Part shown: positions 1 to 48,008 of the stretch, in pieces
How positions within the stretch are numbered: the stretch's first letter is position 1
Layout of the letters: every line of letters begins with the position of its first letter
DNA from: Nitrospirota bacterium
GTDB taxonomy: Bacteria > Nitrospirota > Thermodesulfovibrionia > Thermodesulfovibrionales > UBA6898
Assembly: GCA_021814475.1 (NCBI GenBank)
Contig: JAKAIE010000011.1
Coordinates: 1 to 48,008, forward strand
Direction of reading: 5' to 3'
DNA: 48,008 nt
Notes under the pieces: generated by a model
Seen by the model: only the letters and a program-made list of their open reading frames with translations
Told to the model about the DNA's origin: nothing
Databases searched by the model: none
Position numbers and translations under genes: made by a program

Positions 1-2
1 GA

Positions 3-1028
3 TTCTTTATCGTCAATGACGGCACCTCCAATTACTACACAAGGGCGGGGCAGTTCTCACTCGACAAGAGCGGCAATATCGTTAATCCCGAAGGACTGGT
101 AGTGCAGGGATTTCTCGCCGATTCCTCAGGCAATATCACCAGCAATAAAGGCAGCATACAGATCGCCTCGACCCAAAGCCCCGCTAATGTCACGACAAAG
201 GCTTCCGTGTCGGTCAATCTCGACGCGACCGACACGGTCAAGACCTGGGCATTCACCTCACCTTCGGCCACTGCACCTGATACCACGACGTACAACAAAT
301 CGACGACGATCACGGTCTACGATGCCCTGGGCGGGGCTCATGATGTGACCGCGCATTTCGTGAAGACAGCGGCCAATGCCTGGACGGTCCACTATGTGTA
401 TCAGGACACGACAGGACAGTATGTCGAGGCCGGGGCCACACAGAACCTTACCTTCAATGACGGCACGCCGCCGAACGTCGGGGGCTCTCTCGCCACCGAC
501 AATGTTGCCCCGATTACGTTCAACTGGGGCGGAGGGGTTACGAACAGTTCGGTTTCCTTCAACTACGGTACAGGCACCGGCGATGTGCCTCCGGGAACCG
601 GTCTCGATGGTACGACACAGTATTCCTCGCCTTTTTCCGTCATCGCCCTGAGCCAGGACGGCTACGGTTCCGGGTCTCTGAAGAACATGTCCATGTCGGA
701 TACCGGCGTGATCACCGGCGTCTTTACAAACGGGCAGACGAGAACTATCGGGCAGATCGCACTGGCAAGGTTCGTAGCCCCGACAGACCTGACGAAGCTC
801 GGCAGGAATCTGTATGCCGAGTCATTCGATTCCGGGCAGCCGATCATAGGCACTGCCCAGACATCGGGTCTCGGCAGGGTCCTGTCGAACTCCCTGGAGC
901 AGTCGAATGTCGACCTTGCGCAGGAGTTCGTCACGATGATCGCGGCGCAGAGGGGCTTTGAGGCGAATTCCAAAATTGTGACGACCTCAGACGAGATCAT
1001 GCAGACGCTTGTGAACCTCAAGAGATAA
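3..1028 (+). CDS. flgE: Flagellar hook protein FlgE, 3' part
   Basis: The gene is open from the left edge (reading frame from base 3), so its 5' end lies outside the window. The product would be the hook subunit, exported through the flagellar apparatus and polymerised outside the cell. The visible part begins with the rod/hook-type segment NDGTSNYYTRAGQFSLDKSG, followed by a Thr/Ser/Gly-rich outer domain. It ends with the conserved C-terminal helix containing QEFVTMIAAQRGFEANSKI, the coiled-coil that packs in the hook core in all FlgE/F/G-type proteins. The outer domain favours FlgE over FlgF or FlgG, which are both encoded complete further right (42778 and 43518). A strong hairpin follows the stop codon. 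Confidence 0.93.
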   Translation, partial: FFIVNDGTSNYYTRAGQFSLDKSGNIVNPEGLVVQGFLADSSGNITSNKGSIQIASTQSPANVTTKASVSVNLDATDTVKTWAFTSPSATAPDTTTYNKSTTITVYDALGGAHDVTAHFVKTAANAWTVHYVYQDTTGQYVEAGATQNLTFNDGTPPNVGGSLATDNVAPITFNWGGGVTNSSVSFNYGTGTGDVPPGTGLDGTTQYSSPFSVIALSQDGYGSGSLKNMSMSDTGVITGVFTNGQTRTIGQIALARFVAPTDLTKLGRNLYAESFDSGQPIIGTAQTSGLGRVLSNSLEQSNVDLAQEFVTMIAAQRGFEANSKIVTTSDEIMQTLVNLKR

Positions 1029-1050
1029 CCCGCATCCTGTTGTGAGATTC

Positions 1051-1080
1051 GCAGAAGGGAGGCCCCGGCCTCCCTTCTGC
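1051..1080 (+). terminator. Hairpin after flgE, no T tract
   Basis: Bases 1051-1064 are a perfect reverse complement of 1067-1080, giving a 14-bp GC-rich inverted repeat with only two bases between; in practice the innermost pairs would open into a 4-6 base loop. It starts 23 bases after the flgE stop. It is followed by CGTTATG rather than a T run, so it is either a poor intrinsic terminator or an RNA-stabilising 3' end. The rest of 1081-1228 holds nothing I can support. Confidence 0.6.
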
Positions 1081-1228
1081 CGTTATGAGGCGGGTTGTTA
1101 CGCCCTGCATCTTTGCCCTATCAAGTTTGCCCGCAATAGTTTAAAATGCAAACAATATCAGGATCCGGGCTTCTGCCGGTGTTCAGGTATGCTGCACTGC
1201 ACAAGGAGAGTATTTCGGAGAGGCGCAG

Positions 1229-3460
1229 GTGAAGCGGGGTAACGATATCAAAGTCAAATTTCGCAGACAGTGGCTTCTGGCCGTCGGCATTCTTCTCCTG
1301 CTAGGGGCGGCGACTGCCTATGATCTCTACGTCGAGTACCGAAGGACCGAAGCGGTCGAGCACGACCGGCTCAAGGTGCAGGCTAGGGTAATCGATGAAA
1401 ATCTGGAGCAGCAGCTGACAGTGACATACCGGTCGCTGGAGAGGATACGGCACGACATATCCTCCTGGCGTCAGGGGCGGGACTTCCAGGCAAGGGCAAA
1501 TGCGCGCCTGGTCGCGATCGAGGAGGCGATTCCCGGCCTCCGGACCCTGCTTATAAGCGATGCCCGCGGGATCATCCTTGCCTCCAATCGAAGGGAGCTT
1601 ATAGGCCGGGACGTCAGCGGCCGCGAGTATTTTTTGAGTGCTCGCGGCAATCCGGATCCCGGCCTGCTTTTCCTCTCACGGCCTTTCATGACCGTCCTGG
1701 GGGTGTTCGCGATGGACGTCACCCGGGTGATTTTCGGGCCGGACGGCAGATTCGACGGCATCGTCAGCGCGACGCTCGACCCGGCTTACTTCAGGACCCT
1801 GCTCGCCTCGGTACTGTATGCTCCGGACATGTGGGTTGCCCTGGCGCATGGCGACGGGGTACAGTTCATGATGGTCCCCGACAGGCAGGGGCAGATCGGG
1901 AAGAACCTGGATCAGCCGGGTTCGTTTTTTCGCCGGCACCGTGACAGCGGCAGAGATGTCAACATCATGAAGGGGACTGTGTATGCGACCGGGGAAGAGA
2001 GGGTAATGGCTCTCCGGACCGTGCGTCCTGCCGGTATCCGTATGGATAAGCCGATCGTCCTCGCTGTCGGCCGCGATCTGCATGCCATGTATGAAGACTG
2101 GCGCCTGGACTCGACGATCATTGGACTCGTGTATGCCGGTATCTGCCTCTGCACGATTGTTCTTCTGAGGAGTTACCAGAAAGGGGCGCGGCGTTCTGAT
2201 GAACAGGCAGCCAGGTTTATCGAGGCCCTCCGGGACAGCGAGGAAAAGTATCGGCAGCTCTTTGAAGCGGAGTCCGATGCCATCTTTCTGATCGACAACG
2301 AGACGGGCCGCATCTACGAGGTCAATTCATCCGCGGAAAAGATCTACGGATATGCGCGGTCCGAGTTGCTGGGTATGTCCAACACCGACCTGTCGGCCGA
2401 ACCCGAAAAAACTCGGCAGTCCATGAAGGAGTGCGATACGACCATCCCGATCCGCTGGCACAGGAGGAAAGACGGGACTGTCTTCCCTGTGGAAATCACC
2501 GCAAGTCATCTTACGTGGAACGGCCGTCCTGTCCATATCGCCGCCATTCGTGACATTACCGAGCGGAAGCGGGACACGGAAGCCCTTGAAAACAAGACCC
2601 GCGAACTCGAGGACCTGACGCGGAACCTGACACAGAGGGTTGACGAGGAGATAGCCATCCGCCTCAGGAGCGAGCAGGTCCTCGTCCAGCAGTCGAAGCT
2701 TGCGGCCATGGGAGAGATGCTCGGTGCGATAGCGCATCAGTGGAGGCAGCCGCTGAACGCCCTGGGACTGACCGTCCAGAACATGCGCGATGCCTACGAT
2801 TATGGAGAGCTCGACAGGGACTACCTGGAAAGTATTGTACAGAAGTCCATGGCCCAGATTCAGCATATGTCAAAGACGATCGATGACTTCAGGAATTTCT
2901 TCCGGCCGGACAAGGAGAAGGCGGACTTTGACACGATGCGCGCCGTCGGTGATGTCCTCTCCCTGTTTTCTGCGGAGCTGCGCGCGAATGGCATTGTCTA
3001 CCGGCTTACCTGCCACACCCATGGCAGGACCTTCGACGACGAGGCCTCTATCGTCTCCTGTCCTGAAAAGGTAGTCAACGGATTCCGGAACGAGTTCGAA
3101 CACGTTATTCTCAATCTCGTCAACAACGCCAGGGACGCGATACGGGAGAGCATGGATAGCGGCCGGATGGCGGCTCCGGGGCATGGCCTGATCATGTTTG
3201 ACTTTTACAGTGCGGACAGGACGATAATTATAAAAGTGGGCGATAACGGGGGAGGCATCCCCTGCGGGAGTATCGGCAGGGTGTTCGAGCCCTATTTCAC
3301 GACAAAAGACCAGTCCAGGGGCACGGGTCTCGGGTTGTATATGTCCAAGATCATTATCGAAGACCACATGCACGGGAGACTCTCGGCGGAGAACAGCGGG
3401 CAGGGTGCGGTCTTTACTCTCGAACTGCCCCGATCAGGCGGAGGTGCCAGTCATGCATGA
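1229..3460 (+). CDS. Membrane PAS sensor histidine kinase with Cache-like sensor
   Basis: This 743-residue kinase starts at GTG (1229), with GGAG about 8 bases upstream. A membrane segment lies near residues 11-30, a Cache/PDC-like extracytoplasmic region follows (about 35-285), and a second membrane segment is near 293-313. Next come a PAS domain (about 340-450, EEKYRQLFEAESDAIFLID), a coiled-coil, a HisKA segment with H503 in AIAHQWRQPLNALGLT, and an ATPase domain with an N box (NLVNNARDAI) and glycine boxes (DNGGGIP, GTGLGLYMSK). The start codon of the next gene overlaps its end, so the two form a kinase-regulator pair. The position right after flgE, where motility genes often sit, suggests a motility-related role, but the signal is unknown. 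Confidence 0.9.
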   Translation: MKRGNDIKVKFRRQWLLAVGILLLLGAATAYDLYVEYRRTEAVEHDRLKVQARVIDENLEQQLTVTYRSLERIRHDISSWRQGRDFQARANARLVAIEEAIPGLRTLLISDARGIILASNRRELIGRDVSGREYFLSARGNPDPGLLFLSRPFMTVLGVFAMDVTRVIFGPDGRFDGIVSATLDPAYFRTLLASVLYAPDMWVALAHGDGVQFMMVPDRQGQIGKNLDQPGSFFRRHRDSGRDVNIMKGTVYATGEERVMALRTVRPAGIRMDKPIVLAVGRDLHAMYEDWRLDSTIIGLVYAGICLCTIVLLRSYQKGARRSDEQAARFIEALRDSEEKYRQLFEAESDAIFLIDNETGRIYEVNSSAEKIYGYARSELLGMSNTDLSAEPEKTRQSMKECDTTIPIRWHRRKDGTVFPVEITASHLTWNGRPVHIAAIRDITERKRDTEALENKTRELEDLTRNLTQRVDEEIAIRLRSEQVLVQQSKLAAMGEMLGAIAHQWRQPLNALGLTVQNMRDAYDYGELDRDYLESIVQKSMAQIQHMSKTIDDFRNFFRPDKEKADFDTMRAVGDVLSLFSAELRANGIVYRLTCHTHGRTFDDEASIVSCPEKVVNGFRNEFEHVILNLVNNARDAIRESMDSGRMAAPGHGLIMFDFYSADRTIIIKVGDNGGGIPCGSIGRVFEPYFTTKDQSRGTGLGLYMSKIIIEDHMHGRLSAENSGQGAVFTLELPRSGGGASHA

Positions 3461-4085
3461 AGATCATTTCGATGTCTCTGTTCTCTATGTTGAAGACGAT
3501 GCCGCGACCAGGGAGCAGATCGCCCTTTTCCTGGGACGGCGGGTCCGGAGATTTATTCCGGCAGAAAACGGAGAAGAAGGGCTCCGCCTGTTTCGCACGG
3601 AAGGTCCTGACCTTGTTATCACCGACATCCGGATGCCGGTCATGGACGGTCTCCAGATGGCCCGGGCCATACGGGCTCTGAAAAGAGATGTGCCTATTAT
3701 CGTCACGACCGCGCACGGAGACGTATCGCATCTGATGGGGGCCATCGACGCTGGCATTGACCAATACGTCATGAAGCCGGTGCAGTCGGACCGGCTGCTT
3801 ATGGCGATCGAAAAATGCACGGAAGTCATTGAGTACCGGAGGGATGCGCAACAGTATCTCGAAGAACGCGAGCGCCTGGTCCGTGAGTTGCAGGGGGCTC
3901 TCGAGAAGGTGAAGCTCCTGAGCGGTTTCCTTCCGATCTGCGCATCCTGCAAGAAGATCAGGGACGACAAGGGCTACTGGCAGCGGATAGAGGCGTACAT
4001 CAGCGAACACTCTGAGGCCGAATTCAGTCATGGGATCTGCCCGGACTGCGCCAGAAAGATATACCCGGAATTTTTCAAACAATAG
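3453..4085 (+). CDS. Response regulator with C-terminal CASCKKIRDD-type cysteine module
   Basis: I take ATG 3453 as the start because GAGGTG lies 6 bases upstream and it overlaps the kinase stop by 8 bases. The 210-residue product has a receiver domain (1-125) with phospho-acceptor D58 in VITDIRMPVMDG. A short coiled-coil follows, then a C-terminal module with two CxxC pairs: ICASCKKIRDDKGYW and GICPDCARKIYPE. This module recurs at the ends of regulators and PAS proteins in Deltaproteobacteria and Nitrospirota. Its function is not established to my knowledge; the paired cysteines suggest metal or redox chemistry. No DNA-binding or enzymatic output domain is visible. It is the likely partner of the upstream kinase. 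Confidence 0.88.
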   Translation: MHEDHFDVSVLYVEDDAATREQIALFLGRRVRRFIPAENGEEGLRLFRTEGPDLVITDIRMPVMDGLQMARAIRALKRDVPIIVTTAHGDVSHLMGAIDAGIDQYVMKPVQSDRLLMAIEKCTEVIEYRRDAQQYLEERERLVRELQGALEKVKLLSGFLPICASCKKIRDDKGYWQRIEAYISEHSEAEFSHGICPDCARKIYPEFFKQ

Positions 4086-4231
4086 TAGGACACCAAGGCA
4101 AGAACTGTCCAGGTCCGGATTCGGGCAGTGAAGACTATAATTTGTCAAAAACCATCCCCGTGTCAGATCGTTGACGCGCATTCCGCAGGTAGTCCTCGAA
4201 ATAAGTCTATTGTAATCAGCCACTTAGCTGC

Positions 4232-4247
4232 TGGCATGCTCCTTGTT
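4232..4247 (+). promoter_or_regulatory. Candidate sigma-54 promoter for the fliL-fliA operon
   Basis: TGGCATG-N4-TTGTT matches the -24/-12 consensus TGGCACG-N4-TTGCA with correct spacing; the weak point is T in place of C in the -12 GC. Transcription would begin near 4258, giving a leader of about 20 bases that still contains the AGAAGGAGG ribosome site at 4262-4270. The surrounding gap (4086-4278) is AT-richer than its neighbours and shows no other gene. A cognate sigma-54 activator is not encoded in the window. Confidence 0.55.
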
Positions 4248-4278
4248 ATACTGACGTTATCAGAAGGAGGACATTTCA

Positions 4279-4764
4279 ATGGCAGATGAGAAGCCCGAAG
4301 AAGGGAAAGCAGAAAAACCGAAGGATGCCGGCAAGCGCGGCAGCAAGAAGCTGATAATTATTATCGCGGTCGCCGCCATTGTTCTTGGCGCCGGCGGCTT
4401 TCTGGGTTATAGGATGTTTTTCGGTCACAGCAAGGGTAAGGATGGCCACGGCAGCAATCCGGAGGTAAAAAGCGCCCTTGTCGCGATCGATCCTTTTGTG
4501 GTCAACCTGACAGAGCACGGGAGGTATCTGAAGGTGACGATGCAGTTCGAGCTTGCCGATTCTGCAAACCAGCCGCTCGTTCTCGAAAAGATGCCGAACC
4601 TGAGAGATACGATCATCACTCTTCTGAGCAGCAAATCGGCCGATGCCGTCTCCGGCCCGGAGGGCAAGCTTCAGCTGAAGGATGAACTTCTGCTGAGGGC
4701 GAACCAGGCCGTGGGCAAGGACGTCTTCAGGAACCTCTTCTTCACCGAATTCGTGATGCAATGA
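4279..4764 (+). CDS. fliL: Flagellar basal body-associated protein FliL
   Basis: A 161-residue protein with a Lys/Glu/Pro-rich cytoplasmic tail (1-23), one membrane helix (about 24-47, KLIIIIAVAAIVLGAGGFL) and a periplasmic FliL domain. The domain carries the usual VAIDPFVVNLTEHGRYLKVTMQFEL pattern, split here as VAIDPFVVNL and RYLKVTMQFEL. FliL surrounds the stator units and supports motor torque. The start is secure, with AGAAGGAGG 8 bases upstream. The last four bases overlap the fliM start (ATGA), implying translational coupling. In related genomes fliL often follows motA/motB, which are absent here. Confidence 0.93.
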   Translation: MADEKPEEGKAEKPKDAGKRGSKKLIIIIAVAAIVLGAGGFLGYRMFFGHSKGKDGHGSNPEVKSALVAIDPFVVNLTEHGRYLKVTMQFELADSANQPLVLEKMPNLRDTIITLLSSKSADAVSGPEGKLQLKDELLLRANQAVGKDVFRNLFFTEFVMQ

Positions 4765-5729
4765 ACAAGGTCCTCTCTCAAGACGAAGTCGATGCCCTGC
4801 TCCGCGGAGTTTCGACCGGGGACATAGAAACAGAGAAGAGTAAAGGCCCGGAAGACGGGGTCAGGAGCTTCGATCTCACCAGCCAGGAGCGGATAATCCG
4901 GGGGAGAATGCCTGGACTCGAGATGGCCAATGAGCGCTTCGCGCGCAGTTTCCGGAACTCTATTTCGTCGATCATCACGAATTTCGTCGAAGTGAACATC
5001 CAGGGCGTTACCATGATGAAGTTCAGCGAATTCATGAAGACGATCCCGATGCCCTCGAGCATCAACATGTTCAAGATGGAGCCCCTCAAGGGATATGCCC
5101 TCTTTGTGATCGAGGCCCCGATGGTCTTTGCCCTAGTCGAGTACTTCTTCGGGGGGAGCTCGGCCAAGTATGTCAAATCCGAGGGCAGGTATTTCACCCA
5201 GATAGAGCAGCGCGTCATCAGGAAGGTCGTCGATCTGGCTCTGCACGACATGGCCGACTCATGGAATGTGATTGCGCCGATCATCCCCGAATATACGGGA
5301 TCTGAGATGAACCCGCAGTTCGTGACGATCGTGACGCCGACCGAAGTGGTCATCAAGATCGAGATCCATATCGAGGTGGACGAATTCACGGGGAAGCTCT
5401 TCTTCTGTATCCCGTATTCGATGGTCGAACCTCTCAAGGAAAGGCTCTGCTCCGGGATCCAGGGAGATAAATACGGCCTGGATGACCGCTGGGTCATGAG
5501 GCTGAAGGAGATACTCCTCGATTCGTACGTGGAACTCTGCGTCGAGGTCGGCAGGACGACGCTGCCGGTCGGAGAGCTGATGAACCTCGAGGTGGGAGAC
5601 GTGATCACCCTCGGCAAGGCCGCAGTCGAAGAGCTCGATGTGAAGATCGGTCCGATCACAAAGTTCAAGGGCCTGCCCGGCTACAGCAGGGGCACCCAGG
5701 CAGTCAAGATCACGAAATACGCAGGCTAA
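4761..5729 (+). CDS. fliM: Flagellar motor switch protein FliM
   Basis: The 322-residue product is the C-ring protein that binds phospho-CheY and sets rotation direction. The N terminus has the CheY-binding peptide LSQDEVDALLRGV (residues 5-17). The middle CheC-like domain follows (about 45-230), starting with the typical FDLTSQERIIRGRMPGLE. The C-terminal SpoA/FliN-like domain (about 245-320) includes LMNLEVGDVITLG. Length is normal for the family. The ATGA overlap with fliL and the 15-base gap to fliN place it in one operon. At least three CheY proteins in the window could compete for its N-terminal peptide. Confidence 0.97.
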   Translation: MNKVLSQDEVDALLRGVSTGDIETEKSKGPEDGVRSFDLTSQERIIRGRMPGLEMANERFARSFRNSISSIITNFVEVNIQGVTMMKFSEFMKTIPMPSSINMFKMEPLKGYALFVIEAPMVFALVEYFFGGSSAKYVKSEGRYFTQIEQRVIRKVVDLALHDMADSWNVIAPIIPEYTGSEMNPQFVTIVTPTEVVIKIEIHIEVDEFTGKLFFCIPYSMVEPLKERLCSGIQGDKYGLDDRWVMRLKEILLDSYVELCVEVGRTTLPVGELMNLEVGDVITLGKAAVEELDVKIGPITKFKGLPGYSRGTQAVKITKYAG

Positions 5730-5744
5730 GAAAGGAGACACGCG

Positions 5745-6080
5745 ATGCCTGAAAAACAGGTGAAAGATACGGCGGAACCCGATTTCAGGGAACTGAGCGA
5801 TGAAAAGAGGTCGGGCTCGCCAAAAGATATGGACTTCCTCCTCGACATACCGCTCGAGATATCGGTTGAACTCGGCAGGGCGAAGATGCTGATAAAGGAC
5901 CTTCTGCAGCTTGGGCAGGGGTCGGTCGTGGAACTCGAGAAACTTGCCGGCGAACCGATGGAGATCCTTGTCAACAACAAGCTTGTGGCCCGCGGAGAGG
6001 TCGTGGTCGTCAACGAGAAGTTCGGCGTGCGGCTGACGGACATCATCAGCCCTTCGGAGAGGATCAGGCAGCTGAAATGA
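5745..6080 (+). CDS. fliN: Flagellar motor switch protein FliN
   Basis: A 111-residue C-ring protein. Residues 1-35 are a charged variable tail. The SpoA domain (about 36-108) reads LLDIPLEISVELGRAKM, then LGQGSVVELEKLAGEP, then VNNKLVARGEVVVVNEKFGVRLTDI split across its strands, which is diagnostic. FliN forms the base of the C-ring with FliM and also docks export cargo through FliH. AAAGGAGA lies 6-7 bases before the ATG. Its stop overlaps the fliO start (ATGA, 6077-6080). Confidence 0.97.
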   Translation: MPEKQVKDTAEPDFRELSDEKRSGSPKDMDFLLDIPLEISVELGRAKMLIKDLLQLGQGSVVELEKLAGEPMEILVNNKLVARGEVVVVNEKFGVRLTDIISPSERIRQLK

Positions 6081-6406
6081 CCGGGATGATCATCCAGATG
6101 GCTTCGGCGCTTGCGCTGGTCCTTATCCTCATAGTCGCCATGGGCTCTCTATACCGGAAGCGTCAGAAGGGCGCGGGGCTGATCACGATGCTGGCCTATC
6201 AGTCCCTCGGCCAGAAGATGGGAATCGCCGCGGTGAAGATCGGCCGCGAAATCCTGGTCCTCGGGGTGACGCCTAACGATTTCAAACTGCTGAAGAGGTT
6301 CGATGCCCGGCCGGAGGCGGATGCGGAGAGTCCCTCCCGGCCAGCCGTCAGGACCGGAGGCAGGCTGGAGCGGCTGAGGAAGATGAAGGAAGAGATCCGT
6401 GGATAA
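6077..6406 (+). CDS. fliO: Flagellar biosynthesis protein FliO
   Basis: A 109-residue protein with a single N-terminal membrane helix (about 3-22), followed by the FliO-type cytoplasmic segment: LYRKRQ, then KMGIAAVKIGREILVLGVTP. A basic, poorly conserved tail ends in RLRKMKEEIRG. FliO is a small membrane chaperone that helps FliP assemble into the export gate. The family is short and variable; position between fliN and fliP supports the call as much as sequence does. It overlaps fliN by 4 bases and fliP by 8 bases. Confidence 0.85.
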   Translation: MTGMIIQMASALALVLILIVAMGSLYRKRQKGAGLITMLAYQSLGQKMGIAAVKIGREILVLGVTPNDFKLLKRFDARPEADAESPSRPAVRTGGRLERLRKMKEEIRG

Positions 6407-7043
6407 GGTCCTAGACATGAACAATCCGACGATGACGATCTTCCTGGTCATCAGCTTCCTCTCCGTGCTTCCTGCGGTGCTGGTGATGTTTACGTCCTTT
6501 ACCCGGATTGTGGTCGTACTGTCCTTCCTCAGGCAGGCTATCGGCGGGCAGCAGATCCCGCCGAACCCCGTGATCATCGGGCTTTCGATCTTCCTGACGC
6601 TCTTCGTCATGGGGCCGACGGTCGAGACGATCACGAAAGACTCGATCAACCCGTATATCGACAAGCAGATCAGCATGGGTGAGGCGTTCAAGAGGGCCGA
6701 ACCGCCGGTCAAGACCTTCATGCTCAGGCAGACGCGCCAGAAGGACATTGCGCTCTTCCTGACCCTCGCGAAAGAGAAGGTGCCGGCGCAGCCGCTCGAC
6801 CTCCCCCTCAGGGTGGTGGTGCCGGCCTTTGCGATCAGCGAACTGAAAACGTCCTTCGAGATCGGATTCCTGCTTTTCATTCCCTTCCTGATCATCGACA
6901 TGGTCGTGTCGAGCATCCTCCTTTCGATGGGTATGATGATGCTGCCGCCGGTCATGATCTCCCTGCCATTCAAGCTCCTCCTCTTTGTGCTGGTCGATGG
7001 CTGGAACCTTGTAATCGGATCGATCGTGCGGAGTTTCCATTGA
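6399..7043 (+). CDS. fliP: Flagellar export gate protein FliP
   Basis: A 214-residue polytopic membrane protein of the export gate, which forms the FliP5-FliQ4-FliR1 core. FliP motifs are clear: VMFTSFTRIVVVLSFLRQAIG near the N terminus and FLLFIPFLIIDMVVSSILLSMGMMMLPP near the C terminus, interrupted by the charged loop with LRQTRQKDIALF. The start is GTG (6399), overlapping fliO by 8 bases; ATG 6417 is an alternative. Many FliP proteins are about 245 residues with a cleavable signal peptide; this one begins directly at the first membrane helix and lacks that leader. Confidence 0.95.
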   Translation: MDKVLDMNNPTMTIFLVISFLSVLPAVLVMFTSFTRIVVVLSFLRQAIGGQQIPPNPVIIGLSIFLTLFVMGPTVETITKDSINPYIDKQISMGEAFKRAEPPVKTFMLRQTRQKDIALFLTLAKEKVPAQPLDLPLRVVVPAFAISELKTSFEIGFLLFIPFLIIDMVVSSILLSMGMMMLPPVMISLPFKLLLFVLVDGWNLVIGSIVRSFH

Positions 7044-7309
7044 CCGTCGAACTGGTCAAGGAAATTTCAGGAGAGGTCTTCAAGACGATCCTTATGGCCT
7101 CTGGACCGGCGCTTGCGGTCAGCCTGCTGGTCGGCCTGCTGATAAGTTTTTTCCAGGCGATCACCCAGATCCAGGAATTTACGCTCACCTTTGTTCCGAA
7201 GATAGTGGCGGTCTTTGCCTGCCTTTTTCTTCTTCTGCCCTGGATGGCGCAGGTCCTGATAAGCTTTACGGTCAACATCATTGAGAAAATACCGGTGTAC
7301 GTCAGATGA
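7040..7309 (+). CDS. fliQ: Flagellar export gate protein FliQ (TTG start)
   Basis: An 89-residue protein with two membrane helices (about 15-38 and 52-75) and the family core LLVGLLISFFQAITQIQEFT followed by FVPKIVAVFACLFLL. It starts at a rare TTG (7040-7042) that overlaps the fliP TGA stop (7041-7043). GGAG at 7030-7033 is 6 bases upstream and supports this start; the weak start codon may hold FliQ to its low stoichiometry by coupling to fliP. It is followed by a 30-base gap to fliR. Confidence 0.94.
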   Translation: MTVELVKEISGEVFKTILMASGPALAVSLLVGLLISFFQAITQIQEFTLTFVPKIVAVFACLFLLLPWMAQVLISFTVNIIEKIPVYVR

Positions 7310-7339
7310 AAGGCCGGCAGAAAATGAGAGGAGACAGTC

Positions 7340-8101
7340 ATGCCTGATACCGCGGCGTTTGCGAAGTATCTGCCAAACTTTTTCTTCATCATGGTGCGGG
7401 CGGGAATCTTTCTGAGCATGATTCCTTTTTTCAGCAGCAAGAACTTCCCCGTGCAGTTCAAGATCGGGTTCCTGCTTGCTATTTCGCTGATCCTTACCCC
7501 GGTCGTCGAATTCAGGATCGGCGAGGCCAGCCTGCCCCTGCTCGTGATGAAGGAGGTGGTCTTCTCGATGGTACTGGGCCTGTCGGTGCGCTTTGTCTTC
7601 CTCGCCTTCGAGATGGCGGGTCAGATCATGAGCAACACCATGGGGCTTTCGATCGCGACTGTCTTCAATCCGGAGTTCGGCCAGTCCACCGAGATCGCCC
7701 AGCTCCAGGGGATCATCGCCATGCTCCTCTTTCTGGCGATGGATGCCCATCATGACCTGATCTATATCTTCGTCAAGAGCTATGATATCCTGCCTGCCGG
7801 GCAGATCAATGTGAATGCGCTCATGCCGGAGGCCGTGGCCCTGATCGGGAAGATGTTCGTGATCGGGCTCAAGCTTGCGGCCCCGGTGACGGTCGGCATG
7901 GTGATCGTCCAGTTTCTCCTTGGGTTCCTGTACAAGGCGGCCCCCCAGATGAATATATTTTTTGTGAGTTTCCCGATCTATATCGTTTTGGGCTTTCTGG
8001 TGATGCTCCTGAGCCTTCCGGTGCTGATCCATGTGCTGGAGGGCTCCTTTGGCGATATCAGGGAGGAGATGATGCGGATCATCTCGCTGGCGAAAGGATG
8101 A
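7340..8101 (+). CDS. fliR: Flagellar export gate protein FliR
   Basis: A 253-residue polytopic membrane protein (about six helices) that caps the FliP/FliQ export gate. The N-terminal segment FIMVRAGIFLSMIPFFSSK and the central VRFVFLAFEMAGQIMSNTMGLSIATVFNP (QIMSNTMGLS, FNPEFGQSTEI) are typical FliR features. Length matches the family. GAGAGGAGA lies upstream of ATG 7340. It ends 9 bases before flhB, the order seen in many flagellar operons. Confidence 0.95.
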   Translation: MPDTAAFAKYLPNFFFIMVRAGIFLSMIPFFSSKNFPVQFKIGFLLAISLILTPVVEFRIGEASLPLLVMKEVVFSMVLGLSVRFVFLAFEMAGQIMSNTMGLSIATVFNPEFGQSTEIAQLQGIIAMLLFLAMDAHHDLIYIFVKSYDILPAGQINVNALMPEAVALIGKMFVIGLKLAAPVTVGMVIVQFLLGFLYKAAPQMNIFFVSFPIYIVLGFLVMLLSLPVLIHVLEGSFGDIREEMMRIISLAKG

Positions 8102-8110
8102 CGGCGGGCG

Positions 8111-9148
8111 ATGGCCGAGTACGATGAGAAGACAGAGCAAGCCACGCCGCGAAGGCGGCAGAAGGCCCGGGAGGAAGGCAAGGTTCCGCGGAGCCGCGAT
8201 CTCAGCTCGATCGCGGCGATTGGCGGCATCCTCCTCATCTTTCTCTTTGGCGGCAGGTTCGTCATGGGTTCGATGATGGAGACGATGAGCAGGTTCCTGA
8301 GCCTGCAGTACGGGACAGAGCCCTTTACAGTGCTGAGGGCCGCAGCGGTCCAGACGATGATCCTGATCATGCCGTTTCTCGGGGCAGCGCTCGTTTTCGG
8401 AGTTGCCTCGAACGTCTTTCAGGGGGGGATCGCCATGAAGCCCTTTGAGCTGAAGTTCGACGGACTGAACCCGCTGAAGGGCCTCCAGAGGATTTTTTCG
8501 ATGACCGGACTGGTCGAGACCTTCAAAAGTTTCTTCAAATTCGTGGTCGGCGGATATCTCCTGTACCGCATCATGAAGAACGACGTCTTCGTGCTTCCTT
8601 CGCTGATGGAGATGAACATGACCAGGCTGGCGGCTGCCTCCGGAGCCCTTATCACAAAGGCCGCTCTCTACGGTTTTATGGTCTTCTTCACCTTCGGCCT
8701 CGTCGACTATATCGTACAGAGGTGGCAGTTTGAGCGGTCTATCAGGATGAGCACGGAGGAGATCAAAGAGGAGTCGAAAGAATCCGAGGGCAATCCGATG
8801 ATCAAGGCGAGGGTCAGGACTCTCCAGAGGGAGATGGCCCGGAAGAGGATGATGCAGGAGGTGCCGAAGGCGACGGTGGTAATCACGAACCCGACGCATC
8901 TGGCGATAGCCCTGCGGTATGAGGCAAAGACGATGGCCGCGCCGACGGTGGTTGCCAAGGGCGCCGACGCCCTGGCCGGGAGAATCCGGGAACTCGCAAG
9001 GAAGCACGGTGTGCCGATCGTCGAGGACAAGCCCCTCGCCCGGCTCCTGTACAAGCGGGAACTCGGCACCGTCATTCCCGAGGAGCTCTACCGGGCGGTT
9101 GCGCGGATTCTGGCCTACATCCAGAGACTGCGCGGGGTGGCCGCATGA
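8111..9148 (+). CDS. flhB: Flagellar export switch protein FlhB
   Basis: A 345-residue export apparatus protein that switches substrate class when the hook is finished. The N-terminal DEKTEQATPRRRQKAREEGK motif is followed by four membrane helices and the cytoplasmic autocleavage domain. The cleavage site NPTH is intact at residues 260-263 (VVITNPTHLAIAL), so the self-processing switch should work. Downstream VVAKGADALAGRIRELA and VPIVEDKPLARLLY are also canonical. The last four bases overlap the flhA start (ATGA). Confidence 0.97.
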   Translation: MAEYDEKTEQATPRRRQKAREEGKVPRSRDLSSIAAIGGILLIFLFGGRFVMGSMMETMSRFLSLQYGTEPFTVLRAAAVQTMILIMPFLGAALVFGVASNVFQGGIAMKPFELKFDGLNPLKGLQRIFSMTGLVETFKSFFKFVVGGYLLYRIMKNDVFVLPSLMEMNMTRLAAASGALITKAALYGFMVFFTFGLVDYIVQRWQFERSIRMSTEEIKEESKESEGNPMIKARVRTLQREMARKRMMQEVPKATVVITNPTHLAIALRYEAKTMAAPTVVAKGADALAGRIRELARKHGVPIVEDKPLARLLYKRELGTVIPEELYRAVARILAYIQRLRGVAA

Positions 9149-11181
9149 AATTCCTCGAGCTTGTAAAGCAGAGGGGCGACGTCCTCATCGCACTGTGTAT
9201 CGTCTCGATCCTCGGGGTTATGCTTCTGCCGCTACACCCCCTGATCCTCGACCTCCTGCTGTCGATATCGATCGCACTTTCGGTCGTGATCCTCGTCACC
9301 TCCGTGTATATCCTCAAACCGCTGGACTTTTCGGTATTCCCGTCGCTGCTACTTGTGACGACTCTTTTCCGGCTCTCGCTGAACATCGCCTCGACGAGGC
9401 TGATCCTGCTCAGGGGCAACGAGGGGACGGCGGCCGCAGGCCACGTGATCATGGCCTTCGGCAACTTCGTGGTCGGGGGAAACTATGCGGTCGGGTTCAT
9501 CATCTTCCTGATCCTGGTGGTCGTCAATTTCGTGGTTATCACCAAGGGCGCCGGCAGGATCGCCGAGGTTGCCGCCCGCTTCACCCTCGATGCGATGCCG
9601 GGCAAACAGATGGCGATCGACGCGGACCTCAATACGGGGCTTATCGACGAGACAGAGGCGCGCAGGCGCAGGTCGGTCATCGCGCAGGAATCCGACTTTT
9701 ACGGCGCGATGGACGGTGCGAGCAAGTTCGTCCGGGGCGATGCGATCGCCGGTCTAGTCATCACCGGGATCAATATTATCGGCGGCCTGGTCATCGGCGT
9801 TGTCCAGTACGGTATGGCACTCAAGGACGCGGCGAGCACTTACACGATCCTGACGATCGGCGAGGGGCTTGTCGCGCAGATACCAGCGCTGCTCGTGTCG
9901 ACCGCCGCCGGTCTTGTCGTGAGCCGCGCCGGCAAGGAGACCGACCTGGGGAAAGACATTACCAGCCAGGTCCTCGTCAACCCGAAGGTGCTGCTGACCA
10001 CATCGGCCATCCTGACCGTGCTCGGACTCGTGCCGGGACTCCCGCACGTGCCGTTCCTGGTGATCGCGGCGGCGGCCGGAGGACTCGGATACATATTCGC
10101 GAAGACGCCCGCGGAGGTCGCGCCGTCAGAGAAGGAACTGGCGGCCCCGAAGGAAGAGCCGAAGATAGAGTCGTTTGTAGAGTTCGACCCCCTGACCCTC
10201 GAGATAGGGTATGGTCTCATCCCCCTTGTCGAGGAGGGCCGGGGAGAGCTGCTGGCAAAGGTGAAGGCGATGAGGCGGCAGCTGGCCTCGGAGATCGGCT
10301 TCATCGTTCCGCCGATACATATCAAGGACAACCTGCAGCTGAGGCCGCATGAATACAGCTTCTCGATCCGCGGCATCGAGATCGTGAGGAATGAAATCAT
10401 GATGGGCCACCTGCTTGCGGTTGCCGCGGGACCTGCCGGCGCCATAGCGGGCATACCGACGAAGGAGCCCTCCTTCGGCCTGCCGGCGTACTGGATCACG
10501 GAAACAGAGGCGGAGAAGGCCCAGGTGGAGGGCTATATGGTGGTCGACCCCGCGAACGTCATCGCCACGCACCTGACCGAGCTGGTCAAGAAGCATTGCA
10601 GCGAACTGCTCACCAGGACGGAGGTTCAGAACCTCCTTGATTCGGTCTCCAAAAGCTATCCGAAGCTGATCGACGAGCTGATACCGGTCCATCTCAGCCT
10701 GGGCGGTGTCCAGCGTGTACTGCAGAACCTTCTCCGCGAACGCGTCCCGATCAACGACCTGGTGACGATACTCGAGACGCTGGTGGACTACGCCCCCATG
10801 ACCAAGGATATCGAGATCCTGACCGAGCATGTGCGACAGGCACTGTCGAGATTCATCACAAAGCAGTATGTGACCCGCGACGGGAGTATCCCGGTAATGA
10901 CCCTGGACCCGAAGTTCGAGCGGGTCGTCTACCAGACCGTCGAAAACGGTGAGGCGATAAGCCCGGAGACCGTTAACAGGCTCCTGAAGGGCATCGAAAA
11001 AATACTCAGCAACGACCGGCTGAAGGGCATCCAGCCGATTATCCTCTGTTCCCCCCAGATCAGGCGCTATTTGAAGAAACTGATGGAAAAGTTCCTGCCT
11101 TCAGTGGTGGTGCTTTCGAACGCCGAGATCTCCTCTGCCGCGCGAATCTATACCCTAGGGATGGTGAGATATGAAGATTAA
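9145..11181 (+). CDS. flhA: Flagellar export gate protein FlhA
   Basis: A 678-residue export protein. The N-terminal half has about eight membrane helices and the conserved region around VVITKGAGRIAEVAARFTLD, then FYGAMDGASKFVRGDAIAGL, which marks the FHIPEP superfamily. The cytoplasmic half (from about 345) forms the nonameric ring that receives chaperone-cargo complexes; it includes LRPHEYSFSIRG. Length is normal. The C terminus overlaps flhF by 11 bases, and the overlap with flhB is ATGA. Confidence 0.97.
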   Translation: MKFLELVKQRGDVLIALCIVSILGVMLLPLHPLILDLLLSISIALSVVILVTSVYILKPLDFSVFPSLLLVTTLFRLSLNIASTRLILLRGNEGTAAAGHVIMAFGNFVVGGNYAVGFIIFLILVVVNFVVITKGAGRIAEVAARFTLDAMPGKQMAIDADLNTGLIDETEARRRRSVIAQESDFYGAMDGASKFVRGDAIAGLVITGINIIGGLVIGVVQYGMALKDAASTYTILTIGEGLVAQIPALLVSTAAGLVVSRAGKETDLGKDITSQVLVNPKVLLTTSAILTVLGLVPGLPHVPFLVIAAAAGGLGYIFAKTPAEVAPSEKELAAPKEEPKIESFVEFDPLTLEIGYGLIPLVEEGRGELLAKVKAMRRQLASEIGFIVPPIHIKDNLQLRPHEYSFSIRGIEIVRNEIMMGHLLAVAAGPAGAIAGIPTKEPSFGLPAYWITETEAEKAQVEGYMVVDPANVIATHLTELVKKHCSELLTRTEVQNLLDSVSKSYPKLIDELIPVHLSLGGVQRVLQNLLRERVPINDLVTILETLVDYAPMTKDIEILTEHVRQALSRFITKQYVTRDGSIPVMTLDPKFERVVYQTVENGEAISPETVNRLLKGIEKILSNDRLKGIQPIILCSPQIRRYLKKLMEKFLPSVVVLSNAEISSAARIYTLGMVRYED

Positions 11182-12295
11182 GAAATTTCAGGCCAGAACG
11201 TTCAGCGAGGCCCTGGTGATGGTGAAGCAGGAGATGGGCAATGACGCCGTCATCCTTTCGTCCGACGAGCAATCCGGTTTGAGACCGTGTGTGGAGGTGA
11301 CGGCGGCGGTGGATTACGAACCCCAGGGGAGGCAGGGAAGGGCGAACCAGTTGACGCCCGGCCCGCCCGCCCGCCCGATGACCGCAGACCGGACGGTGCA
11401 TCCGGCCGCCCCGAAAGGCGCCGCCCCCTCGTCTCCGCGGCCCGAGACTGCAGCAGAGGGAGAGAGCATCCGGCAGCTGAAGACCGACATCGGGGAGCTG
11501 AAGAAGACGCTTGCGCAGATGCGCGACCGCGGCTACGAGATGACGCTTCCCGAGGACAGGAGGAAGATGCTCGCCTATCTGAAGAAGCGGAGGATTGATG
11601 AAGACCTTGCCTTCGGCCTCTGCGAAAAAGCCGGGGGGCTGGACGACATGGTCGCGGCTATGACCGACCACCTGGAGACCTGCGGCTCGATCGGCGCGAG
11701 GAAGGCGATCGTCATGATCGGACCTACAGGAGTGGGCAAGACTACGACGATCGCCAAACTGTCGGCCCGGGCGATGAAGAACGGCAGGAAGGTGGCGATC
11801 ATCAACCTCGATACCTACCGGATCGGTGCGATAGAGCAGATGCGGATTTACTCCCGCATAATGGGTATTCCCCTGGACGTCGTCTCCGAGATCCCCGACC
11901 TGAAGAAGAGTTTCTCGAAATTTTCCGACCGGGACCTGATCTTTATCGATACGACCGGCAGAAACCCGCGCGACGCCGGGTATATCGAAGAACTCCGGGG
12001 GATCTACCGCCTCGGGGTGCCTGTCGAGACGCATCTGCTGATGTCGGCCCACAGCGACGGAGATTTCATGGCCGAATCCCATAAATACTACCGGGAGCTC
12101 CCGATCGACTGCATAGGTTTCACGAAGGTGGACGAGGCGGCGCGCTTCGGTTCGCTCTATAATCTCTCCCGCCTCTACCGGAAGCCTGTCGGGTATATCA
12201 CCACCGGCCAGAGGGTGCCGCAGGATATATCCTTTCCGACGAGCGAGCGGCTCGCAGGCCTGATCCTGAAAGGCGGGGAATACTATGGCGTTTGA
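11171..12295 (+). CDS. flhF: Flagellar placement GTPase FlhF
   Basis: A 374-residue SRP-type GTPase that fixes flagellar position, generally at a cell pole. The N-terminal B domain (MKIKKFQARTFSEALVMVKQ) is followed by an Ala/Pro-rich linker (about 55-100), an N domain, and a G domain. The P-loop is GPTGVGKTTTIAKL from residue 184, with DTTGRNPRD and TKVDEAARFGSL as further GTPase motifs; GQRVPQDI closes the active site. It overlaps flhA by 11 bases and flhG by 11 bases, so synthesis of the three is tightly linked. Confidence 0.96.
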   Translation: MKIKKFQARTFSEALVMVKQEMGNDAVILSSDEQSGLRPCVEVTAAVDYEPQGRQGRANQLTPGPPARPMTADRTVHPAAPKGAAPSSPRPETAAEGESIRQLKTDIGELKKTLAQMRDRGYEMTLPEDRRKMLAYLKKRRIDEDLAFGLCEKAGGLDDMVAAMTDHLETCGSIGARKAIVMIGPTGVGKTTTIAKLSARAMKNGRKVAIINLDTYRIGAIEQMRIYSRIMGIPLDVVSEIPDLKKSFSKFSDRDLIFIDTTGRNPRDAGYIEELRGIYRLGVPVETHLLMSAHSDGDFMAESHKYYRELPIDCIGFTKVDEAARFGSLYNLSRLYRKPVGYITTGQRVPQDISFPTSERLAGLILKGGEYYGV

Positions 12296-13121
12296 TCACC
12301 GGCAGAAGTCCGTCAAGACGATCACCGTGACCAGCGGCAAGGGCGGGGTCGGCAAGACGAACATGGTCGCCAATCTGGCGATCGCACTGAGGAGGCTCGG
12401 CAAAGAGGTGATGATCCTAGATGCGGACCTCGGCCTGAGCAATATCGATGTCCTGCTCGATCTGGCGCCGAAATATAATATCCAGCATGTCATCAACGGG
12501 GAGAAGATGCTGAAGGAGGTCGTGATCGAGGGGCCCCACGGGATCAGGATACTCCCGGCGAGTTCGGGGGTCCAGGAGATGACCGAGCTTGACGAGTTCC
12601 AGCGGATGCGGCTGATCGCGGAGTTCGAAAACTACGATGCGAATATCGATTACCTCCTGATCGACACCGGGGCCGGCATCTCGGCGAACGTTGCCTTCTT
12701 CTGCATCGCGTCGCAGGAGATCGTCATTGTCACCACGCCCGAGCCGACCGCGCTGACGGACGCCTATGCCCTGATCAAGGTGCTCTTCACCAACTACCAG
12801 GAGAAGGACTTCAGGGTCCTGGTGAACTCCGCGAAAAACTCGGCCGACGCGATCGAGGTCTTCCGGAGGCTTTCCCTGGCGGCCGAGAAGTTTCTGAATA
12901 TCTCGCTCGACTACCTCGGGTATGTGCCCCTGGACGAGTCCGTCAGAAATGCGGTGCGGCAGCAGAAGGCGTTCCTCGACGAGTATCCGGGGTGTGATGC
13001 GTCGCGCCAGGTGTCCGAGATCGCCTCGAAACTCCACACGGACAACAGGGCAAAGGTGAAAGGAACGCTTCAGCTGTTCATCGGAAACCTCCTCAGGGGA
13101 GAACGGAATGTGCCGGCATAG
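12285..13121 (+). CDS. flhG: Flagellar number regulator FlhG (MinD-like ATPase)
   Basis: A 278-residue ParA/MinD-type ATPase that limits flagellar number, partly by stimulating FlhF. The deviant Walker A is TSGKGGVGKTNMVANLAIAL near residue 16, with D in LDADLGLSNIDVLL and LIDTGAGIS as further switch motifs. A basic amphipathic C terminus (LQLFIGNLLRGERN) could bind the membrane. It overlaps flhF by 11 bases. The name YlxH or FleN would be equally usable. Confidence 0.95.
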   Translation: MAFDHRQKSVKTITVTSGKGGVGKTNMVANLAIALRRLGKEVMILDADLGLSNIDVLLDLAPKYNIQHVINGEKMLKEVVIEGPHGIRILPASSGVQEMTELDEFQRMRLIAEFENYDANIDYLLIDTGAGISANVAFFCIASQEIVIVTTPEPTALTDAYALIKVLFTNYQEKDFRVLVNSAKNSADAIEVFRRLSLAAEKFLNISLDYLGYVPLDESVRNAVRQQKAFLDEYPGCDASRQVSEIASKLHTDNRAKVKGTLQLFIGNLLRGERNVPA

Positions 13122-13195
13122 CTTTGGGGGGGCGGGGGTCGGCCAGGGTTCACGGCTCCGGCATCCTTTTTATCCAAACGGCACCGTTGCTATAG

Positions 13196-13201
13196 TATAA
13201 T
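13196..13201 (+). promoter_or_regulatory. TATAAT box immediately before fliA
   Basis: A perfect TATAAT sits 7 bases before the fliA start codon. No good TTGACA lies 16-18 bases upstream, so it would be a weak or activated promoter. If used, transcription would begin at about 13208-13209, at the start codon itself. No ribosome site precedes the ATG, which fits a leaderless message. A poor sigma-54-like match around 13160-13173 (GGCATC-N4-TTAT) is less convincing. Confidence 0.35.
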
Positions 13202-13208
13202 CTTTACT

Positions 13209-13943
13209 ATGCCGTATGACTTCTCGAAGGGCCTCAGTGAAGAAGAAAAAGAGGAGATTATCCGGGAGTTCCTGCCCTATATCAAATATACGGCGAGCAG
13301 GCTTCTCTGGCGACTGCCTCCCCAGTTGACGATCGATGACCTGATCAGCACCGGTCTGATCGGACTGATGGACGCCGTCGAAAAATATGAAACCGGCAAG
13401 GGGAAACTCAAGACCTACGCCGAGTTCAGGATCAAGGGGGCGATGCTCGATGAACTCAGGGCCGTCGACTGGGTTCCCCGTTCCACGAAGAAGAAGGTCA
13501 GCGAGATCAAGGCCGCCCATAACAGGCTAGAAAAGGAGCTGGGCCGGATGCCTGAGGACGAAGAGGTGGCGGGGGTTCTGGAACTGACACTTGATGAATA
13601 TTACAAGACCCTCCAGGAGGCGAGCGGATCGATCTCCTTCAGGTTCGAGGATTTCGAGGCCAACGGCGGGACGGACGAGGGGCTCAATATCCTGGAATGC
13701 ATCCCCGACCCCCAGGCGCGCGATCCTCTGTCTCTCCTCGAAGACGAGACGCGCAGGGCGCTGCTCGCCCGGCTTATCGACCTTCTTCCCGAGAAGGAGA
13801 AACTCTTGCTGTCCCTTTATTATTGGGAGGAGATGACGATGAAGGAGATCGGCAAGGTAATGAACCTGACCGAAGGCAGGGTCTGCCAGCTCCATACACA
13901 GGCGCTTATCAGGCTGAAGACCAAGCTCGAAAATACCGCTTGA
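13209..13943 (+). CDS. fliA: Flagellar sigma factor FliA (sigma-28)
   Basis: A 244-residue sigma factor. Region 2 reads LPPQLTIDDLISTGLIGLMDAVEKY with KTYAEFRIKGAMLDELRAVDWVPRS, the FliA/WhiG signature. Region 3 is present (NRLEKELGRMPEDEEVAGVL), and region 4 holds LLPEKEKLLLSLYYWEEMTMKEIGKVM with a helix-turn-helix. It should direct RNA polymerase to late flagellar and chemotaxis genes, and matching promoters are visible at 13988, 26851 and 29094. No Shine-Dalgarno precedes ATG 13209. The gap to flhG is 87 bases. Its anti-sigma FlgM is not in the window. Confidence 0.97.
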   Translation: MPYDFSKGLSEEEKEEIIREFLPYIKYTASRLLWRLPPQLTIDDLISTGLIGLMDAVEKYETGKGKLKTYAEFRIKGAMLDELRAVDWVPRSTKKKVSEIKAAHNRLEKELGRMPEDEEVAGVLELTLDEYYKTLQEASGSISFRFEDFEANGGTDEGLNILECIPDPQARDPLSLLEDETRRALLARLIDLLPEKEKLLLSLYYWEEMTMKEIGKVMNLTEGRVCQLHTQALIRLKTKLENTA

Positions 13944-13987
13944 TATAGTACGGGAATATATCTATATATATCCTTATATGGACCCAT

Positions 13988-14015
13988 TAAAGAAAATAAC
14001 GAGAAAGGCCGATAC
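13988..14015 (+). promoter_or_regulatory. Sigma-28 promoter ahead of the HEAT-repeat gene
   Basis: TAAAGAAA (13988-13995) and GCCGATAC (14008-14015) match the sigma-28 consensus TAAAGTTT / GCCGATAA; the spacer is 12, one longer than the usual 11. Transcription would start near 14022, the first base of the next gene. The preceding stretch 13944-13985 is very AT-rich, with an imperfect alternating TA inverted repeat around 13955-13975. fliA just upstream would supply the sigma factor. Confidence 0.65.
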
Positions 14016-14021
14016 AATACG

Positions 14022-15431
14022 ATGATGCCACCACAGAAAATCCGGAAGCTGATACAGGATCTTTCACATCCCGATGCAGCCAAGAGGCGGAACGCCGCCG
14101 AGGAGCTTGCCGGCGGCGATGAAAGGGGCATTTACCCCCTGATACGCGCGCTGCGGGATGAGAGTCCCGGGGTACAGGACGCGGCCATGCGTTCGCTCAT
14201 CTCCATCGGAGGCGAAACGGTCGCGTACATGGTCCTCCCCCTTCTCCGCGAGGATTCGTTTCTGAGGAACACGGCGATCATCATGCTCCGGGATATCGGC
14301 CCGGTCTCCGTGCCTCTCCTCTACCCGCTGCTGAAGGACAAGGATGACGATGTGAGGAAATTCAGCATCGACCTGCTGATGGACATCAGGTTCGATGTAG
14401 ACCCCGGACAGATCGTGCCGATGCTCAGGGACCCGAACGCCAATGTGCGCGCGTCGGCAGCCAAGGCCCTCGGGGCGCTCGACTTCCGGGAAGCCATCCC
14501 CATGCTGGTCGAAGTCCTCGATGATGAGGAATGGGTCTGCTTCTCCTCCCTTGAGGCGCTCGGCGTGCTCGGGGACGAGGCCGCGGTCGGACCGATCATC
14601 GGCCTCCTGGGCAGCGGGTCCGGAACTATCCGGTATGCGGCGATCGAGACTCTCGGGAGGCTGGGTTTCCCGTCGGCGCAGCACGCCCTCGAGCAGCATA
14701 TGCTTCAGGCCGAAGATTTTGAAAAGACTGCAGCCCTGAAAAGCCTGCTCCAGATAGGTATTGTCCCCGCGGTGCCCGGTACGCTCGACCTCCTGCTTGC
14801 GATGTTCTCGGGCGGGGATTGGGACGAGCGGTTTATTGCGCTGAGAGGGTTTGCCGGGCTGAAGGATCCGCGCGCGGTCAAGTGCGTGATCGACGCAGGC
14901 GGCTCGCTTGAACCGTCGGACCCCGAGTGGGAGGACAGGCTGTATATGATCAGGAGTTCCCTGCGTGAGTTCGCCACATGCGAGGCGCTCGTAGAGACGC
15001 TGACCGATCCTTCCATACGGTACCGGGGCAGGGTGATCGCGATCGAGCTCATCGGCGACCTCCGCTGCGCGGCTGCGGTACCGCGGCTGATCAAATGCAT
15101 CGAGGTCGACGTGCGCGATGTACGGAGGGCGAGTATCAGGGCGCTTGCGGATATCAGAGACGAAGAATCGAAGTCTGCCCTTCTCGATGCGGTGGACGAC
15201 TACGACAGCCATGTGCGGAAGGCCGCTGTCGGCGCATTGGGGAAAATCGCCGACCCTGAAGCCTTCGCGCCGATCCTGGGCATGCTCGGGACGGAGCGGT
15301 ACCAGGATGTCCTGGAAGAGGCTATGCGGGCGCTTCTTGAGATCGACCGGGATGCGCTTGTCGCACGCATGGCCGGCTTCGATGAGCGCCTCCGGCTGAT
15401 CGCGGACCGCTGCCTGCAGGTGTCCTCATGA
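14022..15431 (+). CDS. HEAT-repeat protein of the chemotaxis cluster
   Basis: A 469-residue soluble protein built almost wholly of HEAT/PBS-lyase-type helical repeats of about 31-37 residues. Repeated units include DESPGVQDAAMRSLISIG, DPNANVRASAAKALGALD, DDYDSHVRKAAVGALGKI and similar segments, spread from residue 10 to 460. There is no signal peptide or membrane helix. Such repeats form curved protein-binding scaffolds. Its last four bases overlap the cheR start and a sigma-28 promoter precedes it, so it is probably a motility or chemotaxis factor; the partner is unknown. ATG 14025 is an alternative start. No ribosome site precedes either ATG. Confidence 0.85.
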   Translation: MMPPQKIRKLIQDLSHPDAAKRRNAAEELAGGDERGIYPLIRALRDESPGVQDAAMRSLISIGGETVAYMVLPLLREDSFLRNTAIIMLRDIGPVSVPLLYPLLKDKDDDVRKFSIDLLMDIRFDVDPGQIVPMLRDPNANVRASAAKALGALDFREAIPMLVEVLDDEEWVCFSSLEALGVLGDEAAVGPIIGLLGSGSGTIRYAAIETLGRLGFPSAQHALEQHMLQAEDFEKTAALKSLLQIGIVPAVPGTLDLLLAMFSGGDWDERFIALRGFAGLKDPRAVKCVIDAGGSLEPSDPEWEDRLYMIRSSLREFATCEALVETLTDPSIRYRGRVIAIELIGDLRCAAAVPRLIKCIEVDVRDVRRASIRALADIRDEESKSALLDAVDDYDSHVRKAAVGALGKIADPEAFAPILGMLGTERYQDVLEEAMRALLEIDRDALVARMAGFDERLRLIADRCLQVSS

Positions 15432-16246
15432 CGATTGTTCTCAGGGACCCCGTATTCCGGGATTTCCGGGATTTCATCTACGAAAAGTGCGGTATCTTCA
15501 TACCCGATACGAAGAAATACCTGCTAGAAAACAGGCTGGTCAAGAGGATCGAGGACAAGTGCCTGAGCGGATTTGAAGACTATCTGAAATATTTACGCTA
15601 CAGCACCAACGGGGACGAACTGTCCCGGCTGTACGATGCGATCACCACGAACGAAACCTACTTTTTCAGGGAACCGCAGCAGCTCGACGTCTTCATCGAC
15701 CAGATTGCCCCGAAGGTGCTTTCACAGAAGAAGGCGAAGGACATCAGGATCTGGTCCGCTGCATGCTCTACGGGGGAAGAGGCCTATACGCTGATCATGA
15801 TGCTGGCCGAAAAGATTGCCGGCGTGCGGACCGAGATCCTCGGCTCCGACATCAGCGACGAGGTCCTGGCGTCCGCGCGGCGGGGGGTGTATAACTCGTA
15901 TTCCATCAGGAATGTTCCGGAACCCTACATGAAGAAGTATTTCAGGGACAACGGGCAGATGAACTTCGAGCTCGATGCCGCAGTGAAGAGGCCGGTCACC
16001 TTCTCGAACATAAACCTCATCGACGAGAAGAAGATAAGGACGATCGGCAGTTTTGATGTCATCTTCTGCCGGAACGTCCTTATCTACTTCGACGACAAGG
16101 CGAAACAGAAGGTCGTCTCGTTCCTGTATAACAGTCTGAAGCCGGGAGGCTACCTCTTCGTCGGTTCGTCGGAGAGCCTGCACAGCGTCACCCGGGCATT
16201 CCGGCCGGTGATTATCAACAAGGTAGTTGTGTACCAGAGAGGATGA
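15428..16246 (+). CDS. cheR: Chemoreceptor methyltransferase CheR (first copy)
   Basis: A 272-residue S-adenosylmethionine-dependent methyltransferase that methylates receptor glutamates. The N-terminal helical domain (1-75) ends at TTNETYFFREPQQLDVF. The Rossmann domain carries IRIWSAACSTGEEAYTLIMM (SAM loop), LGSDISDEVLASARRGVY, DVIFCRNVLIYFDD and LKPGGYLFVGSSESL. It overlaps the HEAT-repeat gene by 4 bases and is followed after 3 bases by a cheY. A second CheR is encoded at 36660. Confidence 0.96.
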   Translation: MTIVLRDPVFRDFRDFIYEKCGIFIPDTKKYLLENRLVKRIEDKCLSGFEDYLKYLRYSTNGDELSRLYDAITTNETYFFREPQQLDVFIDQIAPKVLSQKKAKDIRIWSAACSTGEEAYTLIMMLAEKIAGVRTEILGSDISDEVLASARRGVYNSYSIRNVPEPYMKKYFRDNGQMNFELDAAVKRPVTFSNINLIDEKKIRTIGSFDVIFCRNVLIYFDDKAKQKVVSFLYNSLKPGGYLFVGSSESLHSVTRAFRPVIINKVVVYQRG

Positions 16247-16249
16247 TAT

Positions 16250-16642
16250 ATGAAGATTCTTGTCGTGGATGATTGCCAGACAACAAGGAAACTGTTGAGC
16301 CTCTATCTGAAATCCAAGGGGTATACCGTGGTGACCGCTGAAAACGGCCTCGACGCGATAGAAAAGCTGGGAACCGATACCATCAACCTTGTGCTGACCG
16401 ACCTGAATATGCCTTATATGGACGGGCTCGAACTGATAAAAAACGTGAAGGCCGACGCGAACCTTCAGCACATACCGATTATCATGGTGACGACGGAGGC
16501 CGATCCGGAGGAAAGGGAGAAGGCGATGTCGGCGGGGGCCTCGGCATACATGGTCAAGCCGGTGACCGCGGACAAGGTTTCCGAAAATATAGTGCTGATC
16601 CTGAAACAGATGTTCGGAAAGGGAGGACCTGACAATGTTTGA
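16250..16642 (+). CDS. Single-domain response regulator, CheY-like (first)
   Basis: A 130-residue receiver domain with the acidic pair VVDD (6-8), phospho-acceptor D51 in [12 protein letters not shown], conserved T in VTTEAD and K in [19 protein letters not shown] lies 8 bases before ATG 16250. It overlaps the next cheY by 8 bases. It is less similar to classical CheY than its downstream neighbour, so it may act as a phosphate sink or talk to another target. Confidence 0.92.
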
Positions 16643-17024
16643 TCTTAAAATGAAGATACTCGTGGTGGACGATTTTTCGACGATGCGGCGCATCGTGAAG
16701 AATATCCTCAAACAGCTCGGGTACGAAAATATCGAGGAGGCCGAAGACGGGGCCCAGGCATTTTCTAAACTCAAGAACGGCGGATTTCAGTTTGTCGTTT
16801 CCGACTGGAACATGCCGAATATGGACGGGCTGGAGCTGCTCCAGAAGATCAGGAGCGACGCCGAACTGAAGGAGCTCCCGGTCCTTATGGTGACGGCGGA
16901 GGCCGAGAAGGACAAGGTGATTACGGCGATCAAGGCCGGGGTGAACAACTATGTGGTCAAGCCCTTTACCGCAGAGATCCTGAAGGAGAAGATGGACAAG
17001 ATCTTCGAGAGACTGGGGAAATGA
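16635..17024 (+). CDS. cheY: Chemotaxis response regulator CheY
   Basis: A 129-residue protein very close to classical Che[21 protein letters not shown], phospho-acceptor D57 in [24 protein letters not shown], and K in YVVKPFTAE. It should be phosphorylated by CheA, bind the FliM N terminus, and be dephosphorylated by the CheZ part of the gene at 18894. GGAGG lies 10-14 bases upstream of ATG 16635, and the gene overlaps the previous one by 8 bases. ATG 16650 is a possible shorter start. Confidence 0.95.
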
Positions 17025-17066
17025 TCTCCTGTGCATTCCCTTTAATTCCCCCTATTGAGGTGATAC

Positions 17067-18878
17067 ATGGCCGATGAAATGGAAGAGATTGTAGCCGACT
17101 TCGTGACCGAGGCCGAGGAGTCCCTTGAAAAAATCGATCCCCTTTTCATCGAGCTGGAGACCAAAGGGCATGACAAGGATATTCTCCACGAGATCTTCAG
17201 GAGCATGCATACGATAAAGGGCGCGGCCGGTTTTCTCGGGTTCCAGCATATGGTGGATGTCGCCCACAAGGCCGAGAGCATTATGAAGAAGCTGCGCGAC
17301 GACGAGATGTCCGTCTCGACCCCTGTCATGGACGTGATCCTCAAGAGCGTGGATATGCTCAGACTCCTGCTGCAGCATATCAAGGTGAAGGACGGGAAAG
17401 AGGAGGACACCTCGGCGCTCCTTCAGGAACTCGACGCGACCCTCAGCGGCACGGCGCCCGCGGCGCCGGAAACTCCTGTTGTGTCGTCCCCGCCTCCTGG
17501 GCCGGCCGGGGCATCCGCCGGGGAGGAGGGCGCGGGGCCGGCTGCTGAACAGCCTGCGGGCGGTATTCCCGCAGGCAGGAGTGAGGTGAAAATTCCTGAG
17601 GTCGTACTGGACCAGCCTGCGGGGCCGGAGGGAGATGCTCCCGCGGTTGAGGACCGGGCTATTGCCGCCGCGCAGACAAAAGAGCCGAGTCAGACGCTGA
17701 GGATCGATGTCGGCAAGGTCGACAAGGTCATGGACCTGGCCGGGGAGATCGTCCTCGTCAGAAACCGCCTCATGAATATCGGCAACTACCTGGAGGAAAA
17801 ATACGGCGGCGACAGCTATGTCGAGAGCCTCATGGGCACGGTTTCGTTCCTCGACCTGGTAACCTCCGACATGCAGCTGGCAGTGATGAAGATGCGCATG
17901 CAGCCGCTGAAGAAGGTCTTCAGCAAGTTCCCCAGGCTAGTCAGGGACCTGTCCAACAGCATCGGCAAGGATATCGAACTGGTCATCACGGGCGAAGGGA
18001 CCGAAGTCGACCGGACGGTCATCGAACATATCGGAGACCCGATGGTCCATATTATCAGAAACTCCGTGGACCACGGACTCGAAACATCCGCGGAGCGGGT
18101 GAAAAAGGGCAAAAGCGCAAAGGGGCGTATATCGATCAATGCGTTCCAGCAGGGCAACCAGATCATCATAGAGGTCACTGACGACGGCAAGGGAATAGAC
18201 GTCGAGCGGGTGAAGAATAAGGCCCTTGAGAGGAGGCTGATTACCGAGGAAGAGGCCCAGCGGATGAACGACGAAACCGCGATCAACCTCATCTTCATGC
18301 CCGGTTTTTCGACGATGGATGTTGCGACGGAGCTCAGCGGCCGCGGGGTCGGGATGGACGTGGTCAAGACGAATATCTCGAAACTCAACGGGTACGTCGA
18401 GGTCAGGACCGAAAGGGGCGTCGGCACGACCTTCAGGATAAATATTCCCCTGACCCTGGCGATTATCCATGCCCTGATGGTCCGGTCTCTCACCAACCAG
18501 TATGCTATCCCGCTGGCGCCGATCGAGGAGACCCTCAAGGTTGCGGTGAAGGATATAGAGAACGTTTCCGGGCAGAAGGTTCTGGTGGTGAGGGGCAAGG
18601 TCCTCCCGCTTTTCGAGCTCTCCGACATTCTCGGCTACGGCGTCGGCGGGGATGCGGAATACCGCTATGTCATCGTCATCGCGATAGGCGACCGCCGCTT
18701 CTGCATCACGGTCGATGAGCTCCTCGGCCAGGAAGAGGTGGTGATCAAGACGGTCGAGGGCATCGACACGAACGCGGCGTACATCGTCGGGGCGACAATC
18801 ACGGGCGACGGGAAGGTGGTCCTTATCATCGATCTGGCGGGGATTTCGCGGAATGTCCTTGGCCTGAAGAAAATGTAG
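17067..18878 (+). CDS. cheA: Chemotaxis histidine kinase CheA (first, no P2 domain)
   Basis: A 603-residue kinase. The Hpt (P1) domain spans about 1-110 with phospho-acceptor H48 in RSMHTIKGAAGFLG. An Ala/Pro/Gly-rich linker (about 128-205) replaces the CheY-binding P2 domain, which I do not see. The dimerisation domain starts near 212 (RIDVGKVDKVMDLAGEIV). The ATPase domain has IIRNSVDHGLE, DDGKGID and LSGRGVGMDVV, and the CheW-like P5 domain runs from about 465 to the end. GAGGTG precedes ATG 17067. Neighbours (two cheY before, a cheW-cheZ fusion after) mark this as the main flagellar kinase. Without P2, CheY would have to dock elsewhere. Confidence 0.96.
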   Translation: MADEMEEIVADFVTEAEESLEKIDPLFIELETKGHDKDILHEIFRSMHTIKGAAGFLGFQHMVDVAHKAESIMKKLRDDEMSVSTPVMDVILKSVDMLRLLLQHIKVKDGKEEDTSALLQELDATLSGTAPAAPETPVVSSPPPGPAGASAGEEGAGPAAEQPAGGIPAGRSEVKIPEVVLDQPAGPEGDAPAVEDRAIAAAQTKEPSQTLRIDVGKVDKVMDLAGEIVLVRNRLMNIGNYLEEKYGGDSYVESLMGTVSFLDLVTSDMQLAVMKMRMQPLKKVFSKFPRLVRDLSNSIGKDIELVITGEGTEVDRTVIEHIGDPMVHIIRNSVDHGLETSAERVKKGKSAKGRISINAFQQGNQIIIEVTDDGKGIDVERVKNKALERRLITEEEAQRMNDETAINLIFMPGFSTMDVATELSGRGVGMDVVKTNISKLNGYVEVRTERGVGTTFRINIPLTLAIIHALMVRSLTNQYAIPLAPIEETLKVAVKDIENVSGQKVLVVRGKVLPLFELSDILGYGVGGDAEYRYVIVIAIGDRRFCITVDELLGQEEVVIKTVEGIDTNAAYIVGATITGDGKVVLIIDLAGISRNVLGLKKM

Positions 18879-18893
18879 CCCAAAGGAGGCGTC

Positions 18894-20090
18894 ATGCAGC
18901 AGTACATAGGGTTCAATCTCAATTCGAGCGAATATACCATCCCGATCCTCAAGGTGCGCGAGATCATCAGCATGCCGGTCATCACCCGCATGCCTCACGC
19001 GCCCGATTATATCGAAGGCGTTACAAACCTGCGGGGAGCGGTCATCCCCATCGTCAACCTCAAGAAACTCGTCCGCCTCGGTGACGGGGGAAACGCCTAC
19101 ACCAAGGTGATCGTGGTCTCCAGCGGCAGGATGACCTTCGGCATGCTGGTCGACGGCATTACGGGTGTCATCAACATCGATGAATCGGAGATTGAACACC
19201 CGGAAAAATTCCTGCAGGAGGACACCGGCCAGATCGAGGGGGTCGCCAAGCTGAACAACCGGCTCGTCGTTCTGCTCGACACGAAAAAACTCCTGCCTTC
19301 CGAGGACGTCAGTCTGTTCGAGGATATTGTCGTGGACGTGAAGGAGACAGAGGGCAGTGACCAGGTCGAGGTGACCAGGACCGTCCAGACGATGGCCGGA
19401 GAGGTCAAGGTGAAGGAGTTCCATGACGCGAAGGAGTTTTTCGAGAAGAAGGGTATAAGCCCGAACGACCCTCGGTATCTCCTCTTTGACGACATCATGA
19501 GCTTCCTCGACGCCCTGAACAGGGACGATCAGGAAAGGGCGGATGCGGCGATCGAGGAGATCATGAAGAAGGGACAGGGGGACCTTTTCAAGGAGGTCGG
19601 CAAGGTCACCCGGAAGATGCACGATTCGATCAAGAGCTTCAAGGAGGCGCTTGACCCCAAGCTGAAGGATATGGCCCAGTCCGAGATGCCGAACGCAATC
19701 GACCGGCTCCAGTTTGTCATCACCAAGACCGAAGAGGCGGCGAACAAGACGATGAGCATTGTCGAAAAACATATGCTGAGCATGGACGAACTGGCAGCGG
19801 CGATCCGGCAGGTTAAGGAACCGGCCGAGTCGGCCGAGTTCCTGAGAAAATACAAGAATATGCTGGAAGACGACCTTACGGAGCTGATCACCACCCAGTC
19901 GTTTCAGGATATTACCGGCCAGACTATCAAGAAGGTCATCACCCTCGTCGGCGAGATAGAGGAAGAACTCGTCCGGCTGATATCGACCTTTGGCGTGAAA
20001 ATGGAGGCCGGCCCCAAAGCGGAGGCGGAGTCTCACGAGCAGGTCTCGCAGTCGGATGTCGACGATCTCCTGAAGGATTTCGGCTTCTGA
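18894..20090 (+). CDS. CheW-CheZ fusion: receptor coupling plus CheY-P phosphatase
   Basis: A 398-residue fusion. Residues 1-140 form a full CheW domain (QQYIGFNLNSSEYTIPILKV, VTNLRGAVIPIVNLKKLV, NNRLVVLLDTKKLL). Residues about 175-398 are CheZ: a long helical hairpin whose active-site segment QSFQDITGQTIKKV has D339 and Q343, equivalent to E. coli CheZ D143 and Q147. The last residues, SDVDDLLKDFGF, match the CheZ C-terminal peptide that binds CheY-P. There is no internal stop, and the reading frame and base use are even throughout, so it is a real fusion. It should link kinase and receptor and put the phosphatase in the array. AAAGGAGG precedes the ATG. Confidence 0.92.
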   Translation: MQQYIGFNLNSSEYTIPILKVREIISMPVITRMPHAPDYIEGVTNLRGAVIPIVNLKKLVRLGDGGNAYTKVIVVSSGRMTFGMLVDGITGVINIDESEIEHPEKFLQEDTGQIEGVAKLNNRLVVLLDTKKLLPSEDVSLFEDIVVDVKETEGSDQVEVTRTVQTMAGEVKVKEFHDAKEFFEKKGISPNDPRYLLFDDIMSFLDALNRDDQERADAAIEEIMKKGQGDLFKEVGKVTRKMHDSIKSFKEALDPKLKDMAQSEMPNAIDRLQFVITKTEEAANKTMSIVEKHMLSMDELAAAIRQVKEPAESAEFLRKYKNMLEDDLTELITTQSFQDITGQTIKKVITLVGEIEEELVRLISTFGVKMEAGPKAEAESHEQVSQSDVDDLLKDFGF

Positions 20091-20190
20091 AAAACGGATC
20101 AAGACTTATCTGCACCAGGTCCTCCGACGCTTCGCGTCACCCTGCGCAGGGCAATAAAGAATCAGCAAACGGTCAAGGAGATCTGTCCGC

Positions 20191-21825
20191 ATGAATACAT
20201 TTCTCAGGAACCTCAGGATGAAGTACAAGTTCGGGCTCATCGTTTTTTTCTCCCTGATCGCGACCGTGGCGATGACCCTTGTCGCGGGTTTTCAGATCAG
20301 GAGTACGATGCTCGCCGAAAAACAGACAAAGACACGGAACATCGTCGAAACAGCGTACGGGGTCGTTGAACACTACCAGCAGCTCGCCGCGGAGGGGAAG
20401 ATGCCCGAGGCGGAGGCGAAGGCGACGGCGCTGGATATCGTCAGGCAGATGCGCTACGACGGGAAAGAGTACCTCTGGATCAACGATATGCATCCGACGA
20501 TGCTGATGCATCCGGACAAGCCCGAGCTGGAGGGCAAGGACATGTCCGACAAGAAAGACCCGCGGGGGAAGAAACTCTTCATCGAGTTTGTCGAGACGGT
20601 GAAAAAAGACAAGGCCGGTTTCGTCTATTATATGTGGCCGAAGCCGGGCCTTGCCGAGCCGGTGCAGAAGTTGTCGTATGTGAAGGGCTTCGGGCCGTGG
20701 GGCTGGATCATCGGCAGCGGCATCTACATCGACGATGTCAGCGTCCAGTTCAGAAAGGTGCTGCTGGAGTTTCTGCTGATCATCGTGATCGGTGTGGGTA
20801 TATTTATTGCGGTGGCTTCCATGATTGCGCGGAGTGTCTCGTCGTCGATCGAGGACCTTGCCATAGGCGTGGACGCGATCGCAAAGGGAGACCTTACCGT
20901 GTCGATAGCCTATGAAGGGAAGGACGAAATCGGAGTCCTTGCGGGGAGCATGAATATGCTGCTGCATTCGTACAGGGAGATGATCGACAAGATCCTCGTT
21001 TCGGCTAGTCAGGTGGTTGCCGCGGTCAGTGTCCTGAGGGACAGGACCGCTATGACGGCCGAAGGCGCGCAGAACCAGTCGGGGCAGGCTGCCCAGATCG
21101 CCACCTCCGCAGAAGAGATGAGCCAGACGATCACCGATATTGCGAAGAACGCCTCCGTGGCGGCCGACTCGTCGTCCGAGGCGATGGAGATAGGGCAGAG
21201 CGGCAAGCAGATCACGGACGTGACCGTCGTCACGATCAACGAGGTCAATACCGCGACCACCGAGCTTGCCGCGATGGTCGAGAAGCTCAACAACAGGGTC
21301 ATCGAGATCGGAGATATCGTCAGCGTCATCAAGGATATCGCGGACCAGACCAACCTGCTGGCGCTGAATGCGGCCATCGAGGCGGCCCGGGCCGGAGAAC
21401 AGGGCAGGGGTTTTGCGGTTGTGGCGGACGAGGTGAGAAAGCTCGCTGAAAAAACGATCAAGGCGACGAACGACATCTCCGGCCGGATCGGGGCAGTGCA
21501 GACGGACTCCGAAGAGACAGCGAAATCCATGATAGAGTCTTCCAAGGGTGTCTCAAAGGCGGCCGGGCATATTGCAAACCTGAATAACGTTCTGGAATCA
21601 ATCGTTGCTTCGATCCAGAAGGTGCGGGACCAGATCACCAATATCGCGACCGCGGTCGATGAGCAGTCGGCGGCGTCGGACGATGTCGCGCGGAACATCG
21701 AGAGGACCTCGGACATTGCCAGGAATATGGAGACCATGTCCGTCGATGTCATGCATGAGGTCGACAGGCTGGTGACCATCGCCGAGGGACTGAAAAGCGC
21801 GACATCGGGCTTCAGGATCTCCTAG
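20191..21825 (+). CDS. Methyl-accepting chemotaxis protein with single Cache domain
   Basis: A 544-residue receptor. Membrane helix 1 is near residues 13-33. The periplasmic sCache_2-type sensor (about 38-190) includes [17 protein letters not shown] and [17 protein letters not shown], a fold that commonly binds small carboxylates. Helix 2 is near 190-212, a HAMP-like region follows (about 213-265), and the signalling domain contains the canonical tip [20 protein letters not shown], continuing [17 protein letters not shown]. There is no C-terminal pentapeptide tether. The ligand is not determinable here. AAGGAG lies upstream of ATG 20191, and the 100-base gap from the fusion gene holds no clear promoter. 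Confidence 0.93.
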
Positions 21826-21886
21826 CCTTCCCATTGGGAAGCGGGTAGATTATCAGTTTATCTCAATACTTCGCGGGAGGTTTGTG

Positions 21887-22651
21887 ATGAGGAAAATGTG
21901 TTTGGCCTTTGCAGTTTCTGCCGTGCTTCTTTTGGGCGCGGGCGGGATGTCGTCTGCAGGTGAAATAAAGATCGGAGCCGGCGCGGCGCCGACCGAAAAT
22001 GTGCTGAAGCCTGTCAGGGAGGCCTTTGAGAAGGCGACGGGCGACAGGCTCACCATCATATCGTCCGGCCCCAAGAATGCATTGATCGACCTGCAAAAGG
22101 GAAATGTGGACGCTGCTTCCGCGGGTCTCACGTTTGACGACTGGATGGGCCTGATGAAGAAGGAAGGCGCCGAGGTCAAAGACCCGGCCGCGTTTCAGCA
22201 GGTGACGATCGGGAAGGACAGTATCGTGGTGCTTCTGCAGAAAGACAATCCGGTCGGCAAGCTTACGAAGGAGCAGCTGAAGGGCATCTTCACGGGTAAG
22301 ATACAGAACTGGAAAGAGGTCGGCGGAAAGGATATGCAGATCATAGTGGTCTGGGGCAAACTCATCCCCGGGACAAATTCGCTGTTTGTCAAGAATATGC
22401 TCGATGGCGAGGCGGCTGCTAAAGAGGTCCTCGACGCGACGACCGCCGAGGACGTCAGGCAGAATGTGGCAGCAAATCCCGAGGCGATAGGCATCGGGCC
22501 TGCCGCGGTGGTTGACAGCACAGTGAAGTCTCCGGAGACGCCCGAGATCTCCAGGCCGATCATCCTGCTGACAAAGGGTAAACCTTCGCCCGCAGTGCAG
22601 AAACTGATCGATTTTGTAGGCGGCGAAGGGAAGAAATACATTAAACAGTAA
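21887..22651 (+). CDS. Periplasmic PstS-like substrate-binding protein
   Basis: A 254-residue secreted protein. I choose ATG 21887, not the adjacent GTG 21884, because GGGAGG lies 6 bases upstream of it. A signal peptide (about 1-23, ending SSAG) precedes the mature binding protein (EIKIGAGAAPTENVLKPVREAFEKA). Features of the phosphate/molybdate-like PBP family are LTKEQLKGIFTGKIQNWKEVGG and GTNSLFVKNMLDG. No ABC permease or ATPase gene is adjacent; it lies between two chemoreceptors. It may therefore present a ligand to a receptor, but that is inference. The substrate is unknown. Confidence 0.85.
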   Translation: MRKMCLAFAVSAVLLLGAGGMSSAGEIKIGAGAAPTENVLKPVREAFEKATGDRLTIISSGPKNALIDLQKGNVDAASAGLTFDDWMGLMKKEGAEVKDPAAFQQVTIGKDSIVVLLQKDNPVGKLTKEQLKGIFTGKIQNWKEVGGKDMQIIVVWGKLIPGTNSLFVKNMLDGEAAAKEVLDATTAEDVRQNVAANPEAIGIGPAAVVDSTVKSPETPEISRPIILLTKGKPSPAVQKLIDFVGGEGKKYIKQ

Positions 22652-22696
22652 AGTCCGTGGAGCCGGCGAGGGTGATGAGGTGAAGAGAGAAATATC

Positions 22697-25138
22697 ATGA
22701 CGATAAAGACCAAGCTGACCTTGAATCTTATCATCGTGCTGGCCGTCATCGGGGCGGTGACGGTTACGAGCATCATCGGCCTCGGTTTTGTAAAGAGTAA
22801 GCTTTTTTATCTCACCGAAAAAAGCACACCCTTTCAGATGCGGACGGTGGAATTCCAGAGGGCGATACAGGGCGTGACCGCGGACCTGGTCAAGGTGAGC
22901 GCGGCACATACCCGTGAGGAGTTCACCGCCTACCGGGCCGATGCGGAAAAGTCCCTTTCCGATGTCAGGTCCACCCAGACTGCTCTTGAGGAGCTCTCAG
23001 GCGGGACCTCCCTTGGCACCTACGATGAACTGAAGAAGCTTGCGGAAGAGCTTTATGCGGTCACGGAGGGCAGGATCAGGGCGGATGAGGAAGCCGCAGC
23101 CTCCGATGCCCTCATTACGCAGAGAACCGCCGAAACCGGCAACAGGCTGAGGGAACTCGACAACAAGATCCAGTCTCTGCAGCTGAACCGCATGGGGGCC
23201 TTCGAAACCTCGCTCCAGGCCGTCGGCACAATATCGTCGCGGCTGAGAGATATTGAAGCGGTCAAGATGATTCTGAAAGATGTTCAGATGGCGATATACG
23301 AACTCAGGAGGGCACAGGACAAAAAAGGGGTCATCATCGCCAGAGGGAGGCTGAACGCGCTGTTTCAGAAACTGATGCAGAACCCCTACGTCAGGGAAAA
23401 CAGCAAGGTCTCCGCCGAATATAAAGGGTTGAGCGGGAAGACCGACGAGCTGGTCAGGATGCATATGGCCTCTGCGGGCCAGGACCCCAAGGCGATGGAG
23501 GCGCTCAACCGGGATCTGGACGAGCGGCTTTCCGCCGGTATGCTGGGCATAGAGCAGGAGGCGGTCATTGCGGGTGAAAAGACCGGGGTCGAGACCGAGC
23601 GGCAGAATGCATTCATGGGGCAGTCGAATATCGCAACGAACATTCTTATAAGCAATTCCCAGCTTCTGGCGTTCGGGATCAAGGTCGAAGGGCTGGCGAC
23701 CCGCCTCTTCACCCTCACTCATGCCAGGGATGTCGACAGCACCGAGGCGGAGATCCGCAAGACATTCGAAAAGATGGATGGGGCCACGAAGAACCTTGAA
23801 AAGGGCCTGGCTAAGCTGAATGAAAAGGAGTCGCAGAAGATCCTCCGGAACGTGGAAGCATCTTTCGGCACGATCAGGAATATACTTTTTGCCGGGGACG
23901 GCGTCCTCTCAAGGATACGGAACCGCATAGCCATGGAGGAGAAGGGCCGGCAGGCCACGGAGAAGATCAGGGCGATTGTGCTGAGCGAGGCCGAAAAGAG
24001 CAGAAATACGGTCTCGACGGCGCGGGACGACCAGGAAAAGGCTATCGGTACCGTAAACCGGATGGTCCGTTTCAGCACCGTGCTGATCATAGCGATCAGT
24101 GCGGCCGCGATCGTCTTCGGGATTCTCTTCGGCGTATGGATATACCGTTCCATATCGAGGCCACTGACGGACCTCATGGCGGCCTCGGATGAGGTTGCCA
24201 AAGGCAATTTGTCGTATACGATCGCTGCCGGCGGCAACGACGAGATAGGCATGGTCAAGACTGCTATGGCAAAGATGGTGACGAACCTCCGGGAGATCGT
24301 CGGCAAGATAAGGACCGCCACGGGCGGGCTCGCAAGCAGTTCAGAGGAGCTCTCGGCTACGTCCGATGTCCTTGAAAAAGGGGCTCAGGGCCAGGCGATG
24401 CAGATAGAGCAGTCGGCGACCGCCATGACAGAGATGTCGCAGACCACGATCGACGTCGCAAAGAACGCGGCCGAGGCTGCGGAGGCCGCCCAGACGATGA
24501 AGTCTACGGCGATCAGGGGGCAGGTGGTGATGAATGAGACCGCGACGGAGCTGAACAAGTTCGCCGACACTTTCAAGAATTCGGCTGATAAGATCGAGGG
24601 GCTCGGAAAGAAGTCGGATGAGATCAATAATGTGGTGACCCTGATCAGGGAGATCGCCGAGCAGACGAACCTGCTCGCGCTGAATGCGGCGATCGAGGCG
24701 GCGCGGGCCGGCGAACAGGGCCGCGGGTTTGCGGTCGTGGCGGACAGCGTCAGGCAGCTTGCCGAAAGGACGGCCCAGGCGACTGACGACATCGGCGCGA
24801 CGGTCAGGGGCATGCAGACAGAGGTGCGGGAGTCGGTCGATTTCATGAAGCGCGAGAGGGGTACTGTCGAAGTGGTCCTCGGGAAGGTCCGGGATACGAA
24901 GGACTCGATCCAGGACATTGTGAAGTACGTCGAGAGGGTTGCGGATATGGTCCAGAGGATCGCAGTGGCAACGGAGGAGCAGTCATCAACCTCCGACATG
25001 GTATCTCACAGCATGGAGGATATTGCGGTCATCACGCGGCAGCTCAGCAGTTCGATCCATGAGATCAAGCGGGCCTCGGGAGACCTCTCCCGGCTCGCCT
25101 CCGACCTCAATGGTATGGCCGCCTGGTTCAGAACGTAG
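22697..25138 (+). CDS. Methyl-accepting chemotaxis protein with long helical sensor
   Basis: An 813-residue receptor, the largest here. Membrane helix 1 is near residues 8-30. A periplasmic region of about 420 residues follows, nearly all heptad-like helix without a recognised fold. Helix 2 is near 457-480, then HAMP (about 480-535) and a signalling domain with [20 protein letters not shown] and [17 protein letters not shown]. The sensor has roughly twice the length of a four-helix-bundle sensor and may be a tandem bundle, such as two HBM/4HB-like units. It follows the binding-protein gene by 45 bases, which makes the pair a candidate indirect sensing module. Confidence 0.92.
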   Translation: MTIKTKLTLNLIIVLAVIGAVTVTSIIGLGFVKSKLFYLTEKSTPFQMRTVEFQRAIQGVTADLVKVSAAHTREEFTAYRADAEKSLSDVRSTQTALEELSGGTSLGTYDELKKLAEELYAVTEGRIRADEEAAASDALITQRTAETGNRLRELDNKIQSLQLNRMGAFETSLQAVGTISSRLRDIEAVKMILKDVQMAIYELRRAQDKKGVIIARGRLNALFQKLMQNPYVRENSKVSAEYKGLSGKTDELVRMHMASAGQDPKAMEALNRDLDERLSAGMLGIEQEAVIAGEKTGVETERQNAFMGQSNIATNILISNSQLLAFGIKVEGLATRLFTLTHARDVDSTEAEIRKTFEKMDGATKNLEKGLAKLNEKESQKILRNVEASFGTIRNILFAGDGVLSRIRNRIAMEEKGRQATEKIRAIVLSEAEKSRNTVSTARDDQEKAIGTVNRMVRFSTVLIIAISAAAIVFGILFGVWIYRSISRPLTDLMAASDEVAKGNLSYTIAAGGNDEIGMVKTAMAKMVTNLREIVGKIRTATGGLASSSEELSATSDVLEKGAQGQAMQIEQSATAMTEMSQTTIDVAKNAAEAAEAAQTMKSTAIRGQVVMNETATELNKFADTFKNSADKIEGLGKKSDEINNVVTLIREIAEQTNLLALNAAIEAARAGEQGRGFAVVADSVRQLAERTAQATDDIGATVRGMQTEVRESVDFMKRERGTVEVVLGKVRDTKDSIQDIVKYVERVADMVQRIAVATEEQSSTSDMVSHSMEDIAVITRQLSSSIHEIKRASGDLSRLASDLNGMAAWFRT

Positions 25139-25158
25139 CTTCCCTCATGATTCAGAAC

Positions 25159-25187
25159 AATCCGGCCGGATTGATCGGGGCCGGTTT
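25159..25187 (+). terminator. Palindrome and weak terminator-like hairpin after the receptor gene
   Basis: AATCCGGCCGGATT (25159-25172) is a perfect 14-base palindrome starting 21 bases after the receptor stop. The same CCGGCC (25162-25167) can instead pair with GGCCGG (25179-25184), which is followed by TTT. Either form could end or attenuate transcription; the short T run makes it weak. A dimeric-regulator site is the alternative reading. Confidence 0.35.
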
Positions 25188-25288
25188 AGGGAGTATAGTG
25201 GGTAGTGGTGGCGTGAGACCGCCGTGGTCGTAGAGGGGAACCGGAGGCCCCACTTTGTGGGCGGATATCAGAAGTCAGGAGAACAGGT

Positions 25289-25696
25289 ATGGCATTGATT
25301 GAATGGAAGGACGACTTGAGCGTGAATATCAGGATGATTGACGGTCAGCATAAGGAGCTGATCCGCATGATCAATGAACTCAATGAGGCGATGAAGGTGG
25401 GCAAGGGGCAGGAGGTGATCGGGAAGGTCCTGACCGGACTAATCGACTACACGAGGATGCACTTTGCGACCGAGGAGAGGTTGTTCGAAACACATAAATA
25501 TCCGGGGTATATAGCCCACAAGGGGGAGCATGACAAACTCACCGCCCAGGTGCTCGACCTGAAGAAGAAATTCGACAACAGGCAGGCCGTGATCACGGTC
25601 GAGATTATGAGCTTTCTGAAGGACTGGCTCCAGAAGCACATCATGAAGACCGATAAACAGTATTCGTCCTATCTGAACAACAAGGGCGTAATGTAG
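25289..25696 (+). CDS. Bacteriohemerythrin
   Basis: A 135-residue single-domain hemerythrin that binds O2 at a di-iron centre. All seven usual ligands are present at family spacing: H21 (DGQHKEL), H58 and E62 (MHFATEE), H77 and H81 (HKGEH), H117 and D122 (HIMKTD). It begins with the typical MALIEWKDDLSVNI. AGGAGA lies upstream of ATG 25289. The 150-base leader contains a palindrome and several small hairpins, including CCCAC-TTT-GTGGG at 25249-25261. Its place between chemoreceptors and cheB suggests oxygen sensing or delivery linked to motility, as known for hemerythrins in microaerophiles. Confidence 0.95.
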   Translation: MALIEWKDDLSVNIRMIDGQHKELIRMINELNEAMKVGKGQEVIGKVLTGLIDYTRMHFATEERLFETHKYPGYIAHKGEHDKLTAQVLDLKKKFDNRQAVITVEIMSFLKDWLQKHIMKTDKQYSSYLNNKGVM

Positions 25697-25774
25697 CGCC
25701 GGACAGGGAATATTCGTTGCTTCTTATCGGGAAAGGGGTTTCGTAAAGGTTATGGCTGCTGCAAGAGGTGAGAT

Positions 25775-26839
25775 ATGGTAAGGGTCCTTATTGTCGACGA
25801 CTCGGCGTTCATGCGGAATGCCCTCTCTGCGATGCTTTCGAGCGATCATGATATAACGATCGCGGGCACCGCCAGGGACGGGCTGGAGGCTATCGAAAAG
25901 GTCGCAGCGCTCAAACCTGATGTGGTGACGATGGATGTCGAGATGCCCCGGATGGACGGCATCACGGCGGTCAAGCATATCATGGAAAAAACTCCCGTGC
26001 CGATCATCATGGTCAGTTCGCTGACCATTGACGGCGCGCACGAGACGCTCGATGCGCTCGACAGCGGGGCGGTCGACTTTATTCCGAAGAACCTCTCCGA
26101 GCTTTCGGTCAATATCGTGAAGATCAAGGAGCTGCTGATCGAGAAGGTCAAGACGATCGGCCGGCATGGCGTGGCACGCAGGATGGTGAGGCCGGCCGCC
26201 CGGCCGGCTGCCGCCGGCACTGCGCTCGAACCGCCGAAACCCCTTGTGGTGAGATCGACGGGAGAACGGAGGGTGACCCTTGTGGCGATCGGTACGTCCA
26301 CCGGCGGGCCCCGCGCGCTTCAGGACCTTATTCCCCGGATACCTAAGGAATTTCCCGTCCCGATCGTGATCGCGCAGCATATGCCTCCGAACTTCACGAA
26401 GCCCTTTGCCGAGAGGCTCAATTCCCTGAGCCAGATCACGGTGAAGGAGGCGGAGGAGGGGGAGACGGTCAAAAACGGGGTTGCCTATATAGCCCCGGGA
26501 GGCGGGCATATGCGCGTTGCCAGGAGGAAGGGCATCGAGACGATCATCAGTATATCCGAGGACAGGGAGAACTTTGTCTACCGTCCGTCGGTCGACGCCC
26601 TGATGAGTTCGGTGGCCGAGTTCTTCCCGGGAAGGGCTCTCGGCGTCATCCTCACCGGGATGGGCAATGACGGGGCAAAGGGCCTGGCAGAGATGAAGAA
26701 GACCGGCGACAGGATCTTTGCCCAGAACGAGGCGACCTGTGTCGTCTACGGCATGCCGAAGGCGGTGGTCGATGCGGGTATCGCGGACAAGGTCCTTGCG
26801 ATCGAGGAGATGGCCGGCGAGATCGTCAACGCGGTGTAA
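25775..26839 (+). CDS. cheB: Chemotaxis methylesterase/deamidase CheB (first copy)
   Basis: A 354-residue CheB. The receiver domain (1-120) has VDDSAFMRN and phospho-acceptor D54 in [12 protein letters not shown] variable Arg/Ala/Pro-rich linker follows (about 130-165). The esterase domain has its catalytic Ser in IGTSTGGP, His in AQHMPPNF, and Asp in GMGNDGAKG. It removes receptor methyl groups when phosphorylated by CheA. It is clearly more distant from the two tandem CheB genes at 38064 and 39140 than those are from each other. AAGAGGTGAG precedes ATG 25775. Confidence 0.96.
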   Translation: MVRVLIVDDSAFMRNALSAMLSSDHDITIAGTARDGLEAIEKVAALKPDVVTMDVEMPRMDGITAVKHIMEKTPVPIIMVSSLTIDGAHETLDALDSGAVDFIPKNLSELSVNIVKIKELLIEKVKTIGRHGVARRMVRPAARPAAAGTALEPPKPLVVRSTGERRVTLVAIGTSTGGPRALQDLIPRIPKEFPVPIVIAQHMPPNFTKPFAERLNSLSQITVKEAEEGETVKNGVAYIAPGGGHMRVARRKGIETIISISEDRENFVYRPSVDALMSSVAEFFPGRALGVILTGMGNDGAKGLAEMKKTGDRIFAQNEATCVVYGMPKAVVDAGIADKVLAIEEMAGEIVNAV

Positions 26840-26850
26840 ACACGCGTGAT

Positions 26851-26877
26851 TAACTTTTTTCGTGAAAATGCCGATAA
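26851..26877 (+). promoter_or_regulatory. Sigma-28 promoter ahead of cheW
   Basis: GCCGATAA (26870-26877) is a perfect sigma-28 -10 element. TAACTTTT (26851-26858) is a near match to TAAAGTTT at the consensus spacing of 11. Transcription should start near 26884, leaving a leader of about 29 bases with AGGAG before cheW. A second AAGGAG at 26881 would lie at the extreme 5' end. Confidence 0.72.
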
Positions 26878-26912
26878 TGTAAGGAGATTATGCAGCTGAA
26901 AGGAGAAATACT

Positions 26913-27383
26913 ATGGGCGCAGCCGCCGCGGGTTCGACAATACTGCAATTGGTGACCTTCAGGCTCGGGAGTGAGGAATACGCGATCGATATACTGAAGG
27001 TGCAGGAGATCAACAGGATGGTGGACATCACCTCGGTCCCCAACTCCCCTTCCGACGTCGAGGGCGTGATCAATCTGAGGGGCAAGGTGATCCCGGTGAT
27101 CAACCTCAGGAGAAAATTCGGCCTGGGGTCAAAAGAGGCTGACGCACAGTCGAGGATCATGGTCGTCGACGTCGGCATCACAGTGGGCCTGATCGTCGAT
27201 TCGGTATCAGAGGTCCTGAGGCTCTCTTCGGATACGGTCGAGCCCCCTCCCCCGATGACCGGCGGGATAGGGTCCGAATTCATCAGGGGCGTAGGTAAAC
27301 TCCAGGACAGGCTCCTGATACTCCTCGACATAGACAAGCTGCTCGGTCACGACGAGATGCACGCCGTGGCCCAGCTGGCATAA
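26913..27383 (+). CDS. cheW: Chemotaxis coupling protein CheW
   Basis: A 156-residue CheW that bridges receptors and CheA. Core motifs are [21 protein letters not shown], here read as [14 protein letters not shown], then [21 protein letters not shown] and [14 protein letters not shown], closing with [16 protein letters not shown] at 26901-26905 precedes ATG 26913. It leads a short sigma-28 unit with the following receptor gene, 19 bases downstream, and that unit ends at the terminator at 28990. Confidence 0.95.
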
Positions 27384-27402
27384 TGCCATAAGGAGACTAG
27401 AC

Positions 27403-29004
27403 ATGAACCTGACACTCTCAAAAAAACTGTACGGACTCAGCGGGATCCTGATGGCGGTGATATTCCTGATGGCGGTGGCCTCCTTCTTCGTCCTGAATGC
27501 GCTCACCTCCGGTTACGAAAATATGATAGGTCAAGAGGGCAAGCAGCTCGAAAGCGGCATGGACGCCATTATCGCGCAGGATGACGCCATCCATGACTTC
27601 AAGGACCTGCTCCTCCGGGGTGACGAAAAATATATCGCCGACTTCAAAAAGAATATCGAGGAGATTCGCAAGGATATCAAGAGGTATGACGAACTCTCCG
27701 ACGAGCCCGAGGAGAAGGCCCTGGCAAAGAAGGGGATGGAAGAGCTGGACCTGTACGCGCCGGTCATCGACAGGCTCAGCGCCGCCATGAAGGGGGAAAA
27801 GGATGTACATGCGCTCGACAAAACGGTCGGGGGGGCGGATAAACCCCTCAGGGCGGCGCTCAATGCGATGGACGAAAGGACGTCGAAAAACTATGAAAAG
27901 GCAAAGGAGAAGATGCGCCAGCTCTCAGGAACCATTGTCCTGATAGTCCTCGTGGTGTCGGGCTTTGTTCTCCTTGCGGCCGGATTCATGAGTTTTCGTA
28001 TCGTCCGTTCGATCCTCCTGCCGGTCCGCTCGGTTTCCGAGGCGGTTGCGCAGGGATCGCAGGGCGACCTTTCCCATGAGGCGGTCGTCTCTTCGCACGA
28101 CGAGATCGGCGAGATGGCCAGGGGGTTTAACGGGATGATCGAAAACCTCCGAAATATCTCCCGCAAGATCATGGACATGACGGCGACGCTCGCCAGCAGC
28201 TCAGAGGAGGTCTCCGCAACGACCGCCCAGATCAGCAATGGCATCAGCGACGAGGCCCAGCAGATGGAGCAGGCGGCGACCGCGACGACCGAGGTCTCCC
28301 AGACGATCATGGACGTGGCGAAGAATGCGACCGAGGCGTCCACCGCTGCCCAGGATTCCGTGCATATCGCGCTGGACGGCAAGAAGGTGGTCGAAGAGAC
28401 GGTCAGCGGGATGAAGAGCATCGCCAGGACTGTGGACGAGTCTGCGGCGATTGTGGAGGAGCTTGGACGGTCCAGCCAGCAGATAGGCGAGATCATCAAC
28501 GTGATCAAGGACATCGCCGACCAGACGAACCTCCTCGCCCTCAATGCGGCGATCGAGGCGGCCCGCGCAGGGGAGCAGGGCAGGGGCTTTGCGGTGGTGG
28601 CCGACGAGGTCAGGAAGCTGGCCGAAAGGACGACGAAGGCGACAGGCGAGATATCCGGGATGATCACGAAGATCCAGGGCGACACCGAAACCTCCGTACG
28701 GAGCATGTCCGAGGGGAAGAACAAGGTCGATGAGGGGGTGAGATCAGCCGAACAGGCGAAGGAGTCGCTCGACCGTATTGTCGGCGCCTCCGAGCGCTGT
28801 CTCGATATGGTCAGGCTGATCGCCACGGCCACGGAGCAGCAGTCGACGGCAGTGGAAGAGGTCTCGACGACCATGGAGAATATTGCGACTGTATCGCGGT
28901 CGAACCAGACCTCGGTAGCCCAGATAAATACGGCTACGAATGAACTCTCCAGGCTTGCGGGAGAACTGAAGACCCTGATCGGGTGGTTCAAGCTGCAGGG
29001 GTGA
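27403..29004 (+). CDS. Methyl-accepting chemotaxis protein, four-helix-bundle type
   Basis: A 533-residue receptor with membrane helices near 12-32 and 180-203. The roughly 145-residue helical periplasmic domain (about 35-178) is consistent with a 4HB-type sensor. HAMP follows (about 203-255), then a signalling domain with [20 protein letters not shown] and [23 protein letters not shown] lies upstream of ATG 27403. It shares a sigma-28 transcription unit with cheW, and its stop codon forms the loop of a terminator hairpin. Confidence 0.93.
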
Positions 29005-29018
29005 CCCCTGCAGCTTTT
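28990..29018 (+). terminator. Intrinsic terminator whose loop is the receptor's stop codon
   Basis: AAGCTGCAGGGG (28990-29001) pairs with CCCCTGCAGCTT (29005-29016), a 12-bp stem with loop TGA (29002-29004), followed by two more T. The loop is exactly the stop codon of the receptor gene, so the last four sense codons are part of the stem. It separates the cheW-receptor unit from the next sigma-28 unit. Bases 29019-29093 show nothing else I can support. Confidence 0.7.
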
Positions 29019-29093
29019 GCTGCGTCAAATAACTCAATAAGGCAGCGGTTCCCTGTTTGCCCCGCTTCCTCCCTCCCCTGTTAAAAGGTCGGC

Positions 29094-29121
29094 TAAAGTT
29101 TTGATTTGACATGACCGATAT
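29094..29121 (+). promoter_or_regulatory. Sigma-28 promoter of the two-CW to CheA operon
   Basis: TAAAGTTT (29094-29101) is a perfect -35. ACCGATAT (29114-29121) is a 6/8 match to the -10 GCCGATAA. The spacer is 12, as in the promoter at 13988. Transcription would begin near 29128, inside the alternating TATATATA tract at 29125-29136, leaving a leader of about 90 bases without a clear structure. Confidence 0.62.
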
Positions 29122-29216
29122 AGACATATATATATAACTTATAGAGTTGCCAGTAAGTTATTAGCATTATCTTCGAACCGCGACGCAACCGACAATGAGG
29201 GATTAGAGGGGGTATC

Positions 29217-29423
29217 ATGCAGACTGTACAATGCTGGGACTTCATGAAATGCAGCAACCAGGTCAAACTGTCCTGTCCCGCCTTTATCCAGAACTCCGGC
29301 AGGAAATGCTGGCTCGTGGCAGGCACTCTTTGCGGCGGCACTGTCCAGGGCGATCATGCACAGAAGCTGCCGAGCTGCAAGCTCTGCGACTTCTGGAAGA
29401 AGATCAAATCCGGAGATATCTGA
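29217..29423 (+). CDS. Small stand-alone two-CW domain protein
   Basis: A 68-residue cysteine-rich protein. It has the two-CW pattern: CWDFMKCSNQ, then CPAF, then KCWLVAGTLCGG, and a closing CKLCDFWK. I recognise this as the module usually fused to chemoreceptors or other signalling proteins; here it is the entire protein. Seven cysteines in such a short cytoplasmic protein suggest metal binding or redox chemistry. GAGGGGG lies about 5-11 bases before ATG 29217. It is the first gene after a sigma-28 promoter and ends 5 bases before the soluble receptor-like gene. Confidence 0.82.
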   Translation: MQTVQCWDFMKCSNQVKLSCPAFIQNSGRKCWLVAGTLCGGTVQGDHAQKLPSCKLCDFWKKIKSGDI

Positions 29424-29428
29424 TCGCT

Positions 29429-31351
29429 ATGTCACTTATCGATTGGGCAACGTCTCTCTTCAGCAGGAGGAAAGCGCCTTCTGACGGCACTGTATCCGGC
29501 GGCGCAGTAACGGGCGCCGATGCCCTGCTGCCTGCTCCTGGCGTGGAGATATTCACGGAGTGGAATCCCGCGCTGCAGAGGATGGCGGAAGACCTGGAGT
29601 CTCTTGCCCGGGATACAGAGTCCGAGTTTATCGCTGTAGGCGACAAGCTCCAGCACTTTTCGTCACGTTTCAGCGAAAATTCCTCCAGTCTTTCCAAAAT
29701 CGTCGGCATTCTCGAGGGCGGTTCAGGCCTCGATGTCGGTTCCTTCAAGACCCTTTTTGAAACGGCGTACAGCGAGATAGAAAATTGCATCGTATCTATC
29801 TCGCGGGGCATGACCGACATGAACTCGCTTGCGTCCAGGATTAATGCCATTCTCGATCTGAGGGTTTATCTCAAGGACCTGTCGCGTTCCATTTCGATCC
29901 TCGGGATATACATCAGGATAGAGACCGCAAGGCTCGGAGACTCGGAGTTCAATACCATGACGGAGGTCGTCGACGAGTTGGCCCGGCAGATAGTCGGCGA
30001 GACAGAGGATATAGCCTCGGCGGCCGAAGAGACGAATGCGAATCTCGCTACGATCATGAACCGCATGGCGGAAAGTCTCGGCAAATTCGAAGAGGACCTT
30101 GCGATGGCCAAGCAGAGGGTCTCCGGCATCCTCGATGACATGGAGAGGATGCTCGGACAGGCTGGTTTCGTATGCGCAAGGATGGAGGGGCGGTCGTCCC
30201 AGATCATGCCGGAGATCGGAGAGGTGGTCTCCGCGCTTCAGTATCATGATATCTGCAGGCAGCAGATGGAGCATGTCGGCGAGGCCCTGCAAGACGTGAG
30301 GGATAAGTCTTCCCGGCTTGGCGGCCCGGAGGTGGGCCCGGAGGTCTGCCCGAATAAAGGCGAGAGGGATTCTCTCGGGCGGTGGATCTGCGACGCCCTG
30401 TCGATACAGATCCATCAGCTCAGGAAGATAGTCGGGACGATTGCGGATGCGGCGGACGGGATTTCGAGCCACCTGACCACCATCTCGGATCTGGGAGAGG
30501 CGCAGGTAGAGGATATAAGCACGATGCTTGAGGGGGAGGGCTCCGGGGGGCATCGCATCGAACAGATCAGCGACGAGATGAAGGGCCTCAGCGCCATCCT
30601 TCATGATGTGAAGACGGTGAACATGTCGATGATCGATTCGATCTCGGGTCTGAACACCAATGTCGGCAGGATGTCGACACAGGTCGCCAGGATCGAGGAG
30701 ATCAGCGACAGTATCAACCTGCTGGCCCTCAACGCCATTATCAAGGTGGCGAGGACCGGGGATGCGGGGAGAGGCCTCGGCGTCCTGGCCGACGAGATAC
30801 GGAAGCTTTCAGTTACTGCCAAGGAAGAGATCTCAAAGGGCGCCGGCTGCATACGGACTATCCTCGCCGGTTCAACGGATCTGAAGGATTCTCTATCCGG
30901 CGATCTTAAGGTGCAGGTCCGGACGACTGAGGAAGTGGGGCGGCGCACGAGTGCCGCTGTGGAGCAGCTTCTCGAAAAGGACAGGGAGATCATGGGCGCC
31001 CTTTCCCAGATAGCCGGCATTTCGAAGACGCTCGAGGGCGATATCTCCGCGCTGGTCTCAGGGATACGGTTTAACGACATTATCAGGACAAAGGCAGAGG
31101 TGATCATATCCGAACTTCAGTCGATGCTGGATGCGGCGGCGGAAAAAGGCATGGTCCCCGGTGCGGAGCCTTCATCAGCGGCCGGCGACGGGTTGCACGA
31201 ACTCGCCAAACGCTATACCATGGAAAGTGAGCGCGAAATCCATGAGGCGGTGCTGGCCGGGGGAGTCCGCGGCAGCCCGGTGCCGTCCGCTAGACTGGAA
31301 GCGGGCGGACAGGAAGAAGAGGAGCTTGGCGACAATGTCGAACTGTTCTGA
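29429..31351 (+). CDS. Soluble, degenerate receptor-like signalling protein with two hairpin modules
   Basis: I take ATG 29429 as the start (GGAG at 29412-29415), as frames further upstream overlap the two-CW gene. The 640-residue product has no membrane helix and no HAMP. Two regions resemble a chemoreceptor tip. One, near 429-465, reads INLLALNAIIKVARTGD then GRGLGVLADEIRKLS, with K439 where receptors have a conserved Glu. An earlier, weaker copy near residue 155 reads ILGIYIRIETARLGD. Each is followed by a similar distal motif: QYHDICRQQMEHV (D274, Q278) and RFNDIIRTKAEVI. The first resembles the CheZ active site D-x3-Q. The rest is coiled-coil. Role unknown; it probably binds CheA/CheW-type partners. 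Confidence 0.75.
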   Translation: MSLIDWATSLFSRRKAPSDGTVSGGAVTGADALLPAPGVEIFTEWNPALQRMAEDLESLARDTESEFIAVGDKLQHFSSRFSENSSSLSKIVGILEGGSGLDVGSFKTLFETAYSEIENCIVSISRGMTDMNSLASRINAILDLRVYLKDLSRSISILGIYIRIETARLGDSEFNTMTEVVDELARQIVGETEDIASAAEETNANLATIMNRMAESLGKFEEDLAMAKQRVSGILDDMERMLGQAGFVCARMEGRSSQIMPEIGEVVSALQYHDICRQQMEHVGEALQDVRDKSSRLGGPEVGPEVCPNKGERDSLGRWICDALSIQIHQLRKIVGTIADAADGISSHLTTISDLGEAQVEDISTMLEGEGSGGHRIEQISDEMKGLSAILHDVKTVNMSMIDSISGLNTNVGRMSTQVARIEEISDSINLLALNAIIKVARTGDAGRGLGVLADEIRKLSVTAKEEISKGAGCIRTILAGSTDLKDSLSGDLKVQVRTTEEVGRRTSAAVEQLLEKDREIMGALSQIAGISKTLEGDISALVSGIRFNDIIRTKAEVIISELQSMLDAAAEKGMVPGAEPSSAAGDGLHELAKRYTMESEREIHEAVLAGGVRGSPVPSARLEAGGQEEEELGDNVELF

Positions 31352-31380
31352 GACGAGCGGCGGGAAAAGGGGAAGCGGGC

Positions 31381-31722
31381 ATGAGGATTGAAATTGACGC
31401 GGACAAGACAGGGAGGATGACTCTCGAAGGCGATCTGACGATCCAGAGCATCGGGGAACTCAGGACCGGACTGCTGGAGGCCATGGAGGCGGTAGACGCC
31501 CTGGTCATCGACATGGGAATGGTGACAGGCATTGATATGGCATGCCTTCAGCTCTTCTGCTCGGCGCACAGGACCTATGTCCGGGAAGGCAAGAAGCTTT
31601 CGTTCAGACACAGGCTGGCGGACGACATACGCCGGGTCGTCGAGACTGCGGGATATTCGGCTAATGCGTGCGGAGCGGACGTCGCGGAAAAGACCTGTCT
31701 GTGGAACGGAGGAAGAGACTGA
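31381..31722 (+). CDS. STAS-domain protein lacking the phosphorylatable serine
   Basis: A 113-residue single STAS domain of the anti-anti-sigma/SpoIIAA superfamily: RMTLEGDLTIQSIGELRTGL, then ALVIDMGMVTGIDMACLQLF. Where SpoIIAA-type proteins have DSSG, with a serine phosphorylated by a partner kinase, this one reads DMAC, so control by serine phosphorylation is unlikely. It may serve as a structural adaptor. The start is ATG 31381, with AAAGGGGAAG upstream, and the stop overlaps the next cheY start by one base. Confidence 0.85.
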   Translation: MRIEIDADKTGRMTLEGDLTIQSIGELRTGLLEAMEAVDALVIDMGMVTGIDMACLQLFCSAHRTYVREGKKLSFRHRLADDIRRVVETAGYSANACGADVAEKTCLWNGGRD

Positions 31723-32087
31723 TGGCAAAGATTATCATGACGGTCGACGATTCGGCGAGCATACGCCAGATGGTCAGTTTCACGCTGAAGGGGGCGGGGT
31801 ATGATGTGATAGAGGCGGTCGACGGAAAGGACGCATTGGCAAAGGTCGACGGCGCCGGCATCAACATGGTGATCACTGATCTGAATATGCCGAACCTCGA
31901 CGGGATCGGACTCATCAGGCAGCTGCGGGCGAATCCGTCGATGAAGTTTGTGCCTATTATCATGCTGACGACCGAATCACAGGACTCGCGGAAGCAGGAA
32001 GGAAAGGCGGCCGGCGCCACCGGATGGATCGTCAAGCCCTTCAAGCCGGACCAGTTGCTGGCGGTCGTGAAGAAGGTCCTCGGATGA
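31722..32087 (+). CDS. CheY-like response regulator (third)
   Basis: ATG 31722 is chosen because GGAGGAAGA lies just upstream and it overlaps the STAS stop by one base. The 121-residue receiver domain has TVDDSASIRQMV, phospho-acceptor D53 in VITDLNMPNLDG, LTTESQD and K in WIVKPFKPDQL. The stop overlaps the cheA start (ATGA), so this CheY is likely made with, and phosphorylated by, the CheA that follows. It resembles the short CheY proteins found beside CheA in non-enteric clusters. Confidence 0.93.
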   Translation: MAKIIMTVDDSASIRQMVSFTLKGAGYDVIEAVDGKDALAKVDGAGINMVITDLNMPNLDGIGLIRQLRANPSMKFVPIIMLTTESQDSRKQEGKAAGATGWIVKPFKPDQLLAVVKKVLG

Positions 32088-34192
32088 GCGAAAATCATCG
32101 TCAGACATACAAGGAAGAGGCGGCCGAACTGCTGACGGAACTCGAGTCCTCCCTGCTGGAACTTGAAGAGACACCTGACAACATGGAGGTTGTCGGCAGG
32201 GTCTTCCGCGCGATGCATACGATCAAGGGCTCGGGCGCGATGTTCGGGTTCGACGATATCGCAGCCTTCACACATGAGGTCGAGACGGTCTTCGACCTTG
32301 TGCGCAACGGGAAGCTCCTGGTGTCGAAGGAGCTTGTCGACCTGACTCTGCGCGCCAGGGACTATATACGGGAACTGCTGGACGCCTCGGACAGCAGCCT
32401 GAAGGCCGACCCGGCCGTTGGCCAGGAGATCATTGCAGGGTTGAAGAGACTCGTCCCGGCCGCCGCGTCGACGGTCGCGCCGGCGTCGCCGAAGGCCCCG
32501 GCAGCCGGTGGCGGCGATGCCCGTGATACAGAGGCCACCTACCGCATACGGTTCAAGCCGTCCCCTGAGCTTTTTGTCACAGGCACAAACCCGCTGCCCC
32601 TTCTGAACGAACTGAGGGACCTCGGAAAATGCCATGTCATTGCGCATACAGACACAATACCGATGCTGGGCGAGATTGACCCCGAAGTCTGCTTTACCTT
32701 CTGGGATATTATCCTGACGACCAATAAAGGGGTCAATGCGATCAGGGACGTCTTTATCTTTGTCGAGGACAGCGCCGAACTGAAGATCGATCTAATCGAC
32801 GAGTCCTGGGGGGCCGGGGCCGCGTCTGAATACAAGCGCCTCGGCGATATCCTCATCGAGCGCGGAGACGTGAGGCCTGAAGACATCGAGAGGGTTCTCG
32901 GAAAGCAGAAAAGGCTCGGCGAACTCCTTGTCGATGAGGGGGTGGCTGCTCAGAGCCTGATCTCGTCGGCGCTCGCCGAGCAGAGGCACGTCAAGGAGGT
33001 CCGGGAAAAGCGGCAGACGGTTGAATCGGCCGCGAGCGTGCGTGTCCCGTCCGAGAGGCTCGACAGCCTGGTCAATCTCGTCGGAGAGCTCGTGACGGTC
33101 CAGGCCCGTTTGTCACAGACGTCTGCCAGGAGGAACGATGCCGAACTCGTCTCGATCGCCGAGGAGGTCGAGAGGCTGACCAGCGAGTTGAGGGACAAGA
33201 CCATGGGCATCAGGATGCTCCAGATCGGCACCTCTTTCAGCAAGTTCAAGAGGCTCGTACGCGACCTGTCGAAGGAACTCGGCAAGGAGATCGAGCTGAC
33301 CACGTCAGGGGCCGAGACAGAGCTCGACAAGACGGTCATAGACAAGCTGAACGACCCGCTTGTGCACCTCATCAGGAACTGCATCGACCATGGGATAGAG
33401 CTTCCCGAAGAGCGTGAGGGGGCCGGTAAGCCCCGGGCGGGCAACGTGCATCTGTCGGCGATGCATTCCGGTGCGCATGTGCTCATCGACATCGCCGACG
33501 ACGGCCGGGGGCTCGATGCCGGCGCCATCCGCGCGAAAGGGATCGAGAAGGGGCTTATAGCCCCGGACGCAACGCTTTCGGAAAAGGAGCTCTTCAGCCT
33601 GATACTCGCCCCGGGGTTCTCGACCGCGAAAACGGTCACGAATGTCTCGGGTCGCGGGGTGGGGATGGACGTGGTGAAGCGGACCCTTGACGAACTCAGG
33701 GGAGCGATCGAGATAAGCAGCTGGAAGGGGCAGGGCTCGACGATAAGTCTGAAGCTCCCCCTTACCCTCGCGATCATCGAGGGCCTGCTTGTCCGCATCA
33801 GGGACGACTTCTTCGTCCTCCCCCTCTCTGCCGTCGAGGAGTGTGTTGAACTTACTGCCCGGGATTCCGGGATGGCTCAGGGAAGGAATATTGCGAATGT
33901 CAGGGGGCAGATCGTCCCGTATATCCGTCTGCGTGAACAGTTCACGATAGACGGAACCGCCCCTGAAATCGAACAGATCGTGATCGTCAGGGTCGACGGC
34001 AACAGGGTCGGTTTTGTTGTCGACAGCGTGATAGGCGAGCACCAGACCGTGATCAAGAACCTCGGCAGGGCCTTCAGGCAGGTCGAGGGGATCTCGGGCG
34101 CAACGATCCTCGGCGACGGAACGGTTGCGCTGATCCTGGACACCGCACACCTCGTGAACGCAGCTACAATGCAGGAAAAGGAACTCATATAG
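32084..34192 (+). CDS. Second CheA kinase with tandem MshEN-like motif
   Basis: The start is ATG 32084, overlapping the cheY stop. The 702-residue product has an Hpt domain (1-120, H45 in RAMHTIKGSGAMFG), an Ala/Pro linker, and a P2-like domain (about 152-240, YRIRFKPSPELFVTGTNPL). Two 24-residue units follow, at 252-275 (RLGDILIERGDVRPEDI...Q) and 277-300 (RLGELLVDEGV...Q). Dimerisation (from about 318), ATPase (RNCIDHGIELPE, DDGRGLD, SGRGVGMDVV) and CheW-like domains complete it. Each 24-residue unit fits the RLGxxLLxxG...Q pattern that binds cyclic di-GMP in MshE. The layout differs from the first CheA, which lacks both middle parts. Confidence 0.93.
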   Translation: MSENHRQTYKEEAAELLTELESSLLELEETPDNMEVVGRVFRAMHTIKGSGAMFGFDDIAAFTHEVETVFDLVRNGKLLVSKELVDLTLRARDYIRELLDASDSSLKADPAVGQEIIAGLKRLVPAAASTVAPASPKAPAAGGGDARDTEATYRIRFKPSPELFVTGTNPLPLLNELRDLGKCHVIAHTDTIPMLGEIDPEVCFTFWDIILTTNKGVNAIRDVFIFVEDSAELKIDLIDESWGAGAASEYKRLGDILIERGDVRPEDIERVLGKQKRLGELLVDEGVAAQSLISSALAEQRHVKEVREKRQTVESAASVRVPSERLDSLVNLVGELVTVQARLSQTSARRNDAELVSIAEEVERLTSELRDKTMGIRMLQIGTSFSKFKRLVRDLSKELGKEIELTTSGAETELDKTVIDKLNDPLVHLIRNCIDHGIELPEEREGAGKPRAGNVHLSAMHSGAHVLIDIADDGRGLDAGAIRAKGIEKGLIAPDATLSEKELFSLILAPGFSTAKTVTNVSGRGVGMDVVKRTLDELRGAIEISSWKGQGSTISLKLPLTLAIIEGLLVRIRDDFFVLPLSAVEECVELTARDSGMAQGRNIANVRGQIVPYIRLREQFTIDGTAPEIEQIVIVRVDGNRVGFVVDSVIGEHQTVIKNLGRAFRQVEGISGATILGDGTVALILDTAHLVNAATMQEKELI

Positions 34193-34269
34193 CCATAAAG
34201 TGAAAAAACTACAGTAGATCGTTTTCATGAAGCGGAGCAATCATAACGAACCAAGGAGGGGAAAAAGCG

Positions 34270-34350
34270 ATGTGCGGAAATGGCAGAGAGGATGGTCCAG
34301 TTGTTAAACGGCGTGGCGTATACCCGAATACCAAAAGGAGAAATCAATGA
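34270..34350 (+). CDS. Possible 26-codon upstream ORF coupled to the receptor gene
   Basis: ATG 34270 is preceded by an excellent AAGGAGGGG (34253-34261). The frame runs 26 codons ([10 protein letters not shown]...) to a TGA that overlaps the receptor start as ATGA (34347-34350). The peptide is basic, with seven Arg/Lys in its second half. It could be a leader peptide whose translation tunes the receptor, or chance. The region 34193-34346 otherwise shows only a weak sigma-28-like match. Confidence 0.35.
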
Positions 34351-36062
34351 ACTGGTTTTATAATCTCAAGACAAGTGTCAAGCTGTTGGGAGGGTTTGTT
34401 CTGGTCGCTGTCATTGCGGGAGCAATAGGAATTGTTGGAATCAGTAAGATCAATGAGGTCAACCTGGCCGATACAAAGCTTTACGAGAAAGTAACAATTC
34501 CACTGAACCAAATTGATGAGATAGCTGCGCTGTTCCAGCGGATGCGCTGCAACCTGATGGAGATGTATGCGGCCGAGACAACCGAGAGACTGAATGACCG
34601 GGCGAAGGTTGCGGGTGAGCGTGATAAAGATATAGATGAGCTTTCTAAGCTTTTTGAAAAAACGATACTCACGGATGAAGGCCGGGCCGCGTTCAAGGAA
34701 TACCAGGATAGTTACAAGAAGTTTGACGATTACGAAAGAAAATATGCCGCGCTCCTCAACACCGGAAAAAAATCAGAGGCCCTTGCCCTTTGGAACGGTG
34801 AGATGGAAAAGGCGAGAAATGCCGTGCAGGGGAGTGTGGCTAGAATTCAGAAATCCAAGATAAGTATTGCAAAGCAGACCTCTGCTGACAATACGGCGTT
34901 GGCGAATTCGGCATCACGAATTATGATTATCTTTATCTGCTTGGGGGTTATCTTGGCAATATTTCTGGGAGTATTGATCTCCAGGATTATCAGTGTGCCG
35001 CTCAAAAGAGGAGTCGATGTTGCAGAGGCGATATCGAAAGGCGACCTCACGCAGACGATTGACATCAACCGGAAGGACGAAGTAGGCCAGCTTGCCGGCG
35101 CCATGAATGCAATGGTCGACAAACTCAAAAGTATAGTAGGCGACGTCAGGTCTGCTGCCGACAACGTGGCTGCTGGAAGCCAGCAGCTGAGCTCCAGCTC
35201 TGAGGAGATGTCCCAGGGCGCCACCGAGCAGGCAAGCTCGATTGAAGAGGTCTCTTCGTCGATGGAGGAGATGTCGTCGAATATCAAGCAGAATGCCGAC
35301 AACGCCCAGCAGACGGAGAAGATCGCGCTGAAGTCTGCGGCGGATGCGAGGGAGGGCGGCAAGGCGGTGACCGATACGGTGGTGGCGATGAAGGAGATCG
35401 CCGGCAAGATTTCCATCATCGAGGAGATCGCAAGGCAGACGAACCTGCTGGCGCTGAATGCGGCTATCGAGGCGGCGCGGGCCGGGGAGCACGGCAAGGG
35501 GTTCGCGGTCGTCGCCTCCGAGGTGAGGAAGCTGGCAGAGCGGAGCCAGGCTGCAGCCGGAGAGATAAGCCATCTGTCGACGTCGAGTGTCCAGGTTGCC
35601 GAGAAGGCGGGGGAGATGCTTGCCAAGCTTGTCCCGGATATTCAGAAAACCGCGGAACTGGTGCAGGAGATAAGCGGCGCCTCGAACGAGCAGAACACGG
35701 GCGCAGAGCAGATCAATCAGGCGATACAGCAGCTCGACCAGGTGATCCAGCAGAATGCCAGCGCCTCCGAAGAGATGGCCTCTACCGCGGAGGAACTCTC
35801 CTCGCAGGCCGAACACCTCCAGGAGTCTATCGCCTTCTTCAAGACGGGCGAGGAGACAAGGGTCACCAGAAGAGTCGCCAATACCGGATATTCGGCTAAA
35901 CTCCCGAATAAAACAAAGGTGGCCCATATCTCTCATGAGGGACGCAGAGGGGGCAGGGCCATAGCTGCCGGGGCGCCGGCGGGGACAAAGGCAGGGATCG
36001 CACTCGACATGGCCGGCGACGGGCATGCCGATGCAGACGACTCCGAATTCGAAAAGTTTTAG
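34347..36062 (+). CDS. Methyl-accepting chemotaxis protein with AT-richer sensor half
   Basis: A 571-residue receptor with membrane helices near 10-30 and 190-212. The four-helix-bundle sensor (about 32-188) is followed by HAMP (about 212-265) and a signalling domain with [20 protein letters not shown] and [18 protein letters not shown] flexible basic tail ends in DDSEFEKF, which may act as a tether for adaptation enzymes. Bases 34200 to about 35030 are clearly AT-richer, and use more A/T-ending codons, than the signalling half and the neighbouring genes. That suggests the sensor was exchanged. AGGAG precedes ATG 34347. Confidence 0.93.
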
Positions 36063-36074
36063 GGAGGTGGGGCG

Positions 36075-36569
36075 ATGAGCGTAACGGGAATAGTCGAGAC
36101 GACGCAATATCTGACATTCAAGCTCGGAGACGAGGTCTTTGCGGTGGATATATCCAAGGTCCGCGAGGTGCTGGACTTCACGTCTGTCACCAAGGTCCCC
36201 CGGACGCCCGATTTCATGCGGGGGGTCATCAACCTCAGGGGGAGCGTGGTTCCTGTCGTCGACATGCGCCTGAAGTTCGGTATGTCGCAGACCGAAAAGA
36301 CGGTCAATACCTGCATCATTATCGTCGAGGTCACCCTCGAAAATGAGACGACGGTGCTTGGCGCGCTGGCGGATTCGGTCCAGGAGGTGATCGACCTCGA
36401 GCCTGAGCAGATCGAGCCCGCGCCCCGCATAGGGACGAGGCTCAGGACGGAGTTTATCAGGGGGATGGGGAAGAAGGACGATCATTTTATCATCATCCTC
36501 GACATCGACAGGATCTTCTCGTCAGAGGAACTGGCGATGGTCCAGGACGCAAAAGAGAGCACCCCATAG
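36075..36569 (+). CDS. cheW: Chemotaxis coupling protein CheW (second stand-alone)
   Basis: A 164-residue CheW with TQYLTFKLGDEVFAVDISKV, FMRGVINLRGSVVPVVDMRL, and IILDIDRIFSSEEL. A central loop is one or two residues longer than in the CheW at 26913. GGGAGGTGG lies upstream of ATG 36075, and the gene starts 12 bases after the receptor stop, so the two are probably translated together. Which CheA it serves cannot be told, but it lies nearer the second CheA. Confidence 0.95.
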   Translation: MSVTGIVETTQYLTFKLGDEVFAVDISKVREVLDFTSVTKVPRTPDFMRGVINLRGSVVPVVDMRLKFGMSQTEKTVNTCIIIVEVTLENETTVLGALADSVQEVIDLEPEQIEPAPRIGTRLRTEFIRGMGKKDDHFIIILDIDRIFSSEELAMVQDAKESTP

Positions 36570-36659
36570 GACACACGGGACACGGGCCGTCAGGATGGCG
36601 GGATGACCTGCCGTCCGGCGGTCCGACGTTTGTCAGGAGAGGGTTTCGCATAATTCACC

Positions 36660-37535
36660 ATGGACGATAAAGAGAAGACCCATACCATGAGCACCTTTGA
36701 CGCGGTCATGTCGAACAAGGACTTCAGCCGCCTGCGCGAGGTCATCTACAGGGAATGCGGCATCAAGATGAACGAGTCGAAGAAGGTGATGCTCGAGGCG
36801 AGGCTCAGGAGAAGACTGAGGGACCTCTGCATGATCTCCTTTGCCGAGTACTGCGACTATCTCTTCAGTCCGAAAGGCATCGAAAGCGAGCTGTTCCAGA
36901 TGATAAACGAGGTGACGACGAACAAGACCGATTTTTTCAGGGAACCGCGGCACTTCGCATTTCTGACGGACAAGGCGGTGCCTGAACTGGCTGGCCTGCA
37001 CGGGGCTGGCACCAGTCGCAGGCTCATGGTCTGGTCGGCCGGCTGTTCCTCCGGAGAAGAACCCTATACTCTGGCGATGGTCCTGAGCGATATAGCCCTA
37101 CAGCAGCATGGTTTCGATTTCATGGTCCTTGCCAGCGATATATCCACCAAGGTCCTCGACAAGGCGGTCAAGGCGGTCTACGATATGGAGACGGTCGAGG
37201 CGGTTCCGGAGGCGATGAAGAAGAGGTATCTTCTGAAAAGCAAAGACAGGAGCAGGGGGCTCGTCCGCATCGCGCCGGAGTTGCGGGCCAAGGTCCGGTT
37301 CCGGAGGCTTAATTTCATGGAGGGGGACTTCGGCATGCGTGAGCCGATGGACATCATCTTCTGCAGGAATGTCATCATCTATTTCGACAGGCCTACCCAG
37401 GAACGGCTGCTGAACCGTCTCTGCGAGCACCTGGTCCCGGGGGGGTATCTTTTTATGGGGCATTCAGAGACCCTGAACGGACTCGATGTCCCGCTTGTGT
37501 CGGTAGGGCAGACCATCTACCGCAGGGCTAAATGA
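36660..37535 (+). CDS. cheR: Chemoreceptor methyltransferase CheR (second copy)
   Basis: A 291-residue methyltransferase with the helical N-terminal domain (EVTTNKTDFFREPRHFAFL) and the SAM-binding domain (LMVWSAGCSSGEEPYTLAMV, VLASDISTKVLDKA, DIIFCRNVIIYFDR, VPGGYLFMGHSETL). The start is uncertain: AGGAGAGG at 36635-36642 is too far from ATG 36660, and ATG 36690 (MSTFDAVMSN) is possible. Its stop overlaps cheD by 4 bases. The 90-base gap after cheW is GC-rich with imperfect repeats but no clear signal. Confidence 0.95.
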   Translation: MDDKEKTHTMSTFDAVMSNKDFSRLREVIYRECGIKMNESKKVMLEARLRRRLRDLCMISFAEYCDYLFSPKGIESELFQMINEVTTNKTDFFREPRHFAFLTDKAVPELAGLHGAGTSRRLMVWSAGCSSGEEPYTLAMVLSDIALQQHGFDFMVLASDISTKVLDKAVKAVYDMETVEAVPEAMKKRYLLKSKDRSRGLVRIAPELRAKVRFRRLNFMEGDFGMREPMDIIFCRNVIIYFDRPTQERLLNRLCEHLVPGGYLFMGHSETLNGLDVPLVSVGQTIYRRAK

Positions 37536-38047
37536 GGTCTCTGGTCAGCGGCCTTCCGCTTCTCTATCTCAAGCCCGGCGAGTTTATTATCCGGAGTGAG
37601 CCGGCTGCCGTGGCCACGGTCCTCGGGTCCTGCGTCTCAGTGACCATGTTCAGCCCGGGATTCAGGGTCGGCGCGATCTGCCACGGGCTGCTCCCGCAGT
37701 GCAGGGACGCGGGGCCCTGCAGAAATGAGTGCGGCGAGGGCTTCCGGTATGTCGATTGCTCGGTACTGCTGATGATAGACCGCTTCAGGGAGTACGGTAT
37801 CGGAGGCAGCGAGATAGAGGCGAAGGTCTTCGGCGGGTCCGACATGTATGACCCGCGCGTTCCAGGTGGGGGCGGGGCCACGGTGGGCAGTATGAATATT
37901 GCGTCCGCGCAACGGATACTCGGCGCCGAAAACATAAAGATCGTCAGTTCCGACACAGGAGGCAGGCAGGGGCGAAAAATCATCTTTCACCCGCATACGG
38001 GAGACGTGTTTCTGAAGAGGGTGAGAAGGGCGGAGAGCAGACAATGA
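37532..38047 (+). CDS. cheD: Chemoreceptor glutamine deamidase CheD
   Basis: A 171-residue CheD, which deamidates receptor glutamines to allow methylation. The catalytic Cys is C34 in VLGSCVSV and the catalytic His is H51 in [10 protein letters not shown]; the 17-residue spacing matches CheD of Thermotoga (C27, H44). FGGSDMY and the [20 protein letters not shown] region are also typical. The start overlaps the cheR stop (ATGA). It is the only CheD in the window and probably serves all receptors. CheC is absent. Confidence 0.95.
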
Positions 38048-38063
38048 TGGCGGGACCGGACAT

Positions 38064-39137
38064 ATGAGCGCACGGAAGAAGATTTCAGTCCTTATCGTGG
38101 ATGATTCCGCTGTTGTGAGGCAGACCCTCTCCGAGATATTGACGTCGGACCCGGAGATCGAGGTGATGGCCACTGCCGCCGATCCTTTTATCGCAGCCGA
38201 ACGGCTGAAGGAGGCCGTGCCGGACGTCATCACCCTGGATGTGGAAATGCCGCGAATGGACGGCCTCACCTTTCTGCACAAAATCATGAGTCAGCATCCC
38301 ATACCTGTGGTGATGTGTTCGAGCCTTACGGAAGAGGGCTCAGAGACGGCCCTGCGAGCCCTCGAATACGGCGCGGTCGAGATCATACAGAAGCCGAGGA
38401 TGGGGACAAAGCAGTTCATCGAGGAATCGAGGATGCGCATCTGCGACGCGGTGAAGGCGGCTGCGGTCGCCAGGGTCAGGCCGATCTCGAAGATACCCCT
38501 TAAGGTGACGCCGAAGCTCACGGCGGATGCGATCATCGAAAAACCGTCGTCCAGGGCGATGGTGCAGACGACGGAAAAGGTCGTGGTGGTCGGGGCATCG
38601 ACCGGGGGGACAGAGGCCCTGAGGGTATTTCTGGAGATGATGCCCCCCGATGCGCCGGGGATCGTGATTGTCCAGCATATGCCGGAGAATTTTACGACCG
38701 CATTTTCGAAACGCCTGGACGGCCTGTGCGCCATCACCGTGAAGGAAGCGGCGGACAATGATTCGGTGATCAGGGGCAGGGCGCTGATCGCGCCCGGGAA
38801 CCGGCACCTGCTTCTGAAGAGGAGTGGTGCGCGCTACTACGTCGAGATCAAGGACGGTCCTCTCGTGTCGCGCCACAGGCCCTCCGTTGATGTCCTTTTC
38901 CGTTCGGCCGCGCGCTACGCCGGGAAGAACGCCGTGGCTGCTATCATGACCGGGATGGGCGACGACGGCGCCAGGGGCATGCAGGAGTTGAAGCAGGCGG
39001 GGGCCTATACGATCGCGCAGGACGAGGCCTCGTGCGTGGTCTTCGGAATGCCGAAAGAGGCGATAAAACTTGGGTGTGTCGACAAGGTGACTCCACTTGA
39101 AGCGATCGCCTCTGTTGTCCTCCGGGAGGCCCGCTGA
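38064..39137 (+). CDS. cheB: CheB methylesterase, first of a tandem pair
   Basis: A 357-residue CheB: receiver with [11 protein letters not shown] and phospho-acceptor D59 in [11 protein letters not shown]; esterase with Ser in [10 protein letters not shown], His in VQHMPENF and Asp in [10 protein letters not shown]. All catalytic residues are present. It is followed after 2 bases by a full-length paralogue. The esterase halves of the two agree much more than the receiver halves, and one 32-base stretch (39015-39046) is identical in both genes. GAC-rich spacing of 16 bases separates it from cheD. Confidence 0.95.
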
Positions 39138-39139
39138 GG

Positions 39140-40234
39140 ATGGAGACGAAAAAGATCAGCGTCCTCGTGATTGACGACTCCCCCGTCGTGAGGGATGCGC
39201 TGGAGGAGATCCTGTTGTCCGACCCGGCCGTCGGATCCGTGGCGACGGCTGAAGACGGGCTCGATGCACTGGAGAAGATCCGCCGGCATGCCCCCGATGT
39301 CGTCACCCTCGATGTAGAGATGCCCCGCATGGACGGCCTGACATTTCTCGAACGCATCATGAAAGATAATCCTCTCCCTGTCGTGATGTGTTCGACCCTG
39401 ACGGCAGAGGGCTGCGAGACCACCCTTAGGGCACTGGAGTTCGGGGCGCTCGATGTTATACATAAACCGAAGGTCGGTACGCGCCAGTTCTTTGAGGAGG
39501 CGAGGATCCGGATCTGTGATGCCGTCAGGGCGGCCTCAATGGCGAGGGTGGCTCCCGTCCTGGTTCATCGCACCTCTGACCCGAAATATTCCGCGGATGC
39601 GGTGATCGCGAAGCCGATCAGGAAGCCGGTAGTCGGAAGGACACAGAAGGTCGTTGTCGTGGGGGCTTCCACAGGGGGAACCAGGGCTCTCCGGTCGGTT
39701 CTGGAGGAGATGCCGGTGGACGCGCCCGGCATCGTCATCGTGCAGCATATGTCTGAGGGGTTTACAAGGGCCTTTGCGGAGGACCTTGACACCCACTGCC
39801 GTATTACCGTGAAAGAGGCGGCAGATAAGGATGCCGTGACACGGGGGATGGCTCTGATCGCACCCGGCAACCGTCATCTTCTCCTGAAGCGGGAAGGCGC
39901 CCGCTATTTCGTTGAGGTAAAAGATGGCCCACTTGTCAACAGGCACCGGCCGTCGGTCGATGTCCTGTTCAGGTCCGCTGCCCGTTACGCGGGGCAGAAC
40001 GCTGTCGGGGTGATCATGACAGGGATGGGGGATGACGGCGCCAGGGGCATGCTGGAGCTGAAGCAGGCCGGGGCCTGTACGGTTGCGCAGGACGAGGCCT
40101 CGTGCGTGGTCTTCGGGATGCCGAAAGAGGCGATTAAACTGGGAGGGGTCGACACCGTGGTCCCTCTCGGGGGGATAGCCCCGGCTATTCTCCAAAAGAT
40201 TGCGGTTAAAGATTTTGAGCCGGAATATCGATAA
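39140..40234 (+). CDS. cheB: CheB methylesterase, second of a tandem pair
   Basis: A 364-residue CheB paralogue of the preceding gene, with receiver D58 in [11 protein letters not shown] and esterase Ser in [10 protein letters not shown], His in VQHMSEGF and Asp in [10 protein letters not shown]. The enzyme appears intact. Its receiver has diverged ([15 protein letters not shown] against [15 protein letters not shown]), which could let the two respond to different kinases. Bases 40085-40116 repeat 39015-39046 exactly. It starts 2 bases after its neighbour's stop. Confidence 0.95.
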
Positions 40235-40295
40235 GAGAACTGAAGGACGCTGATTCTTCGAATAATGCCGGACAGCCGGAGTCAATGAGAGGATC

Positions 40296-41126
40296 GTGGA
40301 AGCATCGGAGGTCAGAAAATATATAGACGGGATCGAAAGTCTTTCAACAATTCCCGTGGTGCTGAAGCGGGTCATGGACATCACCGGCGACCCCGATACC
40401 CCGCCCGAAGAACTCTATAAGGTCATTACGTATGATCAGACCCTGGCTGAACGGGTGATCCGGATGGCGAATTCTCCCTTTTTCAGACATGCCGGCCGCA
40501 TCACGGATATCGGGCAGGCGGTGATGTTCCTGGGCTATGAGCATATCCGGAATATCGCTATCAGTATGAGCGTATTAATGATGTTCACCCGGAAAAACGA
40601 TACGAATCTCAGGCAGTTCTGGGCGCACTGTTACGAAGTCGGTACTGTTGCAGGGCTTATCGCGTCTTCCGCGACCATGGTTAACCCGAGCACCGCGTTT
40701 CTCGCGGGGCTCCTGCATGATATCGGCAGGCTGATCTTTTTCAGCATGAACTTTCAGCAATATCGGGCAATATTGGGCACCGACGACCTTCTGGAAAGGG
40801 AGTTTTCGATCTTCGGCTGCGACCACGCCATGGCCGGGAGCTGGTTTGCCGAAAAGGCGAAGCTGACGCCGGAGATTACGCTGGCGGTGAGGTATCACCA
40901 TTCTCCGTCCGCTGCCACGGATTACAGGGATATTGTCTCTGTGGTGGCGATCTCGGAGGCGTTATCCCGGAGGTTCAGTCCGAAGATCGAGGACGACGGG
41001 ATATGGACAGAAGAGCACGACGCGATACTCCTGGAGCTTTCCCTGAGCAACGACGACCTGGCGGAGATCGGAAACAAGATCTTGTCCGAGGAGGGGGAGG
41101 TCAGGGATTTCCTGGATCTCCGGTAG
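40296..41126 (+). CDS. HDOD-domain signalling protein (first)
   Basis: A 276-residue protein, GTG start at 40296 with GAGAGG only 3 bases away. The single HDOD domain (about 10-210) has IPVVLKRVMDIT, DQTLAERVIRMANSPFF and FLAGLLHDIGRLIFFSMN; it keeps an HD pair but lacks the full metal-ligand set of HD phosphohydrolases. HDOD proteins act in bacterial signalling without known catalysis. It is paralogous to the next gene. The 61-base gap from cheB shows no promoter I trust. Confidence 0.9.
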   Translation: MEASEVRKYIDGIESLSTIPVVLKRVMDITGDPDTPPEELYKVITYDQTLAERVIRMANSPFFRHAGRITDIGQAVMFLGYEHIRNIAISMSVLMMFTRKNDTNLRQFWAHCYEVGTVAGLIASSATMVNPSTAFLAGLLHDIGRLIFFSMNFQQYRAILGTDDLLEREFSIFGCDHAMAGSWFAEKAKLTPEITLAVRYHHSPSAATDYRDIVSVVAISEALSRRFSPKIEDDGIWTEEHDAILLELSLSNDDLAEIGNKILSEEGEVRDFLDLR

Positions 41127-41222
41127 ACCGGCGGGACCCGCGATGATGCGGTTAACGTTTGCGGTCAAGGATAAAAAAAGATATCATAGGACAACGGAAT
41201 AGGATATGTAAGGAGAAGAGTG

Positions 41223-42074
41223 ATGGCCAATACGGAACAGATATTGAAAATGTGCGACATACCGGCTGTCCCGATGGTGGCGATGAAGATCCTGAGGCTG
41301 GTGGAAGAGGAGAATATCAATGTCGATGCCCTCCAGGACGTCATCATGGCTGATCAGTCGCTGGCCGCACGGGTTTTGAAGATGGCCAATTCGTCGTTTT
41401 ATGGTCTCCGTCGGAATATTGACACGGTATCAGAGGCGATCATCATGATGGGGTTCAATACGATAAAGAACCTCGCACTGGCTGTTTCGACCAAGGACGT
41501 ATACAAAAAATTCGGTCTTCTCGAACAGAAATTATGGGAACATAGCATCGGCGTGTCGGTCGCTGCAGGCCTCCTGGCACAGGCCATAAGATTTCCGAGT
41601 GCGGAAGAAGCCACTGTGGCCGGACTCCTGCATGATGTAGGTAAGGTGGTGATGAACAACAGTCAGCCCGAGAGGTTCTCACTCCTGACCGAGATGGTGT
41701 ATAACGACAGGGTCATGTTCATCGACCGGGAAAAGGATATGTTCGGTTTCGGGCATGCGGAGGTCGGCGGCATCTTTGCCTTACGGTGGGGCTTCTCCGG
41801 ACATCTCTCTGATGCGATCAGAAGACACCATTTCGAGGCATTCGATGACCTGCTGGAGCTTGAGCCCTCAACCCGGAACCTCTGCTGCATCATCGCCCTT
41901 GCCGATGCCATCTGCATAAGGCTCGGCGTCGGGTACCGCGGCCCGATGGCGGATCTGAATTTGAGGGACCGGGAGTATATGGAACTGCTCGAAATAGGCG
42001 AAAAAGAGTTCTCGGATCTCATCGAGAGGTTTAAACAGGCGTATGTGGAAGAGAAGATCAGCTATCAGATGTGA
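41223..42074 (+). CDS. HDOD-domain signalling protein (second)
   Basis: A 283-residue HDOD protein; ATG 41223 preferred over the adjacent GTG 41220 because of AAGGAGAAG at 41210-41218. Motifs are IPAVPMVAMKILRLV, DQSLAARVLKMANSSFY, MGFNTIKNLALAVS and VAGLLHDVGKVVMNN. HDOD genes beside chemotaxis loci have been tied to motility regulation in other genera (for example in Campylobacter and Vibrio); the mechanism here is unknown. The 96-base gap before it is AT-rich. It is followed closely by two small genes. Confidence 0.9.
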   Translation: MANTEQILKMCDIPAVPMVAMKILRLVEEENINVDALQDVIMADQSLAARVLKMANSSFYGLRRNIDTVSEAIIMMGFNTIKNLALAVSTKDVYKKFGLLEQKLWEHSIGVSVAAGLLAQAIRFPSAEEATVAGLLHDVGKVVMNNSQPERFSLLTEMVYNDRVMFIDREKDMFGFGHAEVGGIFALRWGFSGHLSDAIRRHHFEAFDDLLELEPSTRNLCCIIALADAICIRLGVGYRGPMADLNLRDREYMELLEIGEKEFSDLIERFKQAYVEEKISYQM

Positions 42075-42085
42075 GATGAGCGGTC

Positions 42086-42232
42086 ATGGTTATTGAATCA
42101 CTGAAGAGAATTTTTCAGATCTCTGCGGTCAAAGGGGGCCGGGATGTGCTGAGTTCCCCGCGCAAGAAAAGGCCGAAGCCCGGGAAGGAACAGAAAAGCG
42201 AGACCTCAGGCAAGGTCGATATCAAGGTCTGA
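42086..42232 (+). CDS. Small basic hypothetical protein, 48 residues
   Basis: An open frame from ATG 42086 to TGA 42232, 11 bases after the HDOD stop and 7 bases before the next gene. The peptide begins MVIESLKRIFQISAV, has a Lys/Pro/Arg-rich middle, and ends GKVDIKV. Tight spacing on both sides and codon use like the neighbours support a real gene, although no good ribosome site is visible; translation would rely on coupling. I do not recognise the family. Confidence 0.55.
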   Translation: MVIESLKRIFQISAVKGGRDVLSSPRKKRPKPGKEQKSETSGKVDIKV

Positions 42233-42239
42233 TTCAGGT

Positions 42240-42593
42240 ATGCTCAGGAAGATCATAAAAAAGGAAAAGACTGCCGCGTCAGCCCCCCGGAAAGATCCGG
42301 CGGCCCTCGAGATCGCGGAGATGAACGAGATAGCCGAGCGTCTTTTCAGAAGACTCGAAGCAAGGATCAAAACGGTCGGGGAGATGGAAAAGAGGATCGA
42401 TGAGAAGGCCTTGTACCTCGAAAGGCTGATCGAAAGGGCCGAAAATCTCGGGACTCTGCAACCCGATCCTGAGGGGGCACGCTGCGGCGAGATCCGGGCC
42501 CTTGTTCAGAAGGGCCTCAAGATCGACGAGATTGCAAAGATCCTCGGCGTCCCTAAGGGCGAAATCGAACTGATCCTCAGCATCGGCCGGTAG
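42240..42593 (+). CDS. Coiled-coil protein with C-terminal HTH-like motif, motility-linked
   Basis: A 117-residue protein with a basic N terminus, a central coiled-coil (about 22-75, heptads in EMNEIAERLFRRLEARIK), and a C-terminal segment, IRALVQKGLKIDEIAKILGV followed by PKGEIELIL. The end resembles the helix-turn-helix-like tail of DUF2802/DUF6115-type proteins often found next to flagellar genes. There is no membrane helix. Function unknown. It ends 184 bases before flgF and is followed by a terminator-like hairpin. Confidence 0.72.
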   Translation: MLRKIIKKEKTAASAPRKDPAALEIAEMNEIAERLFRRLEARIKTVGEMEKRIDEKALYLERLIERAENLGTLQPDPEGARCGEIRALVQKGLKIDEIAKILGVPKGEIELILSIGR

Positions 42594-42639
42594 CAGACCG
42601 GAAAAAACGTATCCTCCGCGGCAAAAATTTCCCTTCCAT

Positions 42640-42669
42640 CCTGCCCTGTCTCAGCCATGCAGGTTTTTT
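42640..42669 (+). terminator. Intrinsic terminator before the flgF operon
   Basis: CCTGC (42640-42644) pairs with GCAGG (42659-42663), followed by six T (42664-42669). The stem is short and the 14-base loop is large, but the T run is good. It ends the unit running through the HDOD and small genes. The TTGACA at 42668 overlaps its end. Confidence 0.5.
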
Positions 42670-42695
42670 GACAGCGCCTGCAGACAGGTTATACT
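42668..42695 (+). promoter_or_regulatory. Sigma-70-type promoter upstream of flgF
   Basis: A perfect TTGACA (42668-42673) and TATACT (42690-42695) with a 16-base spacer. Transcription would begin near 42702 and give a leader of about 76 bases containing the sigma-54 motif. The -35 overlaps the T run of the preceding terminator. Confidence 0.6.
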
Positions 42696-42750
42696 GACCC
42701 GGACCCATGAAATACGGCCGTTTGAGGCCAGAATTGACCCCATGTAACTC

Positions 42751-42766
42751 TGGCATCCGGATTGCA
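42751..42766 (+). promoter_or_regulatory. Sigma-54 promoter directly abutting flgF
   Basis: TGGCATC-N4-TTGCA: all bases of the -12 element and the invariant GG/GC pair are present at exact spacing. With C at 42765 as -12, the start of transcription is about 42777, one base before the flgF ATG at 42778. The match is better than the one at 4232. It would yield a leaderless flgF mRNA. Confidence 0.75.
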
Positions 42767-42777
42767 TCAATCCTGGC

Positions 42778-43491
42778 ATGTACAAAGGAATCTACATAGC
42801 ACTTTCAGGGGCAACACTGAAGCAGACCCAGGTCGACATCATATCCCAGAACCTTGCAAACGCCTCAACGCTCGGCTACAAGAAGGACAAAGTCGCCTTT
42901 CAGGAGTATCTTCTGTCGCAGATGAATGGTCAGCAGAATCCGAACGAGGAGAGGACCCTCAGCGACCTGGCCACTGTCAAAACCGACTTTTCGACAGGCA
43001 ATATCGTGCGTACCGGCAATCCGCTCGACGTGGCGGTCGACGGGACAGGATTCATAAGCCTTGAGGACGGCAAGTATACGCGCCGGGGTGACCTTAAACT
43101 CAGCAACGACGGCTACATCGTGACACAACAGGGCACGAGGGTCCTAGGGAAGAACGGTCCGATCCGGATTTCGGGACAGGGCACGATCGATATCAACCCG
43201 TCCGGCGACGTATCACTCGACGGTCTGCAGATCGACAGGATCAAGGTGGTTGATTTCCCGGACATGAACGCGCTCAGAAAATCCGGGGAAGACACCTTTG
43301 AGACGCAGCAGATTCCGGTCGTCTCCAAGGCGACGGTGAAACAGGGATATGTCGAAACCTCGAATATCGAGGTCGTCAGGGAACTGGTCCAGCTGATAGC
43401 GGCCATGCGGGAGTTCGAGATGGCGCAGAAGGCGGTCCAGTCCTTTGATGACGCGACCGCTAAAGTCACCAACGATATGGCGCGGATGTAA
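42778..43491 (+). CDS. flgF: Flagellar proximal rod protein FlgF
   Basis: A 237-residue rod protein of the FlgE/F/G family. It starts [20 protein letters not shown], followed by [21 protein letters not shown], the conserved N-terminal helix. It ends in the matching C-terminal helix [20 protein letters not shown]. The position before flgG and the MYKGIYIA start favour FlgF. No Shine-Dalgarno precedes ATG 42778, and the sigma-54 -12 element lies only 12 bases upstream. The gene continues into flgG after 26 bases. Confidence 0.95.
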
Positions 43492-43517
43492 CGCCACACG
43501 GATACAGGGAGGATACC

Positions 43518-44306
43518 ATGATCAGATCGCTATTTACCGCAGCAACAGGGATGGAGGCTCAGAAGCTCAACATCGACGTCATCTCCAATAACCTGGCGAA
43601 TGTCAATACTGTCGGTTTCAAAAAGAGCAGGGCCGATTTCCAGGATCTTATGTATCAGACTATCAGCGCCCCCGGGGGGATATCCGCCGAGGGTGTTCAG
43701 ATTCCGTCCGGCATACAGGTCGGCCTGGGAGTCAAGCCGGTCGCGGTTCAGAAGATCTTTCAGCAGGGGGACTTCGTGCATACCGGCAACGACCTCGATA
43801 TGGTGATAGAAGGCGATGGTTTCTTCTCGGTCCTGACCCCCGACGGTACGGTCGCCTATTCCCGTGCTGGTGCGTTCAAGCTCGACAGCGAGGGAAGGAT
43901 TGTCACCTCGGACGGGTATCCCGTTGAACCGGCGATCACCGTGCCGACGGACGCACTGAGTATCACCGTGGGGTCTGACGGCAAGGTCTCCGTGATGCAG
44001 GCGGGAAGCACAACGCCCTCCGAGATCGGGCAGCTCGAAATCGCGCGTTTTATCAACCCCGGCGGTCTGCAGGCGATCGGGAAGAACCTTTTCCTGCCTT
44101 CCGGGTCCTCCGGCGAGCCTCAGAGCGGCAATCCCGGGACCGAAGGACGCGGCACGATCAACCAGGGGTTTGTCGAGATGAGCAACGTGAACGTCGTCGA
44201 AGAGATGGTGAATATGATCGTCAGCCAGAGGGCGTACGAAGTGACCTCGAAGGCGGTCCAGGCCGCTGACGAGATGCTCCAGACCGCCAACAACATGAAG
44301 AGATAA
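43518..44306 (+). CDS. flgG: Flagellar distal rod protein FlgG
   Basis: A 262-residue distal rod protein of normal length. The N terminus [20 protein letters not shown] and [21 protein letters not shown] are diagnostic, as are [21 protein letters not shown], split as FQQGDF and [14 protein letters not shown], and the end [20 protein letters not shown] followed by [20 protein letters not shown] precedes ATG 43518. It is followed after 2 bases by flgA. Confidence 0.97.
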
Positions 44307-44308
44307 CG

Positions 44309-45028
44309 ATGAAGAGCTTCAGGGCACAGAGGAGAGGGGGCACGGGCGGCCGGTCAGGCAGTGGAAGTTTTCTGAAGCGTGCGGTCTGCAGCCTGCTCTT
44401 CTTCTTTGCCCTCGGCAGCGCGGCCCGGGCAGGAGTGAACAATCTCGAATCCTCGCTGACGGAGTATATAAAATCCCACTATCCCTGGGCCGAGGTCGAG
44501 GTGACGGATATCAAAATGAACGGTGAGGAGCCGGCCGGAAGACCCGAGCGGATCATCCTGGAAAGGGGACTGCCCGGGAGGACTGTATTTCTTGCCGAAT
44601 ACAGCGGCGAGAGAAGGTTTTCCGTGACAGCTAATGTCAAGGCCTTTGACCGTATCGTGATGAGCAGAAGGCCGATGCCTAAGGGGGCCTATCTACACAA
44701 GGATGACCTCTACGTAAGGCTGATGGACGTCTCCGCTATTCCGAAAAATGCAGTCGGCAACCCTGAACTGCTGGCAGGCAAGGCCCTGACCCGTTCCCTC
44801 GTCGCTAACAGGCCGCTTGTCAGCGACATGGTCTCTGAGGCGCCCCAGCTCAAGAAGGGGCAACGGGTGTCTCTGCTCTTCGAAGCGGACGGGCTCAGTA
44901 TTTCGGCAGTCGGAGAACTGAGGGAAAATGCCTATGTGGGTTCACGAGTCAAGGTGGTGAATATCAACTCGAAGAAGATCGTTGCGGGTCTGCTGATCGA
45001 CGAAAACACAGTAAAGGTGGAGTTTTGA
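44309..45028 (+). CDS. flgA: Flagellar P-ring assembly chaperone FlgA
   Basis: A 239-residue periplasmic protein. A basic n-region (1-24) leads into a signal peptide (about 25-41, ending ARAG). The C-terminal SAF/FlgA domain has GAYLHKDDLYVRLMDVSAIP, GKALTRSLVANRPLVSDMV and GSRVKVVNINSKKIVAGLL. FlgA helps FlgI assemble into the P-ring, and flgI is two genes downstream. It starts 2 bases after flgG and stops 1 base before flgH. Confidence 0.93.
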   Translation: MKSFRAQRRGGTGGRSGSGSFLKRAVCSLLFFFALGSAARAGVNNLESSLTEYIKSHYPWAEVEVTDIKMNGEEPAGRPERIILERGLPGRTVFLAEYSGERRFSVTANVKAFDRIVMSRRPMPKGAYLHKDDLYVRLMDVSAIPKNAVGNPELLAGKALTRSLVANRPLVSDMVSEAPQLKKGQRVSLLFEADGLSISAVGELRENAYVGSRVKVVNINSKKIVAGLLIDENTVKVEF

Positions 45029-45029
45029 G

Positions 45030-45803
45030 ATGAAAGACACAGAGAGAACGGAACCTGGAGCAATAAACGGATCAGAGCGCATCATAAGCAGGAATACATC
45101 CGGGGAGCTGTCGCCGGTTTTTGCCCTCCTCAGGTTTTCTGCTCTCTGCTCTCTGCTCTGTCTTCTTGCTTCCTGCGCCACAGCGCCGCAATTGCCGCCC
45201 CATCCTGCCAAGTACATATACAAGGAAGAAAAGGGGCAGGCCGCGTCCGCCAACTCTCTCTGGCAGGACAGGGCAAGCCTTTACGAAGACAACAAGGCGC
45301 ACAGGCTGAACGATATTGTGACAATAAACGTAGTGGAAAATATCACCGGATCGGGCACTGCCAACACCAACACCAACAAGACATCGTCACTGGATGCGAA
45401 GGTCAGTTCTTTCTTCGGCTCTCCCCTGACATTTCCGAACGCCTTTGGCGCTGGCAAGGCATTTAATCCCAATCTCTCGAGTTCAGTGAAGGACGATTTC
45501 AAGGGGACCGGCGCGACGACCAGGGCCGGCAGCCTGATCGGGACGCTCACCGCCAAGGTGGTAGAGGTGATGCCGAACGGCAATCTCGTGCTCGAGGCGC
45601 GCAAGGATATTACGATCAACAACGAAAAGCAGGTCCTTGTCCTTCGCGGCATGATCCGGCCCATGGATATCGCGATCGATAACACGATCTTGAGCAGCAA
45701 GGTGGCGGATGCCGAGGTCTTTTATATCGGCGACGGTATCGTCCAGAGCAAACAGTCGCCTGGCTGGCTGGTCAAGCTGCTCGACAAGGCATGGCCGTTC
45801 TGA
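45030..45803 (+). CDS. flgH: Flagellar L-ring lipoprotein FlgH
   Basis: A 257-residue outer-membrane L-ring protein. The lipobox LLASC places the lipidated Cys at residue 49, after an unusually long polar n-region of about 28 residues, so a shorter in vivo start is possible though no good internal start is seen. The mature part has SLWQDRASLYEDNKAHRLND, IVTINVVENITGSGTANT and GMIRPMDIAIDNTILSSKVADAEV, shown here in shorter pieces: GMIRPMDIAI, SSKVADAEV. A CTGCTCT x3 repeat lies in the signal-peptide codons (45139-45159). It follows flgA by 1 base. Confidence 0.94.
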   Translation: MKDTERTEPGAINGSERIISRNTSGELSPVFALLRFSALCSLLCLLASCATAPQLPPHPAKYIYKEEKGQAASANSLWQDRASLYEDNKAHRLNDIVTINVVENITGSGTANTNTNKTSSLDAKVSSFFGSPLTFPNAFGAGKAFNPNLSSSVKDDFKGTGATTRAGSLIGTLTAKVVEVMPNGNLVLEARKDITINNEKQVLVLRGMIRPMDIAIDNTILSSKVADAEVFYIGDGIVQSKQSPGWLVKLLDKAWPF

Positions 45804-45857
45804 GTCTGCAAGGGCAGAGAGAGAATGGTGGCGAAGAAATGATCAACGAGGAAGGGC

Positions 45858-46985
45858 ATGAAACGAAATTTCAATAGAACGGTAACAGGACTGGGCAGGC
45901 TGCTGCTTTTTGTCTTCTTCTATGCGCTATGCTCTCTGCCCCCGGCTGTTTATGCCGAGCGGATCAAGGATATCGCAAGCTTCGAGGGGGTCAGGACGAA
46001 CCAGCTGATCGGGTTCGGACTCGTTGTCGGTCTCGACGGCACAGGGGACAAGGGCAATGCTACGATGCAGGGCATCGCCAATATGCTTCAGAGAATGGGA
46101 CTGACCGTACGTCCGGCTGATATCAAGGCTAAAAATACAGCCGCGGTGATGGTTACCGCAACCCTGCCGCCTTTTCCCAAGCCGGGGTTGAGGGTCGATG
46201 CCCTGGTCTCGACGATCGGAGATACCAAGAGCCTCCAGGGGGGCACGCTCCTGCTGTCGCCCCTCAAGGGGCCGGACGGCAACGTATATGCGCTGGCACA
46301 GGGCCCTGTTTCGATCGGCGGTTTTATCGGCGGCGGCGGTGGCACGACGGTCCAGAAGAATCATCTCACCGCCGGCAGGGTCCCGGAGGGGGTGACGATA
46401 GAACGGGATCTTCCCTTTGTCCTCGGACGGGACGGGGAGATACGCCTGTTTCTCCACGAGCCGGATTTTGCGACCGCAACGGCGGTAGTCGGGAAGATCA
46501 ACGAGGCCCTGAACGCCAATTATGCGTCGACGATCGATGCTTCATCCATCCTGCTTAAGATCCCCGCCGAATATCGCGGGAAAATAGTGGAACTGATTAC
46601 CAGGGTAGAGGCGGTTGAGGTGCCTGTCGACGAGACGGCGAAGGTAGTGGTCAACGAAAGGACCGGCACTATTGTCATCGGAGACAGGGTACGGATCGCG
46701 CCGGTTGCTATCGCGCACGGCAACCTTACGATCGAGATCAAGACAGAGTATAAGGTCTCCCAGCCACCCCCGTTTGCTCCCCAGGGCGCGGAGACGGTGG
46801 TCACCCCGCAGAAGGACGTGAAGATCAAGGAAGAGAAGGCCTCTCTGGTCGAGGTTTCGGGAGTGACACTTGGCGAGATCGTCAAAGGGCTGAATGCCCT
46901 TGGGGTCAGCCCGCGTGATCTGATATCGATCCTCCAGGCGCTGAAGGCGGCCGGGGCCCTTCGCGCGGACCTGGAGATCATCTGA
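45858..46985 (+). CDS. flgI: Flagellar P-ring protein FlgI
   Basis: A 375-residue periplasmic P-ring protein with a signal peptide (about 1-33, ending AVYAE). The mature start, RIKDIASFEGVRTNQLIGFG, then LVVGLDGTGDKGNATMQ, is diagnostic, as are FPKPGLRVDALVSTIGD, GGTLLLSPLKGPDGNVYALA and the C-terminal GEIVKGLNALGVSPRDLISI. Length is normal. It begins 54 bases after flgH; GAGGAAGGG precedes ATG 45858. The stop overlaps the flgJ start by one base. Confidence 0.97.
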   Translation: MKRNFNRTVTGLGRLLLFVFFYALCSLPPAVYAERIKDIASFEGVRTNQLIGFGLVVGLDGTGDKGNATMQGIANMLQRMGLTVRPADIKAKNTAAVMVTATLPPFPKPGLRVDALVSTIGDTKSLQGGTLLLSPLKGPDGNVYALAQGPVSIGGFIGGGGGTTVQKNHLTAGRVPEGVTIERDLPFVLGRDGEIRLFLHEPDFATATAVVGKINEALNANYASTIDASSILLKIPAEYRGKIVELITRVEAVEVPVDETAKVVVNERTGTIVIGDRVRIAPVAIAHGNLTIEIKTEYKVSQPPPFAPQGAETVVTPQKDVKIKEEKASLVEVSGVTLGEIVKGLNALGVSPRDLISILQALKAAGALRADLEII

Positions 46986-47854
46986 TGAAGACGATCCAGG
47001 ATATGGGGGTGTCTCCTTACCTTGCCCTTGAGAGCCTCAAGGGCAGAAAAGACCCTGCTGCTATCAAGGAAGTTGCCAGGGAGATGGAGTCGCTTTTTGT
47101 CCAGGAGATGCTCAAGGCGATGCGTGATACCGTGAAGCCTTCATCCGGGGATTCGGGCTTCGGCAAGGACACTTACATGGGGATGTTCGACATGCAGCTT
47201 GCCCGGGTGCTTTCCGAGAGGGGCCTCGGCCTTCAGGACCTCCTGGTAAAGAGCATGTCAAGGCAGTTGGAGCATGAGCAGCCGGCAGGACAGGACCAGA
47301 AAGATCATTCATCAGGACAACAGAAGAATTATCATCAGGAGAGACAGGAGCAGAAAGTGACTCCTGCAACAGGGATGAAAAAAGAGACACCGGATTCAGT
47401 ATCAGGCTTGGCCCGACCTTCCGCAGATTCTGAAACCGCAGTCAGCCCCGCGGCGGAGACCAACTACGGCATGCATTTCCCGGTCAGGGGTGTGATAAGC
47501 TCGGGGTACGGGATGAGGACCCATCCGATCTTCCACGACAGGCGCTTTCACCGGGGTATCGATATCGCGGCCCCCGAGGGGACCTATATCAGGCCGATAG
47601 CTAAGGGAACCGTCGTCTTCAGCGGAGAGAAGGCGGGTTACGGCAACATGGTCATCATAGACCACGGAGACGGAATGACCAGCCAATACGCGCACAACAA
47701 GATCAATCTGGTGAAGAAGGGCGATGAGGTCGGGCAGGATACGGTCATCGCCGAGGTCGGAAACGAAGGACTGTCCACCGGCCCGCACGTCCACCTTGAA
47801 GTGAAGAGGAACGGCAAGACTATTAACCCGCTGAGTGTCCTGGCGATGAAATAA
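46985..47854 (+). CDS. flgJ: FlgJ rod-cap protein fused to an M23 peptidase
   Basis: A 289-residue protein. Residues 20-95 are the FlgJ rod-binding domain (EVAREMESLFVQEMLKAMRD, DTYMGMFDMQLARVLSERG). A Gln/Lys-rich hydrophilic linker (96-160) joins an M23/LytM domain (162-289): FPVRGVISSGYGMRTHP, H189 and D193 in HRGIDIAAP, H237 in QYAHN, and H268/H270 in HVHLEV. All zinc ligands are present, so it should be an active cell-wall endopeptidase. In enterics the second half of FlgJ is a glucosaminidase instead. No signal peptide is seen, as expected for export through the flagellar channel. It overlaps flgI by one base. Confidence 0.93.
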   Translation: MKTIQDMGVSPYLALESLKGRKDPAAIKEVAREMESLFVQEMLKAMRDTVKPSSGDSGFGKDTYMGMFDMQLARVLSERGLGLQDLLVKSMSRQLEHEQPAGQDQKDHSSGQQKNYHQERQEQKVTPATGMKKETPDSVSGLARPSADSETAVSPAAETNYGMHFPVRGVISSGYGMRTHPIFHDRRFHRGIDIAAPEGTYIRPIAKGTVVFSGEKAGYGNMVIIDHGDGMTSQYAHNKINLVKKGDEVGQDTVIAEVGNEGLSTGPHVHLEVKRNGKTINPLSVLAMK

Positions 47855-48008
47855 TTCATATCGCCGTGTCGGCATGGGGGTTTGCAGTTGATTGAAGAAC
47901 TGTTTGATAATAATAAGTAAATCGGCAGAACCTCCCGGGTGAAGGGTGACGGCCCTGCGGAGATTAAGAAGAATTAACTTTGCTGATGTAAAGAAATCTG
48001 TGGAAATG
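47855..48008 (+). other. Right edge: AT-richer gap after flgJ
   Basis: No gene of more than about 15 codons is supported here. The composition falls to AT-rich near the edge. TAAAG at 47990-47994 could be a sigma-28 -35 element, but its -10 would lie outside the window. In comparable clusters flgM, flgN and flgK come next. Confidence 0.3.

Follow-up and report, generated by a model that had tools for sequence, protein, structure and literature searches.

A conserved CheW-CheZ fusion protein in the flagellar chemotaxis cluster of Nitrospirota, a probable CheY-P phosphatase and component of the receptor array

The window analysed here is one entire contig (48,008 bases) from a Thermodesulfovibrionales (Nitrospirota) draft genome of 3.15 Mb. 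It contains the flagellar genes fliL, fliM, fliR, flhB, flhA, flhF, flhG and fliA. These are followed, in order, by a HEAT-repeat gene, cheR, two cheY genes, cheA, a gene in which CheW and CheZ are joined, an MCP gene, a gene for a solute-binding-type protein, a second MCP gene, and genes for hemerythrin, CheB, CheW and a further MCP. The features central to the analysis are listed below.

16635..17024, + strand: motor-type cheY; the product closely resembles that of E. coli and is the probable substrate
17067..18878, + strand: cheA, directly 5' of the fusion gene, with Hpt, dimerisation, ATPase and CheW-like domains
18884..18889, + strand: Shine-Dalgarno sequence AGGAGG of the fusion gene, read from the sequence four bases 5' of the ATG
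18894..20090, + strand: CheW-CheZ fusion gene, 398 codons plus stop, one unbroken frame from ATG to TGA
18894..19313, + strand: CheW domain, residues 1-140 (Pfam, phmmer and predicted fold)
18960..18962, + strand: E23, equivalent to E. coli CheW E38 (alignment to 2ho9), invariant in 13 aligned fusions
19032..19034, + strand: R47 of the NLRG motif, equivalent to E. coli CheW R62 (alignment to 2ho9), invariant in 13 aligned fusions
19314..19505, + strand: linker, residues 141-204, with a VEV..T(M/I)GGE..VKE segment conserved in the alignment
19506..20087, + strand: CheZ part, residues 205-398, with a shortened hairpin (Pfam, phmmer, hairpin lengths and AF2)
19908..19910, + strand: D339, equivalent to catalytic D143 of E. 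coli CheZ, D in 47/47 fused CheZ
19920..19922, + strand: Q343, equivalent to catalytic Q147 of E. coli CheZ, Q in 47/47 fused CheZ
20049..20087, + strand: putative CheY-binding peptide QSDVDDLLKDFGF, C-terminal residues 386-398, which aligns with E. coli SQDQVDDLLDSLGF
26913..27383, + strand: separate ordinary cheW in the cluster of the fusion gene

Only 15 bases separate the end of cheA from the ATG of the fusion gene. In families f3 and f20, the fusion gene lies exactly between cheY and cheA, the slot that is occupied by cheZ in the Gammaproteobacteria, where it comes after flhG-fliA-cheY. The HEAT-repeat protein (14022-15431) is encoded between fliA and cheR, and a similar one is found 5' of cheR in Candidatus Magnetomicrobium (L064). 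The genes for the solute-binding-type protein (21884-22651) and hemerythrin (25289-25696) sit among the MCP genes, and the solute-binding gene is found again beside the fusion gene in several relatives. The window also holds a second chemosensory cluster (29231-39137), with an MCP-like gene, a receiver (31668-32087), a second CheA (32024-34192), an MCP (34347), CheW (36075) and CheR (36660), with CheD and CheB probably following.

The first-pass annotation of this DNA had described an intact CheW domain continuing in frame into an intact CheZ, and both domains were detected far above their cut-offs. CheW is matched at residues 3-136 with 124.3 bits (Pfam PF01584, cut-off 23.5), and CheZ from residue 230 to the C-terminus, in two pieces, with 124.6 bits (PF04344, cut-off 30.7). 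In phmmer comparisons, E. coli CheW (2ho9) matches the CheW part at 4e-23, and E. coli CheZ, taken from the solved structure 1kmi, matches the CheZ part at E 1.6e-12. The catalytic pair is found in the context FQD339ITGQ343, and the protein ends in SDVDDLLKDFGF. A Pfam search of the fusion protein gave no match to Response_reg, so that it does not have the architecture of CheV.

The frame is continuous in many independently assembled genomes, and the frameshift between the two domains that the annotation had named as fatal to its reading is not borne out. Between the window and a congener (G002), dN/dS is 0.055 in CheW and 0.022 in CheZ, dN in the linker is a low 0.047, and GC3 is uniform throughout the gene, near 0.80. 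Because the frame is conserved in many genomes, dN/dS is low and GC3 is uniform, both a frameshift or assembly artefact and a chance ORF can be excluded; it is the antisense frame of 721 codons (17937-20102) that is the chance one, the domains being in the sense frame. In one draft relative, a fusion at a contig edge (L006, G013:C195) has an in-frame TAG between the domains, which may be an error or a real split. The CheW-CheZ fusion is thus a real and conserved protein, and a new domain architecture made from two known families; no description of it as a conserved class-wide form was found in the open-access literature searched.

The annotation had treated the fusion as a single case, whereas it is the rule in the window's class. 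The search for CheW+CheZ architectures across genomes that it had recommended, conducted with CheW and CheZ profiles built here, found 47 distinct loci at which a single frame encodes both domains, all with the D/Q pair. Full-length fusion proteins, with 91 to 42 % identity, are present in 14 of the 41 relatives searched, G013 included. Flagellar FlhA is present in 16 of the 41, comprising these 14 and two further relatives (G030 and G031) in which no CheZ of any kind was found, and no fusion was found in any of the 25 relatives without FlhA. The best match to the window's CheA in relatives without CheZ scores 344 bits, against 1293 bits for the self-match, and is therefore not a close one. 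Since the fusion co-occurs with FlhA and the relatives lacking CheZ also lack a close CheA match, it can be assigned to the flagellar chemotaxis set, and it is carried by this bacterium and by almost all of its flagellated relatives examined.

Within the window's genome, the CheZ of the fusion is the only CheZ. Among the matches listed from 296 genomes of the phylum, CheZ is encoded by open frames of 395-477 codons in the window's class and by frames of about 200-300 codons, for free CheZ, in the Nitrospira-like family f27. Every complete CheZ frame checked in the window's class is fused, and fusions were also detected in three further families outside it. Among the matches listed in a scan of named genomes, all Nitrospirota have complete fusions except for one locus cut by a contig end (L067); no fusions were found among the Pseudomonadota listed, all of which have free CheZ, and the Gammaproteobacteria found likewise all have free CheZ. 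One CheZ from family f28 (L169 in G066, 335 codons) has about 150 N-terminal residues that give no CheW match and include PEGVSGMKG-like pieces; this stretch is possibly a decayed CheW.

Mapping of the fusions onto a phylogeny, also proposed in the annotation, yielded two types in place of one clade. In trees made by a quick method, with long branches and few columns, a single clade of all fused CheZ was rejected by the AU test (p 0.00015) but a single clade of the class fusions was not (p 0.31), and fused CheZ therefore comes in two types. Type I comprises the fusions of the window's class together with one member in f23 (L154). Type II comprises those of families f20 and f26, and is located near the free Nitrospira CheZ. 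In most of the class, the CheW domains of the fusions form groups separate from ordinary CheW proteins, whereas those of type II fall among the latter. Judging from these trees, it is possible that the fusion was gained twice, or that it was gained once long ago with losses toward Nitrospira and the Gammaproteobacteria. Free gammaproteobacterial CheZ sequences fall inside fused type I CheZ, beside L036 and L041 (family f14); they may derive from a fused ancestor, or the root may lie elsewhere.

The CheW part resembles known CheW proteins (PF01584; 2ho9, 6s1k) in having the full domain and fold and the equivalents of E38 and R62, and differs from them in carrying a phosphatase and in forming a group distinct from the ordinary CheW proteins of the genomes that encode it. 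In E. coli CheW, the E38-R62 salt bridge aligns the receptor and kinase sites and matters for CheW function (PMC3828127). Because the genome also encodes separate CheW proteins, the fusion can make up no more than part of the coupling protein. The presence of such proteins in the same cluster could even render the fused CheW dispensable for coupling, and some fused CheW domains, such as that of L048, have diverged. On that basis, the protein might be soluble CheZ whose added N-terminus only assists stability or folding, the CheW domain having no meaningful role in the array. However, E23, R47 and many other interface positions do not vary among the 13 aligned fusions, the dN/dS of the CheW part is 0.055, and the domain has been kept across the whole class, all of which make an idle appendage unlikely.

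The CheZ part shares with E. coli-type CheZ (PF04344, 1kmi) the catalytic pair, the C-terminal CheY-binding peptide, the helical hairpin and, in relatives, adjacency to cheY and cheA, but it is fused behind CheW, and in the window group the hairpin tip with the CheA-short site is missing. Retention of D339/Q343 and of the C-terminal peptide, both claimed in the first-pass annotation, was found throughout the alignment of fused CheZ: all 47 have the D and the Q, and a Q..(V/I/L)(D/E)..L..(F/L)GF peptide is kept in nearly all. The hairpin is less uniform. E. coli CheZ docks on CheA-short via an aromatic pair, W97/F98, at the hairpin apex (PMC7750401), and the apical anchoring is also described in PMC1447658. 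The distance from a conserved VE to the catalytic D is 48 residues in the window group versus 69 in E. coli and in every gammaproteobacterial CheZ aligned; it is 48-65 residues in other fusions and 57-58 in free Nitrospira-type CheZ. With a hairpin 21 residues shorter in the alignment, the window's CheZ therefore lacks the W97/F98 apex, a tip that defines the enteric docking mode and not membership of the CheZ family. Docking of the enteric type on CheA-short is unlikely for a protein of this sequence, and, given the deletion, another tether becomes plausible.

A short hairpin does not mark the fusions alone, since free Nitrospira-type CheZ is short as well. Alpha- and delta-proteobacterial CheZ has no CheA-short site either (PMC7750401). 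Given both observations, the loss of the apex is consistent with the fusion but is no proof of what the fusion is for. The suggestion in the annotation that CheZ would be held at the array by fusion instead of by CheA-short is well supported by the anatomy of the locus, with functional residues in both domains, a position beside cheA within the flagellar che operon and a deleted docking tip, although the tip is not an argument specific to fusions.

An AlphaFold2 model was made of the single chain from an alignment of 36 rows, with a pLDDT of 77 and a pTM of 0.42 for the whole. The CheW domain is confidently predicted, with pLDDT above 80 in every block. The linker is predicted to contain beta strands (145-151, 157-166 and 169-178) with pLDDT 57-80, and the CheZ part is predicted to form two long antiparallel helices (255-305 and 311-365), a disordered tail and, at low confidence, a terminal helix (386-395). 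A Foldseek search with the model retrieved CheW structures at once (E 3e-14 for the E. coli CheW in 6s1k); CheZ 1kmi was reached only at E 0.48, and the CheZ arrangement is weakly predicted.

A further possibility is that the fusion supplies free CheZ and CheW separately, via an internal start or cleavage. A GAGGAG motif does lie three bases 5' of the in-frame ATG of M224 (window 19545-19565), just before the Pfam CheZ match. Across the 47 fusions, however, no internal start with a Shine-Dalgarno-like motif occurs at a common position, and 46 of the 47 have such a motif 5' of the CheW start. An internal start for free CheZ was rejected as not conserved, and separate supply of the two proteins is highly improbable.

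A known protein of similar design is CheV, a CheW fused to a phospho-module (PMC8396549). Both proteins couple CheW to a module concerned with the phosphoryl signal, a receiver domain in CheV and a CheZ phosphatase here. By analogy, the fusion could be a regulated coupling protein, in which CheY-P bound to the CheZ part alters kinase coupling as a feedback and phosphatase activity is secondary; the linker, which is conserved and predicted to be structured, would suit such a role. It fits poorly with a catalytic D/Q pair kept in 47 of 47 fusions, with the lack of a second CheZ in the genome, and with the lack of any CheC match in four fusion-bearing relatives (in a search for CheC only), and is improbable as the main function.

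The reading preferred here, and a likely one, is that the fusion serves both as a CheY-P phosphatase and as part of the array. In the flagellar array, the CheW domain would fill a share of the CheW sites that lie between the receptors and CheA P5, and the CheZ part would dimerise via its helical hairpin. The C-terminal peptide would grip CheY-P, Q343 would be inserted and D339 would orient the substrate, so that hydrolysis of the CheY phosphoryl group is accelerated. CheY-P would then be destroyed at its place of production, and the physiological effect would be rapid termination together with a CheY-P level that is uniform at a distance. The fusion probably serves to erase the signal at its source, the receptor array, and the resulting role would be that of CheA-short-bound CheZ in E. 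coli. In the enteric complex, as proposed here, CheZ is placed in the receptor cluster (PMC1447658, PMC7750401), but the link is non-covalent and relies on the hairpin tip and on a product translated from a start within cheA.

Several observations count against this explanation. With CheZ as a dimer, two CheW domains would have to be accommodated in the array geometry, and the CheZ arrangement in the model is weak. The window's genome encodes CheX (contig 37) and a protein resembling CheC/CheX (contig 98), the free CheZ of the f27 type has a short hairpin too, and the flagellated G030 and G031 have no CheZ.

A more elaborate form of an array role can also be considered. No P2 domain was matched by Pfam in the window's CheA, in which a P/A-rich stretch at about residues 127-205 takes the place of P2, or in the other CheA proteins adjoining fusions, while E. 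coli CheA gives a match; this absence is weak evidence, because P2 models are insensitive and miss many domains (PMC10542144). The fusion might then be a phosphatase that builds the array, its dimer tying two CheW positions together and its C-terminal peptides holding CheY for a CheA without P2, so that one protein would be coupling protein, CheY dock and CheY-P sink. Such a triple role is doubtful. At four gammaproteobacterial loci (L075, L078, L111 and L131), the CheA encoded 3' of free cheZ has repeated DEITDDEFEALLDQLHGKG-like segments in place of P2, and these are reminiscent of the C-terminal CheY-binding peptide of CheZ.

Work on chemotaxis has long asked whether CheZ has to be located at the array, and for what reason, a question that bears on CheY-P gradients, noise and adaptation. 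If the fusion is indeed a phosphatase housed in the array, evolution would here have made the link between CheZ and the array permanent and kept it across a class, in type II perhaps for a second time. It would also be a test system provided by nature: the proportion and the location of phosphatase and scaffold are fixed, and cutting the two domains apart would allow their functions to be easily separated.
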